Of a stretch of 64,000 nt of DNA, positions 1 to 64,000 are shown in pieces (position 1 is the stretch's first letter; each line of letters starts with the position of its first letter). Source of the stretch: Bdellovibrio reynosensis (GTDB lineage: Bacteria; Bdellovibrionota; Bdellovibrionia; Bdellovibrionales; Bdellovibrionaceae); the NCBI RefSeq assembly GCF_022814725.1, contig NZ_CP093442.1, positions 2,914,001 to 2,978,000 on the forward strand. Reading direction: 5' to 3'. Position numbers and translations under genes: made by a program. The notes beneath the pieces are model-generated. The model was not told the DNA's origin and did not search any database. It was given only the letters and a program-made list of their open reading frames with translations.

Positions 1-1
1 G

Positions 2-475
2 GCTGTCGGTGGTGGTCATTCACTGCACGTGGTTTGTGATCTTACTTTAGCAAGTCAGGAGCACGCGATCTTTAAACAAACAGATCCAGACGTAGCAAGT
101 TTTGATAGTGGCTACGGTTCAGCTTATCTAGCTCGCATGGTTGGACAAAAAAGAGCGCGCGAAATCTTTTTCTTAGGCAGAAATTATTCGGCTCAAGAAG
201 CTTTCGATATGGGCATGGTGAACGCCGTGATCCCGCACAAAGATTTAGAAAAAGTAGCGCTTGAGTGGGCTTATGAAATGAATTCGAAATCTCCGACAGC
301 AATGCGCATGTTGAAATATGGCTTCAACCTTTGTGACGATGGATTGGTAGGACAGCAGCTTTTTGCGGGCGAAGCGACTCGTTTAGCTTACGGAACCGAA
401 GAAGCTGTAGAAGGTCGAAATTCTTTTGTTGAAAAGCGCGACAAAGATTTTTCTAAGTTTCCTTGGCATTATTAA
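2..475 (+). CDS. menB: 1,4-dihydroxy-2-naphthoyl-CoA synthase, 3' part
   Basis: This is the C-terminal 157 residues of MenB, the crotonase-fold enzyme that closes the second ring of the menaquinone precursor (O-succinylbenzoyl-CoA to dihydroxynaphthoyl-CoA). The frame is already open at base 2 (AVGGGHSLH), so the start lies before the window; a GTG at base 29 is internal. Visible family marks are the GGGH oxyanion-hole segment followed by a CDLT stretch, the SFDSGYGSAYLARMVG region, and the C-terminal NSFVEKRDKDFSKFP ending that is typical of MenB rather than of general enoyl-CoA hydratases. Other menaquinone genes (menG, menF, menD, menH) lie within the next 9 kb but on separate transcripts. 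The stop is TAA and no strong T-tract terminator follows directly. Confidence 0.95.
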   Translation, partial: AVGGGHSLHVVCDLTLASQEHAIFKQTDPDVASFDSGYGSAYLARMVGQKRAREIFFLGRNYSAQEAFDMGMVNAVIPHKDLEKVALEWAYEMNSKSPTAMRMLKYGFNLCDDGLVGQQLFAGEATRLAYGTEEAVEGRNSFVEKRDKDFSKFPWHY

Positions 476-510
476 ACTAAAATAAATTGATGCAACTAAA
501 GTCTTAATGC

Positions 511-560
511 AGTTGTACGCATCGTGATTTCAATTATTTACGATACATTTGCGTACAACT
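511..560. promoter_or_regulatory. Perfect 11-bp inverted repeat after menB
   Basis: AGTTGTACGCA at 511-521 is exactly repeated in inverse as TGCGTACAACT at 550-560, with a 28-base AT-rich interval. It sits 35 bases after the menB stop and about 205 bases before the lipoprotein gene at 766. There is no T-tract after the right arm, so it is not a canonical intrinsic terminator. It could be a stabilising 3' hairpin of menB mRNA or a widely spaced operator. A near copy of the right arm with flank (TTTACGTACAACT) occurs at 4411-4423, just upstream of another lipoprotein gene. The rest of 476-765 holds no credible gene. Confidence 0.55.
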
Positions 561-765
561 TTGCTTTCCATAGATTTACCTAGGGTCCCTAAATGGTCTA
601 GGAAACATGAATCCTTTTTCATTTCAAAAAACAATGTTGTTATTCTTCAGTCTCCAAACCAATAAAATTTCTTTAACAGTTCTTGCGTGATTTTCAGCGC
701 GCTCTATCTGCCAGGGAAGTTTTTGCGAAAAACAAAAAAACTTTGTCTAACTACAAGGAGAAGTA

Positions 766-2718
766 ATGACGACAAAAATGAAGCTGGTCCAAGCTATGAT
801 GGCCCTGCTAGTGGGCACGACGCTTGTTGCCTGCTCTGGCGGCGGTGGCGATTCTGCGGCATCTACAACAGATGACGATTTAACAATCTCAGGATCTTTA
901 AGTTCCTCATTTGCAATGCATAAGATGAGTGGCGAGCTGCGCACGCACGCTATCAATCTTTCTGACTTAGAAATCTATGCCATTGCATTCACAGTTCCAC
1001 CAACAATTGGACAAGCAAACGTTGGCGCTAATGGATCTTTCTCTGTTGAGTTAGAGGGCGCAAAAGGTTCGCAAATCATGGCAGTATTCCGTGACAAAAC
1101 TTCTTTGGTTTCTGTCGGTACTGTTACTTTCCAAGATACTTCTAAAAAAGATATGGATGGAAATCCGCAAGAGTCTTCATCTTTGACTCTTACTGACAGT
1201 GTGAACCTAGGTTCACTTTCTATTTCTGAAGAAGGTAAAGTTGTTGTAGACGTTCAAGACATCGCATCTGTTGCTGATACAACTCCACCTGCAGCTTCTG
1301 CAGCTATGGATTTAGGTGGTAACTGGACTATCGCTAAGTACACTGGAACATTGCCTACTGGCTACTACACGGCTTGTACTCAAGGTGATAATGACTGTCA
1401 CGGACCTGCTGACGGCGAAAATCTTTTCTTGATCAGACTTTCAGGTAATGAATTTACACCTGGTGTGAACTGTACTGATGGAAGCTGTACTGAATCAGAA
1501 GGTACTGTTTCATCAACTCCTGCTTACGGTCTTTCTTTCTGGTCAGACGCGGCTTCAATTGCTGCTTGCGGAAATAAAGTAGGGTTCACAGAAGACGACG
1601 CTCTTTTCCAAGGTCGTATCGCTTTGAATTTCCCTCAAGCTTATACTGATGGCACAACTTCTGGAAACTTAGGTTTCGGTGGTTTCGTATTCACGGCGCC
1701 AACTGGTTTTGGTGGCGACGACTGTGACAACAATCCTGGTCCTCAAGTTGGTAACGGTATCTGTAATGCTCATTGGATGGCGACTGGCGCAAAAGCACAG
1801 TTCTCTATGAGTGAGTGCAGCCGTATCACTATTGGTTCTAATAACGTCGGCGTTTGTACTATGGATCACGCTACATCTGCAGATGTATACTCAGCGCACG
1901 TAGAGGGTGGCGGTTGCTTCACTTCAACTGGTAAGCCTTTGATGGTTGATAACTGGGCTAATATCACTGGTAACTGCAATAGCCAAACTGCTTTAACTGG
2001 CGACATGACTGGTTTCTATTCAGGTTCATGTACTTATACTGGAGCACCAACTCAAGGTGCAGCTTCTCAGACATTCACTTGTACTTGGACTCACGGAAAC
2101 TTTGATACTTTTGATGGTACAACTTTGTCTGATCCAAAAGCTCAAAACTTTAATATGAGCGGTTATACGCCTAAGTCGTTGGTAAACGCGAATGCAGATT
2201 GCAAAACAATCGAAGACGATATGACTCGTTACCGTTGTTATGCAAACGCTTACTGGCAAACTGATATCTCAGGAAATGGTTGCTACAAACGCTATCATTT
2301 TGACTGGAGCGCTACAAGCATCGCGAACTTCGTGCAAACTGAAGGCCGTGATAAACCAAAAAACAACCACATGACTGAAAAAATCATGTACACACCAGAT
2401 GGTAACGGCGCAGTAGTAAGCAGCAAAGAGCACAGCTCTGTAACTGTTCGCTCTGGTTCACTTGAATCAGTTTGTGAAGTTGAAACTGGAATGGTTCTTA
2501 ACTTCAAGAAGGTCACTTCTTCTCAAGTTATCGTTGATATGAAACGTTTAGCTCGTCTTGTTAATACAAGCGATCCAAACTGTATGGCAAACGCTAAAGT
2601 TCCTAAGTGTGAAGAAGATGCTAACAACGATGGACATGCTGATGGCGGTCCAAACTGTGAGCTTCACTGGCGTCTAAGTGAAAATGGTCAAAACTTCATG
2701 TTCTATTTGAACAAATAA
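766..2718 (+). CDS. Large cysteine-rich lipoprotein, function unknown
   Basis: The 650-residue product begins with a lipoprotein signal peptide ending in the lipobox LVAC (lipid Cys about residue 23), followed by a Gly-rich spacer GGGGD. The start ATG at 766 is set by AAGGAG five bases upstream; an ATG at 778 lacks that spacing. The mature part is acidic, rich in Ser/Thr/Gly, and has many cysteines spaced in pairs (for example CTQGDNDC, CNNP... preceded by DDC), suggesting several disulfides in a periplasmic or surface-exposed protein. I recognise no catalytic family. The gene stands alone and ends at a strong terminator. A short hairpin (741-746 with 753-758) can cover part of the ribosome-binding site. 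Role in attachment or envelope structure is possible but is only a guess. Confidence 0.85.
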   Translation: MTTKMKLVQAMMALLVGTTLVACSGGGGDSAASTTDDDLTISGSLSSSFAMHKMSGELRTHAINLSDLEIYAIAFTVPPTIGQANVGANGSFSVELEGAKGSQIMAVFRDKTSLVSVGTVTFQDTSKKDMDGNPQESSSLTLTDSVNLGSLSISEEGKVVVDVQDIASVADTTPPAASAAMDLGGNWTIAKYTGTLPTGYYTACTQGDNDCHGPADGENLFLIRLSGNEFTPGVNCTDGSCTESEGTVSSTPAYGLSFWSDAASIAACGNKVGFTEDDALFQGRIALNFPQAYTDGTTSGNLGFGGFVFTAPTGFGGDDCDNNPGPQVGNGICNAHWMATGAKAQFSMSECSRITIGSNNVGVCTMDHATSADVYSAHVEGGGCFTSTGKPLMVDNWANITGNCNSQTALTGDMTGFYSGSCTYTGAPTQGAASQTFTCTWTHGNFDTFDGTTLSDPKAQNFNMSGYTPKSLVNANADCKTIEDDMTRYRCYANAYWQTDISGNGCYKRYHFDWSATSIANFVQTEGRDKPKNNHMTEKIMYTPDGNGAVVSSKEHSSVTVRSGSLESVCEVETGMVLNFKKVTSSQVIVDMKRLARLVNTSDPNCMANAKVPKCEEDANNDGHADGGPNCELHWRLSENGQNFMFYLNK

Positions 2719-2746
2719 TTTAGTGTAGACTTTCTAAATTATGCAG

Positions 2747-2776
2747 AAGGGCCTCGCAAGAGGCCTTTTGCTTTTT
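2747..2776 (+). terminator. Intrinsic terminator of the 766-2718 lipoprotein gene
   Basis: AAGGGCCTC pairs with GAGGCCTTT across a GCAA tetraloop (2747-2755 with 2760-2768, one G-U pair), then a T-rich tail TTGCTTTTT. The hairpin lies 29 bases after the stop codon. Confidence 0.9.
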
Positions 2777-2824
2777 GTAGACAAGATTTACCCAGTGAAT
2801 TAATAATTTATTATGGAGGCGTTT

Positions 2825-3172
2825 ATGAAATTTCTCATCGCGATTATTTCCACTTTGTTTTTTACTCAATTTGCATCAGCTCAAAATCCAAAGCTAGCCA
2901 CACCACCTCAGTTGACTCCGGAACAACGTTCCCAACAACTTATGCAGCAACATAAGATGCACATGCAAAACTTCCAAATGCATGAACAGCAAATGGCAGA
3001 AGCTAAAAAAAGAGGCGAGCTTCATCATTTGCGTCAGGAACTTGAAAAAGTGAATAATGAAATCAAAACACCCAGTGTAGTGCGCGCAAAAAATTCTGAA
3101 ACACTGACCAAGAAAAAAGCTGATTTAGAAAAACAGATTAGCGCTTTAGAAAAAGAACTTAAAAGGAAATAA
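2825..3172 (+). CDS. Small exported coiled-coil protein
   Basis: The 115-residue product has a clear Sec signal peptide (MKFLIAIIS...ASAQ, predicted cut after ASA) and a mature part made almost wholly of Gln, Met, Lys and Glu-rich helix, with heptad-like leucines near the C-terminus (LEKQISALEKELK). The start at 2825 is chosen over an in-frame ATG at 2813 because GGAGG lies five bases upstream of 2825 and overlaps the earlier ATG. It is a probable periplasmic coiled-coil protein; its composition recalls small Skp/Spy-like periplasmic proteins, but I see no motif that proves that. It is a single gene ending at a terminator shared with the convergent gene. Confidence 0.8.
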   Translation: MKFLIAIISTLFFTQFASAQNPKLATPPQLTPEQRSQQLMQQHKMHMQNFQMHEQQMAEAKKRGELHHLRQELEKVNNEIKTPSVVRAKNSETLTKKKADLEKQISALEKELKRK

Positions 3173-3201
3173 TAAAAGCGGAAGCAACTTCCGCCTTTAT
3201 T
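3173..3201. terminator. Bidirectional terminator
   Basis: GCGGAAG (3178-3184) pairs with CTTCCGC (3188-3194) around a CAA loop. It is flanked by AATAAAA on the left and CTTTATT on the right, so it can act for the plus-strand gene ending at 3172 and the minus-strand gene ending at 3218. Confidence 0.8.
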
Positions 3202-3217
3202 CTGTTTTAAAGTATTC

Positions 3218-4237
3218 TTACAGACTATTCAAAGTCATGTCGTTTAAGCTATCAATCGTCCAAGTGAACGCCGTACCTACAGTAAAGTTGCTTGGGGCTA
3301 CGATATTGCCGCAACCTGCGCCAAGAGCATTCGTTGAAAGATCAATACACTCACTCGCAGCTGATCCGATGGCAGTGGTGTTATCCAGTGTCCCGTCGTT
3401 ATCAAACTGATAGTGAACTTTCACAAGGCCTGTTGAAGCATCGCCCTTTAGACCGAAAGCACCACCACTTACAGAAGCACCGTCTTCGTTACGGAACAAG
3501 AACAAGTCATAAACATTGTCATCTAAAGTTCTAAACTGAACAGCGGCCTTTTCATCAGAACTAGCACCATCAGCGGTCATGTAGAAATCTAGATAAGCAT
3601 CTTGTTCGCTTGCATCACGCAACCAGTACATCTCGATATCGCGATCGTCTTCAGCGGAATGCAAACGGGCATAGCCCGAATTCAACCCATCGGCTTCGCA
3701 GGTAAATTCAACCTTAAGCATTGGAACAGCGTTAAAAGAAATGCTTACGGACTTCTCAAAACTGTTGCCAGCGTGGGCTCCATAATGAGCTGGAACTGTC
3801 TTAGCCGGAGTGGCAAAAGAAATCACAATCGTCTCTCCATTTTCATTAATCGTTTCCGATCCTGAAGTTGGAATAGATGCACATGTTGTGTATCCCATTT
3901 GGTAAAGACCACCGCCCAGTCCTTCTTCACTCATAAGATTTTTGATGATTCCCACCAAACCACCTTCAGGTCCATTTGGAATCACGTATTCAGCAGTGGG
4001 CCCCACCACTAAAAAGTATAAAAATCTAATAAAGTCAGCGCGTCCTGCAACCGTGCCTGTATTCATATTTGCAGGATCCAATGTTGTTGTTGCCAAAGCT
4101 TTTTGGGTTTCCAAAAGCCCGGAACGCATTTTTTGAATTCGCGTACCAACAGAATATTTCTTATAAGAATCTGATGTACGAATCGTCATTGGTAAAGAAA
4201 GCGCGAATATAAGTGTGAATTTAATCCAGTTATTCAT
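3218..4237 (-). CDS. Exported protein of unknown function
   Basis: The product has 339 residues. It starts with MNNWIKFTLIFALSLP, a hydrophobic signal-like segment; the start at 4237 is preceded by AGGAAGG at good spacing, whereas the longer frame from 4273 has no site and would overlap the gene upstream. The mature part is acidic, Gly/Asp/Ser-rich, with predicted beta-rich stretches and a few cysteines. I recognise no family. It lies 11 bases after the stop of the 48-residue lipoprotein gene at 4249-4395, and its ribosome-binding site overlaps that stop codon, so the two are surely one operon and may be translationally coupled. A pairing of a small lipoprotein with an exported partner at the envelope is likely. 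Confidence 0.75.
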   Translation of the reverse strand: MNNWIKFTLIFALSLPMTIRTSDSYKKYSVGTRIQKMRSGLLETQKALATTTLDPANMNTGTVAGRADFIRFLYFLVVGPTAEYVIPNGPEGGLVGIIKNLMSEEGLGGGLYQMGYTTCASIPTSGSETINENGETIVISFATPAKTVPAHYGAHAGNSFEKSVSISFNAVPMLKVEFTCEADGLNSGYARLHSAEDDRDIEMYWLRDASEQDAYLDFYMTADGASSDEKAAVQFRTLDDNVYDLFLFRNEDGASVSGGAFGLKGDASTGLVKVHYQFDNDGTLDNTTAIGSAASECIDLSTNALGAGCGNIVAPSNFTVGTAFTWTIDSLNDMTLNSL

Positions 4238-4248
4238 AATCGTCCTTC

Positions 4249-4395
4249 CTACATACACGACGTTTCGCCGCATTGGACTTCGATTTCAGGAAGTGGGCTT
4301 CCTGCCGTAGCGGAAGATTCTTCTTCCGGCTTATCTCCGCATGCCGAAAGGAACAGCATTGCAGATACCACCATCAATAGTTTCATTTTACGCAT
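4249..4395 (-). CDS. 48-residue lipoprotein
   Basis: This small gene encodes MRKMKLLMVVSAMLFLSAC, a textbook lipoprotein signal with lipid Cys19, followed by a short acidic tail containing a second Cys pair near the C-terminus (CGETSC). Start 4395 is fixed by GGAGG seven bases upstream. The mature peptide is only 30 residues, so it is probably an envelope-anchored accessory rather than an enzyme. It is first in a two-gene minus-strand operon with the 339-residue exported protein. Confidence 0.75.
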   Translation of the reverse strand: MRKMKLLMVVSAMLFLSACGDKPEEESSATAGSPLPEIEVQCGETSCM

Positions 4396-4653
4396 TGAGG
4401 GACCTCCATATTTACGTACAACTAGGGACCCAATATTCTTCGGCCACCACATCGTCCCACTAGAGAGCCAAATTGAGAATCGACAAGAATGTGAATCAGT
4501 TCAAAACAAAATTTGTGTTCTATTGCACAGATATAAATGCAATTAAATCATTCCACATTTATTAGGAAATTAAGCATCGGGATTAAGTCCGTAAAAGGTA
4601 GTGTTTCAAGAATGCAAGTACCCGCATTTCTACAGCAGGAGGATGATGTAGCT

Positions 4654-4893
4654 ATGAAAGCACTTATCTTCTTCTTATTGCTAACTTTCGCAGGTTTGGC
4701 ATTCTGGGGATGCCCAACGAAGAAGTATATTCCTGACCCAACACCACCTCAACCTCAGGTGCGAAGTTCATACGATGAATTGTTGAGTTTGGAAGGTCGC
4801 GCTCCCCCTGCAGGGTCGCGCGTGATGTTCAAACGAATGCTTGCGGAAACACAAGACAAGAAGGTCGCCGTTTATTTAACAGTGCCTTTATAG
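4654..4893 (+). CDS. Small putative lipoprotein
   Basis: A 79-residue product: MKALIFFLLLTFAGLAFWGC, then a proline-rich spacer (PDPTPPQPQ) and a short charged tail. The FWGC motif is an imperfect lipobox (Cys at about residue 20), so lipid attachment is likely but not certain. AGGAGG lies 11 bases before the ATG, a little far. The last 22 bases overlap the 3' end of convergent menG. No family recognised. Confidence 0.6.
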   Translation: MKALIFFLLLTFAGLAFWGCPTKKYIPDPTPPQPQVRSSYDELLSLEGRAPPAGSRVMFKRMLAETQDKKVAVYLTVPL

Positions 4894-5585
4894 ATGTAAG
4901 CAATACCACCAGTTAATGTGATGTATTCGCAAGTAGAAAAAGCGCCAGTTTCTTTCATCATTTCTACGAAACCTTCTTTACACGGAAATGCTGCAGAAGA
5001 TTTTTGCAAATACTCGTAGGCTTCTTTTTGGCCAGTCACAAGACCACCAATTTTAGGCAAGATATTTTGCGAATAGAAATTGTAAAGGGCACCAAAAACC
5101 GGAATGTTCACTTGGCCAAATTCAAGCACCATGACTTTGCCACCTGGCTTGGTCACGCGCGCCATTTCGCTAAGACCCTTCACAGGGTTGCCAACATTGC
5201 GGATACCAAAAGAGATGCTAGAAACATCAAAGCTGTTATCAGCATATTGCAATTGAGTGACGTCAGCTTGTTCAAACTGAATCTCTAAACCGCGAGCTTT
5301 CGCTTTACCTGGGGCTGGAATTAACATCTCAGCGCAGAAGTCAGTACCGACCACTTCGCCAGAGGCACCCACTGTTTGTTTAAATTCAATCGCTAAGTCA
5401 CCAGTGCCAGTTGCGCAGTCCAAAACTTTTTGACCGTTTGAAACGCCACTGTACTTAACTAATTTTTTTCTCCAAAGGTGGTGGATACCCATCGACAAAA
5501 CGTTGTTCCCTTTGTCGTAGTTTGCAGCCACTTTAGAAAACATGCTGCGGATCACTTCTGGATTCGGAGAATGTTTAGTTTGCAT
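4872..5585 (-). CDS. menG: Demethylmenaquinone methyltransferase
   Basis: The 237-residue protein is a UbiE/MenG class I SAM-dependent C-methyltransferase that makes the last step of menaquinone synthesis. The family marks are visible in order: MFSKVAANYDKGNNVLSMG at the N-terminus, the SAM-binding motif VLDCATGTGDLA, the DFC/GTD acidic loop, SISFGIRNVGNP (the characteristic GIRN motif), and KPGGKVMVLEFG. The start at 5585 follows AAGGAG by seven bases; a longer frame from 5615 would run further into the gene upstream. It overlaps the stop of the DAHP synthase gene by 11 bases, so the two are one operon linking chorismate supply with quinone synthesis. Confidence 0.93.
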   Translation of the reverse strand: MQTKHSPNPEVIRSMFSKVAANYDKGNNVLSMGIHHLWRKKLVKYSGVSNGQKVLDCATGTGDLAIEFKQTVGASGEVVGTDFCAEMLIPAPGKAKARGLEIQFEQADVTQLQYADNSFDVSSISFGIRNVGNPVKGLSEMARVTKPGGKVMVLEFGQVNIPVFGALYNFYSQNILPKIGGLVTGQKEAYEYLQKSSAAFPCKEGFVEMMKETGAFSTCEYITLTGGIAYIYKGTVK

Positions 5586-6408
5586 AAACCAGCTCCTTAT
5601 GAAGAGGTTTGTCAACAGCAGTCAAAATTCTTTCAAGCTTATTCATCATAACTTTGAAGTCATTCAAAGTCAGAGCCTGCATGCCATCAGAAAGAGCTTC
5701 TGCTGGACGAGGGTGAACCTCTACGATGATACCATCAGCTCCCACAGCCGCAGCTGCGTAAGCAAGATCTGGAACCAAGGCGCGAATTCCAACAGCGTGG
5801 GAAGGATCCACAATCACCGGAAGGTGAGTGTTGCGTTTAGCGAAAGCGACAGCATTGATATCAAGCGTGTTGCGAGTCGCAGTTTCAAAAGTACGAATAC
5901 CGCGTTCACATAAAATTACATTCGGGTTTCCGCCTGCAGTGATGTACTCCGCTGCTTTCACCCATTCTTCGATTAAAGCTGCGAAACCGCGCTTTAACAT
6001 CACAGGTTTTTTCTGCATGCCTAATTCTTTAAGCAAAGAATAGTTATGCATGTTGCGTGAACCAACTTGGAAGCACGAAACCATGTCATAGATTTCTTCG
6101 ATTTGGCGTGCATCAGTGACTTCAGAAATCAAAGTCATATTGGTTTCTTTGCAAACCGCTTTAATGAAATCAAAAGAGGAAGATCCCAAACCTTGGAACG
6201 CTTTAGAAGATGTGCGCATCTTCCAAATACCACCACGCAAGATGTGCGCGCCTGAAGCTTTTACACCTTTCGCAGTTTCCAAAAATTGATCATAGCTTTC
6301 GATGGAGCATGGCCCAGCGATCACTGTGAATTGGGGACCCCCAATATCGAACCCACCGACATTGACAATTTGGGTTGAGGGACTTGTTTGCATAGTTTGC
6401 ATTTCCAT
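5575..6408 (-). CDS. aroF: 3-deoxy-7-phosphoheptulonate (DAHP) synthase
   Basis: The 277-residue protein is a short, type I beta DAHP synthase (the Bacillus/KDO8P synthase-like form without an N-terminal regulatory domain beyond a short leader). It joins phosphoenolpyruvate and erythrose 4-phosphate as the first shikimate step. Motifs: VIAGPCSIES near residue 30, GAHILRGGIWKMRTS, ISEVTDA, QVGSRNMHNYSLL, PVMLKRGF, ILCERGIRTFE, VIVDPSHAVG and the metal-binding EVHP near the C-terminus. A weak site AAGAAG precedes the ATG at 6408; an alternative ATG two codons later is possible. The start lies only about 15 bases from the divergent menF start. Adjacent menG and menF indicate that its product is partly directed to menaquinone. 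Confidence 0.92.
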   Translation of the reverse strand: MEMQTMQTSPSTQIVNVGGFDIGGPQFTVIAGPCSIESYDQFLETAKGVKASGAHILRGGIWKMRTSSKAFQGLGSSSFDFIKAVCKETNMTLISEVTDARQIEEIYDMVSCFQVGSRNMHNYSLLKELGMQKKPVMLKRGFAALIEEWVKAAEYITAGGNPNVILCERGIRTFETATRNTLDINAVAFAKRNTHLPVIVDPSHAVGIRALVPDLAYAAAAVGADGIIVEVHPRPAEALSDGMQALTLNDFKVMMNKLERILTAVDKPLHKELVYAN

Positions 6409-6423
6409 AATACGACTTCTTTA

Positions 6424-7512
6424 GTGGAACGGCAGAATAGCATAACGCTCTCAGGCATTACAAACTTTTTGGAAGCAGGGGCCCTCTTGCGCCATGAGAG
6501 CCAATGGATTCTTATTGAAGGTCCCTTCAAAGCCGCCTCAGATGCGAATAATGATGAATTTACAGTGTTTTGCCCTGATTTTTACGATCTTCCATCAGGT
6601 TCTTTTTGGCGGGGCGCGCGAACTTACAGGCTTTCCACCCCAGAGTTCCACCAGATTTTGCAGGAATTCTTAAAGCAATCTCCCAGTAGTGTGCCCCCCT
6701 TACTGAAAGCGTCTTGGCAAGAGCCTGCAAAAAACGACTTTAGCAAAGCCCTTTTGCAGATCCAAAAACGCATTCATGACGGAGAAATTCAAAAAGCCGT
6801 GCCCGTTGTTTTCGCAAGATCTTCACAAAAAGTTTTGCGCGAAGAAAAAGCACAGATGATTTTGAGCTTACTGAAAGCGCCGGCGAATCTTTATGTCTAT
6901 GGTTTTTGGCAAAGTGAAAATGGTCTATTGGGGGCGACCCCGGAAGTCTTATTTGATTATTCAAACCAGGTTTTAAAGACCATGGCCCTAGCTGGAACCT
7001 GTCCAAAAAACGAAGCTGCCCATCGAGAAAGTCTGCTGGCTGATAAAAAAGAAATGCAAGAACACGGCCTTGTCTTAGAGGATATTTTAGAAGTGCTAAA
7101 AGACTTGGGTGAAGCGAAAACCCGCGGGCCTTACATTGCAGAACTGCCGACTTTGTATCATCTAAAAACGGATATCGAGATTCACTGCAACCAGGATCCT
7201 GACTTTATCTCGCTAGTAAATAATTTGCATCCAACCCCTGCTTTAGGGGTGGCTCCGCGCGGGTTCGGTTACAAATGGATGAAGGAATTGCCTGGCCAGG
7301 AAAGCCGAAAAGCATTCGGGGCACCCTTTGCACTTTTGACTCGCAAAGAAGCTCTCTGTCTTGTAGCCATTCGCAATTTACAGTGGAATAATACCGAATG
7401 CATGATTGGTTCAGGTTGCGGGGTGCTTGCTGCCAGCGAGCTTGAACGGGAATGGCAAGAGTTGTATCAAAAACGTCTGTCTGTAAGAAAGATTTTGGGG
7501 CTTGAAGCATGA
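6424..7512 (+). CDS. menF: Isochorismate synthase
   Basis: This chorismate-binding enzyme of 362 residues isomerises chorismate to isochorismate, the first committed menaquinone step. The C-terminal half has the family signatures: ATPEVLF, LAGTCPK, LYHLKTDIE, HPTPALGVAP (the HPTPAVCG-like motif of isochorismate synthases), and GSGCGVLAAS near the end. The start is uncertain: GTG at 6424 is chosen because it lies clear of the divergent gene, but no good ribosome site is visible and TTG codons at 6388 or 6397 remain possible. The stop overlaps the menD start (ATGA), so menF-menD are translationally coupled. Confidence 0.9.
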   Translation: MERQNSITLSGITNFLEAGALLRHESQWILIEGPFKAASDANNDEFTVFCPDFYDLPSGSFWRGARTYRLSTPEFHQILQEFLKQSPSSVPPLLKASWQEPAKNDFSKALLQIQKRIHDGEIQKAVPVVFARSSQKVLREEKAQMILSLLKAPANLYVYGFWQSENGLLGATPEVLFDYSNQVLKTMALAGTCPKNEAAHRESLLADKKEMQEHGLVLEDILEVLKDLGEAKTRGPYIAELPTLYHLKTDIEIHCNQDPDFISLVNNLHPTPALGVAPRGFGYKWMKELPGQESRKAFGAPFALLTRKEALCLVAIRNLQWNNTECMIGSGCGVLAASELEREWQELYQKRLSVRKILGLEA

Positions 7513-9080
7513 CAAATATGGAATTAGCAGGGAAGGTCATTCAAGAGCTGGTACGCACCGGAGTGAGAGAATTTATCCTGTGTGCTGGCGCCAGAAACAG
7601 CCCCTTAGTTAACATCCTTGATGAAAATAAAAACCTAAAAGTGTATTCGTTTTTTGAAGAACGTTCGGCCGCTTTTTTTGGTTTAGGTCGTATTGCTAGC
7701 ACAAGAAGACCTGTTGCCATTATCACGACTTCAGGAACGGCGGTTGCTGAATTAATTCCTGCAGCTGTAGAAGGAACTTATTCTTCGTTACCGTTGATTA
7801 TGGTCACAGCCGATCGCCCAAAACATTTCCGCGGAACAGGGGCTCCACAAACCATTGAACAAGTCGGAATCTTTTCTTACTACAACGAAGTGGCGTTAGA
7901 TTTAGATGCGGAAAATTCCCATCTATCATTTAAGTCTTTGTCTTGGAAAAAACCAATTCACGTGAATGTTTGTTTTGAAGAGCCCTTACTTGATGGCCCC
8001 ATTCCAAAAATTGAAATCCCAACTGTATCAGAACGTACGAAGCTGCCAGGGCAGTTGCCATTAGGGACGTTAAAAGAAATGGAAGATTTTTTAAATACTC
8101 ACCAGCCCTTAGTGATGGTGGGTATTCTTCCGGAAAAAGCCCATAATACCGTTCTAGAATTTCTAAAACAGTATAAGGCACCAACTTATTGTGAAGGTAT
8201 TTCTAGCTTGCGTGGTCACCCAGATTTAAAAGATTTTGAAATTCGCTCGGGCGAACAAATGATTCACAGAGTTTTCAAAGAAGGCATTTGTGATTCGGTT
8301 CTAAGAATCGGCGGGGTGCCAACGACACGTTTCTGGCGTGACTTGGAAGATAAATATAAAAACATTCCGGTATTCTCTGTCAGTTTTAATCACTACACGG
8401 GCCTGAGTCGTCCGGTTGAGCATTGCAATTCGTTAGATCTTTTAAGTCAGGTAGAGTTCACTCACCCGCACCGTGAAAACGTAAAACTTAATATCGAAGA
8501 TTTGGCGCTTGCTGAAAAAGTGCGTGCGCTTTTAATGAAGTACCCTAAGTCTGAACAGGGTTTAATTTTTGGTCTTTCATACAAAATGAAGGGCGGATCG
8601 GTTTACTTAGGCAACTCGTTACCGATTCGTGAATGGGATTCTTGTTCAGCCCATGAATCAATGCCAGTGCGTGTGGCGGCCAATCGTGGCGCCAATGGGA
8701 TCGACGGACAGATATCGACGTTCTTAGGTTGGGCCCATCCGGAAACTGAAAACTGGTGCTTAGTAGGCGATCTAACGGCGATGTATGATTTATCGTCACT
8801 TTGGGCAACTTCTCAACTTGATGCGCGCAAGCTCCGGGTTGTTGTTATTAACAACGGCGGAGGTCAAATTTTCTCGCGTATGTTTAATAAAGATATATTT
8901 ATAAACAAACATCAGATTTCTTTCGAATCATGGGCTAAGATGTGGAACTGGGATTATCAGAAATGGACTGAGATTCCAGATACCACACAGTTTACCGATC
9001 GCCAGGTGCTTGAGATAGTGCCTGACTGGGATCAAACTCAAAGTTTCTGGAAGGAATACGAGGCCCTTTGGAAAGAGTGA
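7509..9080 (+). CDS. menD: SEPHCHC synthase (2-oxoglutarate decarboxylase)
   Basis: The 523-residue thiamine-diphosphate enzyme adds a succinyl semialdehyde unit from 2-oxoglutarate to isochorismate. Its N-terminus shows the MenD pattern LVRTGVREFILCAGARNSPL with the TPP-activating Glu in FFEERSAAFFGLG, then TTSGTAVAELIPAAVE and VTADRP. The central part has LRIGGVPTTRFW, and the TPP-binding C-terminal domain has ANRGANGIDGQISTFLG and VVINNGGGQIF. Length and domain order fit MenD. It overlaps menF by four bases and menH by four bases. Confidence 0.95.
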   Translation: MTNMELAGKVIQELVRTGVREFILCAGARNSPLVNILDENKNLKVYSFFEERSAAFFGLGRIASTRRPVAIITTSGTAVAELIPAAVEGTYSSLPLIMVTADRPKHFRGTGAPQTIEQVGIFSYYNEVALDLDAENSHLSFKSLSWKKPIHVNVCFEEPLLDGPIPKIEIPTVSERTKLPGQLPLGTLKEMEDFLNTHQPLVMVGILPEKAHNTVLEFLKQYKAPTYCEGISSLRGHPDLKDFEIRSGEQMIHRVFKEGICDSVLRIGGVPTTRFWRDLEDKYKNIPVFSVSFNHYTGLSRPVEHCNSLDLLSQVEFTHPHRENVKLNIEDLALAEKVRALLMKYPKSEQGLIFGLSYKMKGGSVYLGNSLPIREWDSCSAHESMPVRVAANRGANGIDGQISTFLGWAHPETENWCLVGDLTAMYDLSSLWATSQLDARKLRVVVINNGGGQIFSRMFNKDIFINKHQISFESWAKMWNWDYQKWTEIPDTTQFTDRQVLEIVPDWDQTQSFWKEYEALWKE

Positions 9081-9826
9081 ACCTGTTTTTACTGCATGGA
9101 TTTTTAGGAAGACCCGCTGATTGGTCTTCTGTAAAGGGCTACTTAAGTCTGAATGAAAATCTAAGAATTTTTGTTCCCGACTATTTCAAAGAAGCTTTAT
9201 TAAATCCTCAACACAGTTTTGAAAGTTGGGCAGAAAACTTCACGCGCTGGGTGGATCTGCAGGGATGTTCTAAAGATAAAAACATTCTTGTCGGGTACTC
9301 GCTTGGTGGCAGGTTAGCACTTCATGCCCTTAAAAATAGACCACAACTTTGGACGAAAAGTTTATTTGTTTCCACGAACCCCGGTTTCAATGACCAATTA
9401 GCCACTTTTGATCCAGAATCACCAGAGCGAAAACAAAGATGGATTAATGATTCATACTGGGCCGAAGAATTTTTAAAAGCCCCGTGGGAATCGGTGTTGC
9501 GCAACTGGAACTCCCAGGCTGTGTTCAGTGGGGGCTCTGAAGAACCAGCGCGATTAGAAAAAGATTATTCTAGAGAAAACCTAAGCCTTGCCCTGACCCA
9601 GTGGTCTTTGGCGCAACAACAGAACATGCGTCCGGTGTTACAAAACCAAGCCGAAAAGGCTTTGTGGCTTGTGGGCGAAAGGGATGAAAAGTTCTTAGAT
9701 CTTTCGCGCCGTCTGGTTCAAGACATCCCGAAATTAAATGTGTCGGTGATACCAGGGGCTTCCCACCGTGTGCTTTTTGATTGTCCGAAACTTTTAAGCG
9801 AGAAGATCTTAAGCTTATTGGCTTAG
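9077..9826 (+). CDS. menH: SHCHC synthase-like alpha/beta hydrolase
   Basis: The product is an alpha/beta hydrolase of 249 residues likely to remove pyruvate from SEPHCHC. It carries the oxyanion element LLHGFLG at the N-terminus, nucleophile elbow VGYSLGGR (Ser75), an acid in LVGERDEKF and a catalytic His in GASHRVLF. The GTG at 9077 overlaps the menD stop (GTGA) and has GGAAAGA just before it; a TTG nine bases earlier is an alternative. Its place directly after menD supports MenH over a generic hydrolase. The last 12 bases overlap the convergent protease gene. Confidence 0.85.
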   Translation: MNLFLLHGFLGRPADWSSVKGYLSLNENLRIFVPDYFKEALLNPQHSFESWAENFTRWVDLQGCSKDKNILVGYSLGGRLALHALKNRPQLWTKSLFVSTNPGFNDQLATFDPESPERKQRWINDSYWAEEFLKAPWESVLRNWNSQAVFSGGSEEPARLEKDYSRENLSLALTQWSLAQQQNMRPVLQNQAEKALWLVGERDEKFLDLSRRLVQDIPKLNVSVIPGASHRVLFDCPKLLSEKILSLLA

Positions 9827-10666
9827 TTTTTCAGACTGTTCTTTAATCCACGGCATATATTTTTTGATGTTCATGTAAATCGATTTTTCTGCACATAGAT
9901 CTTTATTTAGCATAAAGGCTTTACGTTCTTCTTCGGTCATTTCAACCGGAGTCGTCCAAGAGATGGCAGAAGCAATACCAATCGCGTAATCGTTATTTTT
10001 ATAGCGGAAAATCGCCGGGCCCCCAGAATCACCATTGCAGATGCCTTTAGCAAAAGTTTGGTTTACATAAAACTCTGACTGATCAAGGCTGATACTTTCG
10101 ATTTTAGTCTGAACATGGCGAAGGTAACCCGTGCCATAGTTGGCTTTGGGGTTTATGTCAGACTTTCCGGAAATGCGCCCATAACCAGTAGCTATGAACT
10201 CGTTACCAGCCACAATGTCTAAATCCTCTGGCGGAAGTGCGATTGGAAAGTACCCAGTAGGAGCAGTGTTCACCAAACGAATCAAAGCCACGTCATGACG
10301 GTTGGTCCCATCTTTTTTATAAAGTTCATGGTGAATCGCAGAGTGCACATCACGTCTGATGTAATTGCCATCCATAGGACGAATGCCGAAAGCAATAGTC
10401 ATATCTTTTTCATTAATACCAAGACAGTGGGCGGCGGTGAGGATGATGTTTTTTTTAATTAAAAAACCGGTGCAATGGGTGTTCGTTGATTTATTATAAA
10501 TAAGCGCAACGTTTTTAGACCAAGATTGATCTTGAGTCGATTGAGAGCCGCCGATTATCCCAGCGTCTGGAAAATTGCTTAGCTCAGAACTTTGCACGCC
10601 ACAGCCGATGTTCATCGACGCTAATACGAAGCAAAGCAGGATGCTGAAGAACGACCAAGTAAGCAT
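9815..10666 (-). CDS. Secreted chymotrypsin-fold serine protease (S1)
   Basis: The 283-residue protein has an N-terminal export signal (MLTWSFFSILLCFVLAS) ending near a Cys in NIGC, an imperfect lipobox. After a short propeptide comes IIGG, the mature N-terminus of S1 proteases. The triad is complete: LTAAHC, HDVALIRL and GICNGDSGGP. By chymotrypsin numbering residue 189 is Gly (K-G-I-C-N-G-D-S), so cleavage after Arg/Lys is not expected; elastase- or chymotrypsin-like specificity is more likely. The residue before IIGG is Gly, not Arg. Start 10666 has GGGG four bases upstream; the longer frame from 10699 lacks a site. It lies downstream of a second S1 protease gene, separated by a terminator. 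Confidence 0.88.
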   Translation of the reverse strand: MLTWSFFSILLCFVLASMNIGCGVQSSELSNFPDAGIIGGSQSTQDQSWSKNVALIYNKSTNTHCTGFLIKKNIILTAAHCLGINEKDMTIAFGIRPMDGNYIRRDVHSAIHHELYKKDGTNRHDVALIRLVNTAPTGYFPIALPPEDLDIVAGNEFIATGYGRISGKSDINPKANYGTGYLRHVQTKIESISLDQSEFYVNQTFAKGICNGDSGGPAIFRYKNNDYAIGIASAISWTTPVEMTEEERKAFMLNKDLCAEKSIYMNIKKYMPWIKEQSEKLSQ

Positions 10667-10697
10667 AATTCCCCAAATTGTGAGGTGCCAAAATAAC

Positions 10698-10731
10698 AAA
10701 AGGGCCGCTATTTAGGTAGCAGCCCTTTTTG
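10698..10731. terminator. Strong bidirectional hairpin between two protease genes
   Basis: AAAAGGGC (10698-10705) pairs with GCCCTTTT (10722-10729), extended by an inner GCTA/TAGC stem and a TTTAGG loop. A-rich left and T-rich right flanks let it terminate in either direction. For the minus-strand protease at 10759-11592 it lies 28 bases after the stop, implying that the next protease gene has its own promoter or depends on readthrough. Confidence 0.8.
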
Positions 10732-10758
10732 ATTTTGAAAAAAATTTTTAAATACGAA

Positions 10759-11592
10759 TTATTTAGAAACTTGCGGAGCGGTTAAGGAAACCGAAAGCTT
10801 TTGGGCCATGCGGTTGATCCATACTTTGTAATATAACGCGCTTGTGTATGCTGAGTATTTAGAGCAATCGTTGTCTTCGTCGTTAACACCGCGGCTTGTA
10901 ACTCCCCAAAGGTAGTATTTGCCTTTAACTTCAACATACGCAGGGCCGCCAGAGTCACCGTGGCATGCGCCTGTGCCTTGCGTTTGATTTAATTTTACTT
11001 CTGATACGCTGTACAAAGGATCTTCAACTTTGACTGAAGTCATTTTCAAAGTACCAGCACCTTCACCAGTCACGCCATTCGTGATGCCGTAACCTGCAAG
11101 CACTACTGTTGAACCGCGTTTTAGTAAAGACTTTTGCGAAGCCGCTAAGAAAGTTGCGGGTTTATAGCCAGCAGGAACAGTTCCTGTGAAATGCAAGATC
11201 GCGATGTCGCCCGTATTTTTTTCTTTTAGTTGGCGAGATGGCCAGTACGGAGACACTTCAAGTTTATCCACTTTGCGACGTTCACTTGTTGCTGAAAGTG
11301 AAAGATCAAAGAAAACATACATTTCTTCAGTATAAGCACCCACGCAATGAGCTGCTGTAAGAACTAGATTATTTGGAAGTAAAGAGCCTGTGCAAAGTTG
11401 GCCTTCTGCTGCATCGTAAACTGCAACGATGCTTTCAGTAATTTTATCGCCAGCTTGAACCACTGACCCGCCGATAATAGCGCTGTCTGCCGTTTCGATT
11501 AAATTTGAAGTTGGATTTTGATTTTGTGGAGCACACGCTGTCAGCGCCAAACTTGAAAACAAACCTGCTAAGAACAACTTATTTCTTTTCAC
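10759..11592 (-). CDS. Lipoprotein serine protease of the S1 family
   Basis: This 277-residue protein begins MKRNKLFLAG with lipobox LTAC (lipid Cys20), a short linker, then SAIIGG at the mature protease N-terminus. The triad is visible as LTAAHCVG, GDIAILHF and GACHGDSGGP. Position 189 by chymotrypsin numbering is Gly, so trypsin-like specificity is unlikely. The start is GTG at 11592 with a G-rich site (GGGGGGGA) upstream; there is no better ATG. A perfect TATAAT lies on the minus strand at 11675-11670. It is one of three related proteases in the window (9815, 10759, 26993), consistent with a predator's digestive set. Confidence 0.9.
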   Translation of the reverse strand: MKRNKLFLAGLFSSLALTACAPQNQNPTSNLIETADSAIIGGSVVQAGDKITESIVAVYDAAEGQLCTGSLLPNNLVLTAAHCVGAYTEEMYVFFDLSLSATSERRKVDKLEVSPYWPSRQLKEKNTGDIAILHFTGTVPAGYKPATFLAASQKSLLKRGSTVVLAGYGITNGVTGEGAGTLKMTSVKVEDPLYSVSEVKLNQTQGTGACHGDSGGPAYVEVKGKYYLWGVTSRGVNDEDNDCSKYSAYTSALYYKVWINRMAQKLSVSLTAPQVSK

Positions 11593-11669
11593 AGTAATCC
11601 CCCCGAGTTACGCCAATCACCCCTGATCGCGTGAAAGCCAATAAACCCAATTTGGAACCACTTTACAAG

Positions 11670-11701
11670 ATTATAATACTTATGCCTGCCATAAGCAGGC
11701 A
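11670..11701 (-). promoter_or_regulatory. Candidate promoter and operator for the 10759-11592 protease
   Basis: On the minus strand a perfect -10 box TATAAT reads 11675 to 11670, about 80 bases before the GTG start. Just upstream, TGCCTGC (11683-11689) and GCAGGCA (11695-11701) form a perfect 7-bp inverted repeat with a 5-base centre, placed over the -35 region. It may be an operator; it may also be a weak terminator hairpin of the proline iminopeptidase gene, although no T-tract follows. Confidence 0.4.
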
Positions 11702-11716
11702 CAGTTGATGAATTCT

Positions 11717-12664
11717 TTACAGTGTTTTGAAACTGTCAGTCGCTTCTATTAGAGCTGAGCGGGTTCCAGGTTCAGCAGCAGCGTGGCCCGAGTCAGCGAT
11801 GAATGTAAATTTTGCTTCTGGCCATGCTTTATGAAGATCCCACGCCGAGCGAGCCGGGCAAACCACATCATAGCGACCTTGAACAATCGCGCACGGAATG
11901 TGACGAATGCGCTGAACGTTTTCAAGCAGCCAGTTGTCGGTTTCAAAAAACGCGTTGTTTGTAAAGTAATGGCATTCAATGCGCGCAAAACTAAGCGCAT
12001 AATCAGGATCATCAAAATCGTCGATCGCATTTTGATCAATGATCAATCTTGAAGTTGCTGCTTCCCACTTGCTCCAAGCTTTGGCGGCCTCTAAGCGAAT
12101 CTCTGAGCTGTCGTGGGTCAGGCGTTTATAATACGCAGTCACCATATCATGTCGTTCGTTTTCAGGAATGGGTTTTAAATATTCATCCCATACGTCAGGG
12201 AAAATTTGCGAAGCGCCCTCTTGATAAAACCATTTAATTTCAGAAGGACGGCAAAGAAAAATCCCACGTAAAACTAGCGCCCTCACTTTTTCTGGATGAG
12301 TTATCGCATAAGCAAGGGCTAGCGTTGAACCCCAGCTACCACCAAACACAACCCACTTGTCGATGTTTAAATGAGTCCGTATGGTTTCAATGTCTTTCAC
12401 TAAGTTCCAGGTGGTGTTTTCACGAAGCTCAGCGCACGGCGTGGACTTTCCTGAGCCACGTTGATCAAATAAAATAATTCGATAAGCCTTGGGATCAAAG
12501 AAACGACGATGGTCAGGGGCGATGCCGCCGCCGGGACCGCCATGAAGAAAAACCACCGGGCGACCTTCAGGATTTCCGCACTCTTCAAAGTAAAGAGTAT
12601 GAAGATCGGAAACTTTCAACATGCCTTTATTATAAGGTTCAATCACAGGATAAAATTCACGCAC
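11717..12664 (-). CDS. pip: Proline iminopeptidase
   Basis: The 315-residue protein is a peptidase family S33 member that removes N-terminal proline from peptides in the cytoplasm. Typical motifs: FEECGNPEGRPVVFLHGGPGGG near the N-terminus (HGGPGGG oxyanion loop), DQRGSGKSTP, nucleophile elbow GGSWGSTLAL, catalytic Asp in VQGRYDVVCP, and His in DSGHAAAEPG. Length fits Pip exactly. The start is GTG at 12664 with AGGGAGG five bases upstream. It is probably used for amino acids from digested peptides, in line with neighbouring exported proteases. Confidence 0.95.
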   Translation of the reverse strand: MREFYPVIEPYNKGMLKVSDLHTLYFEECGNPEGRPVVFLHGGPGGGIAPDHRRFFDPKAYRIILFDQRGSGKSTPCAELRENTTWNLVKDIETIRTHLNIDKWVVFGGSWGSTLALAYAITHPEKVRALVLRGIFLCRPSEIKWFYQEGASQIFPDVWDEYLKPIPENERHDMVTAYYKRLTHDSSEIRLEAAKAWSKWEAATSRLIIDQNAIDDFDDPDYALSFARIECHYFTNNAFFETDNWLLENVQRIRHIPCAIVQGRYDVVCPARSAWDLHKAWPEAKFTFIADSGHAAAEPGTRSALIEATDSFKTL

Positions 12665-12734
12665 GGGGGCCTCCCTTTTTTCAAAGCTAGAGGCTAATCC
12701 CGGGTGAAGTTCATTGTCAAAGTGCTGTGCGTGA

Positions 12735-13652
12735 CTAGTGGAAAAGATCGCGACCGTCGCGGTGAGATTCGGCTTGTCCGTAGACCTCGCCTCTTGTTTC
12801 CGCTAAATAGATTTTATTGATTTCGTTGGCGATTTCTGCGCTGATAAAAATAATCAAAGACGAATAAAAGACCCACATTAAAAGTAGAATTAAAGAACCC
12901 GCAGCGCCATACATATTGGCTGTGGCGCTTTGTCCAAGATAGATCCCGATCAGATGTTTACCGATGGTGAACAGAAAAGCAGTCACCAGTCCTGCGACGA
13001 AAGCGATTTTTGGTTTAATTTTTATTTCCGGAACAAAATAATAAATAGCACCGAAAACAAAACTGAAAACGACCTGAGAAGCTAGGAAAGCAAGGGCTTG
13101 ACCAAGGAAAGCTTCCCCTCCTTGAAAAATCACAGCTATCGCCGAAGATGCGACAAGCGAGATTACTGAAATCAAAACGAATGTCAGAACCATGCCCATG
13201 GTGAATACTTTTTCTTTAATAAAATCGTAGGCTGATCTTAGAAAAGATTTTTTCTGTTCCTTTTTGGGTTCACATTGGTCTGCTGTTTCAAAAATAACAT
13301 TTAAAGAGGCTCGCAGTTGACCAAAGATGGCCCCGGCAGAAAAAAGGAGGGTTAATATACCGGCAATTCCGGCAACATTACGCGCAGTGGGAGTTTTGTC
13401 TGCATTTTTCGCAATAACACCAATAGTTTCACCGGCTTGTTTCCCTACCAGAGCTTGAATTTGCGCAATCAACTCGTTCTTAAAATCCTCTCCTAAAAAT
13501 GACACCCCAAAAATTAAAATAATAAGCAAGGGTGCTAGGGAAAGGGCTGAGTAATAAGATAGGGCTGCGGCCATATCCATAAGTTTATCTTTGCTTAATT
13601 TGTCTGTGAATTCTGAGCTTTTAAGTTGGTTAATGACTTGTTTGATTTTCAT
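12735..13652 (-). CDS. YihY/BrkB-family inner-membrane protein
   Basis: The 305-residue protein has about six transmembrane segments and the YihY/BrkB family pattern: an N-terminal cytoplasmic helix, MDMAAALSYYSALSLAPLLI-type first segment, LLFSAGAIFGQLRASLNVIF, FVPEIKIKPKIAFVAGLVTA and a YGAAGSLILLLMWVFYSSLI segment near the C-terminus. The biochemical role of this family is unsettled; it is not RNase BN despite old annotation. ATG at 13652 is preferred over TTG at 13658, but no clear ribosome site is visible. It is a single gene. Confidence 0.88.
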   Translation of the reverse strand: MKIKQVINQLKSSEFTDKLSKDKLMDMAAALSYYSALSLAPLLIILIFGVSFLGEDFKNELIAQIQALVGKQAGETIGVIAKNADKTPTARNVAGIAGILTLLFSAGAIFGQLRASLNVIFETADQCEPKKEQKKSFLRSAYDFIKEKVFTMGMVLTFVLISVISLVASSAIAVIFQGGEAFLGQALAFLASQVVFSFVFGAIYYFVPEIKIKPKIAFVAGLVTAFLFTIGKHLIGIYLGQSATANMYGAAGSLILLLMWVFYSSLIIFISAEIANEINKIYLAETRGEVYGQAESHRDGRDLFH

Positions 13653-13980
13653 AACCAAAAACTAACAGAACAGGTTTTTCGGGGCTGCCAAAAATGACTA
13701 GAAGTGGCTAGAAACATGGGATGGCAATTATCACTTTAAAACGGTTTTTCCCTCTGAAGTTGCAAATCAGATGCTTGTTTATATAAGGATTACGTACTTT
13801 GTCGGAATAATGATTAAGTTCTTGTAGGGAACCAGTCCTCAGACGGAATGCCTTTGATATTCTTAATTTCGCTGTGTTAGTTGTGTTGAACGAATTCACA
13901 GATTTTTTTCGGACTTATTGTTAGAACACAAATTTATACACTTCGACATCGTCGCTGTGTAACTGACACGTAAGGTGAAA
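13653..13980. other. Intergenic region between divergent genes
   Basis: These 328 bases separate the YihY gene from the hybrid kinase gene. They are AT-rich and should hold both promoters. The only open frame (minus strand, GTG at 13899) has no ribosome site and no family resemblance, so I see no gene here. Confidence 0.5.
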
Positions 13981-15267
13981 ATGGAAAATAATCAGCTCAT
14001 TGATTCAGCTAATCAGGGTCGTGCAGGAGAGTTGCTTGAACAGCAACGCCTTCTTATTCGCTCTCATTTGCGGGAATTAGAGGTTCTGAAAAGATCTGCT
14101 GAGGAATCAAACCTTGCTAAAAGTCATTTCCTGGCAAATATGTCCCATGAAATCAGAACGCCGCTGGCGGCAGTTCTAGGTTTCGCTGATGAACTTCAGC
14201 AAGAAAACCTGACTGATTCTGAACGCAAAGATTATCTTGCAGCCATTCGTCGCAATGGCGAAATGCTGATGCGTCTGATCGACGATATTTTAGATCTTTC
14301 TAAAATCGAATCGCAAAAAATCGAACTTGAAAAGTCCACTTTCGTTTTGCATGAACTGCTTGATGATGTGAAAAAAACATTAGCAAGTAAGGCAGAAGAA
14401 AAAAGAATTCAGCTGACCGTAGATCTTCCACAGAACCTTTCCTTTTACGGCGATACCTTGCGCATAAAACAGATTCTTTTGAACATCATTGGTAACGCTG
14501 TGAAGTTTACTGATTGTGGTGGAGTGCACGTGCGCACGCAAATCTTTGATGCTCTTGACACCGGAAAGAAAAATACCACAAACGTGATCTTCACGGTCAG
14601 CGATACGGGCGCGGGTCTTTCTATTTATGAATCACAAAAATTATTTCAACCGTTCACCCAAGCTGATGTTTCGGTGACCCGTAAATTTGGCGGCACGGGG
14701 TTGGGCTTGGTGATTTCTCGCCAATTAGCGCGTTTGATGGGTGGGGATTTGCGTTTAGTGCAATCCCAGGTCGGCGTAGGATCTGTTTTTGAAATCACTT
14801 TAAATTTAGAAACTCAAAGCCAACAGGCGGAAAAAAAAGAGGCTCTTGGGACACCGGTAGCGACTGAGATGAAAATCAGTTTATCTGGAAAGACGATCTT
14901 GGTTGTTGATGATGTCAGTGACAACCGCTTCTTAATTGAACGCTATCTAAAAAGCCATGAGGTGAAGCTGCTTCAAGCTTCAAACGGCCCAGAAGCCCTA
15001 GAGTTGTTTTCAAAAAATAAGGTCGACCTTATTCTTATGGATATTCAAATGCCTTCCATGGATGGCCATGAGGCGACCCGCAGAATCCGCAAAAATAATA
15101 TCGATATTCCCATTATCGCGCTTACAGCCCATGCCATGCGTGATGAAATTCATAAGTGCATGAATTCTGGCTTTGATGCGGTTTTAACAAAGCCCACTCG
15201 ACGCCACGAACTGATAGAGCTTTTGCAAAAATGGCTTTGTAAACCGTCTAAAAAAACCGTCCAATAA
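13981..15267 (+). CDS. Soluble hybrid histidine kinase with C-terminal receiver
   Basis: The 428-residue protein has no membrane segment and no PAS or other sensor domain. Residues 20-45 form a coiled coil, then the phosphoacceptor box ANMSHEIRTPL (His56), DHp helices, and an HATPase domain with NIIGNAVKFT (N box), SDTGAGLS (G1) and RKFGGTGLGLVISRQL (G2). A receiver domain follows (about 300-425) with the acidic pair VVDDVSDN, acceptor Asp354 in ILMDIQMPSMDG, and the Lys in VLTKPTR. The start at 13981 uses TAAGGTG; a GTG at 13975 overlaps that site. It is probably recruited by a partner or senses through its coiled coil. It is not next to a regulator gene. Confidence 0.92.
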   Translation: MENNQLIDSANQGRAGELLEQQRLLIRSHLRELEVLKRSAEESNLAKSHFLANMSHEIRTPLAAVLGFADELQQENLTDSERKDYLAAIRRNGEMLMRLIDDILDLSKIESQKIELEKSTFVLHELLDDVKKTLASKAEEKRIQLTVDLPQNLSFYGDTLRIKQILLNIIGNAVKFTDCGGVHVRTQIFDALDTGKKNTTNVIFTVSDTGAGLSIYESQKLFQPFTQADVSVTRKFGGTGLGLVISRQLARLMGGDLRLVQSQVGVGSVFEITLNLETQSQQAEKKEALGTPVATEMKISLSGKTILVVDDVSDNRFLIERYLKSHEVKLLQASNGPEALELFSKNKVDLILMDIQMPSMDGHEATRRIRKNNIDIPIIALTAHAMRDEIHKCMNSGFDAVLTKPTRRHELIELLQKWLCKPSKKTVQ

Positions 15268-15300
15268 AAAAAGCGCAGGTATTTAAACTTGCGCTTTTTT
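15266..15300. terminator. Bidirectional terminator
   Basis: A-tract plus AGCGCA (about 15266-15277) pairs with TGCGCT plus T-tract (15290-15300) around an AT-rich loop. It serves the kinase gene ending at 15267 and the convergent hmgA ending at 15329. Confidence 0.85.
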
Positions 15301-15328
15301 ATAGTTCTATATTTTTCAATGTAACGAC

Positions 15329-16609
15329 TTATTTAAAGTTCTTTTTAAAATCCTGCCAAACTTCTTGATAGTCTTCCTGCAGGAAGTTTTTTGTCATTGC
15401 AAAGTCGGTCACCATGTAGGGGATGCGAGATTCAAACATAAAGGCCATGGTGCCGTCGATTTTAAATGGTTTTAACTCTGCTGCAGAAGCCTTTTCAAAA
15501 GCCTCTACGTCAGGTCCATGGGCCGAATAAAAGTTATGAAGACTGCCGCCGCCAGGGCCGAATCCTTCTTCTTCTTTTGCATCGTAAGTCCCATAAATCA
15601 GACCCATGTATTCACTCATACAATTGCGATGGAAATACGGAGGTCTGAAAGTATTTTCAGCCACCATCCAACGTGGCGGGAAGATCGCAAAGTCGACGTT
15701 GGCGACGCCGGGTGTATCGCTGGGTGAAGTAAGCACTGTGAAAATTGACGGATCTGGATGATCGAAGCTTACGGTATTGATGGTGTTGAATTTACGTAGA
15801 TCATATTTAAAAGGCACATAGTTCCCGTGCCATGCAACGACGTCCAATGGAGAATGGCCCATTTCTGCTGACCATAATTCGCCGTTAAATTTTCCGATCA
15901 GTTCAAACGGCCCTTCAAGATCTTCAAACGCTGCTACCGGGGTCAAGAAATGACGACGGTGAGCCAAACCATTTGCGCCAATCGCACCTAGTTCAGGTAA
16001 ACGGAAGGGGCTACCAAAATTTTCAGCGATGTAGCCTTTGCAGTTCCCTGGTTTTAACGGATTGACTTGAAATTTCATTCCACGAGGAACAAGAACGATT
16101 TCACCAGGCTCAGCTTCAATGAAGCCAAGTTCTGTCTTTACTTGCAGGCTTCCTGATTGAGGTACAAAAAGAAAATCACCATCAGCATTCATTAGGTATT
16201 TGTTCTGCATACCTTGGTTGAATGAATAAAGATGAACTTGAAGGCCGCGTTGCTCGTGGCTCATCCCTGTGCCGCATACAGTACGGATACCTTCAATAAA
16301 GTTTCCGCTTTCTTCTTTCAAAGCATTCCAACGCATTTGATTTGGATTGATGTGCAAAGGTTTAAAGAAAGTTTTTAGTGTAAGCTCTTTTAAAGGTTTG
16401 AAAGCCTTATGCATGACCGAGGGACGAATGCGGTAAAGCCAAGAATAAAGATTCGTGTGGCGGGGAGCTGTGAAAGCAGAACCACTTAATTGTTCTGGGT
16501 AAAGCCCCATAGGAGCTTTCTGTGGAGAGTTTTGATCAAGTGGCAAAGCGCCCGTGCGCGCCTCTGAAGAAAAATGATTTCCAAAGCCTGAAAGATATTT
16601 GTTTTCCAT
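15329..16609 (-). CDS. hmgA: Homogentisate 1,2-dioxygenase
   Basis: The 426-residue Fe(II) enzyme opens the ring of homogentisate to maleylacetoacetate in tyrosine/phenylalanine breakdown. Family signatures include YLSGFGNHFSSEA at the N-terminus, SGSAFTAPRHTNLYSWLYR, MRWN and the metal-site region PYFHRNCMSEYMGLIYG with a second conserved block GGGSLHNFYSAHGPD. Length fits the family. It is the only tyrosine-breakdown gene visible here. AGAGGC sits just before the ATG. The gene is followed by a terminator and preceded by the DUF6624/adenosine deaminase pair on the same strand, 45 bases upstream, so it could be co-transcribed with them. Confidence 0.96.
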   Translation of the reverse strand: MENKYLSGFGNHFSSEARTGALPLDQNSPQKAPMGLYPEQLSGSAFTAPRHTNLYSWLYRIRPSVMHKAFKPLKELTLKTFFKPLHINPNQMRWNALKEESGNFIEGIRTVCGTGMSHEQRGLQVHLYSFNQGMQNKYLMNADGDFLFVPQSGSLQVKTELGFIEAEPGEIVLVPRGMKFQVNPLKPGNCKGYIAENFGSPFRLPELGAIGANGLAHRRHFLTPVAAFEDLEGPFELIGKFNGELWSAEMGHSPLDVVAWHGNYVPFKYDLRKFNTINTVSFDHPDPSIFTVLTSPSDTPGVANVDFAIFPPRWMVAENTFRPPYFHRNCMSEYMGLIYGTYDAKEEEGFGPGGGSLHNFYSAHGPDVEAFEKASAAELKPFKIDGTMAFMFESRIPYMVTDFAMTKNFLQEDYQEVWQDFKKNFK

Positions 16610-16654
16610 GCCTCTATAATCAACTCGAACGCTAAAAAGTCAATCAGGGACAGG

Positions 16655-17248
16655 TCAATTCGTGCGCCAGCCAACCTTTTTCGTCCACTCTAGGAATTCA
16701 GCATGTCGCTTCACTGGATCGGTGGGGTGGAAATCACCGAGTTTTTGAGTGATGACCAGGCTTTCTAATGGGAATAGATTCATTTCGGCACGGCGTTTAT
16801 TTAAGTTTTCTGGATCTTCAACATCGGTGACGCGCAAAATTCCGTTTTCATCCCAGTCGCTATTTGTGCCATAGATCTGCTTTCTTCCTTCGTAAAAACG
16901 AATGCGGTCCATCAAGAAAGCCACATACATTTTTGGCACCCGGCCGTCTTTCGCTAGATCCACTAAGACTTCTTCTTGTGCTCGCATAAAATCAGGCCAG
17001 CTAATGGCATGAAGAACAATTCTTAAGGCAGCCACGCAAGCTTCTTCACCCACTTCGCCAATAGTGGGAAAGCCCTTGTTCAGTTCAATCAGCTCTTTAA
17101 GTCTTTTGGCGTTTCTTAAGTGAACTTTCTCCATCTGGGGATGATATCCGTGGAAAAGTTCACCGGTACTTGCTAGCGCTTCACGCACGACTTCATCTTC
17201 GCGCATTAGATGTAATAACTCTTCAGGCAGATTTAAACTTTCGTTCAC
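16655..17248 (-). CDS. DUF6624-family protein
   Basis: A 197-residue cytoplasmic protein. The pattern HGYHPQMEKVHLRNAK, FPTIGEVGEEA, a QHA/LHAISWPDFM segment, YVAFLMDRIRFYEGRKQIYG and NKRRAEMNLFPLES matches the conserved layout of family DUF6624 (Pfam), whose biochemical role is unknown. The GTG start directly abuts the add stop (TAAGTG), and AAGGA lies about 10 bases upstream inside add, so the two are translationally coupled. A link to purine nucleoside use is suggested only by this coupling. Recognition is from motif memory, so moderate confidence in the family name and high confidence in the gene. Confidence 0.7.
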   Translation of the reverse strand: MNESLNLPEELLHLMREDEVVREALASTGELFHGYHPQMEKVHLRNAKRLKELIELNKGFPTIGEVGEEACVAALRIVLHAISWPDFMRAQEEVLVDLAKDGRVPKMYVAFLMDRIRFYEGRKQIYGTNSDWDENGILRVTDVEDPENLNKRRAEMNLFPLESLVITQKLGDFHPTDPVKRHAEFLEWTKKVGWRTN

Positions 17249-18265
17249 TTAAAAGAAATCCTTTTTAAACTGATTTTTTTCGCTCTCAGAAATAAAGCTC
17301 GCGTTGAAAGCGATCTGATTGCAACGGGCAAAGTCAGCTTTGGTAAAGCCATGCACTCGGTGCAAGACTTCGTAATCATCACTTAAGGTTGTAGCAAACA
17401 CGCCCGGATCATCCGAGTTCACTGTGACTTGCACTCCAGCTTCCATCAATTTTCTGATCGGATGCTCTTCATAGGTTTTAAAACTTTGCGTAAGGTAGTT
17501 GCTGATCGGACAGATTTCTAAGGGAATCTTTTTTTCTTTTACAAAATTTAGTACGGCAGGATCATTGATGATTTGAATGCCGTGACCAATGCGTTCTGCG
17601 CCTAAAATTTCAATACTGTCTTTTACCCACGGGGCTGAATTTGGTGTTTCACCTGAATGCACCGTCAAGTGAAGGCCCGCTTTTTTCGCTTTTTGAAATA
17701 GCGGTGCAAAGATTTTTGGATCAAAGCCGTCTTCGTTGTCAGCAAGATCTAAAGCTACAAAAGAACCTTTTTTATCAATGGCGAAGTCAACGACTTCAGC
17801 GGCGACATCGTAGGATTTAATTCTTTGCACGATGCAGATTAATCCCACGGCCATGGGATAAGTTTTTTTTGCTAACAAAACGCCTTCAGCTAAAGAGCGA
17901 TGGATCTTTTCAAAATTAAGTTCGCTATGTCCATCGGCGATAAAAGTAGGGGCGTAGCGTAGTTCTAAAACGCGGATGCCATCGTTAAAAGCGTCTTCGC
18001 AGGCTTCATATGCGATACGAGTTAGAATCTCTTCACTCGCTAAGACTTTTTGTGCGTTTAGAAACTTATTTAATACCGATCCCAGGTCGGTCATCGGCCC
18101 GGTGATTAGGAATTGGTCCTTCTGCCCTTGAACCGTGTCGGCCAAGGGGATTCCGACTAGGGGCGCAAGCTCGATCAAGGTGCTCCAACGCACTGAGCAG
18201 TCAAGATGGCGATGTAAATCCACTTTGATTAAGTCGCGAATATTATGGGAATAGAGTTTTTCCAT
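17249..18265 (-). CDS. add: Adenosine deaminase
   Basis: The 338-residue amidohydrolase converts adenosine to inosine. All metal and catalytic motifs are visible: KVDLHRHLDCSV near residue 15 (HxH zinc ligands), HLTVHSGE (zinc His and catalytic Glu region), RIGHGIQI, and VTVNSDDPGVF (Asp zinc ligand). GGGAG lies eight bases before the ATG at 18265. It heads a pair with the DUF6624 gene and is divergent from transketolase, 69 bases away. In a predator it would serve salvage of prey nucleosides. An aminodeoxyfutalosine deaminase role, known for some family members, is unlikely because the classical men genes are present in this window. Confidence 0.92.
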   Translation of the reverse strand: MEKLYSHNIRDLIKVDLHRHLDCSVRWSTLIELAPLVGIPLADTVQGQKDQFLITGPMTDLGSVLNKFLNAQKVLASEEILTRIAYEACEDAFNDGIRVLELRYAPTFIADGHSELNFEKIHRSLAEGVLLAKKTYPMAVGLICIVQRIKSYDVAAEVVDFAIDKKGSFVALDLADNEDGFDPKIFAPLFQKAKKAGLHLTVHSGETPNSAPWVKDSIEILGAERIGHGIQIINDPAVLNFVKEKKIPLEICPISNYLTQSFKTYEEHPIRKLMEAGVQVTVNSDDPGVFATTLSDDYEVLHRVHGFTKADFARCNQIAFNASFISESEKNQFKKDFF

Positions 18266-18334
18266 GTTTAACGCTCCCGGTAAGCTAGCCAGTTCCCTTT
18301 ACCCATTTGGGCTTCCAGAGTAAAACTTTATCCT

Positions 18335-20368
18335 ATGACAGAACCCATCCAAATCAAAACAAAACTCGCGGGGAACCCTTCTCAGGAACCTCAATTTAAA
18401 ACCTATGTCAAAAGTAAAGACGGACGACAAATTCCTGTTGTAGATCCACGCTCAACACGTGCGCTTGTGTCTTTGATGGACATGAATGCCGTCCTCGGCG
18501 GTGCAGCTTCACATTACGGCGGCCCTGCGGCGTTTGCTGAATTAATGTCTGCACTTCATGGTTTTGTTTTTGATGAAGCGACGAAATCAAAAAAACAATG
18601 GTTTGATATGTTCCACATCGTCAACGATGCCGGTCACTGTGAAAACGGACTTTACGCATTGAAGGCCAACTATCAAATGGCGGGCTTGAACCTAGATAGC
18701 CTTAAAAAATTCCGCTCCATTGAAAGCGGACTGACAGGACACGGTGAAGTTCACTGTTTTGCTGAAGGTGTGTTTGTTTCTAACGGTCCGTTGGGTTCAG
18801 CGTTTCCTCAGACGCAAGGTCTAGCGATGGGTGAAGCCCTTTCAGGGCGTAACCGTGTAACGGTCACTGCGATTTCTGATGGCGCTTGTATGGAAGGTGA
18901 AGCGAAAGAATCTTTCGCAGCCATTCCGGGCTTAGCACAAACCGGTAAGATGGGTCCTTATGTTTTGATCATCAGTGATAATAACACCAAATTGACGGGC
19001 AGAATTGATACCGAGAGTTTCTCTATGACTCCGACATTCTTGTCTTTGAAAACTTTGGGTTGGAATGTGATTTCATTGGCAGAAGGCAACGATTTACAGA
19101 AATGTTACGATGCCATTGAGTCAGCGATTGAGACTGCGAAATTAAATCCAAAAGTTCCGGTTGTGATTCATGCTAAGACTGTTAAAGGTATTGGCACAAA
19201 GAAAACAGCAGAGTCAGCAAGCGGTGGTCACGGTTTCCCACTTAAGAGCCCAAGCGAGCTTCCTGCGTTTTTAACTGAGATTTATAACGGCGAAAGTTTC
19301 CCGCCAGTTTTCAATTCATGGATTGATGAACTTAATAAATGGGAAGCAGACATCAAAGCTAAAGCAGTGAAAGACACGGGCGAAAAAATTCAAACAGGTG
19401 TTTCAGCTGCGATGGTGCGCGCGCGTAAAGCGGGTTTGCCAGTTTTAAGCGTGACTTCGGATCTTCCAGGTTCAACAGGTGTTGCTGGTTTTCGTAAAGA
19501 ATTCCCGCAAGATTCTATCGACGTGGGTGTTGCAGAAAGTAATATGATTTCTACAGCAGCGGGCTTATCTAAGTTGGGTTATATCCCAGTTGTAGATACC
19601 TTCGCGCAGTTCGGTGTGACTAAAGGTGCGTTGCCATTAACAATGGGGGCCCTTTCTGAAGCGCCAATCATTGCAATCTTCTCGCACACAGGCTTTCAAG
19701 ATGCGGCCGACGGGGCTTCCCACCAAGCTTTAAGTTATCTTGCTATGGTGTCTTCAATTCCCCACGTGGATGTGTATTCACTTTCTTGCAGTGAAGAAGC
19801 AGATAATTTGGTTTATGCGGCGATGGAAAATTTCGCTAAAGCTCGCCAAGAAGGATCAGTTCCAAATTCTTCGATCTTCTTCTTAGGTCGTGAGAACTTC
19901 CCAAAATCTTACGTGACTCCAGCGGCATACGATTTGAAAAAAGCGCAAGTGTTGATAGATACGACGAACGGTAAATCTAAATCTGTGACGATTGCGACGA
20001 CCGGTTCATTAGTTCCGCAAGCTTTAGCAGCTGTACAAACTCTAGAAGCTAAAGGTGTTGGCGCTGTTGTTGTAAACTGCGCAAACATGAACCATGTGGA
20101 TGTTGCGACATTAAAAGGTGCGGTTGAAAAAACTCAAGGTCATCTTGTCACCGTAGAAGATCATCAAGTTATTGGTGGCTTTGGTCAGATGTTGTCCCAT
20201 GCTTTGTTGCAAGCGGATGCTAAGTTCACACTTAGAAGTTTGGGTGTGCATGGTGAGTTCGGGCAAAGCGCTTACACGGCATTAGAACTTTATAAAAAAC
20301 ATAAAGTGGATGCGGGCGCGATCGTTGATGCCACAGCTAGTTTCTTTCAAAAAAGTGGCGCTTGGTAA
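18335..20368 (+). CDS. tkt: Transketolase
   Basis: The product has 677 residues and the full three-domain layout of a one-chain transketolase: an N-terminal TPP-binding domain with LTGHGEVH..., FVSNGPLGSAFPQTQGLAMG and ISDGACMEGEAKESF (the GDG-like diphosphate motif appears as SDGAC), DNNTKLTGRID, a pyrimidine-binding domain starting near SDLPGSTGVAGF and including VGVAESNM, and a C-terminal domain with VTVEDHQVIGGFGQ. It moves ketol units in the non-oxidative pentose phosphate pathway. No strong ribosome site precedes the ATG at 18335. The sequence is a divergent branch compared with the enterobacterial enzymes, so a related ketol-transferring role cannot be excluded. Confidence 0.9.
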   Translation: MTEPIQIKTKLAGNPSQEPQFKTYVKSKDGRQIPVVDPRSTRALVSLMDMNAVLGGAASHYGGPAAFAELMSALHGFVFDEATKSKKQWFDMFHIVNDAGHCENGLYALKANYQMAGLNLDSLKKFRSIESGLTGHGEVHCFAEGVFVSNGPLGSAFPQTQGLAMGEALSGRNRVTVTAISDGACMEGEAKESFAAIPGLAQTGKMGPYVLIISDNNTKLTGRIDTESFSMTPTFLSLKTLGWNVISLAEGNDLQKCYDAIESAIETAKLNPKVPVVIHAKTVKGIGTKKTAESASGGHGFPLKSPSELPAFLTEIYNGESFPPVFNSWIDELNKWEADIKAKAVKDTGEKIQTGVSAAMVRARKAGLPVLSVTSDLPGSTGVAGFRKEFPQDSIDVGVAESNMISTAAGLSKLGYIPVVDTFAQFGVTKGALPLTMGALSEAPIIAIFSHTGFQDAADGASHQALSYLAMVSSIPHVDVYSLSCSEEADNLVYAAMENFAKARQEGSVPNSSIFFLGRENFPKSYVTPAAYDLKKAQVLIDTTNGKSKSVTIATTGSLVPQALAAVQTLEAKGVGAVVVNCANMNHVDVATLKGAVEKTQGHLVTVEDHQVIGGFGQMLSHALLQADAKFTLRSLGVHGEFGQSAYTALELYKKHKVDAGAIVDATASFFQKSGAW

Positions 20369-20423
20369 ATAAAAGCCCATACTTTCTTTAGTAAATTCAT
20401 TCTACAATCGTAGGAAAAACCGA

Positions 20424-20455
20424 GCAGTGTTTAGGCCAGAAAACCTAAACACTGC
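20424..20455. promoter_or_regulatory. Perfect 12-bp stem-loop in the mcp leader
   Basis: GCAGTGTTTAGG (20424-20435) is perfectly inverted as CCTAAACACTGC (20444-20455) with loop CCAGAAAA. It lies 56 bases after the tkt stop and 113 bases before the mcp start. No proper T-tract follows on the plus strand, so it may be a tkt 3' hairpin or part of a structured mcp leader. Confidence 0.6.
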
Positions 20456-20504
20456 TTACATAGGTTAGGTTTCTGTACTTTCAGTAACGTTGAACCTCTA
20501 AAGT

Positions 20505-20564
20505 TCCCTGCTTAGCTACCCGAAGTATGCCTCACGTTCGGATAACTATCATACAGAGCAGGGA
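20505..20564 (+). promoter_or_regulatory. mcp leader hairpin enclosing the ribosome-binding site
   Basis: TCCCTGCT (20505-20512) pairs perfectly with AGCAGGGA (20557-20564). The right arm contains the AGGGA ribosome-binding site of the mcp start at 20569. Inside, CCGAA (20520-20524) pairs with TTCGG (20537-20541), and GTATG (20525-20529) is complementary to CATAC (20550-20554), giving a possible pseudoknot or alternative fold. The layout suggests translational control; it does not match a riboswitch class I know. Confidence 0.5.
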
Positions 20565-20568
20565 CAAC

Positions 20569-22173
20569 ATGTTTAGTTCAATCAGTCTTAAAACTAAGCT
20601 TCTATTATTATCGTGTTTTCTACTTTCCATCAGTGTGGCGGTGGGCTTCACATCCAATATTTTCTTTCACAAAGTCACTTCAGAATATGATGTCATCGCT
20701 GACGTCTCTATTCCGAAATTTAAACTGACTTATGAAATGATGCTCGATTACCGCTCGGTACGAATTAACTTAAGAAGTTTTAGCTTCACAGACTTAACCC
20801 CGGAACAAGCCAAAGAGGCTTGGGGTAAAGTGCAGGCTGCTATTCATGATTATGAAGAAAAAGAAAAAAAGTATCTTAAATATCTAATCTCTCCGCAACA
20901 AAAAGAGCTGTATGAAAAGGTTCATATCACTTGGCAGGAATACAGAACAACGGGGGAAGATGTTTTTAATCTTTATAAACAAGGGACGCCTGAAGCCCAT
21001 GAAAAGATTCATGACATTTTAATTAAAGACGGACCTGAAAAAGCCAAAATTTATACTGAGGCTATGGCAGCCTTGCTTGAATACAATGACAAAGCCATGA
21101 AGGCTAGCATCAAGACAGCGAAACATGATTCGCAAATGGCTGATTACTTTATTATTGCAATTATCGCTATCGGCGTTCTTTTTGGTATGACGATGGGATA
21201 CCTGGTTTCACAAAAAGTTTCTAAAATAATCGGTGCTGTGGCAAGTGAACTTGCTTTGGGATCAAACCAAATACAGCAAGCCTCAACGCAAATTTCTGAA
21301 TCTTCACAAGGCCTTTCACAAGCAGCCACCGAGCAGGCAACCAGCCTCGAAGAAACCGTTTCTACCATGGAGGAAATCACAGCCATGGTGAAATTAAATA
21401 CTGAAAATGGAAAACAAGCAGCGGCTTTGGCTTCGAGCACTAGGGATGTGGCCTTAAAAGGCGAAAAAGAAATCAAAACCTTAATTGATGCAATATATAG
21501 CATTTCCGCAGATTCACAAAAAATCGAACAGATCACAGCCGTCATTGACGATATCGCTTTTCAAACAAACTTACTTGCGTTGAATGCAGCGGTAGAAGCA
21601 GCAAGAGCGGGTGAACAAGGAAGAGGTTTTGCGGTTGTTGCTGAAGCAGTTCGCTCGTTAGCGCAAAGAAGTTCCCATGCTGCTAAAGACATCACGGATC
21701 TTATTAGAAATAGTGTGGAAAAAATTGAAAACGGCAGTAAACAAGCAGCGCAAAGTGGACAGGTGCTTAGTGAAATCGTGACGTCAGTTAAAAAAGTCGC
21801 GGATCTTAACTTTGAAATTGCGAACGCGAGTGAAGAGCAAAGTACAGGGATTATGCAAATCAATAAGGCTTTGACTCAATTAGATCAGGTGACTCAGCAT
21901 AATGCTGCTTCTAGTGAAGAGGCTGCAGCTTCTGCTGAAGAACTTTCGGTGCAGGCCACATCCTTGGTGGATATCGTGCATACACTTGAAGATTTGGTTT
22001 TTGGTAAAAATGGTGAGACAGAGGTAAAGAAACCAGCGGTTGAATCGGCTGCAAAAGCCAGGAAAGTTGTTTCCAATGTCCATCAATTAAGAACAAAGTC
22101 GAAGGCGGAAACAATAATCCCTTTCGGGGATGTAGATGCGCCAAGAAAAGTTGGCAGTATTGATGGTTTCTAA
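20569..22173 (+). CDS. Methyl-accepting chemotaxis protein
   Basis: The 534-residue protein starts MFSSISLKTKLLLLSCFLL (first membrane segment), has a four-helix-bundle-type periplasmic sensor region of about 150 residues, a second membrane segment (about 190-210, IIAIIAIGVLFGMTMGYLV), and a cytoplasmic signalling domain with the conserved hairpin tip AFQTNLLALNAAVEAARAGEQGRGFAVVA in the middle (key residues E, R and the ALNAAVEAARAGE core). Start 20569 is chosen over an in-frame ATG at 20527 because of AGGGA four bases upstream and because the membrane helix then follows at once. It is adjacent to cheW and cheA, its signalling partners. Confidence 0.95.
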   Translation: MFSSISLKTKLLLLSCFLLSISVAVGFTSNIFFHKVTSEYDVIADVSIPKFKLTYEMMLDYRSVRINLRSFSFTDLTPEQAKEAWGKVQAAIHDYEEKEKKYLKYLISPQQKELYEKVHITWQEYRTTGEDVFNLYKQGTPEAHEKIHDILIKDGPEKAKIYTEAMAALLEYNDKAMKASIKTAKHDSQMADYFIIAIIAIGVLFGMTMGYLVSQKVSKIIGAVASELALGSNQIQQASTQISESSQGLSQAATEQATSLEETVSTMEEITAMVKLNTENGKQAAALASSTRDVALKGEKEIKTLIDAIYSISADSQKIEQITAVIDDIAFQTNLLALNAAVEAARAGEQGRGFAVVAEAVRSLAQRSSHAAKDITDLIRNSVEKIENGSKQAAQSGQVLSEIVTSVKKVADLNFEIANASEEQSTGIMQINKALTQLDQVTQHNAASSEEAAASAEELSVQATSLVDIVHTLEDLVFGKNGETEVKKPAVESAAKARKVVSNVHQLRTKSKAETIIPFGDVDAPRKVGSIDGF

Positions 22174-22177
22174 AATA

Positions 22178-22209
22178 AAAAATCCCCTGTCAAAAACAGG
22201 GGATTTTTT
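22178..22209. terminator. Bidirectional terminator
   Basis: AAAATCCCCTG pairs with CAGGGGATTTT around TCAAAAA (22179-22189 with 22197-22207), followed by a T-tract. It serves mcp (ends 22173) and convergent cheW (ends 22237). Confidence 0.92.
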
Positions 22210-22236
22210 TATGCATAAATTTGTTTTAAATGCGGA

Positions 22237-22728
22237 TTAAGCTGCTTCTTCAGCGGCAGTCATCACGCTCATTTGACCCATCTGATCCATTGAGAATGCA
22301 GATACGATATCCACCAAGATCACAACCTTGCTATCAACTTTACCCATGCCGCGAACAAAAGACATCGCAGCCTGGTTACCCAAAATTGGAGCGGGTTCGA
22401 TTTGTGAATCTTGAAGATCGACAACCTCTTTTACCGAGTCAACAATCATACCTACTTGGCCAATTTCAGTGTCGATAACGATAATACAAGTGTCACGTGT
22501 AGAATCTTGGGGAGCCATTCCAAATTTGATACGCAAGTTCACTACAGGAATGATTTTACCACGAAGATTCATAACACCCTTTACGTAGTCAGGTGTGCGC
22601 GGAACGGGAGTGATTTCTCCAAATTGATTGATTTCACGGACGGTTTCGATCGCTACACCGTATTGTTCTGACATAAGTTGAAACGTAAGATACTGCCCGG
22701 GTTTCGCTTTTGTTGATGTGTCGTTCAT
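22237..22728 (-). CDS. cheW: Chemotaxis coupling protein
   Basis: The 163-residue protein is a single CheW domain linking receptors to CheA: YLTFQLMSEQYGVAIETVREI, VKGVMNLRGKIIPVVNLRIKFG (the conserved NLRG..PV.DL region), and MIVDSVKEVVDL. The start at 22728 has GGAAAGG six bases upstream; the longer frame from 22743 does not. It is convergent with mcp and divergent from cheA, so it has its own promoter in 22729-22935. Confidence 0.95.
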   Translation of the reverse strand: MNDTSTKAKPGQYLTFQLMSEQYGVAIETVREINQFGEITPVPRTPDYVKGVMNLRGKIIPVVNLRIKFGMAPQDSTRDTCIIVIDTEIGQVGMIVDSVKEVVDLQDSQIEPAPILGNQAAMSFVRGMGKVDSKVVILVDIVSAFSMDQMGQMSVMTAAEEAA

Positions 22729-22935
22729 ACAAGACCTTTCCAAAATGATGACCAGCTACTCTTCGAGAAAAACTGCTTAGGACTTTAGAAGATTTAGCTC
22801 TTTTGGCTAGAACATGAGCACGGCTCGGCCAAGAATCATGGGAGCGCTCGCATTCTGAGATTCTATACCTTTGGTGCGGTTACTTCGACTCAAGTTGTGC
22901 CGACTAGTTAGCTGATCAAATTAACGGAGCGTCTT

Positions 22936-24960
22936 ATGAGTGATGAAAATGATTTTTTCGTAGAACTGCAAGCTGACTTTCTAAGCGAATCTGCCTTCAT
23001 GCTGGAACAGTATGAAGAATCGATGATGAAGCTAGAAAATAGCCAAAATCCTGCAGAAGATTTAACTGATATTTTTCGTGTAGCCCATTCAGTAAAGGGT
23101 GGTGCGGCAGCAGTAGGTCTTTCAGATTTAAGCAAGTTTGCCCACGTGATGGAAGATCTTTTAGATCTTTTGCGTTCACGTCCTGAGCTTGTAAACTCTA
23201 ATATTATTTCCTTGTTGTTGCGTTCAGGAGACGAACTGAAAAACCGTGTTGCGTTCTTGCAGCAAGGTCAATGCGGTATGTGGGATACATCAGAACTAGT
23301 TAGCGAACTGAAAGTGGCGCTAGCAGATCTTGGTGGTAAAGAACGTAAAGAAATGGTGAACGTTGAAGATCTTGAAATTAAAGAAACTGTGCCTGATGAT
23401 TTTTTTGATGTTCCGCCTGCAGATATTCCTATGGCCACGGCAAGTGCAGAATCAGAAGATCACACCAACCATGAATTGTTAGCAGAACTATTAGCCCAAT
23501 TATCCCCTGAAGATCAGGCTGAGTTCATGGCTAAAGAAGCTGCTGAAAAAGTAACAGCTGCTCCAGTTGAAGCAATTGCTGTAGCTGAAAAATGCACTCC
23601 GAAATTAGAAGTTAAACCAGAACCTGTGCTTAAAGTCGTTCAAGAACCGGTAGAGCCACAAAAACCCAAAGCTGCATCTAGCGGCAATGGTGGCGGTGGT
23701 GCAAACAAGGCTAACGGGAAATCGCAAAATAGTGCGATCAAAGTGGATACGGGCCGGGTTGATTCCGTATTAGATGCTGTGGGCGAACTTGTGGTTTTAA
23801 AAAACCAGCTAGTTCACGATGAAACTGTTCGCAGTGGCGTGAACCTTCGCTTAGAAGCTATCGTTGATCAGCTAGATAAAGCGGTGCGTGAGCTTTACGA
23901 AAAAACCCTAAGCATTCGCATGACGCCGTTAAAGTCCATGTTTCTTAAAATTCAAAGAATCGTGCGCGATGTTTCTATCACTTTAGATAAGCCCGTAGAT
24001 TTGCAATTAATCGGTGAAGACACAGAGGTTGAAAGAACCGTGTTTGAGCTTTTAGGTGATCCTTTAGTTCACTTGGTCCGTAACTCTATGGATCACGGTG
24101 TAGAGAAAAAAGATGTTCGCCTAGAACGTAATAAGCCGGCCGTTGCAAAAGTGGTGGTATCTGCCCGTCAATCGGGTGGTAACGTTATTATTGAAATCAT
24201 CGATGATGGTGGTGGTATTAACCGTGAAAAAGTTTTGAAGAAAGCCATTGAAAAAGGTTTTGTTCCTGCAGGTGTTGATCCAGCGACGATTCCTGATGAA
24301 CAAGTATTCCAATATATTTTCTTCCCAGGCTTTTCTACTGCCGATAAAATTTCAGACCTTTCTGGTCGTGGAGTTGGTCTTGATGTGGTGAAATCAAACC
24401 TTGATAAAATCAATGGTAAGATCAATATCTTTTCTAAAGCAGGACAGGGCTCGACGTTCCGTTTAACTATTCCATTAACGACTGCAATCACTGACGGTAT
24501 TATTGTCGCGTTAGATGGCGCAAGATACATTCTGCCGATTCACTCCATTCGTGAAATCGTGCGCGTGCAACCGAAAGACTATACCAATGTTTCTGGTGCA
24601 GGCAAAGTGGCAAGCATCCGTGGCAGTCTATTACCGGTGATCGACGTCGGTGCAAGCCTAGGATTTATTAAAGAAGCATTTAACAAAAAAAATGATTCTT
24701 TTGGGCAAAGAAAAGAAAACTCTTTAAGTGCCCGACGCGAAGAAACAATGCTTGTTATCATTGAATCTTTCACAGGCCAGGTGGCTTTCCCCGTGGACGA
24801 CGTTTTAGGTCAAGCCCAAGTGGTGGTAAAACCAATCACGACAGGCCAAGATATTCCAGAGGTGGCGGGTGCTGCCATTCTTGGTGATGGTCGAACCGTC
24901 CTCATCCTAGAACCGGGTGCCCTAGTTCACCGCGCTTCTAAAGGCAGGGGCGTAGCATGA
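22936..24960 (+). CDS. cheA: Chemotaxis histidine kinase
   Basis: The 674-residue kinase has the CheA domain order: P1 phosphotransfer domain with phosphoacceptor His51 in FRVAHSVKGGAAAVG; a long acidic linker rich in Ala/Glu/Pro (about 140-245); P3 dimerisation domain around VDTGRVDSVLDAVGELVV; P4 ATPase with LVHLVRNSMDHG (N box), IIDDGGGINRE (G1), FSTADKISDLSGRGVGLDVV (F and G2 boxes); and P5 CheW-like domain ending LILEPGALVHRAS. No P2 domain is evident in the linker. CGGAG precedes the ATG. The stop overlaps cheR (ATGA). Confidence 0.96.
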   Translation: MSDENDFFVELQADFLSESAFMLEQYEESMMKLENSQNPAEDLTDIFRVAHSVKGGAAAVGLSDLSKFAHVMEDLLDLLRSRPELVNSNIISLLLRSGDELKNRVAFLQQGQCGMWDTSELVSELKVALADLGGKERKEMVNVEDLEIKETVPDDFFDVPPADIPMATASAESEDHTNHELLAELLAQLSPEDQAEFMAKEAAEKVTAAPVEAIAVAEKCTPKLEVKPEPVLKVVQEPVEPQKPKAASSGNGGGGANKANGKSQNSAIKVDTGRVDSVLDAVGELVVLKNQLVHDETVRSGVNLRLEAIVDQLDKAVRELYEKTLSIRMTPLKSMFLKIQRIVRDVSITLDKPVDLQLIGEDTEVERTVFELLGDPLVHLVRNSMDHGVEKKDVRLERNKPAVAKVVVSARQSGGNVIIEIIDDGGGINREKVLKKAIEKGFVPAGVDPATIPDEQVFQYIFFPGFSTADKISDLSGRGVGLDVVKSNLDKINGKINIFSKAGQGSTFRLTIPLTTAITDGIIVALDGARYILPIHSIREIVRVQPKDYTNVSGAGKVASIRGSLLPVIDVGASLGFIKEAFNKKNDSFGQRKENSLSARREETMLVIIESFTGQVAFPVDDVLGQAQVVVKPITTGQDIPEVAGAAILGDGRTVLILEPGALVHRASKGRGVA

Positions 24961-25817
24961 CGGCGGTTAAAAAAGAAGCTGTCTCTTTCATAGCGAATTT
25001 TGAAGAGATCAATCTAACAGACAAGATGTTTGATAAACTTTCAAAGCATATGTATGAGCTTGCAGGGGTTGATTTACCCAACACTTCAAAGAACCATGCT
25101 TTAATTCGTAACCGCATTGTTAAGCTTTTACGCCGTCATTCGTTAAAATCTTACGAAGAATATTGGGCACTTCTTGAAAAGGGGGGGCCGCAAATCACTT
25201 CAGAATTTATTTCTGCATTAACGACGAACATGACTTCTTTTTATAGGGAGTCTTCGCATTTTGATTTTCTTTCAAGTGTTTTGCCGACCCTTTTAAATAA
25301 ATTCCCTGCTGAACTTCGTATCTGGTGTGCGGCAGCAAGTACTGGGCAAGAGCCTTATACAATCGGAATCACGGTGAATGAGGCTTTGCAGGCCAATGCA
25401 AAAAAAGTGCGCATCTTAGCAACGGATATCGATCTTGAGGTTCTTAAGAAAGCTTCGGCCGGGATCTATGAAGAGCGTGAAATGCAAGGTCTTAGCCCAG
25501 TGCTAAGACAGAAGTACTTTCAAAGCCAAAAAACCAAGGAAGAGTATTTCAGAGCCCAAGATGATCTTCATTCGATGATTCGTTTTGCTCCGTTTAATTT
25601 GATGAATCCAAAATTTGAATTTCAGCACAAGTTCCATGTGATCTTTTGCCGGAATGTTTTGATTTATTTTGATGAAGCAACAACCAAGCGCGTGATTGAG
25701 AATTTGACATCGTGTTTGGCTCCGGGTGGTTACTTGATTTTAGGTCACTCTGAATCAGGCAATGTTAAACACCCGCAGTTAAAACCGATGTCCCGAGCGG
25801 TTTACCAAAAGCTTTAA
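24957..25817 (+). CDS. cheR: Chemotaxis protein methyltransferase
   Basis: The 286-residue SAM enzyme methylates receptor glutamates. It has the CheR N-terminal helical domain (residues about 20-85, with TTNMTSFYRESSHFDFL) and methyltransferase domain with WCAAASTGQEPYTIG, ILATDIDLEVLKKA, FHVIFCRNVLIYFD and LILGHSESG. The start overlaps the cheA stop by four bases, indicating coupled translation. Confidence 0.96.
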   Translation: MTAVKKEAVSFIANFEEINLTDKMFDKLSKHMYELAGVDLPNTSKNHALIRNRIVKLLRRHSLKSYEEYWALLEKGGPQITSEFISALTTNMTSFYRESSHFDFLSSVLPTLLNKFPAELRIWCAAASTGQEPYTIGITVNEALQANAKKVRILATDIDLEVLKKASAGIYEEREMQGLSPVLRQKYFQSQKTKEEYFRAQDDLHSMIRFAPFNLMNPKFEFQHKFHVIFCRNVLIYFDEATTKRVIENLTSCLAPGGYLILGHSESGNVKHPQLKPMSRAVYQKL

Positions 25818-25827
25818 GGTGGTAAGT

Positions 25828-26883
25828 ATGGCGCAAAAAATTCGAGTTTTGATAGTGGATGACTCAGCGGTTATCCGTAAAATGCTAGAAAAGATTTGCA
25901 GTTCATCCCCAGATATTGAAGTGGTGGGAACTGCTTCTGATCCCTATATCGCTAGGGATAAATTAATCGCATTAAAACCTGATGTGATGACCTTGGACGT
26001 AGAAATGCCACGCATGGACGGAATTAGCTTCTTAGAAAAAGTCATGCAGCATTTTCCTACTCGCACGATTATTTTTTCTAGTTTAGCGAAGACAGGGTCT
26101 GAAACTTATTTTAGAGCGTTAGAGGCCGGTGCGATTGAGATCCTAGAAAAACCTTCTTTGGATGTCAGTCAGACTTTACAGTCTTTATCGCAGACTATTG
26201 TTGATAAAATCAAAGCGGTGGCGAAAGCCCGTTTGCAGTCAACAAAACCTGTTTCAACCGTGGCTAAACCTGCCCAGACTTCAACTTCTTTGGCGCGAAC
26301 GACCCATCAATTGATTGCGGTTGCTTCGTCAACAGGTGGAACTCAAGCATTGAAAGTGTTCTTAAGTGGAATGCCTGCGGATATCCCAGGAACTTTGATT
26401 GTGCAGCACATGCCGCCAGGCTTTACGAAGTCTTTTGCGGATAACTTAAACGCTATGTTTCCGTTTGAAGTCAAAGAAGCTGAAGAAGGTGACCAAGTTG
26501 TTCCTGGCCGGGTGCTTATCGCGCCGGGGAACTATCATATGGAAATCGTGCGCAGTGGAGCTTTCTATCACGTGAAACTTCATCAAGGCCCGGCACTTCA
26601 CAGTGTCAGACCTGCTGCTGATTACTTAATGAAATCCGTTGCTAAATACGTAGGTAAAAATGCTTTAGGGGTTGTTTTAACCGGTATGGGTAAAGACGGT
26701 GCAGAGGGTTTACTTGAGATGCAAAAAGCAGGTGCATACACAGTCGTACAAAGTGAAGAAACTTGTGTCGTCTATGGTATGCCCGGCGCTGCCGTGGCCC
26801 TAGGTGCGGCTGATAAAATTTTGCCGCTAGATAAAATTGCTGGTGATCTTTTAGAGTGCGTTCGTCAAAGGAATGCCGCTTAA
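25828..26883 (+). CDS. cheB: Chemotaxis glutamate methylesterase/deamidase
   Basis: The 351-residue protein has an N-terminal receiver (VDDSAVIRKML, acceptor Asp57 in TLDVEMPRMDG) and a C-terminal methylesterase domain with catalytic Ser in VASSTGGTQAL, His in VQHMPPGF and Asp in LTGMGKDGAEG. It removes methyl groups from receptors after phosphorylation by CheA. ATG at 25828 follows AAGGTGG; an earlier GTG at 25819 lies inside that site. It is the last gene of the cheA-cheR-cheB operon, 10 bases after cheR. Confidence 0.96.
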   Translation: MAQKIRVLIVDDSAVIRKMLEKICSSSPDIEVVGTASDPYIARDKLIALKPDVMTLDVEMPRMDGISFLEKVMQHFPTRTIIFSSLAKTGSETYFRALEAGAIEILEKPSLDVSQTLQSLSQTIVDKIKAVAKARLQSTKPVSTVAKPAQTSTSLARTTHQLIAVASSTGGTQALKVFLSGMPADIPGTLIVQHMPPGFTKSFADNLNAMFPFEVKEAEEGDQVVPGRVLIAPGNYHMEIVRSGAFYHVKLHQGPALHSVRPAADYLMKSVAKYVGKNALGVVLTGMGKDGAEGLLEMQKAGAYTVVQSEETCVVYGMPGAAVALGAADKILPLDKIAGDLLECVRQRNAA

Positions 26884-26895
26884 TTTCGTTCTAAT

Positions 26896-26916
26896 CCCCT
26901 TTTAGACAAAAAGGGG
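26896..26916. terminator. Hairpin after cheB
   Basis: CCCCTTTT (26896-26903) pairs with AAAAGGGG (26909-26916) around AGACA. It lies 12 bases after cheB. No T-tract follows on the plus strand, so it is a weak or non-canonical terminator, possibly a 3' stability element. Confidence 0.5.
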
Positions 26917-26960
26917 CCAAATCTGTCTATGAATACAGTAGAGAATAAGTTTTAACTGCT

Positions 26961-26994
26961 ATAGAAACCTTGCCTATCAAAGCGAGGTTTCTAT
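26961..26994 (+). promoter_or_regulatory. 13-bp hairpin that encloses ribosome site and start codon of the 26993 protease
   Basis: ATAGAAACCTTGC (26961-26973) pairs with GCGAGGTTTCTAT (26982-26994), one G-U pair, loop CTATCAAA. The right arm holds the GAGG ribosome-binding site and the first two bases of the ATG at 26993. Such a stem should block initiation until melted or displaced. Confidence 0.7.
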
Positions 26995-27784
26995 GAAAAA
27001 ATTAGTTCTTATAGCTGCATTATTTTTAACGGCTTGTAGCCCGCAAAATTCCAAAGATTTAGAAGTTGACACTGAAAGCACCGGTATAGTTGGTGGCGAG
27101 CAGGTTGAAAGCGCATCTGCTGTGGGTCGAAGCACGGTCGGTCTTTATGATTCTAAAATTGGTTATATCTGTTCTGGAACTTTGATTGCTAAAAATTTGA
27201 TTCTAACAGCAGGTCACTGTGTTGATCCGAAGTCTCAAAATTTAGTGGCAATCTTTGCCCCTGAAATGAAAAAAGCAAAAAAAGAACACATCCGCAAAGT
27301 GACGAAGTGGATTGTTCATCCAAATTATTCCACCGAAATCGTAGAGCGTGATATGGCCGACATCGCCATTGTTAAAATTGAAGGTGAAGCACCAGTAGGA
27401 TTCCAAGTGGCTCCGTTATTGTTTGGTTCTCAATTAATTCAAAATGATGTGCGTACGATTGTTGCGGGTTACGGCCTTAATTGGACAATTGGTTTAAAGC
27501 GCGGTGCAGGGACGTTACGTACTACGACTTTAACAATTGATAAGGCTTATTATTCGCAAACAGAAGCGTTGTTAGGTCAGTCACTTCGTCGGGGTATATG
27601 CAGTGGTGATTCAGGCGGACCTGCTTATGTAAGTATAAATGGTCAATTGCACGTATGGGGTGTGGCAAGCCGTGGTGACTCGTTACCAGGTTTCTTAACT
27701 CCGAAATGCATGCTGTTTTCAGTATTCACTCGTGTCGATGCTTACCAAACTTGGATTGAACAATCTATTACTGACCTAAACTAA
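26993..27784 (+). CDS. Lipoprotein serine protease of the S1 family
   Basis: A 263-residue protein with signal MKKLVLIAALFLTAC (lipid Cys15), a propeptide of about 20 residues, and STGIVGGEQV at the mature N-terminus. The triad is complete: LTAGHCVD, ADIAIVKI, GICSGDSGGP. Position 189 by chymotrypsin numbering is Gly, as in the two proteases at 9815 and 10759, and the residue before IVGG is Gly. The start ATG is firm (GAGG five bases before) but sits in a long hairpin. The gene is followed 66 bases later by a prolyl oligopeptidase gene with the same kind of start-site hairpin, so the two may be regulated alike. Confidence 0.92.
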   Translation: MKKLVLIAALFLTACSPQNSKDLEVDTESTGIVGGEQVESASAVGRSTVGLYDSKIGYICSGTLIAKNLILTAGHCVDPKSQNLVAIFAPEMKKAKKEHIRKVTKWIVHPNYSTEIVERDMADIAIVKIEGEAPVGFQVAPLLFGSQLIQNDVRTIVAGYGLNWTIGLKRGAGTLRTTTLTIDKAYYSQTEALLGQSLRRGICSGDSGGPAYVSINGQLHVWGVASRGDSLPGFLTPKCMLFSVFTRVDAYQTWIEQSITDLN

Positions 27785-27815
27785 TTCGCATAGACAGATT
27801 TTAAAAACAATGGCG

Positions 27816-27852
27816 ATAATAGACTTCTTGGAAACTTTAAGGAGTCTATTAT
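27816..27852 (+). promoter_or_regulatory. 14-bp hairpin that encloses ribosome site and start codon of the 27851 oligopeptidase
   Basis: ATAATAGACTTCTT (27816-27829) pairs with AAGGAGTCTATTAT (27839-27852), with one T-G pair and loop GGAAACTTT. The right arm contains the whole AAGGAG site and two bases of the ATG at 27851. The sequence differs from the hairpin at 26961, so the shared feature is the architecture. Confidence 0.7.
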
Positions 27853-29980
27853 GCCACTTCCACGCTGGTCCTTATTCTTTTTGCCCCTTTTATTTGGCGC
27901 TTGCAAAACTAAACCAGTTCAAGAACACCATGCAGATTCTGATCCGTATCTTTATCTAGAAGAAGTTGAAGGCGAAAAGGCCTTAAACTTTGCGCGAAAA
28001 GAAAATCAAAAATCTTTTGATCATTTTAAATCCTTACCGCAGTTCCCTGTCATCGAATCAGAAGTGCGTAAAATCATCTTAGCAAAAGATCGCGTGCCGG
28101 GAGTATCGCTTAAAAAAGGCGAGCTGTTCAATTTCTGGCAAGATGAAAAACATGTGCGCGGGGTCTGGCGCAAAACCTCGATCGCCAATTACAAAACGGC
28201 GGATCCCCAATGGGACGTGATCTTAGATTTAGATGAACTTGCTAAAAAAGAAAATGAAAACTGGGTGTGGAAAGGGGCTTACACCTTACCGCCGAAGCAC
28301 GAAAAGGCTATCGTCTATTTATCACGAGGTGGAAAAGACGCCACCGTCGTGCGAGAGTTTGATTTAGTAAAAAAAGAATTCGTGGCGGATGGCTTTTACT
28401 TAAAAGAAGCTAAGAACAATATTTCTTGGAAAGATGAAAATACGGTCCTGGTAGGTACGAATTTTGGTAAGGATTCTTTAACAGATTCCGGTTACCCACG
28501 AATCACCAAAGTTTGGAAGCGCGGCACCCCTTTAGAACAAGCAGAAATAGCATTCGAAGCAGAACAAACAGATATGTCAGCCTATAGCTATACGATTTTT
28601 AATCCTGAAGGAAAATATGTCATCCACACCCGACGTATTGCTTTTTATGAAAGCCAAGATTGGTATGAAGATGATTCGGGTAAAGAAATTTTATTGCCGA
28701 TGCCCGATGATGCGGAATTTAATGGTGTCTTTAAAGCCCACTTCTTATTTATTCTTCGCTCTGATTTAAAAGGTTTTAAAAAGGGCAGCCTTGTGGCGTT
28801 GCCATTAAAAAATATCAACGACGGCGAAAAGGCTGTTGATTCCTTGCAATTGATCTTTGCGCCAACAGATAAAAAATTTATTAATTATGTCAGCACGTCT
28901 AAGAACTATTTATTCATTCAAGCATTAGATAACGTGCTAGCAAAGTTTATTAAGGTTGAATTTAAAGAACCAAATGTGTGGACCCAAACTCCGGTTTCAC
29001 TGGGGGCCGCTGAAGGCATGGCCCACATTACTTCGACTGAAGATGAACATGACACTTATCTTGCGCAGTATGTGGACTTCTTTACACCACCGTCCATTTA
29101 CATAGGTGATGCTGGTGATAGCAAAAACCAATTTGAAAAAATCAAACAAGCGCCGGAACGATTTAATGCTGCAGGTTTAAAAACAGAGCGTTTTGAGGCG
29201 ATCAGTGCTGATGGAACTAAGATTCCTTATTTCGTCGTTGGTAAAAAAGACCTTAAGATGAACGGCAAAAATCCAACCTTGCTTTACGGTTACGGTGGTT
29301 TTGAAGTGGCGATGCAACCTACTTATTTAAGCGTAATCGGTAAAGCTTGGTTAGAACGTGGCGGAGTTTATGTTTTAGCAAATCTGCGCGGCGGAGGTGA
29401 GTTTGGACCAGACTGGCATCAATCGGTATTAAAAGAAAATCGTTATAAGGTTTATCAAGATTTTATTGCGATCGCTGAAGATCTTATTCAAAAACAGATT
29501 ACTTCGCCACAGCACCTAGGAATTAAAGGTGGATCTAACGGTGGTTTGCTGGTTGGTGCTACGTTCACGTTAAGACCTGAATTATTTAAGGCGGTCTTAT
29601 GCCAAGTTCCATTATTAGATATGATCCGTTACCACAAGCTTTTAGCTGGGGCGAGCTGGATGGCTGAATATGGAAGTCCTGATGATCCAAAAATGCGCGA
29701 AGCTATTTTAAAATACTCGCCTTATCAACGAGTAAAAAAAGACACCGTTTACCCGGAAGTATTTTTTATGACGAGCACCAAGGATGACCGCGTTCATCCA
29801 GGCCATGCCCGAAAGATGGTGGCTAAGATGAAAGATCAGGGACACAATATTTACTATTATGAAAACATCGAAGGCGGACACGCTGGCAGCGCGAACTTAG
29901 AACAAAGTATTCTTTGGACAAGTCTCGAGTTCACGTATCTGTGGGATAAACTTGGATACTTTAAGTCAAAGGTCCAGTAG
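27851..29980 (+). CDS. Prolyl oligopeptidase-family lipoprotein (S9A)
   Basis: The 709-residue protein has a lipoprotein signal ending LLFGAC (lipid Cys18), then the S9A layout: N-terminal segment with DPYLYLEEVEGEKAL (the usual start of the family), a seven-bladed propeller of about 330 residues, and a C-terminal hydrolase domain. Catalytic residues are Ser in GIKGGSNGGLLVG, Asp in STKDDRVHPGHA and His in IEGGHAGS. The LRGGGEFGPDWH and YGSPDDP blocks are also typical. Most S9A enzymes are cytoplasmic or periplasmic; a lipid anchor would hold this one in the envelope, fitting digestion of peptides from prey. The ribosome site AAGGAG is inside a strong hairpin. Confidence 0.93.
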   Translation: MPLPRWSLFFLPLLFGACKTKPVQEHHADSDPYLYLEEVEGEKALNFARKENQKSFDHFKSLPQFPVIESEVRKIILAKDRVPGVSLKKGELFNFWQDEKHVRGVWRKTSIANYKTADPQWDVILDLDELAKKENENWVWKGAYTLPPKHEKAIVYLSRGGKDATVVREFDLVKKEFVADGFYLKEAKNNISWKDENTVLVGTNFGKDSLTDSGYPRITKVWKRGTPLEQAEIAFEAEQTDMSAYSYTIFNPEGKYVIHTRRIAFYESQDWYEDDSGKEILLPMPDDAEFNGVFKAHFLFILRSDLKGFKKGSLVALPLKNINDGEKAVDSLQLIFAPTDKKFINYVSTSKNYLFIQALDNVLAKFIKVEFKEPNVWTQTPVSLGAAEGMAHITSTEDEHDTYLAQYVDFFTPPSIYIGDAGDSKNQFEKIKQAPERFNAAGLKTERFEAISADGTKIPYFVVGKKDLKMNGKNPTLLYGYGGFEVAMQPTYLSVIGKAWLERGGVYVLANLRGGGEFGPDWHQSVLKENRYKVYQDFIAIAEDLIQKQITSPQHLGIKGGSNGGLLVGATFTLRPELFKAVLCQVPLLDMIRYHKLLAGASWMAEYGSPDDPKMREAILKYSPYQRVKKDTVYPEVFFMTSTKDDRVHPGHARKMVAKMKDQGHNIYYYENIEGGHAGSANLEQSILWTSLEFTYLWDKLGYFKSKVQ

Positions 29981-30034
29981 AAGCGTGTTTAAGAAATGCC
30001 GAAAAGAATTTACTTAACTCTGGGATGCATTCAT

Positions 30035-30724
30035 ATGAAAAAACTGATTTTTGCAGCTTCAATTTTAGTAACACATTTCGCTTTCGCTGGGGAATTGATT
30101 CAAGGCGGATCAAAGAAGCTTTCTTTGACTAATGATGAACTTAAAGGCGCGCAAAAAATCCTAGAAGCTCGCTGCAACGACATGAACGTGGTGAATCGTT
30201 TAAGCATGGGCGCAAAAGAATGCATCGCCAAAGTGTCAGCAGATCATTATAGCAAGGTTGCCGCACAAAATTGCTCTGCAGGTTCTGATTTTTTCTTTTT
30301 TGAATGCCTAGCTGCTTCTAAGGGTCTTGATATCCCGCAAGAGGTTTATGATTTTTGTAAGCCCATGAAAGATGGCGATAAGAAATGGTCACCCAAAGCA
30401 AATTGTTTAAATCATTTAGCGACGACGAATTTTAAGTACAATAAAAAGTCATTAAGCGATTGCTACAAATATATAAATCTATCAGAAAACAACATCGCCT
30501 TCTGCCAAAACATTCTGCGCGACCGTGATGTATCAGATAAATTTGTGACGGACTGCCTAATTAAAAACGGCAACATAAGTTCAAGTAATGTGACGGAAAA
30601 GACTTTGAATTGCATGGCTAAAGAGGCTGAATCAGCGAAATCCATCGCGTGCGCTCCGTCTTCAACGGCGGCTTCGGAAATTCGTGCTAGCAATGGTCCG
30701 AACTCTCGCACGGGTGTTCGCTAA
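30035..30724 (+). CDS. Cysteine-rich periplasmic protein, unknown function
   Basis: The 229-residue product has a good Sec signal peptide (MKKLIFAASILVTHFAFAG, cut after AFA). The mature part holds about a dozen cysteines spaced roughly every 15-20 residues within helical stretches, suggesting several disulfides in the periplasm. I recognise no family. An upstream in-frame ATG at 29996 would add 13 residues before the signal peptide; 30035 is preferred for the signal but its ribosome site is weak. It directly abuts the convergent receiver-cNMP gene with no bases between the stops. Confidence 0.75.
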   Translation: MKKLIFAASILVTHFAFAGELIQGGSKKLSLTNDELKGAQKILEARCNDMNVVNRLSMGAKECIAKVSADHYSKVAAQNCSAGSDFFFFECLAASKGLDIPQEVYDFCKPMKDGDKKWSPKANCLNHLATTNFKYNKKSLSDCYKYINLSENNIAFCQNILRDRDVSDKFVTDCLIKNGNISSSNVTEKTLNCMAKEAESAKSIACAPSSTAASEIRASNGPNSRTGVR

Positions 30725-31486
30725 TTATCCCGTCAGTGCTTTATTGGCTTTGCGCAGGCGGGTTGAAAGTGTCTTCACCAATGCTTTCGCCCACGACGGT
30801 CGCGCAAAGATTACGTTATCAATCGCACTATTTGGAATTGCAATAAGCTCAACATCACTTACAGCTTCTACTGTTGCTGACCTAAGCTCGTGATTAAAGT
30901 GACCCATCTCGCCGACGAATTCACCGGCTTTGATTTCACCTAAGATAATTTTTTGGCCGTCGTGGTCGTAACAGAAAGCTCTTAAAGAGCCGTTTTTGAC
31001 GATATAGGCTTCTTCCGATTTTTCGCCCTCTTTAAATAAGATATCGCCTGGCTTAAGCTGTTTGATTTCGTAATTTTCTTGTGGCGACTTTTCTTCTTTT
31101 TTTGGAGAGATAATTTTATTTAGGCATTCGATCAAAGCGTGTTCACGGTCAGGCTCAGTTAAGAATTGTACTTGGCCCGAATTCACTTCGTTAGCGAACA
31201 CTTCGTGATCAGCGATATAGGACATAATAATAAGACTGATATCGCTATTGTTTTTGTCTTTAATGATTCTGGATACGACATCAAGCCCAGAGCCTTTTGG
31301 CAAATACTCATCCACCAAGATAGCCTTGGGATGAACGTTAGCTAGTTTGTATTTGATTTCAAACCACTCAGCAGCACAGAAGACTGAAGAATTTGGTACG
31401 TGACGGTTAATAATATCCGTGCATTTTTGAATGCGCGTTTTATCGCCGCTAATAATTAAGAAGTTACACTTTTTTTCCTGTCCCAT
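30725..31486 (-). CDS. Receiver plus cyclic-nucleotide-binding domain protein
   Basis: A 253-residue cytoplasmic protein. Residues 1-125 form a receiver-like domain with a candidate acceptor Asp59 in AILVDEYLPKGSG, although the usual N-terminal acidic pair is replaced (ISGDKTR) and the Lys motif is weak, so phosphorylation is uncertain. Residues about 140-240 form a cNMP-binding beta-barrel: LKPGDILFKEGEKSEEAYIV, GEIKAGEFVGEMGHF and RSATVEAVSDVELIAI. The phosphate-binding cassette keeps Glu and Arg positions (GEMG...LRSAT), so nucleotide binding is plausible. There is no DNA-binding domain, so it should act by protein contact. GGAAGG lies eight bases before the ATG. Confidence 0.88.
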   Translation of the reverse strand: MGQEKKCNFLIISGDKTRIQKCTDIINRHVPNSSVFCAAEWFEIKYKLANVHPKAILVDEYLPKGSGLDVVSRIIKDKNNSDISLIIMSYIADHEVFANEVNSGQVQFLTEPDREHALIECLNKIISPKKEEKSPQENYEIKQLKPGDILFKEGEKSEEAYIVKNGSLRAFCYDHDGQKIILGEIKAGEFVGEMGHFNHELRSATVEAVSDVELIAIPNSAIDNVIFARPSWAKALVKTLSTRLRKANKALTG

Positions 31487-31629
31487 CGCTAAAACCTTCC
31501 CTAATTAAACCGGACGACCCGGTCAATGGTGAGACACTCCTATTATCGTATCTTCGTATGACGACAGCAAGTCGGCAGCCTCAAATCGAAACTGCGCGTA
31601 TCACCTTGGGAATATGCCTAAAATTTAAA

Positions 31630-32829
31630 CTAGTGGTGGGACTCTTCAGCAGATCTAAGTTGGGGCATGCGACTGTACTTTTCAGCTTGCTGAATCCAGT
31701 ACTGCATTTGCGTTCCTGATAAAGAATAATCTAAGTGAGCTAGTTTTAATGCCAAACCGAAAGCTTCGTTTTGCACGAAAGCCATCTGACGGCGTTCACC
31801 TTTGCGCGCATAACTTTCAATGCGGTGAAGTCCTTGCATGATATGCAGGGCTTTAAAGAACACGGCGGCTTCTTGTTTGAAGATACCGATTTCTTCGCGC
31901 ATGAAATACGCAAGTTTTGGATCGTTTGTTAACTCGTCATGATTCCAAGGTTCTTCACCATATTGCGCTTTCATGAAAGCGATCATGAATCCCGCAAAAA
32001 GCTCTGTCGGATTGCTCTTATCAAGGCCTGAAGAATCAATTCTTGCTAAATGAATTTCAAAAGTTTCCATTTTAACTGGATCAGTAAAAATAGAATAAAC
32101 TCCTGGTAGGATTTGCTCCATGATGTGCAAATCAAAAAGTTCCATGAAGGCTAAATGTGGTTCTTTCAAACGCAAGAACTTAAGCCATTCTTCACGACGG
32201 CGCGGAAGTACTGATTTTTTTAGTTCAGCACTGCACTCAGCAATTGCTGCGCGCATGGTAGTCTCAATTGAAAAATGCAATTTGTGCGACAAACGAATGG
32301 CGCGAAGAATGCGGATTGGGTCTTCGATCAAACGCTCTTTTGGATCGCCGATCATACGAAGCACGCGATCTTGAACGTCTTGAATACCACCGCAGTGGTC
32401 GATCAGCTTATGTTCACCTGGATCATAGAAGATTGCGTTGCAAGTAAAGTCACGGCGTTGGGCATCTTCTTCCGAAGTACCAAAATAGTTATCGCCCTCA
32501 ACCGAATCATCGCCCATTTCATCAGCCTCTTTTGGCGTGATGTTGCGACGGAAAGTTGCGACTTCGAACTGTTGGTCACCACGTTTTACTAAAACCAGTT
32601 TAAAACGGCGACCAATGACATAAGCATTCTGAACTTTTTTGCGAACTTGGTTTGGTAAAGCACTGGTCGCGATATCGAAATCTTTTGGATGAATGCCTAC
32701 AAGCAAATCGCGCACGCAACCGCCCACTAAATAAGTTTCAAATCCTGCGTCTTGCAGGCTGCGAACTATTCGTAATGCATAGGAATCAATCCAGTCCTCA
32801 TGGAGGTGGGGCTTTTGCTGCGTACTCAT
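31630..32829 (-). CDS. pcnB: Poly(A) polymerase
   Basis: The 399-residue nucleotidyltransferase belongs to the class II tRNA CCA/poly(A) polymerase fold. It has the catalytic GGCVRDLLVGIHPKDFDIAT motif (D-x-D in KDFDIA) and the VIGRRFKLVLV block, which resembles the poly(A)-polymerase signature (GRRF.L..V) more than tRNA nucleotidyltransferase. Further blocks: EVATFRRN, RRDFTCNAIFYDP, DPIRILRAIRLSHKL. It adds 3' A tails to mark RNA for decay. ATG at 32829 is chosen; the open frame extends to 33027 but would overlap the divergent hydrolase gene. It lacks the long basic tail of the E. coli enzyme. Confidence 0.85.
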   Translation of the reverse strand: MSTQQKPHLHEDWIDSYALRIVRSLQDAGFETYLVGGCVRDLLVGIHPKDFDIATSALPNQVRKKVQNAYVIGRRFKLVLVKRGDQQFEVATFRRNITPKEADEMGDDSVEGDNYFGTSEEDAQRRDFTCNAIFYDPGEHKLIDHCGGIQDVQDRVLRMIGDPKERLIEDPIRILRAIRLSHKLHFSIETTMRAAIAECSAELKKSVLPRRREEWLKFLRLKEPHLAFMELFDLHIMEQILPGVYSIFTDPVKMETFEIHLARIDSSGLDKSNPTELFAGFMIAFMKAQYGEEPWNHDELTNDPKLAYFMREEIGIFKQEAAVFFKALHIMQGLHRIESYARKGERRQMAFVQNEAFGLALKLAHLDYSLSGTQMQYWIQQAEKYSRMPQLRSAEESHH

Positions 32830-32903
32830 CGGGGTGAATCTATACCCCTTCGCATCAAAATTCAAACCGGAAAACAGGTTTACACTACCGCTTTGGCGGA
32901 GTA

Positions 32904-33728
32904 ATGAAACCCATGGCTTATTTAGATAATTTCTATCATCAGTTTTATGGACCTGAAACGGGTCGAAAATGGGTGTTTTTGCACGGTTTGATGGGTTATG
33001 GCCAAAACTGGCGCAAGATTGTCGCAAGTCTTGAGTCCACCGAACGAGTTTTGACCTACGATCAACGTGGTCATGGTCGCTCTTTTCAGCCTGAATTCGG
33101 TTACTCGCCTGAAGATTATGCCAACGATCTGGCCAAAATCTTAGAAGAGCTTGGCTGGGACAAAATCATTCTGGTTGGGCATTCTATGGGCGGTCGCAAT
33201 GTTTTAAATTTTGCCACTCGCTTCCCTGAAAAAGTCGAAAAACTTGTGATTGAAGACATTGGCCCAGAAGGGAACCCTTTGGCCCACGAGTATTATGAAT
33301 ACTTGCTGAACTTGGTGCCCACTCCTTTTGTGACCCGCGAAGAGGCGCGCCGCTTCTTTTTTGAAGATTTTATTAAAACCGCAAAAACCAGAGAAAATGT
33401 CACGGTTATGGCGAACTATTTTTACGCCAACATGGCGGAAAAAGTGGATGGCACCATTGATTGGCGTTTTTCTAAAAAAGGCATCATCGATTCTGTTCGC
33501 TATGGGCGTTCAGATGATCGCTGGCATGAAGTTGACGCTTTGAAAGTGCCGACTTTACTGGTTCGTGGCGAGAACTCTAAGGAGCTCAGCCCTGAAAATT
33601 ACGAGAAAATGCTGGCCAGCAACTCGATGATTAAGGGCGTCGTAATCCCTAATGCGGGCCATTGGGTCCACTCAGATCAAGCTCAGCCTTTTATCGAGGC
33701 TTTGAAATTGTTTGTGGGTGGCTTTTAA
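32904..33728 (+). CDS. Alpha/beta hydrolase
   Basis: A 274-residue hydrolase with oxyanion loop VFLHGLMGYGQNW, YDQRGHGRS, nucleophile elbow LVGHSMGGRN, acid in LLVRGENSKEL (Glu/Asn region; the acid is probably Glu) and His in NAGHWVHSDQ. The pattern resembles YbfF/ABHD11-type esterases. The substrate cannot be named. Two starts are possible, ATG 32904 or ATG 32913 (MAYLDNFYHQ); GGAG lies close to the first and 11 bases before the second. It is divergent from pcnB, 74 bases away, with a small CCGC/GCGG hairpin over the site. Confidence 0.85.
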   Translation: MKPMAYLDNFYHQFYGPETGRKWVFLHGLMGYGQNWRKIVASLESTERVLTYDQRGHGRSFQPEFGYSPEDYANDLAKILEELGWDKIILVGHSMGGRNVLNFATRFPEKVEKLVIEDIGPEGNPLAHEYYEYLLNLVPTPFVTREEARRFFFEDFIKTAKTRENVTVMANYFYANMAEKVDGTIDWRFSKKGIIDSVRYGRSDDRWHEVDALKVPTLLVRGENSKELSPENYEKMLASNSMIKGVVIPNAGHWVHSDQAQPFIEALKLFVGGF

Positions 33729-33747
33729 GCACTTTTTTTGACTTTTC

Positions 33748-33772
33748 GCTCCCTGATCAGTAGTTTGGGAGC
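33748..33772 (+). promoter_or_regulatory. Hairpin in the leader of the DEAD-box helicase gene
   Basis: GCTCCC (33748-33753) pairs with GGGAGC (33767-33772) around a 13-base loop that contains the palindrome TGATCA. It follows a T-run at 33734-33740 and ends 21 bases before the TTG start. It may be a leader structure of the helicase mRNA or a 3' hairpin of the hydrolase gene; no T-tract follows. Confidence 0.4.
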
Positions 33773-33793
33773 TTCAGACCGGAGTAGTTAAAG

Positions 33794-35455
33794 TTGAAAT
33801 TCTCAGAGTTAAATTTAGAGTCTAGTTTATCGTCAGCAATCCAGAAAATGAACTATGAAGATTGCACGCCGATTCAAGAGCAAGCGATGCCTTCGATTCT
33901 TGATGGCAAAGACGTTGCGGGTCTTGCGCAAACAGGTACAGGTAAAACAGCAGCATTTGTAATTCCACTTATGGAGCGCATCTTGCGCGCTCGTCCTGCA
34001 GCTGGTGATGTAAGCGAAGATCAAAAAGCAATTATCGAAAAACGCGCGTTCAAAGATTGGAAGCCACAAAATTTTATTTTGATCTTGGTGCCAACTCGCG
34101 AACTTGCAGAACAAGTTCAAGATAACATCACAAAGTTCAGCGTGGATTCAGGTTTGCGTGGTTTTGCTATTTACGGCGGAACTGGTTACGACAAACAAAA
34201 AGAAGCGCTTAAAAATGGAGTTGAGTTCATCGTTGCGACTCCAGGCCGTTTGATCGATCTTTACAAAGAACATCTTGTCGATTTGAAACAAGTTCGCGCC
34301 ATCGTTTTTGATGAAGCGGATCGTATGTTTGATATGGGCTTTAAAGACGACATGAAGTACATCTTGCAAAGGGTGCCTCGCGAGCGTCAGTTCCTGGTGT
34401 TCAGTGCGACTTTGAACTTTGATGTTCTAAATACGGCTTACCAATTTGGTTCAGAGCCTGTTGAAATCAACATCAGCCGTGATCAAGCCAAAGCTGAAAA
34501 CGTGAAAGATCAGATCTTCCACGTGGGTGGTGATGAAAAGCCTCAGCATTTGTTGTCGATTTTAAAAGTGCACAATCCAAAGCAATCAATAGTTTTCACA
34601 AACTTCAAAATGAGTGTTGAAAGAATTGCTAAATTCTTAAACGACAATGGTTTGCCTGCAGTGGCGATTTCTTCGCTGTTGACTCAAGCTCAGCGTAATA
34701 AAGTCATTGAGCAGTTTAAAGGTGAAAACAACATGAACATTCTTGTGGCTACCGACGTCGCGGCTCGCGGCTTGGACATCAAGGGTGTTGATATGGTTGT
34801 GAACTATGAACTTCCAATGGACAGCGAATCTTACGTTCATCGTATCGGCCGTACGGGTCGTGCGGGAACGACGGGTCAGGCGTTTTCGTTGGTGGGCGAT
34901 AAAGACATCGAGTCTTTGGCGCGAATTGAAGAATACTTGAAACACAAAATTGAAGTTGGTTATTTAGAAAACGATCAACTAGTGACTGATTTCAAACCTT
35001 TGCAATCCCACTTCGAAGGTCATTATCCAAAATCTTTGGACAGAGCTCGCGCGCCTCGTGAAGGTGGTCGTGGGCCTCGCCAAGGTGGTGGTGAACGTCG
35101 CAGTGGTGGTGGCCCTCGTGGTCCTCGTCGTGAGGGTGAAAGATCTGGTGAACAGCGTGGTGAACATCGTGGGGGCGGCGAACGTCGTCATCACGAAAGC
35201 AAGGGACCGCGCGATCAACAGCAGAAGTCTGCGCATGGCGGTCGTCCTCAGCGTCCTGAACACAAACGTCACGAAGGTGGCAAGCGTCCAGAGCATGCTC
35301 ACGCAAAACGTACTGAGCACGGTGGTAAACATCATCAGGGTGGTAAACGTCCTGATCACCGCAAACAGGGGCACGTTAAGAAGACGCCTGCAGTGGTGGC
35401 TTCTAAATCCCTGGGTCAGAAAATCACAGGGTTCTTTAAACGAATCTTCTCTTAA
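33794..35455 (+). CDS. DEAD-box ATP-dependent RNA helicase, RhlE-like
   Basis: The 553-residue helicase shows all core motifs: Q motif (MNYEDCTPIQEQAMP), AQTGTGKT (I), PTRELAEQ (Ia), TPGRLID (Ib), DEAD (II), SATL (III), VFTNFKMS (IV), ATDVAARGLDIKGV (V) and HRIGRTGRAG (VI). Residues about 415-530 form a Gly/Arg/His-rich low-complexity tail, followed by a short hydrophobic-basic end (GQKITGFFKRIFS). It unwinds RNA in ribosome assembly, cold adaptation or decay. The start is TTG at 33794 with CGGAG upstream; no suitable ATG exists and MKFSELNLESSL aligns with family N-termini. Confidence 0.93.
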   Translation: MKFSELNLESSLSSAIQKMNYEDCTPIQEQAMPSILDGKDVAGLAQTGTGKTAAFVIPLMERILRARPAAGDVSEDQKAIIEKRAFKDWKPQNFILILVPTRELAEQVQDNITKFSVDSGLRGFAIYGGTGYDKQKEALKNGVEFIVATPGRLIDLYKEHLVDLKQVRAIVFDEADRMFDMGFKDDMKYILQRVPRERQFLVFSATLNFDVLNTAYQFGSEPVEINISRDQAKAENVKDQIFHVGGDEKPQHLLSILKVHNPKQSIVFTNFKMSVERIAKFLNDNGLPAVAISSLLTQAQRNKVIEQFKGENNMNILVATDVAARGLDIKGVDMVVNYELPMDSESYVHRIGRTGRAGTTGQAFSLVGDKDIESLARIEEYLKHKIEVGYLENDQLVTDFKPLQSHFEGHYPKSLDRARAPREGGRGPRQGGGERRSGGGPRGPRREGERSGEQRGEHRGGGERRHHESKGPRDQQQKSAHGGRPQRPEHKRHEGGKRPEHAHAKRTEHGGKHHQGGKRPDHRKQGHVKKTPAVVASKSLGQKITGFFKRIFS

Positions 35456-35456
35456 T

Positions 35457-35487
35457 AAAAAGGGGCTTTATAAGGCCCCTTTTTTTA
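35457..35487. terminator. Bidirectional terminator
   Basis: AAAAAGGGGC (35457-35466) pairs with GCCCCTTTTT (35475-35484), then more T. It directly follows the helicase stop, and its T-tract overlaps the TAA of the convergent BON-domain gene. Confidence 0.9.
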
Positions 35488-36075
35488 TGGGGTCTGTTCT
35501 CGTTCTTCGTCTTTTTTTATTTTGATATTATTATGGATGTCTTTCACATCGCGGATCTGTTCGATCAGCTCTTCAGTCATGCGTTTCATTCTTTTTTCAG
35601 GCACTGTCCCGTTAAGGGTGACGTAGCCTTCCATCACAAGCACTTCGATGTCATGGGCGTCGACGTGGGGATCGTCAGTTAGTTTGTCGCAAATCTCTTC
35701 ACGGATTCGTTCATCGGTTCTTTTGAAATTCTTTGGTCCACGTCCCGCATAGTGGCGGCTGATATCTTCAGGCAGCAGATTTTCGTGCAAATAGTCTCGG
35801 CCTTCAGAAGAAGACTTTGGATGTTGTGATTTATCATAAAACGCGCTGTAGGGTGCGCCGTGGAATTGCCCATAAGGTGTTCTGCGTTCTGACTGATGAA
35901 AGTCAGGTTGGTTGCGATGATTGGATTCACTTTCCCAATCGGATTCTGGTGGGCCTCGGAAGGCGCGGTTTTCGTTGGCGATCTTACTGTATTGGTAGTT
36001 GTTGCGTTCATCGGGATTGAAGTGTTGATAATCATCTTTATTGTATCTTGGGCGATCTGAATTGTGATTGCTCAT
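35485..36075 (-). CDS. BON-domain protein
   Basis: The 196-residue protein has a long hydrophilic N-terminal half rich in Asn, Arg, His, Ser and Tyr (probably disordered) and a C-terminal BON domain (about 118-188): TDERIREEICDKL, HDIEVLVMEGYVTLNGTVP, KRMTEELIEQIRDVKDIHN. BON domains occur in stress and envelope proteins such as OsmY and may bind lipid; this one has no signal peptide. AAGGAG lies five bases before the ATG. It is divergent from sodC, so a stress role is plausible but not shown. Confidence 0.88.
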   Translation of the reverse strand: MSNHNSDRPRYNKDDYQHFNPDERNNYQYSKIANENRAFRGPPESDWESESNHRNQPDFHQSERRTPYGQFHGAPYSAFYDKSQHPKSSSEGRDYLHENLLPEDISRHYAGRGPKNFKRTDERIREEICDKLTDDPHVDAHDIEVLVMEGYVTLNGTVPEKRMKRMTEELIEQIRDVKDIHNNIKIKKDEEREQTP

Positions 36076-36224
36076 ACATCTCCTTAAGCTTTTTTGCCGC
36101 TACTAAAACGGTAACGGGGCTTCGCAAGGGGAACAACCCGCGGGGGAAAACTTATCAAAATACAAATACCTGCCTTACGGATTTATTAATCATACTGTGA
36201 GTAATGAAACTTTTTGGAGGATCT

Positions 36225-36752
36225 ATGAAAGCAGTCATTATGACGTTGGTCTCTCTTTCTTTTCCGCTCGCAGCTGTGGCGGCAGTAACACCGGATGATA
36301 AACCAGTTGCGATTATTATAAATGATCCCGAAGGCAAAGAGGTCGGCGCATTGAATATGACCCAGGAAAAAGATGGCGTGCGCGTGCAAGTGAATTTAAA
36401 AATGATGAAGCCTGGGACTTATGCTGTTCATTTTCATGAAAACGGGTCCTGCAAAGGGGCGGATTTTAAATCTGCTGGCGAGCATTTTAATCCGAATAAA
36501 CAAAAGCATGGTGCCCATGCGGGGGACTTAAAGAACATCGAAGTGAAGGCGGATGGCACTGGAGAGATAGCCGAGTTAAATACTAAAGTTTCTTTACGTG
36601 AAGGGCCTAACTCACTATTGAAGTCAGGCGGCACTGCGATTGTTGTGCATGAAAAGGCTGATGATTATAAAACTCAGCCTTCGGGTGGTTCGGGTAAAAG
36701 AATTGCTTGTGGTGAGATTAAACGGCCGGATGAGACGAAGGTGAGTCAGTAA
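36225..36752 (+). CDS. sodC: Copper/zinc superoxide dismutase
   Basis: The 175-residue periplasmic enzyme dismutes superoxide. It has a signal peptide (MKAVIMTLVSLSFPLAAVA) and the metal ligands in AVHFHENGSC, GEHFNPNKQKHGAHAGDL and AIVVHEKADDYKTQPSGGSGKR, with the disulfide pair in NGSC and RIACGEI. Start 36225 follows GGAGG by four bases; an ATG at 36204 is too early. The gene ends four bases before the convergent ankyrin gene. It should protect the predator's periplasm from oxidants met in prey. Confidence 0.95.
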   Translation: MKAVIMTLVSLSFPLAAVAAVTPDDKPVAIIINDPEGKEVGALNMTQEKDGVRVQVNLKMMKPGTYAVHFHENGSCKGADFKSAGEHFNPNKQKHGAHAGDLKNIEVKADGTGEIAELNTKVSLREGPNSLLKSGGTAIVVHEKADDYKTQPSGGSGKRIACGEIKRPDETKVSQ

Positions 36753-36756
36753 AGAC

Positions 36757-37413
36757 TCACTCAGTTGTTGAAAGAAGATTAACCGTTCTTTGATCTTTAT
36801 TTTGTCGTGCGATATCAAGGGCTGTTAGGCCCTTTTTATCTTTAATATTCCTTTTTGCGCCTTGGTCAATTAAATATCTTGTCACCTCGTGATTGCCGAA
36901 ACGAACACTGCGTGAAAGAGGCGTTTCTCCTTCTGCATTTGTTTTATTCAAGAGTTCTTTATTTTTTTCCAAGATCATTTTTGTCGTCTCAAGATTGTTA
37001 CCGGCAGAGCCAATGAGTAGAGTATCTTTTCGAGAATTAGGAATCACTTGATTGACATCTGCACCCGCGCCAATGAGTCGTTGTGCTACCTCATAATGAT
37101 CTCCGTTGATGGCTGCAGACAGTGCTGTTTGACCTTTTTTAGTTTTCAGTTCTATGTCGGCTCCATTTTTCAACAAGAGTTCGACGACATCTATTTGTCC
37201 ACCAGCCGCGGCACTGATAAGAGGGGTGTAGCCTTCTTCATCTTGAGAATTAATATTAAGTTTTCCTTGTTCTAAGCTTTCCTTTATTGACTCCATATTT
37301 CCAGTTCGCGCAGCCTCGATTGCTGAGTTAATTACTTCGGACTTGGAAAAAGAGTTTTGTGCAAATGCGCTTAGCGTGATAACAGCAATGAAAAGGGTGA
37401 ATACAGATTTCAT
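36757..37413 (-). CDS. Exported ankyrin-repeat protein, candidate immunity partner
   Basis: The 218-residue protein has a signal peptide (MKSVFTLFIAVITLSAFAQ, cut near AFA) and then about five ankyrin repeats filling the rest: EGYTPLISAAAGGQIDVVELL, KGQTALSAAINGDHYEVAQRL, DTLLIGSAGNNLETTKMIL, EGETPLSRSVRFGNHEVTRYL and KGLTALDIARQNK. It starts four bases inside the PBP4-type gene upstream (ATGA overlap), so the two are translationally coupled. By analogy with Bd3460 of Bdellovibrio bacteriovorus, which binds the prey-wall endopeptidases Bd3459 and Bd0816 and shields the predator, I infer a self-protection role for this periplasmic protein. Binding itself cannot be read from the sequence. Confidence 0.85.
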   Translation of the reverse strand: MKSVFTLFIAVITLSAFAQNSFSKSEVINSAIEAARTGNMESIKESLEQGKLNINSQDEEGYTPLISAAAGGQIDVVELLLKNGADIELKTKKGQTALSAAINGDHYEVAQRLIGAGADVNQVIPNSRKDTLLIGSAGNNLETTKMILEKNKELLNKTNAEGETPLSRSVRFGNHEVTRYLIDQGAKRNIKDKKGLTALDIARQNKDQRTVNLLSTTE

Positions 37414-38750
37414 TTTTCGTCTCCTGCCGATATGGCGAATTGCTCTATGAGATTTGAGTCTTTATCAAAAGGTAGTGGAATGAGTTTTCTATAGTTCAAA
37501 CGTTGCGGCCCACCATTGTTCCTTAATAACTCAAGTACCTTTTCTTTAATTGGACCGATTGCTAGGTCTGCATCCTCTTTGCTTTCTGCTTGGTATAGAA
37601 CGGCAAAATAGAATCTTCCTCTTGCTGTTGAAGCAACACCAGCTAATGTTTTTGCTATATTTACTGTTCCAGTTTTGGCGATAACCGCATTTTCAAATAA
37701 TCCAGTGAAGTCTTCGAGTGTAGATTGATTGTCTGTGCGAGCAACAGCCATTATGTCTGTTAATTTTAGATTCTGATTCTTCAAATACTTTTCGACCTTT
37801 ACCATAGTTTTAATAACCGCTGGACATGTGCCTGTATTATAAGTGTCTTTACCTGAACCATTCAGATAGCGTGCATTGTTACCCGAACCAAGGTGGAATT
37901 CGAGTTCCGCGGGACTGACAGCTAATGATGATTGAATAAATTTATTAAATTCACTAGTTCCACCAAGGTTCCAGAAGAGATGATCTGCGATATAGTTATT
38001 AGACTTGTTGTTCATGTTCTTCAAGATGCGGTGAAGGGGTGAGGATCTATATATAAACGTTCTAGTTTGTCCAGTTCTATAGAATTGAGATCTGGGTTTA
38101 AATTCTACTCTACGAGCGCTTATATTTGAAATGGGCGCTATCAGAATACCATCATCATTTGCTTCTGATTGAAGCTGTCTAAACTGTGTTTGGTCCAATT
38201 GTATACCAAAGCCATAGCTTAGATTTCTTTCAGTTGCTGCATTCTGATCATTCTGTGTTTTAAAAAAGGGGGTATTTCCACCTATTCGGTCAGGTTGTTC
38301 CAGACGCCAATCAAATAGCACGTTTTCATCAAAGCTTAATGTCTCTATTCTGTTGATATTAAAGCCAAGCTGACTCAATTCAGACATTATATAGTACGCT
38401 GCTCTTTGTCCTAAGGCAGGATCCTTTGAGCCCTCCATATGAATGTCTATTGAATCACCTCCTACTGGGGTCACATGAAACTTGGTAATGAATCTATGAT
38501 TAATTCCCAGTCGTTCCATCGCCCATAGCGAAGTCATAATCTTGGAAACGGATGCTAATGGTTGTCTACGATTTTTAACGTAATCTCCCTCGATGGGAGA
38601 ATTGGGTGTCTCGCTCTGATAACAAAAGGCTTCGGCCTTGCCTTGTTGTTCTTCGACGACGGGATCAGTTTCCTCAGTGCCATTTGAAGTACAACTTGTA
38701 AGTAGAGAGATGAATATTACAACGATCAGAAATCTTCCCTGAAGTTTCAT
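37410..38750 (-). CDS. PBP4-type D-Ala-D-Ala carboxypeptidase/endopeptidase lipoprotein
   Basis: The 446-residue protein is a peptidase S13 (DacB/PBP4) family member. It has a lipoprotein signal ending LLTSC (Cys20) and all three penicillin-binding motifs: S67-V-S-K70 (SxxK, ASVSKIMTSLWA), S250-N-N252 (SxN), and K359-T-G361 (AKTGTVN). The stretch between SxxK and SxN is about 180 residues, shorter than in E. coli PBP4, implying reduced inserted domains. It would cut D-Ala-D-Ala or cross-links in peptidoglycan, as the prey-rounding enzymes of Bdellovibrio do. AGGAG lies five bases before ATG 38750. It is coupled to the ankyrin gene 36757-37413 and is a paralogue of the gene at 39526-40899. The lipid anchor differs from that paralogue. 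Confidence 0.88.
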   Translation of the reverse strand: MKLQGRFLIVVIFISLLTSCTSNGTEETDPVVEEQQGKAEAFCYQSETPNSPIEGDYVKNRRQPLASVSKIMTSLWAMERLGINHRFITKFHVTPVGGDSIDIHMEGSKDPALGQRAAYYIMSELSQLGFNINRIETLSFDENVLFDWRLEQPDRIGGNTPFFKTQNDQNAATERNLSYGFGIQLDQTQFRQLQSEANDDGILIAPISNISARRVEFKPRSQFYRTGQTRTFIYRSSPLHRILKNMNNKSNNYIADHLFWNLGGTSEFNKFIQSSLAVSPAELEFHLGSGNNARYLNGSGKDTYNTGTCPAVIKTMVKVEKYLKNQNLKLTDIMAVARTDNQSTLEDFTGLFENAVIAKTGTVNIAKTLAGVASTARGRFYFAVLYQAESKEDADLAIGPIKEKVLELLRNNGGPQRLNYRKLIPLPFDKDSNLIEQFAISAGDEK

Positions 38751-38875
38751 TGTCACTCCTGTGCAACGACAGGGCCGGATTTAGATCGTGGCCCCTGAAA
38801 CTAAAATGTTAGGGAATGCATGAGATTACGACAAGGATGGTCGGTTTAGTATTTTAAAATGCAAGGCTGGAGCGG

Positions 38876-39514
38876 TTATTTTGTGGTTAGTAGTTTTGCA
38901 ACAGCGTGGTTTTGTGCCTTGTTTGCTATGTCTAGAGGCGTTCTGCCTTTTTCGTCTTTGAGCTGAAGATCAGCACCTGAGGACTTTAGAATCTTCACAG
39001 TTTCCTCGTTTCCGTGCTTAGCTGCTTCATGAAGAGGCGTTTTTCCGTACTTGTTAGTCTTGTTTATTAGAGTTGGATCCCTTTTTAAAATAAGTTCCAT
39101 TAACTCGTTCATATTCACAGAAGTTGAAAGAATAAGTGCCGTATCAGAATGCTCACTTTGATCAGAAAGTTCGGCACCTGCGTTCACTAATAACTTTGCT
39201 GTTTCATTCTGCGTGTTTGTTATTGCATAGTACAGAGCTGTTTTTTCTTCTTTGTCTTTCAGATTTAACTTCGCTTTTTTAGCGATTAGAAACTTAACCA
39301 CTTTGTTTTGCCCGTTAGCTGCAGCAATCATTAGTAGAGTTTCACCCTTACCGTTAGTTTGATTCACGTCTGAACCCTTTTCGATAGCTTGAGAAATTAT
39401 CGAAAATTTGCCTTCGTAGGCGGCTTGAAATACATCAACGGTTTTCTTCTGCGCTCCGAAGCCGGCAACAGGTACTATAAGAATGGCGCAAATTAAATGT
39501 AACAGTTTTTTCAT
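38876..39514 (-). CDS. Exported ankyrin-repeat protein, candidate immunity partner
   Basis: The 212-residue product has a signal peptide (MKKLLHLICAILIVPVAGFGAQ) and five ankyrin repeats: EGKFSIISQAIEKGSDVNQ, KGETLLMIAAANGQNKVVKFL, EKTALYYAITNTQNETAKLL, DTALILSTSVNMNELMELIL and YGKTPLHEAAKHGNEETVKIL, then GRTPLDIANKAQ. Start 39514 is preferred (AGGG eight bases upstream, signal peptide begins at once); ATG 39523 is a near alternative. It lies 11 bases after the PBP4-type gene 39526-40899, repeating the enzyme-ankyrin order of the neighbouring pair. A protective role is inferred as for the other ankyrin gene. Confidence 0.85.
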   Translation of the reverse strand: MKKLLHLICAILIVPVAGFGAQKKTVDVFQAAYEGKFSIISQAIEKGSDVNQTNGKGETLLMIAAANGQNKVVKFLIAKKAKLNLKDKEEKTALYYAITNTQNETAKLLVNAGAELSDQSEHSDTALILSTSVNMNELMELILKRDPTLINKTNKYGKTPLHEAAKHGNEETVKILKSSGADLQLKDEKGRTPLDIANKAQNHAVAKLLTTK

Positions 39515-39525
39515 GGGTTGCATCC

Positions 39526-40899
39526 CTAGTTCAACTTATTGTTCAGCTTAGTTTCTTCTACGAAATTAGCATAATCGTCAGTTGGTGTCATTGCGCCAAT
39601 TTGTTCATAGTTGAACGCCTTAAGTTTCAGTCTCCCAATAAATAAAGTCACTACGTCACGAATATAAGATCTAGCCAGACCCGCATTGGTTCGGTCTAGA
39701 GAGTCAGGGTTAGTATATACAGCGAAGTAAATAGCGCCTTCGCTTGTCGATAGCATTCCACCAAAAGTAATCGCTTCATTTGCAGTGCCAGTTTTTCCTG
39801 CGATGGTATTCTGAAAAACCGAACCACCATAATAGTGCTTAAGTGTGGAATTCAGCTCTTCTTTTCCTCCTACAGGCATGACGTCAGCGAGTTGAAATTG
39901 CTTGGAGCCTTTATACGCTTTAATCATATGATCTAGATCTTGGACAATTCTTACAAAAGCGTTGCAGCTAACCGTGTTGTCAAATCGATCCGGCTTTGTT
40001 GAGTTTATCGGATATCCTGAACCATTTTTTACTGAAACCTGACTTCTAATCCCAAGTCTATTTTCTATAAAGTTTGAATAAGCTTCTGTACCACCTAATT
40101 TTTCGAACAATATATTTGGTGGTATATTGAACGAATAGGCATTGAACTCTCTCATCATCATGTATAAGGGACGTGACTTAAATGAATAAGATTTTACTGT
40201 TGCCGTTTTTAAATACTCTTCATAAGAGACAGAGTTAACCGGACCTACAGACGAACCCTTAAATCTAGCAGGAGCGAATTTTTTTACATAATTTAAAAGG
40301 GCTGATTGAGTAGTAATTGGTCCATACCAATTATCTGGGTCTCCATCTCTAAATCCATCAGCTCTATCATCGCGATGCTGAATGACGTAAGTACCTGTCG
40401 CTTTATGAAACGGAATAACCAGTTTTTCATCGTAGGAAACTTGTTTTACTGTAGCGCAACCTTGAGCTTTAGCCTTTTCATCGAGCTGTGTGAAAGCTTT
40501 TTGAAGCATTTCCTTTCCGAAGAAGATGTCTTGATCGCCTGAGAAATGAACATGGCAGGTCTTATCTGGAGCAGTGGCACTTATAGAAACCTTGGTTTTG
40601 AACCTGTATTCCAAGCCTAGTTTTGCAACTGCCCAATGGGTCACCAAAATCTTAGAGAGTGAGGCAATACGGAACTTCTCACGTGTATCTTCTGCCGTAA
40701 CCTTGGTTGGTCGGGTGACTTGGTCATCTTTTTCTTCTGCGGCCTCTGCGGCAGTAATGTTTAATGGTTGCGTGACTGCTCCGCTCTTGTCTTCCAGATA
40801 GCACATGGCATTTACTGAATATCCAGCAAAGGAATAAGAGGAAATAATTGATACTCCTAAGATGCAAACCAATCCTCTAGCAAATAATTTTTGCGCCAT
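39526..40899 (-). CDS. PBP4-type D-Ala-D-Ala carboxypeptidase/endopeptidase
   Basis: The 457-residue S13-family protein has a Sec signal peptide (cut near SYSFAG) and the catalytic motifs S80-L-S-K83 (IASLSKILVTHWA), S256-F-N258 (AYSFNIPPN) and K369-T-G371 (IAGKTGTAN). The SxxK-SxN distance of about 176 residues again suggests trimmed extra domains relative to E. coli PBP4. It is soluble periplasmic rather than lipid-anchored, and could be exported onward into prey. AAGGAG lies seven bases before the ATG at 40899, and an inverted repeat with a GCCGATAA element lies about 65 bases upstream. With the following ankyrin gene it forms the first of two tandem modules. Confidence 0.88.
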   Translation of the reverse strand: MAQKLFARGLVCILGVSIISSYSFAGYSVNAMCYLEDKSGAVTQPLNITAAEAAEEKDDQVTRPTKVTAEDTREKFRIASLSKILVTHWAVAKLGLEYRFKTKVSISATAPDKTCHVHFSGDQDIFFGKEMLQKAFTQLDEKAKAQGCATVKQVSYDEKLVIPFHKATGTYVIQHRDDRADGFRDGDPDNWYGPITTQSALLNYVKKFAPARFKGSSVGPVNSVSYEEYLKTATVKSYSFKSRPLYMMMREFNAYSFNIPPNILFEKLGGTEAYSNFIENRLGIRSQVSVKNGSGYPINSTKPDRFDNTVSCNAFVRIVQDLDHMIKAYKGSKQFQLADVMPVGGKEELNSTLKHYYGGSVFQNTIAGKTGTANEAITFGGMLSTSEGAIYFAVYTNPDSLDRTNAGLARSYIRDVVTLFIGRLKLKAFNYEQIGAMTPTDDYANFVEETKLNNKLN

Positions 40900-40956
40900 C
40901 TACGTGCTCCTTACTTTTGAACTCTCAAACATTCTTCAAATTCTGTGCTTACCAAT

Positions 40957-40986
40957 TATGGCATTATCGGCCATATAATCTTTTTA
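40957..40986 (-). promoter_or_regulatory. Candidate promoter/operator of the 39526-40899 peptidase gene
   Basis: On the minus strand GCCGATAA reads 40971 to 40964, identical to the -10 consensus of flagellar sigma-28 promoters; TAAA lies 11 bases further upstream (40986-40983), closer than the usual 15. TATGGC (40957-40962) and GCCATA (40970-40975) also form a 6-bp inverted repeat over the element. Either a sigma-28-like promoter with unusual spacing or a repressor site is possible. Confidence 0.35.
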
Positions 40987-41038
40987 AAGTGTCATTAAAA
41001 TTAACACTGCCAAAAAAAGCCGTTCACTAAAAATATTT

Positions 41039-42202
41039 TCAATCAACTACGCCATCTTCCATTATCTGCGCGCCAATATCCCAAGACGTTCGTTCACTAT
41101 TTTTATCGGATTGGCCATGCATGAAGGCTGCGATTTTCTCATGCAAGTTGTAACTATCGTTTATTCCTTCGACCGGAAAATAGTTGAAGGTATAAATAAT
41201 TTTTCCGGCCTGCGTGTATATCAACTCTTTTTCCGTGGGCGCAAGACCTAAACTATTAAAGTATTGTACTGATTGTTGAAACCTGTTGTCGATGTCGCTA
41301 TTTCTGTAGTTAGGACAGGTTTTGCTTTTGCATTTAACCCGTGGTTTAAATGTGTCGCCATATTCGTAGGCTGTTCTTAATAGCAAGCTAGGTGCTACAT
41401 AAATGCCCGAATTGTCTATATTCCATAATGGGCTTCTGAATGACTTGTGTCTTGCTAGATAAGGCAGAATTGAAGGAGCATTGAAATAATTCTGAAACTG
41501 ACGGATCAATTCTGCCTGGTATACTTGCTCAATTTGAGTATGATCTAAAGAATTGCTGCACTCTGTTTCGTTAAGGCTTTTTAAGCTGCCGTCAAACTCT
41601 TTTTCGATCGTGTTTAGCTGTTGAAAAATTGCGAATGATTCAACTACAGCACAACCAAGTTTTTCTTTAAGATAAGATGAACCTATAGCATTGTTACTAA
41701 TGGATCCCGATTCAGCAAATGCACTTTCTAATTTTTCTTCGATAAAAGAAATATACAGTAGCTCAGTATCTGTTGGATTTATATTTAATTCACTTGCAGC
41801 ACGTGGATGATTCAGGGAAATCAAAATCTCATTTAATTTGATATTAAAAAAGATTTTATCGAAGTTTTTATTGAAACTTCCAATATTCAGCGGATCTATG
41901 TTCCTTTTGATGATTTCTTCAAGAATTTGTACTTTGTTAAATTTTATAGCAAGACCAGCAGGTGTAGATGATTCACCTTCAAAGTTTGAATCTGCGGCAC
42001 TCATTTCGCCAAGAACATTTAAGAATTCCTGGTGTGTAGCGAATTCTATCGAATTTAGTAGATTTTGTTGGTTCTTTGTAAGGACATTTTTATCTGACTT
42101 TTTAAATGTATAGAGTTTCGCTACCGATTCAGTTGGATCTTTTGAAAAAGTACATCCCACTGTAAATAAGCTAAAAAGGATGATTAAGATAAACTTTATC
42201 AT
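41039..42202 (-). CDS. Lipoprotein with an ankyrin-like hairpin
   Basis: The 387-residue protein has a lipoprotein signal (MIKFILIILFSLFTVGC, lipid Cys17). Near residue 80 one segment, STPAGLAIKFNKVQILEEII plus KRNIDPLN, reads like a single ankyrin repeat; the remainder is not recognised and contains a few cysteines, including KCKSKTCPNY. It is AT-rich with many AAA, AAT and ATA codons. Its start overlaps the stop of the 42199-43473 gene by four bases; the two proteins share layout and weak similarity and look like paralogues. The position beside two peptidase-ankyrin modules suggests a related envelope role, but no function can be assigned. Confidence 0.75.
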   Translation of the reverse strand: MIKFILIILFSLFTVGCTFSKDPTESVAKLYTFKKSDKNVLTKNQQNLLNSIEFATHQEFLNVLGEMSAADSNFEGESSTPAGLAIKFNKVQILEEIIKRNIDPLNIGSFNKNFDKIFFNIKLNEILISLNHPRAASELNINPTDTELLYISFIEEKLESAFAESGSISNNAIGSSYLKEKLGCAVVESFAIFQQLNTIEKEFDGSLKSLNETECSNSLDHTQIEQVYQAELIRQFQNYFNAPSILPYLARHKSFRSPLWNIDNSGIYVAPSLLLRTAYEYGDTFKPRVKCKSKTCPNYRNSDIDNRFQQSVQYFNSLGLAPTEKELIYTQAGKIIYTFNYFPVEGINDSYNLHEKIAAFMHGQSDKNSERTSWDIGAQIMEDGVVD

Positions 42203-43473
42203 AAAACTTCCTCTTTATTTTCGCCGACAGAATTGTTCTTTTCAATATTTGGACAAACTTCAGCTTTTAGCGCTGATAAGCTTTTCTCGTGCTCTTTTAG
42301 TTCCTCGGGATTGTCATTGAGATTATCCATCGGATTGAAAATGGTGGTGACAGTGAAATCCTCGAATTGTGACGTTGGATATAGAAACTGATGAGCTTCA
42401 GTTATTGCTAAAGCATTATTATAATAGTTAGTGCATAACTCGTTGGCACACCTTTCACGGTCTTCATAATTTAAAATATGGGTTTTGAGTTGGTACTTTT
42501 CAGAGTTAAAATCTTTACCATTTTGAGAATAATCTCTTAATACATTTACCCATTGCAAAATTTTTTCTTCATCATCAACGCAGATAGATTTTAGTGCAAG
42601 AAGGGTTAATGGATTTACTTTGTGCTGGCTAGCATCGCGGTACTTTTTAACAGAACTTAGATTGATGGTAATATTCTTTGGTTTATTCAAAGATAGAATG
42701 AAAGCCATAAAGTCATTTGATTCGAAGTTATTTTGAAATTGGCTAAAGAATTCCAAAGAGGCCCACTCAGAAATCTTTTCCTTAGAGAATTGGCGGGAAC
42801 TGTCAGCGCAAGCAGACTTGGTTAAGAAGTCTCTAATAACTGTTTCTGTCGGGAGAAGATGGGTTGCTCTAAAATAAAATCCTGGAAATTCAGATGTTGT
42901 CTGAAAATATTTGATGTCCATCAGAAAGCCGGTGAACTTCTGACAGCCTCGAACATCTAATTTTAGGTCAGAAATGGATGTAAAAAACTTTTGTATGGAA
43001 TAGCCATCATCTGGATCGCCATATCCGATAGGTCTTGGGTATAAATGCACAATACCGAGAATACGATCTTTCTGCGCTGTTGTTATAATATCATTAAGAT
43101 CTTCATTAAACTGTAGATCAGAAATACTTTTTTCGTTCAAGTGAAACGGATTTAGTCCCATAATCAACAGGTGATTAAGAACTTTCGGCTTATTATATTT
43201 TATAGTGATATCTAGAAGAGATTCTTCTTTATTAGAAAACTCGTTATAAGCTTTTCCTAAACCTTTTAATTCGCGTATCGCCCGATCCTCATCCGGTTGG
43301 TTAATTATGTCAGCGATTTTGAGGGTAGGTATGACTGTTTTAGTTTCTTCAACTACTACCAATTTTACCTGTCCCGTCTTCGGATTCTTTTTAAACGAAC
43401 AAGCCCCCGCCGCCAGGAAAATGGCAGCCAGAATCAAGTGTCTCAAAATGAGAATGCGGGACGAGGTTTTCAT
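42199..43473 (-). CDS. Lipoprotein with an ankyrin-like hairpin
   Basis: The 424-residue product has a lipoprotein signal ending LAAGAC (lipid Cys about residue 25). Around residues 80-110, ESLLDITIKYNKPKVLNHLL followed by IMGLNPFHLN resembles one ankyrin repeat, matched by a similar segment in the downstream gene. The rest is unrecognised, AT-rich and Lys/Asn/Asp-rich. It is first gene of a coupled pair (ATGA overlap with 41039-42202). AAAGG lies four bases before the ATG. These two genes and the PBP4-ankyrin genes downstream are on one strand and could be one long transcription unit, although 139 bases with a possible promoter separate them. Confidence 0.75.
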   Translation of the reverse strand: MKTSSRILILRHLILAAIFLAAGACSFKKNPKTGQVKLVVVEETKTVIPTLKIADIINQPDEDRAIRELKGLGKAYNEFSNKEESLLDITIKYNKPKVLNHLLIMGLNPFHLNEKSISDLQFNEDLNDIITTAQKDRILGIVHLYPRPIGYGDPDDGYSIQKFFTSISDLKLDVRGCQKFTGFLMDIKYFQTTSEFPGFYFRATHLLPTETVIRDFLTKSACADSSRQFSKEKISEWASLEFFSQFQNNFESNDFMAFILSLNKPKNITINLSSVKKYRDASQHKVNPLTLLALKSICVDDEEKILQWVNVLRDYSQNGKDFNSEKYQLKTHILNYEDRERCANELCTNYYNNALAITEAHQFLYPTSQFEDFTVTTIFNPMDNLNDNPEELKEHEKSLSALKAEVCPNIEKNNSVGENKEEVL

Positions 43474-43848
43474 CTGACCTTTAGAAATGCAAATAATGCC
43501 GCAGGTATAGCGGGGATTTATGCGGTTTCACTGACTAAAGATTTAACAAGGGACGAAAGAGGGCAAACAGGTTTGGATTTTGGGTTTTCCTTCTTACCAC
43601 CGTATCGGTTGCTAGGTATGTCATAACTGAATTGTCATGTGTGAATTTGTTGACGAGTTTTTTGTCTCGTTAAAATTCGATTTGCTAATCTGCCTTTGTC
43701 GGTTTTATGAAAAATGTCTCGTTGATTGAAATTCACTCAGCTATGAGTCGCTTAAAGCGTTTGATAAGCTAGGCTTTTAGCGTTGGCGTTCGCCTGAAAA
43801 AAGAGATCAAAAATCTCGTGTTATACCTTATTCAACGCGGAGGTTTTC
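43474..43848. other. Intergenic region between divergent genes, with small inverted repeats
   Basis: The 375 bases between the lipoprotein gene and the HNH endonuclease gene hold no credible gene. They contain TGTCAT twice (43619-43624 and 43633-43638), the 12-mer TGAATTGTCATG at 43628-43639 that recurs in the hemA-hemB gap, a GGCG/CGCC hairpin near 43784, and GAGAT...ATCTC just before the HNH gene. Both promoters should be here. Confidence 0.45.
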
Positions 43849-44811
43849 ATGGATTCTCTATCACTTTTATCAAATAAAGAGCTGGAATTGCGACTGAAAG
43901 ATTTAGTTCAAAAGGAAAGAAAGCTTTTACATGTGATCTTAGAACATATCCGTGAAATCGATGTTCGTAGGCTTTATCTCGAAAAAGCTTATTCCTCTAT
44001 TTATGAATACCTTACTAAGGAGCTGGGATACTCGGGTTCAGCGGCCATGCGCCGACTTGAAGCTGCTCGACTGCTTCGGGAAGTTCCGCAGGTGGCGGAC
44101 CGCATTCAAGAAGGTTCATTGAATCTTTCGCAGATAGGCGAGCTTTCCCGCGCAATAAAAGAAAAAGAGAAGGTGAGTGGCGTTAAAGTTTCCGTTCTGC
44201 AAAAGCAAGAGTTGGTGGATCAGGTGTCGGGTTTAACCGCTGGTGAAACTCAGAAAGAGGTGACTCGTGTTTTAGATCTCCCGGTCAAAGAGTTTGACAC
44301 TAAGAAAGTTCAACAGGATGAGTCGGTTCGTCTTGGAATCACTTTGTCTAAAGAGCAATACGAAAAGCTTCTTCAATGTAAAGATCTAGCCGCGCACATC
44401 TTGTTACAGGATTCTGGATCGGTCTCTTTAACTGATGTTATTGAATTTTTGGCTGATCAATATTTGGATAAAAAATTTAAGCCAGGAAAAAAGAAAAAAG
44501 AATCAGTGAATTTAAACACTGTTGCCGAGGAAAGCAAAGATTCCAGAGATGCAATAGTTACCACCGATGCGGTGGTGGAAAGAAAATCGGTTACTACGAA
44601 GCTTCGTCGTATGGTTCTTCAGCGGGATAAATGTTGTCAGTATGTGGATTTGAAGACGGGGCGGAAGTGCAAAAGTTCATTTGCTCTGCAGGTTGATCAT
44701 AAAACTTCTAAGTGGGCCGGGGGAGTAAATAGTTTGGCGAATTTGCAATTACTCTGCTCGCAGCATAACCGTGAAAAGTATAAAAAGGAGTTGAATGTGC
44801 GTTATAGATGA
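43849..44811 (+). CDS. HNH endonuclease of a Bdellovibrio-type family
   Basis: The 320-residue protein has a helical N-terminal half (LELRLKDLVQKERKLLH, SIYEYLTKELGYSGSAAMRRLEAAR) and a C-terminal HNH nuclease: CCQYV and CKSS (probable zinc cysteines), LQVDHKTSKWAGG (first His), NLQLLC (Asn region) and SQHNREKYKKEL (last His). The N-terminal part resembles a DNA-binding or DUF222-like region. Proteins of this layout are numerous in Bdellovibrio genomes and often lie alone in variable sites; their role is unknown. CGGAGG lies six bases before the ATG. A 7-bp tandem repeat begins 14 bases after the stop. Confidence 0.85.
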   Translation: MDSLSLLSNKELELRLKDLVQKERKLLHVILEHIREIDVRRLYLEKAYSSIYEYLTKELGYSGSAAMRRLEAARLLREVPQVADRIQEGSLNLSQIGELSRAIKEKEKVSGVKVSVLQKQELVDQVSGLTAGETQKEVTRVLDLPVKEFDTKKVQQDESVRLGITLSKEQYEKLLQCKDLAAHILLQDSGSVSLTDVIEFLADQYLDKKFKPGKKKKESVNLNTVAEESKDSRDAIVTTDAVVERKSVTTKLRRMVLQRDKCCQYVDLKTGRKCKSSFALQVDHKTSKWAGGVNSLANLQLLCSQHNREKYKKELNVRYR

Positions 44812-45145
44812 GCAGATCTTTCTCGGAATAGAGAATAGAGAATAGAGAATAGAGAATAGAGAATAGAGAATAGAGAATAGAGAATAGAGAATAGATGCTA
44901 AATATTTATTGGATTATTAAATCCAAACTCTCCGCTTATCTTTCACACAAGTTGCGGTTTAAATTTTTCGAACTTCAGTAGCATTGTTGCTGCTCCGTCA
45001 TTCTGCGCTAGACTTTTGACTGATAAACGAAATTTCTGAAGGCCAGATTTTCGTTCGCGACCCTTGATAGAAATCATAATCATCCGACAAATTTAATGAA
45101 GGAATTTCAGTTATTAAACAAAAAATGGTTAAGGATCGATTGATG
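44812..45145. other. Intergenic region containing the 7-bp array
   Basis: These 334 bases hold the tandem array and then an AT-rich stretch that should carry the promoter of the proline-rich lipoprotein gene. I see no gene, terminator or recognised RNA. Confidence 0.5.
44825..44894 (+). repeat. Tandem array of a 7-bp unit
   Basis: The unit AGAATAG is repeated about ten times head to tail; the first copy is GGAATAG, the other nine (44832-44894) are identical. It lies in the gap after the HNH gene. The identical copies suggest recent slippage, so the copy number is likely to vary between strains. No open reading frame crosses it. Confidence 0.95.
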
Positions 45146-46774
45146 AACATCGCACACCGCTTATTAATTCATATAGCAATGATTCTATTGCTAGTGTCGT
45201 GTTCATCTGGTGATGACGGTGATATTCTTTCGTCAACAGCTCCTAAAAGTCCAGGCCAAGTAACTCCGACTCCGCAAGCTCCGCAGGAAAATCCTGAAGC
45301 TCCAATTCCAGCGCCAGTTCCAGTTCCTGCACCTGTGCCTTCGCCGGAAAATCCGTTGCCTGATGATCCAGCTCCTGCGCCTTCACCAGAACCAAATCCA
45401 GAGCCATCACCGGCACCAACACCAGCGCCTGTTCCTGAACCTACACCTTCTCCAATTCCCAATCCGGAACCGACACCATCTCCTGTGCCGGCACCAACTC
45501 CATCGCCAATTCCGGAACCTACTCCGTCACCGGTGCCAGTTCCAGAGCCCACGCCTTCTCCAGTTCCTTCACCGGAGCCTGCTCCAACACCAGCACCTGA
45601 GCCTTGGCCTATTCCAAATCCAATTCCTCTTCCTGAGCCAGAGCCAGCACCGTCGCCGGTGCCAATGCCTCCGCCAGCTCCTGTTCCGGAACCGACGCCG
45701 TCGCCAGTTCCGATGCCGCCTCCTACTCCTAGTCCTACTCCTGCGCCAGAACCTACGCCTGCACCGACGCCAACGCCGGAGCCAGCTCCAGTGCCTGCGC
45801 CCACGCCTTCACCAGATCCAAAACCAGAACCGACTCCAGCTCCGGAGCCAGCGCCTACTCCTGCGCCTACTCCGACACCAGAGCCAACTCCAACTCCGAC
45901 ACCAGCGCCGGAACCAATTCCAGTGCCTGTGCCTGAGCCGGTTCCAACTCCAACACCGACTCCAGAACCAGTTCCCACGCCGCAACCGCCACCAGTTGCG
46001 ACTTGCCCTGCAAACTTCGAGTTCGTAGCAGCAAACACAACTCTTGGAACAAGCGCGTTCTGTATTGCAAAATTTGAAATGAAAAAAAGCGATTCGGGTC
46101 TAGCCGTTTCTACTCCGAATCGCAAACCTTGGCTTGCGGATAAAACAACCGCGGCAGCAGCATGCGCAAATGTGGGTTATCGTCTTCCGACAAACAGCGA
46201 ATGGAACGCTGTTGCGCTTGAAATCTTTAGCACCACAGCTAACTGGGATACTAAAAAAGAAACCTTGATCACAGGTTATTATTCCGGTTGGGAAGAACCT
46301 ATTGAAGTGACCGACGAAAGCGATCCTTATAATGGCGTTGGCCAACAAAAAGGTTCTGAAAAACGTACATTCACTTTAGCAAGCGGCAAAATTATTTGGG
46401 ACTTCGGCGGAAACGCGTGGGAGTGGGTGAGTGACACCATCTACGGAAACTCCTACACGCCAGATTTATCTTCGAACTACGCGCGCACTTATCACAATAA
46501 CAATTGGGATATGGCTCCGGGGTCAAAACAACTTTTCGACTTCACAGGCATGACTTCTGTCGATAAAAAAGACGTCTACATGGGGCAATTCTTCGGTGGT
46601 AGCACAGGAAAAGTCATTCGTGGCGGAGCCGTGTGCATGCACGGCAAAGGCTTCACTGGAATTTTTGCAGCGAACATCGGCGATATCACAGCTAATGAAA
46701 TGCAAGCCCCCGCTTCATGGAGCCTAAACACGAACAACGTCGGCTTCCGCTGCGTGGTTCCTGTTCAAAAGTAA
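45146..46774 (+). CDS. Proline-rich lipoprotein with formylglycine-generating-enzyme-like domain
   Basis: The 542-residue protein has a lipoprotein signal ending LLLVSC (lipid Cys20), a proline-rich stalk of about 245 residues made of PxP units (PTPSPVP, PEPTPSP, PAPTP), and a C-terminal SUMF1/FGE-type fold (about 285-542): [26 protein letters not shown]-like [39 protein letters not shown] and NNVGFRCVV. Such domains occur in sulfatase-maturing enzymes but also in many non-catalytic binding or ligand-recognition proteins. The stalk would lift the domain off the outer membrane. The start at 45146 follows AAGGA by seven bases; ATG 45125 is too early. Possible prey-contact or adhesin role is inference only. 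Confidence 0.88.
45260..46000 (+). repeat. Proline-rich coding repeat
   Basis: An imperfect 6- to 12-base repeat (CCN/CCG-GAR/GCN/ACN codons giving Pro-Xaa dipeptides) covers about 740 bases of the lipoprotein gene. It causes long open frames on the other strand that are composition artefacts. Length variation between strains is likely. Confidence 0.85.
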
Positions 46775-46814
46775 ATCCATTGCCGAAACAACCCGAAAAA
46801 GCTAAAGTCAGTCC

Positions 46815-47174
46815 GTGATTTTAGCTTTATTGATTTTAATTTTTTTCCAACTGATGGGTGAAGGCACCGTTCGCCTTCTTAATCTTTTTATTCCAGGCCC
46901 CGTGCTAGGAATGGTTTATTTCTTCATAGCACTCCTCTTATTCCCGCAACTTAAAGAAAAAGTAGAATCATTGAGTCGTTTCATGAATAAACATTTAGCT
47001 TTATTCTTCGTCCCTGCAGGCGTGGGCATCATCGAGTACTTCGATCTATTCACTAAATTCGGTGTCGCGATGGTCCTTACCTTGGTCATCAGCACAACAA
47101 TCACTCTTGCGGTGACAGCTTGGTTTTTTAACATCCTTTTGCACGGAAAAAACAAGGGCCAAACCCATGATTGA
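46815..47174 (+). CDS. lrgA: LrgA/CidA-family membrane protein
   Basis: The 119-residue protein has four membrane segments and the family pattern FFQLMGEGTVRLLNLFIPGPVLGM and LALFFVPAGVGIIEYF. LrgA/CidA proteins are holin-like and act with LrgB/CidB in murein hydrolase export, pyruvate or overflow-metabolite transport, depending on the species. The start is GTG at 46815 with no clear ribosome site. It overlaps the lrgB start by eight bases. Confidence 0.9.
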   Translation: MILALLILIFFQLMGEGTVRLLNLFIPGPVLGMVYFFIALLLFPQLKEKVESLSRFMNKHLALFFVPAGVGIIEYFDLFTKFGVAMVLTLVISTTITLAVTAWFFNILLHGKNKGQTHD

Positions 47175-47847
47175 GCTCTTTTCAATTATCATCACTTTTG
47201 GTTTTTACCTGCTTGCAAGAAAGATCAGCGAAAAAGGAAACAACAATCCGTTCCTAAGCCCGCCAGTTCTAGCCATGTTTGCGATCGTCATCACACTGCT
47301 AACTTTAAATATTCCATACCAAGAATATTTTAAAAGCGTGCGCCCAATTCACTTTATGCTAGGACCGGCAACCGTAGGATTCGCACTACCTCTTTACAAT
47401 CAGCTCACAAAACTAAAAAGAGTCCTAGTGCCTCTCATGCTGGCGCTTTTTGTAGGATCATTCGCAGGAATCTTTGCCGCTGTTTTCGTCGGCCACGCAT
47501 TTGGCTTAAATCACGACATCCTATTATCGCTAGCACCGAAGTCCGTAACCACTCCCATCGCCATGGGGATATCAGAAAAAATCGGTGGAGCACCAGCCTT
47601 AGCCACAGTTTTCGTCATGATTACAGGAATCGTCGGCGCTATCGTCGCAGGTTCAGTCATGCGCATAACGAAGGTACAAGACCCATTAGTAAAGGGATTC
47701 GCCATGGGACTTTCCGCCCACGGTCTTGGAACTTTCAGAGCTTTTCAAATCAGTGAATTAGCTGGAGCCTTCGCAGGACTTGCGATGGCCCTGAACGGTC
47801 TTATGACAGCGATTTTAATTCCGCTTCTTTTGTTTTTGATCCCTTAA
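47167..47847 (+). CDS. lrgB: LrgB/CidB-family membrane protein
   Basis: The 226-residue polytopic membrane protein shows the LrgB pattern: NPFLSPPVLAMFAIVI, MLGPATVGFALPLYNQ, LSLAPKSVTTPIAMGIS and GLSAHGLGTFRAFQ. AAGGG lies nine bases before the ATG. It is the partner of the upstream LrgA-type protein. The final 47 bases overlap the 3' end of convergent hemH, an unusually long coding overlap, but both C-termini look genuine. Confidence 0.92.
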   Translation: MIELFSIIITFGFYLLARKISEKGNNNPFLSPPVLAMFAIVITLLTLNIPYQEYFKSVRPIHFMLGPATVGFALPLYNQLTKLKRVLVPLMLALFVGSFAGIFAAVFVGHAFGLNHDILLSLAPKSVTTPIAMGISEKIGGAPALATVFVMITGIVGAIVAGSVMRITKVQDPLVKGFAMGLSAHGLGTFRAFQISELAGAFAGLAMALNGLMTAILIPLLLFLIP

Positions 47848-48844
47848 TCAGACTAGCGAAATTCGCCGTCCACTCTGGATCCGCATTCAAGCACGGGATT
47901 AAGAAGTAATTTTCCCCGCCATGCTCTTGGAATTGTTCTTTCCCGCCTATGCCGATTTCTTCTAAAGTCTCTAAGCAATCAGCGACAAACGATGGGCAAA
48001 TCACAGCGATATTCTTTTTACCTTCTTTAGCAAGCTTTTCAAGAATGCTATCTGTAGAAGGTTTCAACCATTCCGCACGACCTAGGCGAGATTGAAATGC
48101 CAAAGTCCATTGGGAAGACTGTAAACCCAGGCGCTTAGCAATTGTTCCCGCCGTAGCAAAACACTGCGCGCGATAACAATTTTTCGCACAAGCGTTCTTC
48201 TGAACACAGCAGTCCGGGGTAACCAAACAGCCTTCAACCTGCTTAATTTGTTCTTCAGGAAGCCCGTGAAAAGAAAATAAATAATGATCGACCGACTGAC
48301 CTGTCAAAGACTCGTTCATCATGCGCACAGAAGGATCAATAAAGGCGTTATCATCAAAGAACGGAGGCAACACCTCAAAATCAAAAGAAATCTTCAAATG
48401 CTTTGCAACTCTTCGAACTTCTTTAACAGTCGATCCAGTTGTGGCTTCAGCGTACTGCGGATAAAGGGGAACAATCAAAACTCGCTCAACACCAGCAGCT
48501 TTAAAATCTTTTAAGGCATTATCGATAGAAGGATCAGAATAGCGCATGCCGATCTTAACCAAATAATCAGAACCAAGTTGTTCCTGCAATTTTTCAGAAA
48601 ACCTTTGAGTATAAACTGTCAGCGGAGAACCCTCACCCTCAAGCCAGATTTTTTTATAATTCCCAGCAGAATAGGGCGCACGACGAGGAACAATGATTCC
48701 ATGAACAAGAGGCCAACGAAATACGAACGGCAGCTTAATGATATCCGGATCCATCAGAAACGTATTTAAATAATTCTTAACGTCACTGACAGAATAAGAT
48801 TTAGGGCTGCCGATATTAGAAAGAAGAACACCTGTTTTAGCCAT
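47801..48844 (-). CDS. hemH: Ferrochelatase
   Basis: The 347-residue enzyme inserts iron into the porphyrin in the final heme step. Motifs: VLLSNIGSPKSYSVSDVKNYL, the catalytic His193 in FSFHGLPEEQ, LPLYPQYAEATTGS, and WTLAFQSRLGRAEWLKP. An internal cysteine-rich segment (C206, C212, C213, C219, C223, C228) follows the catalytic His and is a likely [2Fe-2S] ligand set, as known for some bacterial ferrochelatases. The start at 48844 overlaps the hemY stop by eight bases. It is last in the minus-strand heme operon. Confidence 0.95.
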   Translation of the reverse strand: MAKTGVLLSNIGSPKSYSVSDVKNYLNTFLMDPDIIKLPFVFRWPLVHGIIVPRRAPYSAGNYKKIWLEGEGSPLTVYTQRFSEKLQEQLGSDYLVKIGMRYSDPSIDNALKDFKAAGVERVLIVPLYPQYAEATTGSTVKEVRRVAKHLKISFDFEVLPPFFDDNAFIDPSVRMMNESLTGQSVDHYLFSFHGLPEEQIKQVEGCLVTPDCCVQKNACAKNCYRAQCFATAGTIAKRLGLQSSQWTLAFQSRLGRAEWLKPSTDSILEKLAKEGKKNIAVICPSFVADCLETLEEIGIGGKEQFQEHGGENYFLIPCLNADPEWTANFASLIKGSKTKEAELKSLS

Positions 48845-50051
48845 GTTTTTTCCGAATAATTTCTGCAAGCATTTGGCTGCGTTCTAGAATTTTACTTAAA
48901 CCGATTCCACCAAGATAATTGCCATGCAAATAAAGATTCTTAGGTAAATTTGCATCGCGAAGATCAGCCAAGGCGCCTTCAAGATTTAAATCGTAGTAAG
49001 GCAAACCTAAAGGCCAACGATTTATTTTATAACCTAAAATCTGATCTTGAAGACCCAGAACCTTTTCACGTTCCGCACGAATCAAATTTAGCAATTCTGC
49101 ATCTGAAAGGTTCAACAGATCTTCCTGATCATGGCCACCCATTATCCAAGTTTCATTATAAGTTTTATCGCGCTTTTCAAAGATATATGAATTCATCAAG
49201 ATTCCCAGGGTCTTTAAACCATAGCCTCGAGGAATCAAACAGCCAAATCCCTTAAACTGAGCCTGAGCTTTGTCGAAAAACACCGTCACACTCATAAGGG
49301 AACTCATCTTAATTTTGGCAAGCACCGCTGATAAACGCGGATGAACTTCACGAGTCAAAGCCGCAGCACCCGAAGCGGAAGTCGCAACCACCACAGGACC
49401 AGTAAGATCGTTCAAGTTCACTTCACTATTAAGATGAATATTGACGCCAGCTTCTCTGATTTTCTGCTCAAGCTTATCAACCAACCCTTGCATGCCAGAA
49501 GAACTGGTTAGAAGTCCCTTATACTTGCTGCGTTTACGATTCCCAAACAAAGGACCCAAAATTAAGGCAGAACTTAATCCAGAAATATCATTGGCATATA
49601 TTCCCTGCATCGCGGGGCCCAAAAGAAACCTTGTTGCCGAAGAACCTAAATGAGCCTCGCCCCAAGTTTGCAAAGTCTGATTTCTTTGAGGTTTTAATTT
49701 CTTCTTAGCAAAAAGCAGCTTCGGCACCACTTTAAAAAGTGTTGTCACACTTTCAACAAAAGTTAATGGCCAAGAACGTGGATGCTCGCGAAAGAAAAAT
49801 CTTTTCTTAGAAGACTCTAACGGCAGACTTGGCGTTAAGCCTAATTCTGTAAAAAGGGCATCCGCCATATCCGTACGAATAAGCGCATTAGCAGCCTTTT
49901 CTGCAATCCCAAACTCAGTGTTATCAGTTCCAAGCAATCCGCCCAAGCGATCCGATCTTTCGTAAAGATCCACTTGAAATCCCGCCTGCGCTAAACGCAA
50001 AGAGACTGTCATACCCGCAAAACCTGCTCCGATAACACTGACTTTTTTCAT
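48837..50051 (-). CDS. hemY: Protoporphyrinogen oxidase, HemY type
   Basis: The 404-residue FAD enzyme starts with a dinucleotide-binding motif VIGAGFAGMTVSLRLAQAGF, DLYERSDRLGGLLG, and has the family blocks VEKA-like IAEKAANALI, GPAMQGIYANDISGLS (GIYAGD-like motif) and a C-terminal FAD contact LHGNYLGGIGLSKIL. It oxidises protoporphyrinogen (or coproporphyrinogen) before metal insertion. It overlaps hemN by four bases and hemH by eight. Confidence 0.9.
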   Translation of the reverse strand: MKKVSVIGAGFAGMTVSLRLAQAGFQVDLYERSDRLGGLLGTDNTEFGIAEKAANALIRTDMADALFTELGLTPSLPLESSKKRFFFREHPRSWPLTFVESVTTLFKVVPKLLFAKKKLKPQRNQTLQTWGEAHLGSSATRFLLGPAMQGIYANDISGLSSALILGPLFGNRKRSKYKGLLTSSSGMQGLVDKLEQKIREAGVNIHLNSEVNLNDLTGPVVVATSASGAAALTREVHPRLSAVLAKIKMSSLMSVTVFFDKAQAQFKGFGCLIPRGYGLKTLGILMNSYIFEKRDKTYNETWIMGGHDQEDLLNLSDAELLNLIRAEREKVLGLQDQILGYKINRWPLGLPYYDLNLEGALADLRDANLPKNLYLHGNYLGGIGLSKILERSQMLAEIIRKKHG

Positions 50052-51394
50052 ATAGACTGAGAGAAAATCTTTGTTTGAGGTTGTTTGCTTTTTAATCTTT
50101 CATCAAAGAACACACAAGCATTACGCAAAAACGGTCGGCCTGATTCATTGACGATCAATTTATGATCTCGAACTTCAACTAAAGAGTCTTTAATCATTTC
50201 AGCTAAAAACTCTTTAGATTTAGATTCTTGTTCGTTATCAACAAAAGAAACCTCAAATTCAGTCATAAGTTTTAAGATTTGCTCACGACGAACTTGATCT
50301 TCTTGAGTCAAAACATGCCCACGCAATGTCGGAAGACGACCTTCATTTAAAGTCGCTTCATACAACGGCAAAACCTTTTCATTTTGATGGAAGCTATAAG
50401 GAGTTTCAGAAATAGAAGAAACACCCAAGCCCAACAAAACATCCGTGCGATGATCCGTGTAGCCCATAAAGTTACGGTGCAAACGCTTTTCATTCATCGC
50501 AATACAAAGATTGTCTGTCGGAAGAGCAAAGTGATCCATGCCCACTTCAACGTAACCTGCCTCTAATAAAATACCGCGAGCAATTTCATAAAGTTCACGC
50601 TTTTCAGCAGACTTAGGAAGATCTTCATCCTTGAACAAACGTTGAGCCGGTTTAATCCAAGGAACTAAAGCAAAGCTATAAAGCGCAATGCGATCGGGAC
50701 GAAGTTGCACAGTTGCTTTTGCAGTGTCAGCAAAAGATTCTGCTGTCTGCTTCGCTAAACCATAAATCAAGTCGAAGTTCACAGAAGTGTAGCCAAGATC
50801 ACGAGCAGCTTGGGTTAAGTTTGCAGTGATATCAAAAGGCTGAATACGATTTACTAAGCGCTGAACTTCAGGATTGAAATCCTGCACACCCATACTTACA
50901 CGGGTGAAGCCCATTTCACGCAAAGCTTTTAATTGCTCAGGCGTCGTACGACGCGGATCCACTTCAATCGATCCTTCAAAGTCATTCATATCCACTTTCA
51001 CGCGAGACATGATTGGTTTTAAAAGATCAATCAAAGTCTCAGCAGAAAGGAACGTCGGTGTCCCGCCACCCAAATGGATGTGCTTTAAAGGTTTCGTTAG
51101 AAGCTCAGGAACTTTCTCAATATAAAGTTCCCATTCTTTTAAGATCATCCCCACATACGGAGATTCTTTTTTATGATCCTTAGTAATGATCGTATTGCAA
51201 CCGCAGAACGTGCAAAGCGATTCACAGAATGGAATGTGCAAATATAAAGACCAAGATCCTGACGTCTCTTGCAAAGTCGCACGCAAATGCTGCACCCACT
51301 GATCTTGAGTAGGATTTGTTTCCCAATAGGGAACTGTTGGATAAGACGTATAGCGCGGAGCTGGTACGTCGTATTTAGCTAATAGATCTTTCAT
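50048..51394 (-). CDS. hemN: Oxygen-independent coproporphyrinogen III oxidase
   Basis: The 448-residue radical SAM enzyme has the HemN signature: YTSYPTVPYW at the N-terminus, the cluster motif LHIPFCESLCTFCGCN (C-x3-C-x2-C plus the fourth Cys of HemN), HLGGGTPTFLS, EVDPRRTT and RVSMGVQDFN. It decarboxylates two propionates without oxygen. The gene starts at the last base of the hemE stop (TAATG) and overlaps hemY by four bases. No hemF is in this window. Confidence 0.96.
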   Translation of the reverse strand: MKDLLAKYDVPAPRYTSYPTVPYWETNPTQDQWVQHLRATLQETSGSWSLYLHIPFCESLCTFCGCNTIITKDHKKESPYVGMILKEWELYIEKVPELLTKPLKHIHLGGGTPTFLSAETLIDLLKPIMSRVKVDMNDFEGSIEVDPRRTTPEQLKALREMGFTRVSMGVQDFNPEVQRLVNRIQPFDITANLTQAARDLGYTSVNFDLIYGLAKQTAESFADTAKATVQLRPDRIALYSFALVPWIKPAQRLFKDEDLPKSAEKRELYEIARGILLEAGYVEVGMDHFALPTDNLCIAMNEKRLHRNFMGYTDHRTDVLLGLGVSSISETPYSFHQNEKVLPLYEATLNEGRLPTLRGHVLTQEDQVRREQILKLMTEFEVSFVDNEQESKSKEFLAEMIKDSLVEVRDHKLIVNESGRPFLRNACVFFDERLKSKQPQTKIFSQSI

Positions 51395-52413
51395 TACGAA
51401 AGCTCCTTACGGACAGTGTCCACGAAGAGTTTCACATTTTTTTCAGGAGTCTTTGGTAAAACCCCATGACCAAGACCACAAACCCAACCAGCACGTTGAG
51501 CTGGAGTCATTTCTTTCATCGGAGCTAAGAACGTGTCCAAAGCTTTCTTAAAGTCAGCATCATCTAAGAACAACAAGCTTTGATCGAAGTTCCCTTGAAC
51601 AAAACCTTTATTCTGAACCGCAAAAGAATCTGGAATATAACAACGGTGATCAAAACCTTGTCCCGCCCAAGGAAGACTTACGAATTCCTTATTAAAGAAC
51701 ACAGGTTGAGTCCCTTTAGAGTAGTATCCAATCTTACCAGGATAATCTTGCGCAATCTTCGCAAGGACCGGCTGAATAAATTCTTTAAAGAATAGCGGGG
51801 ATACTTCACCCGCCGCCGTATCAAACACCATCACAACCTCAGCACCACCTTCGAATTGCAATTTGATGTTTTCTTTTAAAAGCGGATACATTTTTTCTAA
51901 GAACTTAGGGAAAAGATTGATCAAAGTTTTAGATTGGATCAAAGAGCCAGCGTGGGAGCCTTCAACCGCGTAAACAAATAAAGTCCAAGGACCGCCAACA
52001 AAGCCAATCAAGCTTTTATTTGAAGGCAATACGGCACGAGTCGCCATCATCGCTTCTTTTTGGAAACCCATGAATTCAACAGCTTTATCAACAGGACCCA
52101 AGTTTCCAATAGTTTCAGGATTTAATTTAAAACTCAATTGTGGGCCATGATCTGTATAAGCCAAGCCCATTCCCAAAGCTTCAAGCGGGAAAAGGATATC
52201 GCTAAATAGAATCGACACATCAAAATCAAACTCAGCCACAGGTCCCAATGCTACTTGAGCTGCTAATTCAGGTTTTTTACAAAGATCTTCAAAAGAATTC
52301 TGTGCTCGCAAACCTTGATAGTGTTTGTGGTAACGACCAGCTTGACGCATGAACCAGATCGGGGGTACAGCTTGCGGAGTTCTTTGTAGAGCGTTTTTAA
52401 ATAATGGATTCAT
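51394..52413 (-). CDS. hemE: Uroporphyrinogen decarboxylase
   Basis: The 339-residue enzyme has the hallmarks PPIWFMRQAGRYHKHYQGLR near the N-terminus, FSDILFPLEALGMGL, GFVGGPWTLFVYAVEGS, and a C-terminal GLGHGVLPKTPEKNV. ATG 52413 follows GGAGG and overlaps the stop of the response-regulator gene (ATGA), so regulator and enzyme are translationally coupled. Confidence 0.96.
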   Translation of the reverse strand: MNPLFKNALQRTPQAVPPIWFMRQAGRYHKHYQGLRAQNSFEDLCKKPELAAQVALGPVAEFDFDVSILFSDILFPLEALGMGLAYTDHGPQLSFKLNPETIGNLGPVDKAVEFMGFQKEAMMATRAVLPSNKSLIGFVGGPWTLFVYAVEGSHAGSLIQSKTLINLFPKFLEKMYPLLKENIKLQFEGGAEVVMVFDTAAGEVSPLFFKEFIQPVLAKIAQDYPGKIGYYSKGTQPVFFNKEFVSLPWAGQGFDHRCYIPDSFAVQNKGFVQGNFDQSLLFLDDADFKKALDTFLAPMKEMTPAQRAGWVCGLGHGVLPKTPEKNVKLFVDTVRKELS

Positions 52414-53084
52414 ATCGTTTCCTCCGTAGACCACTGGTAGCCAACACCACGAACAGAGCGAATGTGTTTTTCTCCGTCGTCGCCAAGAAGCTGGCGTAAG
52501 CGCACAATAATATTATCAATAGTTCGATGACTTGGGTTCTTATCAACGCCCCAGATTTCATTCATGATTTCATCACGACTTAAGATACGCGGGGACTTTT
52601 CAATTAATAGCTGCAAGATCTTCATGTCAGTCACAGGCGGGTACTCAATTTGACCCGATTTCTTTTTGACAGACATGTTAGTGAAGTTAACCACGCAGTC
52701 TTGCAGTTCAATTTCACGAGTCGGAGCGTGGGATTCTAAAACGTGCTTCACACGAATCAAAAGCTCTTTTAAGTGAAATGGTTTTGGAATATATTCAACC
52801 GCACCTAACTCAAAACCAGTAAGGCGGGACTCAGCGTCGGCTTGCGCAGTAAGGAACAAAAATAGGACCGGAGAGATTTGTTTAATCTTATTCGCTAATT
52901 CAAAGCCACTGCCATCTGGTAGGCCCACGTCTAAGATTAATAAGTCCGTATCTTTGTTTTTAGTAAATTCAGTCCAAGCCTCAGTTAAGCTTTTAGCCCA
53001 AGTGACTTGGTATTCTTTTTTAAGTCGATCGGTCAGGGTTTCACCTAATGACAAATCATCTTCAACTAAAAGAATTTTTCTCAT
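52410..53084 (-). CDS. OmpR-family response regulator in the heme operon
   Basis: The 224-residue protein has an N-terminal receiver (LLVEDDLSLGETL, acceptor Asp52 in LILDVGLPDGSG, Lys in YIPKPFHLKELL) and a C-terminal winged-helix domain (MKILQLLIEKSPRILSRDEI, RTIDNIIVRLRQLLGDDG, IRSVRGVGYQW). It is coupled to the kinase gene upstream and hemE downstream by four-base overlaps. The likely targets are heme genes, for instance the tandem TGTCAT sites between hemA and hemB, but this is inference. Confidence 0.92.
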   Translation of the reverse strand: MRKILLVEDDLSLGETLTDRLKKEYQVTWAKSLTEAWTEFTKNKDTDLLILDVGLPDGSGFELANKIKQISPVLFLFLTAQADAESRLTGFELGAVEYIPKPFHLKELLIRVKHVLESHAPTREIELQDCVVNFTNMSVKKKSGQIEYPPVTDMKILQLLIEKSPRILSRDEIMNEIWGVDKNPSHRTIDNIIVRLRQLLGDDGEKHIRSVRGVGYQWSTEETI

Positions 53085-53953
53085 GGCAGGCGGCCCTCCA
53101 CTAAAAGAATAGAGGTAAAGCCCGTGCTGCCGTTAGATTCAAAAGAAATATCACCCTTCATCTTTTCTAAAAGACGTTTGGTGATTAAAAGACCAATGCC
53201 ATTGCTGCGAGTGTCGCGGGATTTCAAAATTTCAGATCCAAGTTTTCCCAAAGGGCCTTTAAATCCTAAACCGTCATCTTGGATTCTTAATTCCAAGCGG
53301 TTAGCACCAGAAGTGCTGACTTTAATACGTACATTCTGCGCTTTGCCGTGCAAAACGGAGTTTTGCAGAAGGTTTTTAAGAATGCTTAAAAGCGCACGAC
53401 GGTCACCGCGAATGAAAGCCTCTTTTTCAAGTTCTAAAGAAAGCTCTTGGAACTCGTTACGTAGACTTGAAAGAAGACCGCTTAAAGAAACTTCTTCTAG
53501 TAAAAGCTCACCACTTTCGAGATTCGCCAACAACAAAGAATTCTCTAACTGCAGATCTAGCCGTTGAATGTCTTGTATCAAGCGCTTCATCACGGGATTC
53601 GCCACAGTTTGATCTTCTTCCAAAACCTCGGCCTGCAGGCGAAGTCTTGCAATGGAAGTCTTAATGTCATGACTGAAAGTAGAAAAGAAGAAGCGCAGAC
53701 GTTCATGGCGCTTTTGATCACGGTAAGTAAAGATCACTAAAGCCGTACCACCAAACAAGATAGCCGCAAGTAAAATTGAGCCTTCCCAAGCAAACATGCG
53801 ATGAGAGGTTTTAAGTTCTTCAAGGCTGACATTGTCAGGATTAAGCCGAACTAAGAAAAACACCCACCACCAAGCCACAAGCGAAAACGTAAAGACGAAC
53901 CAGATGATCGCTAACGCCGTTTTCACATGGGGTTTAAGGTGTTTCTTATACAT
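53081..53953 (-). CDS. Membrane histidine kinase in the heme operon
   Basis: The 290-residue kinase has two membrane segments (about 11-35 and 57-75) with only about 20 residues between them, so there is no periplasmic sensor domain; sensing within the membrane or from the cytoplasm is likely. No HAMP domain is evident. The phosphoacceptor box is FFSTFSHDIKTSIARLR, followed by LLQNSVLHGKA (N box), IQDDGLGFKGP (G1) and SNGIGLLITKRLLEKM (G2). The gene begins three bases after hemL and overlaps the regulator by four bases. Its signal may be heme, redox state or oxygen. Confidence 0.9.
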   Translation of the reverse strand: MYKKHLKPHVKTALAIIWFVFTFSLVAWWWVFFLVRLNPDNVSLEELKTSHRMFAWEGSILLAAILFGGTALVIFTYRDQKRHERLRFFFSTFSHDIKTSIARLRLQAEVLEEDQTVANPVMKRLIQDIQRLDLQLENSLLLANLESGELLLEEVSLSGLLSSLRNEFQELSLELEKEAFIRGDRRALLSILKNLLQNSVLHGKAQNVRIKVSTSGANRLELRIQDDGLGFKGPLGKLGSEILKSRDTRSNGIGLLITKRLLEKMKGDISFESNGSTGFTSILLVEGRLP

Positions 53954-53956
53954 TCT

Positions 53957-55237
53957 TTATTCCGCCGCAGAAATAATGATGTGAGCTGCTTCTTCTAACA
54001 ATTCATCAGAGTGCGCCCAAGACACAAATCCCACTTCATAAGCGTTTGGAGCCAGGTAAACACCTTTATCCAATGCTTTTAAGAAAAGACCTTTGAAAGT
54101 GCCACCTTGGTTTGCAGGGATTTGTGCAATCGAACGAATTGGCGCTGGCGTTTTGCCATGAATCCAGAATAAAGAAGCCACTTGGCTTACTTGCAGGTCA
54201 GAACCTTTCTTCGCTAAACCATCACGCAAAGTTTGCGCGAATTTTTCAGTACGTTTATTTAAAAGATTCCAACCGTCTAGGCGCTGCATTTTTTTAAGAG
54301 TCGTAAGACCCGCACGCATACCCACAGGATTCGCACTTAATGTACCAGCTTGGTAAACATCACCACTTGGCGCAACCATGTTCATCAATTCAGCTTTACC
54401 GCCGTAGCAACCCACAGGGAAACCACCACCGATGATTTTACCGTAAGTCACTAAATCTGGAGTAATTCCGGTTTCAGCAACCATGCCGCCAAGACCTACG
54501 CGGAATCCAGAGATCACTTCATCATAAATCAATAAGCTGCCGTTCTTTTTGCAAAGCTCAGCCACTTTTTTAAGGAACTCTGGACGTTGCACTAAAAGAC
54601 CGTAGTTTGCTGGCAACGGTTCAATGATCACAGCGGCGATGTCTTTACCTTGGGCTGCAAACACAGCCTCTAAAGCCGCTTCATCATCCAAAGGTGATAC
54701 AACTGTTTGCGCTGCTACTTCAGCAGGGATACCTGCACTAGAAGACGCCGCAGTTCCGGCTAAGCCGCTACCAGCTTTTACTAACAAGTTATCAACGTGA
54801 CCATGATAGCAGCCTTCAAATTTTAAAATTTTATTACGGCCCGTTGCCGCGCGAGCCACGCGCAAAGCACTCATCACAGCTTCAGTACCAGAAGATACGA
54901 AACGAAGCTTTTGCATGAACGGTAAAGTCGTCGTGATCCATTCAGCCAATTCCAAAGAATAAACTTCAGTCGCACCGAATGTCCAAGCTGTGTCCACCAT
55001 GCGATGAACTTCTTCTTTCACTTCAGGATCCAAGTGACCCAAAATTAAAGGTCCAAAGCTTTGGCAGAAATCGATATATTTTTTATCTTCAACCGAAGTT
55101 AAAAATGCACCTTCAGCTTTGGTAAAGAAAACAGGCGCACGGTCTAAACCTTTAAAAGAACGAACCGGAGAATGAACTCCACCCGGAGTGATTTTTAAAG
55201 CGCGTTGAAATAATTCTTCCGAGGTTACTTTGTGCAT
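53957..55237 (-). CDS. hemL: Glutamate-1-semialdehyde 2,1-aminomutase
   Basis: The 426-residue PLP enzyme makes 5-aminolevulinate from glutamate-1-semialdehyde. Motifs: [14 protein letters not shown] at the N-terminus, [38 protein letters not shown] and the PLP lysine in [13 protein letters not shown]. The start overlaps the hemCD stop by 13 bases. Together with hemA it gives the C5 route to tetrapyrroles. Confidence 0.96.
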
Positions 55238-56730
55238 TGTTTTCTCCAGTCGTCTTGATCCAAGAAAATATTTAAGCGTTTTGGATCAAATGCATTTTTC
55301 TTTTCCATATAGGCGCGGATTACTTTGTAAGTGTTCCCTGGCCCACAGGCGTGATGTTTATTTAAAATCTCAGGAGCTTCCTGCATGGCTTGCAAGAACT
55401 GACTCCCGCTGCTCCAGAAGAAACTTTCTTTTCCAGTAAAGGAATTTAAAACTCCTTGGGGCTTTAAGCTATAAGTAGCAACTAAAGGCATAACACCCGC
55501 ATCTCTTTCAAAACCTTCTTCGTGGGAAAGTTTCGCCCAAGCTAAAGAGTTGCCAGCAAGGATATCCATGCGAGCATCTTCTTGTTCCCCTAAGCTTTCA
55601 GAGCAGCCGTGAACCCATATACCTTTTTGCGCAAGGCTTTTCCATGTTTTAAGCCCCGCAGTCCAAACAAAACCAGCAAAGTTTAATCCTTCTGGCCACG
55701 CTTCACTGCGCGCGACATAAAGAGCGGAAGTTCCTGCAGGAATCTTCACATTCTCCAAAGGAACGCGGTCTGCTTTCACGTCAGAAGACCACAATTGGTT
55801 TGCAACAAAGGTAGAAGGGGAATCGCCGGCTAAATCACGTTTTTCAAGGACAACCCCTTGATCAGTCAGGCCTTTTAATATCGTGATTTCGCCATAAGAA
55901 CGATGAAGAACAGCAACGCCGATCTTCTGGTGGCAACCACCACCAAAGCTAGAAAGAATATCACGTTCTTTTTGCGCACAATCAAAAGTACTTTGATCAT
56001 GAATCGCTGAAAGCAGCTGAGCTAAATCAGAACGCCCTTTGGTAATTTCAACCGCCAAAGCACCTTGAGCTGCCGCATTTGGATTTACGTTTAAAGGTAA
56101 AACCATCCAAGTAAGCTCTTGAAGGTAACCCCGTAATAATCCACGAACTTCATTAAACTCGTCAGCCTCTGCAGTCAAAAGACGATCTAAGGCTGCTTTC
56201 GCCACAATCAAGCCATCTGTTTCAGTGCTTTCAAGAAGCTTACGAATGCGCGTCGGAATATTTCCACGCACACTTTCAAACTTTACAGACTCTAAGCCAA
56301 ACGGCAGATGATTTTTGAAAAACTCAGTCAGGTTGTATTCACGACGGGGTGAAGAGCTGAACACGCGTAATGCACGCGCCGCTTTGATTTTTTCAAAATG
56401 CGATTTTTTAAGAAGTAAAAGATCCCGTTGGTCCGCGCGAGGTAAAGTCGCAGCAATGACAGTGTCATCTTTAAACTCAGTCGGAAGATCCTTCCAAGAA
56501 TGCACAACCATATCTGTTTCACCACGAATCAATTCACCATAAAAGTCTTCCGTGAAAACTCCCTTTTCAGGAATTTTCCATAGAGGTTCCGTTAGGTTTT
56601 TATCACCCAAGGATTCTTTGAAACGGTATTCGATTTCAAGATTCTGATGTTTTTTTTTAAGAGCGTCTCCAACCATGTAGGCCTGAAGACGGGCCAAGTC
56701 ACTTTTCCTTGCGGAAATTTTTAAGCGCAT
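55225..56730 (-). CDS. hemC: Porphobilinogen deaminase fused to a uroporphyrinogen III synthase-like domain
   Basis: The 501-residue protein has two parts. Residues 1-300 are porphobilinogen deaminase: [22 protein letters not shown] (catalytic Asp81), [26 protein letters not shown] and the dipyrromethane-cofactor Cys266 in GGGCHQKIG. Residues about 310-500 have the HemD pattern of two Rossmann-like halves, including [22 protein letters not shown] and [13 protein letters not shown], so it probably also closes the ring with inversion of ring D. No separate hemD is visible. The start at 56730 overlaps hemA by 10 bases. The fusion is assigned from residual motifs; the HemD half is divergent. Confidence 0.88.
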
Positions 56731-57620
56731 ATGTCGTCCCACCCAAGTGGACGAAGCTCCGTTCTTTGCATGAAGGCTAATGCCTTCTCTAGTAGAATCG
56801 CTTTCAGGGCAGAGATCTTTGTGGCCGTATCTTTTTTCATTTCTTCGATCTCTGCAAAGAATTGGTGCAGTCCCATGACTTGCACATTCGGAAATTGTTC
56901 TGCAACTAGTGAAGGAAGATTGTTCTCTTCACCACGTAGGTCATAAATCGCTAAAGGACGGTTGTCCTGTTTATTCATGAGTTCCAAAATGCGGGCATCA
57001 GTTAAAGGGGCTGCGATCACCATCGCTTCGCCGTGTATGTAAGCTTGATTGTAAGTAGAAATGCTCAAGTTGTTGTACTTCTCTGCAAACGCTTGAAGTT
57101 TTGCAGGTTCACGACAGACGATTTGCATCGACTTTTTATGAGCCAGCCATGGAAGGATTTCCAAAGCCAATTGACCAGAACCACAAAGGGTCACTGAATC
57201 ATAATCTTTAGTATAACGGCGTAACAGACTGCCGTAGCTTTGTGAACCTAAGCCCACCAGATGTTCAGAACGAGTTTTTTTGACTTCAGCGAAAATGAAG
57301 TTCAACCATTTCTGGTGGTCACCAAAAAGGGTATCGCCAAGTTGTTTTCGGGAATCAACGAACGCCTTAAACTGACCGAAGACTTCCGTTTCACCAACGA
57401 TGGGTGAATGCAGGCCACATAGAATCTCAAGCAAAAGACCCAACGCATTTTCGCCACGAAGAATGATGTCATCTTTTTCAATAACATCACCAATCGTGTT
57501 CAGTTCCATCTCTGTGCAAAAAAGAATCTGGCGTAAACACGTTTTCCAGACTGCTGTATCTTGCAGAGACTCGCTGAAGTTTCTATTGGATTTTCTGTGA
57601 ACGAGAAGTATATCTTCCAT
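56721..57620 (-). CDS. hemA: Divergent short glutamyl-tRNA reductase
   Basis: At 299 residues this is well below the usual 410-450 of glutamyl-tRNA reductase, with most of the C-terminal dimerisation domain missing. Recognisable parts are LLVHRKSN (in place of GlnHkt), a candidate nucleophile Cys35 in ILFCTEMEL (normally STCNRTE), the GLHSPIVGETEVFGQFK block (LxLGExQIxGQ-like), and an NADPH-binding region TLCGSGQLALEIL. It would reduce glutamyl-tRNA to glutamate-1-semialdehyde, the first C5 step; its place before hemCD and hemL supports this. The ATG at 57620 lacks a clear ribosome site. It is the promoter-proximal gene of the heme operon. Confidence 0.85.
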   Translation of the reverse strand: MEDILLVHRKSNRNFSESLQDTAVWKTCLRQILFCTEMELNTIGDVIEKDDIILRGENALGLLLEILCGLHSPIVGETEVFGQFKAFVDSRKQLGDTLFGDHQKWLNFIFAEVKKTRSEHLVGLGSQSYGSLLRRYTKDYDSVTLCGSGQLALEILPWLAHKKSMQIVCREPAKLQAFAEKYNNLSISTYNQAYIHGEAMVIAAPLTDARILELMNKQDNRPLAIYDLRGEENNLPSLVAEQFPNVQVMGLHQFFAEIEEMKKDTATKISALKAILLEKALAFMQRTELRPLGWDDICA

Positions 57621-57721
57621 GTACAGATAGGTTTATCACTAAACTTTCAATAAAGTGTCATTGAATTGTCATGCTTGTAATGTTGATAATGCTTATTAAT
57701 TAAGCGACAAGCGGAGGTATT
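57621..57721. promoter_or_regulatory. hemA-hemB divergent promoter region with tandem TGTCAT sites
   Basis: TGTCAT occurs at 57656-57661 and 57667-57672, 11 bases apart, one helical turn, as expected for an OmpR-type regulator. Toward hemB, TTGAAT (57661-57666) and GATAAT (57685-57690) with an 18-base spacer form a possible promoter; GGAGG at 57713-57717 is the hemB ribosome site. The direct repeat overlaps the -35 element, so a bound regulator could act on both genes. Confidence 0.5.
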
Positions 57722-58708
57722 ATGAAGCTCACCCAACGCCCACGAAGAAATCGCAAAACTGAAGCCCTGCGACAAATGGTTGCAGAGACAGATTTGAGAG
57801 TCTCTCAGCTCGTTCTGCCTTTATTTCTTTGTGAGGGAAAAGGGGAGCGCCAAGTCATCAATTCTATGCCAGGCATCTTCCGAATGAGCCCTGACATTTT
57901 GTTGGAAGAGGTTGGTAAAGCGGTTCAATTGGGGATTAAAACCTTCGACCTTTTTCCGGCTCTTTCTGAGACACTGAAAGATTCTTACGGTAAGGAATCG
58001 TTAAACCGCAACGGATTGTTGCCTACCACATTGAAAATGATTCGCGATAAGTACCCGGAAGTGACATTGATTTCTGACGTGGCACTGGATCCATATTCTT
58101 CAGACGGTCACGATGGCGTCGTAAAAAACGGCCAAATTCTAAATGATGAAACAGTTGAGATCTTAGCAAAGATGTCGATCGTTCATGCTGAAGCAGGTGC
58201 TGATATCGTGTCACCATCAGACATGATGGACGGCAGAGTCGGTGCGATTCGTGATGCCCTTGATGAATCAGGATTCACCAACACCGGCATTCTTTCTTAT
58301 TCCGCAAAATACGCTTCAAGCTTTTACGGTCCATTCCGCGAGGCTTTAGATTCAGCACCAAAATTTGGTGATAAGAAAACTTATCAAATGGATTTTCGCA
58401 ATGCCCGTGAAGCGCTAAGAGAAATTGAACTTGATGAGATGGAAGGTGCTGACATGGTAATGGTAAAACCAGCGCTAAGTTACCTTGATATCATCAGTCT
58501 GGTAAAATCCCACACTCACTTGCCGGTCGCAGCTTACAATGTCAGTGGTGAGTACGGGCTTATCAAAGCAGGCGCCAAAGCTGGGATTATTGATGAAACC
58601 CGCGCGATGGTTGAAACACTTTATTCCATCCGCCGTGCAGGTGCTGATGTGATCTTCACCTACTTCGCATTACCAATGGCAGAATGGCTTCGTAAAAACG
58701 ATCGATGA
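57722..58708 (+). CDS. hemB: Porphobilinogen synthase
   Basis: The 328-residue enzyme condenses two 5-aminolevulinates. It begins TQRPRRNRKTEALRQMV and contains DVALDPYSSDGHDG, the metal-switch region; the cysteines of zinc-dependent enzymes are absent, so the magnesium/potassium-dependent class is expected. Schiff-base lysines are in YSAKYASSFYGPFR and DMVMVKPALSYLD. GGAGG lies four bases before the ATG. It is divergent from the main heme operon. Confidence 0.96.
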   Translation: MKLTQRPRRNRKTEALRQMVAETDLRVSQLVLPLFLCEGKGERQVINSMPGIFRMSPDILLEEVGKAVQLGIKTFDLFPALSETLKDSYGKESLNRNGLLPTTLKMIRDKYPEVTLISDVALDPYSSDGHDGVVKNGQILNDETVEILAKMSIVHAEAGADIVSPSDMMDGRVGAIRDALDESGFTNTGILSYSAKYASSFYGPFREALDSAPKFGDKKTYQMDFRNAREALREIELDEMEGADMVMVKPALSYLDIISLVKSHTHLPVAAYNVSGEYGLIKAGAKAGIIDETRAMVETLYSIRRAGADVIFTYFALPMAEWLRKNDR

Positions 58709-58819
58709 AAACGACCCATCCGACTGCGTTGTGCGGTCTTTTACTTTTCTCCGGCGTAGCGCTGCCTCCGTTTCGTAAAAGATCCTCCGCGCTTTGTTGC
58801 TGAACCATTTTGATCGATC
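58700..58819. other. Long imperfect palindrome after hemB
   Basis: GATCGATGAAAACG at 58700-58713 is nearly inverted by CATTTTGATCGATC at 58806-58819 (two mismatches). Inside, TCTTTTAC (58737-58744) is perfectly inverted by GTAAAAGA (58775-58782), and CGG/CCG with an AGCGCT core lies at the centre. The element starts at the hemB stop and ends at the hemB terminator zone. It could be a structured RNA tail or a small repeat-derived element. Confidence 0.5.
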
Positions 58820-58820
58820 T

Positions 58821-58961
58821 TTAATTGAAAAGGCTTGCCGATTGCGCAAGCCTTTTTGCTTTTTGAGAGTAATGAAAACTTCGTACTGAGGCTTCAATAC
58901 TTTTTTCCGTCATTTCTTTGATCTGTTTTCCAAGCTCTTCACAGTGTTTTTTTAAAGTCAT
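58821..58961 (-). CDS. Putative 46-residue protein
   Basis: A short open frame starts at ATG 58961 with a strong GGAGG six bases upstream and ends at TAA 58821. The peptide is Lys/Glu/Ser-rich with one likely amphipathic helix (MTLKKHCEELGKQIKEM at the start) and a single Cys. Its last 12 codons run through the hemB terminator hairpin, which is unusual. No family recognised. The ribosome site is the main evidence. Confidence 0.4.
   Translation of the reverse strand: MTLKKHCEELGKQIKEMTEKSIEASVRSFHYSQKAKRLAQSASLFN
58828..58857. terminator. hemB terminator
   Basis: AAAAGGCTTGC (58828-58838) pairs perfectly with GCAAGCCTTTT (58846-58856) around CGATTGC, followed by TGCTTTTT. It lies 120 bases after hemB and overlaps the 3' end of the putative small gene on the other strand. 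Confidence 0.88.
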
Positions 58962-59165
58962 AAATTCCTCCGATAAATCTAGTTTCGGCTTAGAATATTG
59001 AGAGAAAGTGGAACCTTGTATGAGCTTGGATTAGCTAACCTAATTCATTGAAATCTTTAAATAATCCTTAATCTCAATAAGGATCATTAAGTCTTTCTGT
59101 CTTAAATTAAATCATGTACTTGGCTTAAACCTGTGTTTACAATTTTTCATTAACAAGGATGTTTT

Positions 59166-60362
59166 ATGAAGTTAGGTGTAGAAGTTCTTTTAGCAAATCC
59201 AAAAATGCTTAAAAGCCTTAAAGGCAAACGCGTGGGTTTAGTTTGTCACCCAGCGAGTGTTGATGAAAACCTGCAACACAGTTTGGATCTGCTTTCTAAA
59301 AAAATAAAACTTTCTTGTGCGTTCGGTCCTCAGCATGGTGTGCGCGGCGATAAGCAAGATAACATGATTGAAAGCCCTGACTTTGTTGATCCTGTTCACA
59401 ATATTCCTATTTTCAGTCTTTATGGTGAAGTTCGCAGACCAACACCTGAAATGATGGAACACTTTGATGTTCTGCTATTTGATCTACAGGATCTAGGCTG
59501 CCGCATTTACACTTTTATCACGACTTTGCTTTACGTGATGGAAGAGTGTGCGAAGTTAGGTAAAGAAGTTATCGTGCTTGATCGTCCAAATCCCGCAGGT
59601 CGCCCGATTGAAGGGTTTAAAATGTTACCTGGTTGGGAGTCCTTCGTCGGAGCAGCACCAATCCCTATGCGCCACGGTCTGACTGTGGGTGAGTTGGCTT
59701 TATACTTTAAAGATTACTACAAAATGGATTTGAAACTTCAGGTCGTGAAAATGAAAGGTTATGCACCTTCTAAAGGACCGGGTTTTGGTTGGGACATGAA
59801 GCGCGCGTGGGTGAATCCTTCACCGAATGCAGCAAGTTTAAACATGGCCCGCGCTTATTCAGGAACTGTATTAATTGAAGGAACCACTTTATCTGAAGCA
59901 CGCGGTACGACCAGAGCTTTAGAAATCATTGGAGCTTCTGATATCGATTTTGCCGAAGTCCTCGTGCGCATGAAAAAGAAAGCGCCGCAATGGTTTAAGG
60001 GAGTTCTTCTGCGTGAATGTTTCTTTGAACCCACTTTCCATAAACATGTCGGAAAACTTTGTCATGGTTTCCAATTCCACACGGATATTCCGATGTACAA
60101 GCATGACTTGTTTAAACCATTCCGTTTGACTGCACTGATGCTGAAGGTGATTCGCGAAATGCATCCAGACTATCCAATCTATCGTGATTTCGCCTATGAA
60201 TATGTTCGTGACCGTTTGGCGTTTGATGTGATCAACGGTGGACCGGCTTTGAAAGATTGGATTGAAGATAAAAAAGCCACTGTTAAAGATCTTGAAAAAG
60301 CATTAAGTGCCGATGAAAAATCCTGGGCTAAAGAGCGAAAGAAATATCTTTTGTATAAGTAA
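59166..60362 (+). CDS. namZ: DUF1343/NamZ-family exo-N-acetylmuramidase
   Basis: The 398-residue protein matches the DUF1343 (YbbC) family, whose characterised member NamZ removes N-acetylmuramic acid from the non-reducing ends of peptidoglycan fragments. Motifs: KRVGLVCHPASVD, FGPQHGVRGDKQDNMIES (catalytic region with the conserved Glu), FDVLLFDLQDLGCRIYT, DRPNPAGR, PMRHGLTVGELA, WVNPSPNAAS and EGTTLSEARGTT. No signal peptide is seen, so cytoplasmic use of wall fragments, or export by another route, is implied. AAGGA lies six bases before the ATG. In a predator it fits use of prey peptidoglycan. Confidence 0.9.
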   Translation: MKLGVEVLLANPKMLKSLKGKRVGLVCHPASVDENLQHSLDLLSKKIKLSCAFGPQHGVRGDKQDNMIESPDFVDPVHNIPIFSLYGEVRRPTPEMMEHFDVLLFDLQDLGCRIYTFITTLLYVMEECAKLGKEVIVLDRPNPAGRPIEGFKMLPGWESFVGAAPIPMRHGLTVGELALYFKDYYKMDLKLQVVKMKGYAPSKGPGFGWDMKRAWVNPSPNAASLNMARAYSGTVLIEGTTLSEARGTTRALEIIGASDIDFAEVLVRMKKKAPQWFKGVLLRECFFEPTFHKHVGKLCHGFQFHTDIPMYKHDLFKPFRLTALMLKVIREMHPDYPIYRDFAYEYVRDRLAFDVINGGPALKDWIEDKKATVKDLEKALSADEKSWAKERKKYLLYK

Positions 60363-60379
60363 GATGGAAAGATAAAAGC

Positions 60380-60784
60380 ATGACGCAATTACCTTTTATG
60401 GGCCGCCGAGTTTTAATTGTCGATGATAATTTCACCGACCGGCTTATCCTCAAAGAGATGTTAAAAGGTTTGGGCTTTACTGATATTCAGGAAGCTGAAG
60501 ACGGCGCCATTGCTGAAAGTAAGATCGACAACGCAGTTCAGACAAAAAATCCATTTCATTTGGTATTCTTAGATATTCGCATGCCTCGTCAAGGGGGCCT
60601 ATCTTTACTTGACCGTCTTCGTGCAAACTCAAAAACCCACGACCTTTACGTGATCATGATGACGGCAACAGCAAGTTTAGAAAATATCGAAGGTTCGCTA
60701 AAACTAGGCGTGAACGATTTTATCGTAAAACCGTTTAATCCTGATGTGATCGCCAGCAAAGTAAAAGCGATCCAATTTAAATAA
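60380..60784 (+). CDS. Single-domain response regulator (CheY-like)
   Basis: The 134-residue protein is a receiver only: RRVLIVDDNFTDRLILKEML, acceptor Asp65 in LVFLDIRMPRQGG, MTATAS (Thr/Ser switch) and the Lys in FIVKPFNP. With no output domain it should act by binding a partner, such as a flagellar switch or a kinase. It follows namZ by 17 bases and may be co-transcribed. It is far from the chemotaxis cluster, which lacks a cheY in this window. Confidence 0.92.
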   Translation: MTQLPFMGRRVLIVDDNFTDRLILKEMLKGLGFTDIQEAEDGAIAESKIDNAVQTKNPFHLVFLDIRMPRQGGLSLLDRLRANSKTHDLYVIMMTATASLENIEGSLKLGVNDFIVKPFNPDVIASKVKAIQFK

Positions 60785-60785
60785 T

Positions 60786-61352
60786 TTATTTTTTGATCGA
60801 AGTGTCAGCTTTTTCTTGGGGTGCGGTATTCCAAGAAAAGCTTTTCATAATCTGATTGCAGCTTTGCAGGGATTTCGCAAAAACCGGCTTATCAGCAAGA
60901 CAAGTTAGAATGGCCACGCGATCTTCATTTTTCAAAATCACTTGGCGAATCTGTTTGTTTTTAGATCTAGAAAGCATATCCACAACCAATGCCGGACTGC
61001 CATTTAAAGAAAAATTCTTAGCAGAGATCACTTCAAAACCATAACTAGGATAATCACGCATCCACTTACGGGTATAAAGTTCTAAAGAAGCATCCTTAGC
61101 TACTTTGTCAGTACGAATACTGAGGCTGCCATCTTTGGCGTTTTTTGCGCCAAAACGGACTGTATCAAGCAGACTGCTTTCTGATCCAGCTACGGGGATC
61201 CAATCAGTGCCTTCGGTTTTTAGGCTAAAACCTTTGTGCAAGAAATAAAGACCTTTTTCAGGCGCAGTAAAAGCCGACGTGCTCGTCGCCGGATAAGGGG
61301 CGGCAAATACTTGAAAGCTTAATAAAAGAATAAAGCCAATGAAAGTCTTCAC
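60786..61352 (-). CDS. Exported protein of unknown function
   Basis: The 188-residue product has a signal peptide (MKTFIGFILLLSFQVFAAP, cut after VFA). The mature part looks like a small alpha/beta domain with KGFSLKTEGTDW, DGSLSIRTDKV and a Cys pair in ILTCLADKP and LQSCNQIMKSFSW, the latter resembling the ends of proteins that score peptide hydrophobic burial such as PsbP/DUF1795-like folds; I do not claim the family. The GTG start at 61352 overlaps the upstream stop (GTGA). It is third in the mutY operon. Confidence 0.75.
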   Translation of the reverse strand: MKTFIGFILLLSFQVFAAPYPATSTSAFTAPEKGLYFLHKGFSLKTEGTDWIPVAGSESSLLDTVRFGAKNAKDGSLSIRTDKVAKDASLELYTRKWMRDYPSYGFEVISAKNFSLNGSPALVVDMLSRSKNKQIRQVILKNEDRVAILTCLADKPVFAKSLQSCNQIMKSFSWNTAPQEKADTSIKK

Positions 61353-62365
61353 TCTTTAAGAGTAGCTTGGGCTGCGCCTTCTAGGCAAGGCCCTAAATCG
61401 TCGGGCAACTGTAGAATGTAAATTTGTTTTTTATCTTCAAATGTTCGTAAGAAAGCCAATTTCTCGGGGGTTTCTGAAGATATAGCAGGGGCTGTGAGTG
61501 AATCTGTTCCCTTAAATACGACCTGAGTGCACTTTTTTTCAAGATTATAAACTTCAATCTGGTAATACTTTTCGCCCTTACGAAGGATACTATAAAAAAG
61601 CCTTGCCGGTGGTCGTGGTGCAAAGATCAGGTCTTTATAATCACCCTCATTAGCTTTTAAATCTTGGGCTGTTCTAGTTTTTAAATCGTAAAAACGTAAT
61701 TTCTGTTCTGAAGTTTTTAAATTTTTATCGACCCAAACAAGACTGTTCTGATCGGGCGTTATAGCTGCAAATCTTTTTTCTTTATCTTTTTCTGAAGCCA
61801 CGACGGTGACCGGAAGACTTTTTAAATCAATGCGATAAATACCGACAACATCACGGCGGGAACTAAAATAAATCGCAGGGCGGGTGGGATTGGAAACAAA
61901 CATAGGCTCGCCGTCATACCCCGGCTGATGAGTGATACGCAGAATATCTGTTCCGAATAAATCACTCATATAAAGATCTGAAGGCGGAAATTCTTTATCG
62001 AAAGTCTTATTTAACAAAGGACTTTCTTTAATTTCATCTGTGGTTGAAGCGTAAATGATTTCAGATTCACTGATGTAACTACCATCAAACGCATCGCCAT
62101 CTGAATAGGTGACTCTGCGAACTTTGTTAGAAGTTAAATCTAGTTCATAGATCTGCCAGCCGCGGTGATTGTTTTTATCTAAGCGGCTAAAAAGGATCTT
62201 CTTATTATCCAAAGAAAAGCGCGGATGAGCATGGTCACCAATGAAGGTAAGCTGTTTTGAATCCTTCGCTAAAAGATAATCAGGGGTAAGCAAGTTTTTA
62301 GTGACACTGATGTGCGAACAGCCAAGAAACAAAAGCAAGCTGCCAATCGAGATGAGAATCTTCAT
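61349..62365 (-). CDS. TolB-like beta-propeller lipoprotein
   Basis: The 338-residue protein has a lipoprotein signal ending LLFLGC (lipid Cys16) followed by PD40/WD40-like blades: TFIGDHAHPRFSLDNKKILFSR, WQIYELDLTSNKVRRVTYSDGDAFDGSY, LYMSDLFGTDILRITH and a further set ending KQIYILQLPDD. This resembles the propeller of TolB and of dipeptidyl peptidases but without a TolB N-terminal domain or a hydrolase. It probably mediates binding at the periplasmic side of a membrane. It overlaps mutY by four bases. Confidence 0.82.
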   Translation of the reverse strand: MKILISIGSLLLFLGCSHISVTKNLLTPDYLLAKDSKQLTFIGDHAHPRFSLDNKKILFSRLDKNNHRGWQIYELDLTSNKVRRVTYSDGDAFDGSYISESEIIYASTTDEIKESPLLNKTFDKEFPPSDLYMSDLFGTDILRITHQPGYDGEPMFVSNPTRPAIYFSSRRDVVGIYRIDLKSLPVTVVASEKDKEKRFAAITPDQNSLVWVDKNLKTSEQKLRFYDLKTRTAQDLKANEGDYKDLIFAPRPPARLFYSILRKGEKYYQIEVYNLEKKCTQVVFKGTDSLTAPAISSETPEKLAFLRTFEDKKQIYILQLPDDLGPCLEGAAQATLKE

Positions 62366-63345
62366 GCTTCAACCTTATTCAAAACTTTTTGCAGCAACGA
62401 AGAAGGATTGACCTTTTTTAGCTCTTTTAAAGCCACCCACTGAAGGTTTTTTCCAGTCAGGGATTTCTTTGCTGTGATTTGAATAAAGATATCATGATGA
62501 GTGATGTTGTGTTTAGCATCATAGGCCTTAGGCTTGCTTTTTTCTTTAGAAATCTCCCCAGGAAAAATCATCTGCCCTTTAAGGAATGGGGTGTAATCAT
62601 TTGTTATAAGGGCGACCTTTTTATCTTTGATCGCAACTTGCGGCTTCCACACCCAGACTTCCGATTCTTTGCGCGGCTTTTTTAGCGGTAACGTTTCAAT
62701 CAAACCTTTTTCACGGGCCACACAAGCACTTGCCCACGGGCAAAGAATGCAAGTCACTTTTTGCGGGGTACAAACCGTAGCCCCTAGCTCCATCAAACCT
62801 TGATTGACGACATCGGCTTGTCCCAGTTTTGACAACTCATCAGAAATATTCTGTAACTGCTCGCGACCTTTGTTATTCCACCATTCTAGTTTTAAACCAA
62901 AGCGACGGGATAGAACACGAATCACGTTGCCATCTAAAACGCCGACCTTTTCCCCAAAGGCGATACTTGCAACCGCGCGGGAAGTGTAGGGCCCAAAACC
63001 AGGAAGCTCTAAAAGTTCGGCGGCTGTTTGCGGGAACCCTTGTGCAGAAAGTGCTTTGGCAGCTTTATGAAGGTTGCGCGCGCGGGAATAATAACCCAAA
63101 CCCGCCCAAGCTTCTAAAACTTCATTTTCAGGTGCATTGGCAAGTTTATGCACGGTTGAAAACTTCGTAAGAAATTTTTCGAAATAAGGAATGACCGCAA
63201 CGACGGTGGTTTGTTGCAACATAACTTCGGAAAGCCAGATGCGATAGGGATCTTTATTAGCTCGCCAAGGAAGGTCGCGGTGGTTTTTTTTGTACCATTG
63301 CGTAAGCTGTTTATGATCGAGTTTATAGTCGTATTGTGCCGTCAT
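62362..63345 (-). CDS. mutY: A/G-specific adenine DNA glycosylase
   Basis: The 327-residue repair enzyme removes adenine opposite 8-oxoguanine. It has catalytic Glu40 in WLSEVMLQQTTV, the helix-hairpin-helix LPGFGPYTSRAVASIAFG, catalytic Asp138 in GVLDGNVIRVLSR, the [4Fe-4S] cysteines C192, C199, C202 and C208 (C-x6-C-x2-C-x5-C), and a shortened C-terminal NUDIX-like domain. It heads an operon with two exported proteins, an odd grouping. The ribosome site is weak. It is divergent from the agmatinase gene, 38 bases away. Confidence 0.95.
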   Translation of the reverse strand: MTAQYDYKLDHKQLTQWYKKNHRDLPWRANKDPYRIWLSEVMLQQTTVVAVIPYFEKFLTKFSTVHKLANAPENEVLEAWAGLGYYSRARNLHKAAKALSAQGFPQTAAELLELPGFGPYTSRAVASIAFGEKVGVLDGNVIRVLSRRFGLKLEWWNNKGREQLQNISDELSKLGQADVVNQGLMELGATVCTPQKVTCILCPWASACVAREKGLIETLPLKKPRKESEVWVWKPQVAIKDKKVALITNDYTPFLKGQMIFPGEISKEKSKPKAYDAKHNITHHDIFIQITAKKSLTGKNLQWVALKELKKVNPSSLLQKVLNKVEA

Positions 63346-63383
63346 CCGCGGTAATGTATTCTTCGAATAATTGAGGAGTCAAT

Positions 63384-64000
63384 ATGGAATACAAACCCTT
63401 AAGCGGACGCGAGTTTCCCCGATTTTCCGCGATTAAAACCTTCTTTAGACTGCCCTACGTTGAAGTTGATGCAGACTATGAAGTAGGAATCTTCGGAATC
63501 CCTTACGACGGGGGAGTTTCTTACAGACCAGGTTCCCGTTTTGCGCCTGCTAAAGTGCGTGAAGTATCAAGTTTAGGCCGTGGCTTCCACATGACCCGCG
63601 CTGAAAACTTTTTTGAAAAATTAAAAGTCGCTGACATCGGCGATTGCCCGACAGTTCCTATTGATCAAAAACAAACTTACGAAAAAATTGAAAAGTTCGT
63701 TGGCGAGCTGGTCGCTAAAAACAAACGCTTCTTAGCGGTGGGTGGTGACCATTCAACAACGCTACCAGTGTTGCGGGCCTTAAGAAAAAAATACGGAAAG
63801 CCGTTGGCATTCATACATTGGGATGCGCATTTAGACACTTACCCTGCAGCGTGGGGGCAAGAATACCATCACGGGGCATTTGCTCGTCACGCAGTTGAAG
63901 AAGGCTTAGTAGATCCAAAAAAGATGATACAAATCGGAATCCGCGGCCCCTTAGCAGGTGGTGATGATTTAGATTTCGTGAACAAACACGGCATTCGCGT
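63384..64000 (+). CDS. speB: Agmatinase/arginase family hydrolase, 5' part
   Basis: The first 205 codons of a ureohydrolase are present; the gene runs off the window. Manganese-site motifs are visible: VGGDHSTTLP, IHWDAHLDTYP and HHGAFARHAVEEG, with IPYDGGVSYRPGSRFAP near the N-terminus, a pattern closer to agmatinase (SpeB) than arginase. It would release urea from agmatine in putrescine synthesis or arginine use. GAGGAG lies seven bases before the ATG, in the loop of a small ATTGA/TCAAT hairpin. Confidence 0.88.
   Translation, partial: MEYKPLSGREFPRFSAIKTFFRLPYVEVDADYEVGIFGIPYDGGVSYRPGSRFAPAKVREVSSLGRGFHMTRAENFFEKLKVADIGDCPTVPIDQKQTYEKIEKFVGELVAKNKRFLAVGGDHSTTLPVLRALRKKYGKPLAFIHWDAHLDTYPAAWGQEYHHGAFARHAVEEGLVDPKKMIQIGIRGPLAGGDDLDFVNKHGIR

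What the first reader, a model, noticed from the sequence alone, without database searches (positions are those of the whole stretch)
36757..40899. Tandem duplicated modules of PBP4-type wall peptidase plus exported ankyrin protein
Seen: two S13-family genes with complete SxxK, SxN and KTG motifs (39526-40899, 37410-38750), each followed on the same strand by a signal-peptide ankyrin-repeat protein (38876-39514, 36757-37413), with an 11-base gap in one pair and an ATGA overlap in the other. Known: in Bdellovibrio bacteriovorus the prey-rounding endopeptidases Bd3459 and Bd0816 are neutralised in the predator by the ankyrin protein Bd3460. Inference: this genome carries two toxin-immunity-like modules, one enzyme soluble and the other lipid-anchored, each with its own cognate ankyrin. 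A lipid-anchored version, retained by the predator or inserted into a membrane, would be a new variant of the system.
Basis: partly seen in the sequence, partly recalled or inferred. Interest (0 to 1): 0.85.

Follow-up and report, generated by a model that had tools for sequence, protein, structure and literature searches.

The report
Tandem predator wall-cutter and immunity modules
A Bdellovibrio predator carries, side by side, two versions of the enzyme-plus-inhibitor pair with which its relatives reshape prey cell walls without harming themselves; its relatives carry only one version at this spot, and here one enzyme appears to have gained a lipid anchor, so the known system has a second form that can be tested directly.

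Summary
In detail: coordinates, catalytic motifs, the 11-base gap and the ATGA overlap are all exact. The genome is a complete Bdellovibrio chromosome (3,582,323 bp, the size of B. reynosensis LBG001). The site is the syntenic Bd3459/Bd3460 locus, the known prey-rounding endopeptidase and ankyrin immunity pair.

Enzyme A (37410-38750) is Bd3459-like (type A, 39% identical). Enzyme B (39526-40899) belongs to a second, monophyletic subfamily (about 25-31% to Bd3459, same fold) found in nine Bdellovibrio genomes. Each type is always followed by its own ankyrin type. All 22 other genus genomes with the locus carry either A or B there, interleaved on the species tree (4-6 switches); only this one holds both.

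Enzyme A is also the only one of 41 related enzymes with a lipobox (LTSC), followed by an acidic tether. It is the most diverged type A enzyme, yet keeps all catalytic motifs. Enzyme and ankyrin distances covary beyond species distance.

So this is not a simple tandem duplication but two old module types side by side. Lipid anchoring is predicted, and inhibition by each cognate ankyrin is inferred. Verdict: a new variant of a known system.

The parts
39526..40899 (-). Enzyme B: exported PBP4-type (S13) endopeptidase, type B subfamily; type I signal peptide ending SYSFA
   Evidence: Pfam S13 4.7e-10; Bd3459 2e-33; AF2 model Z 33-34 to Bd3459; eight orthologues at 38-53%; motifs S80-L-S-K83, S256-F-N, K369-T-G
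38876..39514 (-). Ankyrin b: exported six-repeat ankyrin protein, putative inhibitor of enzyme B (alternative start at 39523)
   Evidence: Pfam Ank_2 2.6e-32; AF2 pLDDT 91 with six repeats and an extra helix between repeats 4 and 5; top six Foldseek hits are Bd3460
37410..38750 (-). Enzyme A: PBP4-type (S13) endopeptidase, type A (Bd3459/Bd0816-like), predicted lipoprotein
   Evidence: Pfam S13 3.8e-21; Bd0816 4e-97 and Bd3459 7e-96; motifs S67-V-S-K70, S250-N-N, K359-T-G
38691..38702 (-). Lipobox LTSC of enzyme A (codons of residues 17-20; Cys20 would carry the lipid)
   Evidence: Read from the sequence; unique among 41 related S13 enzymes
38646..38690 (-). Acidic tether of enzyme A (residues 21-35, TSNGTEETDPVVEEQ) between lipobox and the start of the conserved mature region
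   Evidence: Alignment with type A enzymes, whose mature chain starts at KVYLNS
36757..37413 (-). Ankyrin a: exported ankyrin protein, putative inhibitor of enzyme A; start overlaps the enzyme A stop by ATGA
   Evidence: Pfam Ank_2 1.2e-29; Bd3460 5e-43; 39% to Bd3460
38751..38875 (-). Intergenic stretch between module B and module A; could hold a separate promoter for module A
   Evidence: 125 bases; the promoter scan finds no site there on the minus strand, and sites overall are no more than expected by chance
41039..43473 (-). Two overlapping lipoprotein genes (42199-43473 and 41039-42202) upstream of enzyme B; possible accessory pair, membership in the module uncertain
   Evidence: Homologous pair at the same place in G020 and upstream of an L,D-transpeptidase in HD100

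Best explanation
This is the Bd3459-Bd3460 prey-wall endopeptidase and immunity locus of a Bdellovibrio species that carries both forms of a two-form locus. Both enzymes are exported PBP4-type DD-endopeptidases of the predatory kind, made to cut 3-4 cross-links in prey peptidoglycan at invasion. Each is followed by an exported ankyrin protein that stays in the predator periplasm and covers the active-site cleft until the enzyme has left. Enzyme B is released. Enzyme A is lipidated at Cys20 and stays tethered to the predator envelope, most likely the outer membrane, so that it cuts locally at the predator-prey contact while ankyrin a protects the predator's own wall. Shown by sequence: gene anatomy, homology, synteny, the two types and their distribution, intact catalytic motifs and the lipobox pattern. 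Inferred: enzymatic activity, inhibition by each cognate ankyrin, lipidation, location and timing.
For: Same gene order as the HD100 Bd3459-Bd3460 locus and 21 other genus genomes. Enzyme A homologous over its length to Bd3459 and Bd0816. Enzyme B has the Bd3459 fold (Z 33-34 against 23 for PBP4). Ankyrin b matches Bd3460 best and has six repeats with an extra helix between repeats 4 and 5. Types A and B of enzyme and ankyrin always match in the genus. Enzyme and ankyrin distances covary beyond species distance (partial r 0.58-0.88, p at most 0.0012). Lipobox only in enzyme A. HD100 experiments on activity, inhibition and self-rounding: PMC3276566 and PMC4686830.
Against: No binding, activity or expression data for this species. 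Bd3460 inhibits two enzymes of 63% identity, so one ankyrin could in principle cover both. The covariation test only partly removes shared ancestry. Enzyme A has lost the W-G or x-G pair that nearly all type A enzymes keep in the C-terminal helix region near which Bd3460 binds, so its mode of inhibition may differ. Enzyme B differs in an N-terminal insertion and the model is of middling confidence (pLDDT 67). No dedicated signal-peptide predictor was available.
Confidence: 0.6

Rival explanations
1. Redundant protection: the tandem is real, but both ankyrins inhibit both enzymes. Having two is a dosage effect and not a pair of specific immunity modules.
For: In HD100 Bd3460 inhibits both Bd3459 and Bd0816 (PMC4686830).
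Against: Bd3459 and Bd0816 are about 63% identical, whereas A and B share only 26-27% and differ in the N-terminal region and the C-terminal helix region. The ankyrins have diverged in step with their own enzymes, and no genome in the genus pairs an A enzyme with a b-type ankyrin or the reverse.
Confidence: 0.25
2. Enzyme A has left predation: the anchored form remodels the predator's own wall (growth, shape or bdelloplast exit), and ankyrin a is its regulator rather than an immunity protein.
For: Unique lipobox and tether and the longest type A branch with intact motifs fit a new task. An anchored enzyme facing the periplasm would reach the predator's own wall.
Against: The genome keeps a separate housekeeping-type S13 enzyme. 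The ankyrin is kept next to the enzyme, and the locus is the predatory one.
Confidence: 0.2
3. The lipobox is a chance pattern, and enzyme A is cleaved by signal peptidase I and released like its relatives.
For: Prediction is from sequence only; no dedicated signal-peptide predictor was available.
Against: The N-terminus has K2 and R6, an uncharged hydrophobic core, LTSC at Cys20 and no A-x-A site, whereas relatives carry such a site at the aligned position. The start codon has a good ribosome-binding site.
Confidence: 0.12
4. Evolutionary rival: the tandem is not a kept ancestral state but arose when a second module was brought in next to the resident one by transfer and recombination in the shared flanks.
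For: A and B alternate at one site across the genus. Species topology is rejected for both module trees. No relics of a lost module were found.
Against: Deep species nodes have only 18-48% support, so the conflict may be noise. Both window modules have the base composition of their neighbours. The window's B enzyme and ankyrin group with those of G015, G020, G001 and G018, near neighbours in the species trees.
Confidence: 0.45

Closest known systems
Bd3459-Bd3460 of B. bacteriovorus HD100 (endopeptidase and ankyrin immunity protein, PMC4686830)
   Same: Same genomic site and gene order; enzyme A 39% identical, ankyrin a 39% identical; S13 enzyme followed directly by an exported ankyrin protein
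   Different: Two modules instead of one; enzyme B is of a second subfamily; enzyme A has a lipobox and tether; each enzyme has its own ankyrin
Bd0816 of HD100 (second prey-rounding endopeptidase, PMC3276566)
   Same: A second predatory S13 enzyme in the genome; enzyme A is 38% identical to it
   Different: Bd0816 lies elsewhere in the genome without its own ankyrin and shares Bd3460; here the second enzyme is in tandem with its own ankyrin
PBP4/DacB housekeeping enzymes (E. coli PBP4; Bd3244)
   Same: S13 fold and the three catalytic motifs
   Different: Enzyme B superposes much better on Bd3459 (Z 33-34) than on PBP4 (Z 23); no ankyrin partner is described for PBP4; this genome has its own separate housekeeping-type copy
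Bd1180-Bd1181 of HD100 (predicted ankyrin and L,D-transpeptidase pair, PMC4686830)
   Same: The two lipoprotein genes upstream of enzyme B are homologous (25% and 31%) to a pair just upstream of an L,D-transpeptidase in HD100, probably this locus
   Different: Here the pair precedes a DD-endopeptidase module; the ankyrin character of these lipoproteins is not significant in Pfam

Membership tests
Predatory S13 endopeptidase (Bd3459/Bd0816 type), enzyme A | SxxK, SxN and KTG motifs and homology to Bd3459/Bd0816 over the whole mature chain | tested here: met
   Bd0816 4e-97 over residues 50-436 and Bd3459 7e-96 over 42-437; motifs aligned
Predatory S13 endopeptidase (Bd3459/Bd0816 type), enzyme A | Signal peptidase I signal ending in A-x-A, giving a released enzyme | tested here: not met
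   LTSC lipobox instead, unlike all other 41 enzymes; so enzyme A is filed as a variant of the type
Predatory S13 endopeptidase, enzyme B | Bd3459 fold in preference to the PBP4 fold | tested here: met
   AF2 model, Z 33-34 over 340-362 residues to Bd3459 against Z 23 to PBP4; model confidence middling
Predatory S13 endopeptidase, enzyme B | Falls within the Bd3459/Bd0816 clade | tested here: not met
   Type B is a separate clade at 100% support; filed as a second subfamily
Bd3460-type ankyrin immunity protein | Exported ankyrin gene directly downstream of an S13 endopeptidase gene | tested here: met
   Both ankyrins; 11-base gap and ATGA overlap
Bd3460-type ankyrin immunity protein | Six repeats in a 4+2 arrangement | tested here: met
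   Ankyrin b model: six helix pairs, with an extra helix (147-151) between repeats 4 and 5; ankyrin a was not modelled
Bd3460-type ankyrin immunity protein | Binds and inhibits the partner enzyme and protects the predator from self-rounding | not testable with these tools
   Shown only for HD100 (PMC4686830)
Bd3459-Bd3460 locus | Conserved genomic context | tested here: met
   Same flanking genes in the window, HD100 and other genus genomes
Prey-invasion genes | Expression peak at 15-30 min of invasion | not testable with these tools
   Known for bd3459 and bd0816 only (PMC3276566)
Bacterial lipoprotein | Positively charged n-region, uncharged hydrophobic core, lipobox with Cys at position 15-35 | tested here: met
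   MKLQGRFLIVVIFISLLTSC, Cys20; lipidation itself not tested

The most novel reading that the evidence does not exclude
The Bd3459-Bd3460 site is a genus-wide two-form toxin-immunity locus whose forms do not cross-protect. It is kept diverse by selection between predators (exclusion of rivals from the same prey) or by differences in prey walls. This species, which carries both forms, has turned one enzyme into a membrane-tethered cutter with its own inhibitor that works only at the predator-prey contact.
Probability: 0.15. Interest if true: 0.78.

Novelty: new variant of a known kind. Interest (0 to 1): 0.52.

Why it matters
Bd3460 was described as the first self-protection protein of a predatory bacterium, and its authors asked for more genomes to see how enzyme and inhibitor co-evolve (PMC4686830). 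The comparison here shows a second enzyme-ankyrin type, in nine genomes, that replaces the known type at the same site. One complete genome holds both types and is a ready test of inhibitor specificity. A lipid-anchored form would show that a prey-directed wall enzyme can be kept on the predator.

Tried and rejected
Simple recent tandem duplication was rejected: the enzymes are 26-27% identical and fall in different clades at 100% support. Recent foreign DNA has no support from base composition. Relics of the missing type in single-type genomes were sought with tblastn and none was found. The lack of the locus in G009 is probably an assembly gap: its best helicase matches are only 34-41% identical, so the flanking helicase seems missing too. 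The promoter scan was uninformative: 9 sites found against 10.5 expected. The AU test of species topology was inconclusive because deep species nodes are weak. VIA-align for ankyrin b does not separate Bd3460 from other ankyrins. The genome-contig scan with the type B alignment returned only two Bdellovibrio-group MAGs and one weak match in another phylum. A fold of enzyme and ankyrin together was not attempted: the tool folds single chains of the window's own proteins, and the genes are in different frames. My first lipobox scan of the search loci missed many ORFs and was redone.
Full report
What is there. On the minus strand, in transcription order, lie enzyme B (39526-40899), ankyrin b (38876-39514), enzyme A (37410-38750) and ankyrin a (36757-37413). 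Both enzymes match Peptidase_S13 and both partners match ankyrin models. SxxK, SxN and KTG are intact in both enzymes. The whole genome holds three S13 enzymes (these two and one housekeeping-type copy at 3202345) and three Ank_2 proteins, two of which are these. The cluster is therefore not chance.

Which organism. The genome is one contig of 3,582,323 bases in the genus of G006, whose length of 3,782,950 is that of B. bacteriovorus HD100. By length the window's genome fits B. reynosensis LBG001 (3.582 Mb in the table of PMC11656739). In the same way G002 fits Tiberius, G005 NC01, G012 ZAP7, G013 strain W, G016 kdesi, G021 SKB1291214, G022 KM01 and G023 SSB218315. These names are inferred from length, not from labels.

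Which locus. I fetched about 17 kb (less on short contigs) around each enzyme in 22 other genus genomes and compared gene orders. The flanking genes are the same in the window, in HD100 at Bd3459-Bd3460 and in the others. At this site every genome has an S13 gene followed by an ankyrin gene. Fourteen genomes carry a type A (Bd3459-like) module and eight carry a type B module; only the window has both, in the order B, b, A, a. The extra, dispersed Bd0816-like enzyme occurs only in the HD100 group (G002, G006, G016, G023) and has no ankyrin beside it.

Two types, not a duplication. Enzyme A matches Bd0816 and Bd3459 at 1e-95 to 1e-97 and is 38-39% identical to them. Enzyme B matches Bd3459 at 2e-33, is 38-53% identical to eight other enzymes and forms a clade with 100% support, separate from type A. 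The AF2 model of enzyme B (mean pLDDT 67, pTM 0.73) superposes on Bd3459 and Bd0816 at Z 32-34 over 340-362 residues and on E. coli PBP4 only at Z 23, so it shares the predatory fold. The ankyrins also split into an a set and a b set that follow the enzyme types without exception in the genus, although support for the ankyrin split is low to moderate. The ankyrin b model (pLDDT 91) has six repeats with an extra helix between repeats 4 and 5, like the published 4+2 arrangement of Bd3460 (PMC4686830). Its six best Foldseek matches are Bd3460 chains.

Distribution. On trees from the flanking genes and from rpoB plus gyrA, types A and B are interleaved. The clearest case is G010 (type B), sister at 100% to four type A genomes. 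The minimum number of switches is 4-6. If both modules were ancestral, 5-7 losses of A and 6-7 of B are needed. The species topology is rejected for both module trees, but the deep species nodes have only 18-48% support, so I cannot decide between an ancestral tandem with losses and exchange at the site. No relics of the missing type were found. Base composition gives no sign of recent arrival.

The lipid anchor. All other type A enzymes have a signal peptide ending in an A-x-A type site followed by KVYLNSMC or a close variant. Enzyme A instead reads MKLQGRFLIVVIFISLLTSC-TSNGTEETDPVVEEQ-QGKAEAFCY. This fits the bacterial lipoprotein rule, with Thr at +2, which in E. coli would send it to the outer membrane (established knowledge, not tested here). 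No other of 41 related enzymes has a lipobox, and a second scan of 41 distinct enzymes from the fetched loci found none. Enzyme A also has the longest type A branch and the largest mean distance to its relatives, while keeping every catalytic motif. That pattern suggests a changed task rather than decay. In Bd3459 the signal-peptide cleavage site belongs to the ankyrin-binding face (PMC4686830), so ankyrin a must tolerate a tether there.

Cognate pairs. Within type A and within type B, enzyme distances and ankyrin distances are correlated beyond species distance (partial r 0.82-0.88 for A, 0.58-0.84 for B, permutation p 0.0002-0.0012). This fits co-evolving partners but is not proof of binding. 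Shared ancestry is only partly removed, and Bd3460 itself serves two enzymes.

Mechanism proposed. As shown experimentally for HD100, the enzymes cut prey cross-links, and the ankyrin, held in the predator periplasm, prevents self-damage (PMC3276566, PMC4686830). I infer the same for B with b. For A with a, I infer local cutting by an envelope-tethered enzyme. Steps shown: gene content, homology, synteny, distribution, motifs, lipobox. Steps inferred: activity, inhibition, lipidation, location, timing.

A wider pattern seen in passing. Upstream of enzyme B lie two overlapping lipoprotein genes (41039-43473). A homologous pair lies at the same place in G020. In HD100 (L181) the pair lies directly upstream of a YkuD L,D-transpeptidase, probably Bd1180-Bd1181, which Lambert et al. 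predicted to be another self-protection pair. In G005 it lies upstream of a polysaccharide deacetylase. The window's genome has two more copies next to proteins without a Pfam match. The pair thus lies next to wall enzymes of at least three chemistries. Its ankyrin nature is not significant in Pfam.

Literature. Searches for Bd3460 and for Bd3459 with Bd0816 found no report of a second type, of a tandem or of a lipid-anchored form in the titles, abstracts and passages I read, within an open-access library only. PMC5941755 notes ankyrin genes as limited to periplasmic Bdellovibrio. PMC7137782 notes that NC01 lacks Bd0816.

Verdict. The better description is two old alternative module types in tandem, one with a predicted lipid anchor. 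It is a new variant of a known system, with specificity and anchoring still to be tested.

Noticed in passing
41039-43473 (-): Two overlapping lipoprotein genes form a pair that recurs next to different wall enzymes: a type B S13 module here and in G020, an L,D-transpeptidase in HD100 (L181 6810-11405) and a polysaccharide deacetylase in G005 (L185 5791-9397). It may be a second family of envelope partner or self-protection proteins.
   Followed up: partly
L182 2900-5354 and L183 4871-7173: Two more copies of the lipoprotein pair in the same genome, next to proteins without a Pfam match.
   Followed up: partly
36204-36752 (+): A Cu/Zn superoxide dismutase gene, convergent with ankyrin a, sits beside the module in the window and in G001, G007, G018 and G020, whether the module is type A or type B.
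   Followed up: no
L093 5200-8443: In G027 (another genus of the family) two S13 enzymes in tandem are followed by a single ankyrin gene: an independent tandem with one ankyrin.
   Followed up: no
L103 5838-8753: In G075 (another genus of the family) the S13 gene lies at the same site, directly abutting the helicase gene, with no ankyrin gene between them.
   Followed up: no
43849-44811 (+): A DUF222/HNH endonuclease gene lies just upstream of the cluster and is not shared by the other genomes at this site.
   Followed up: no
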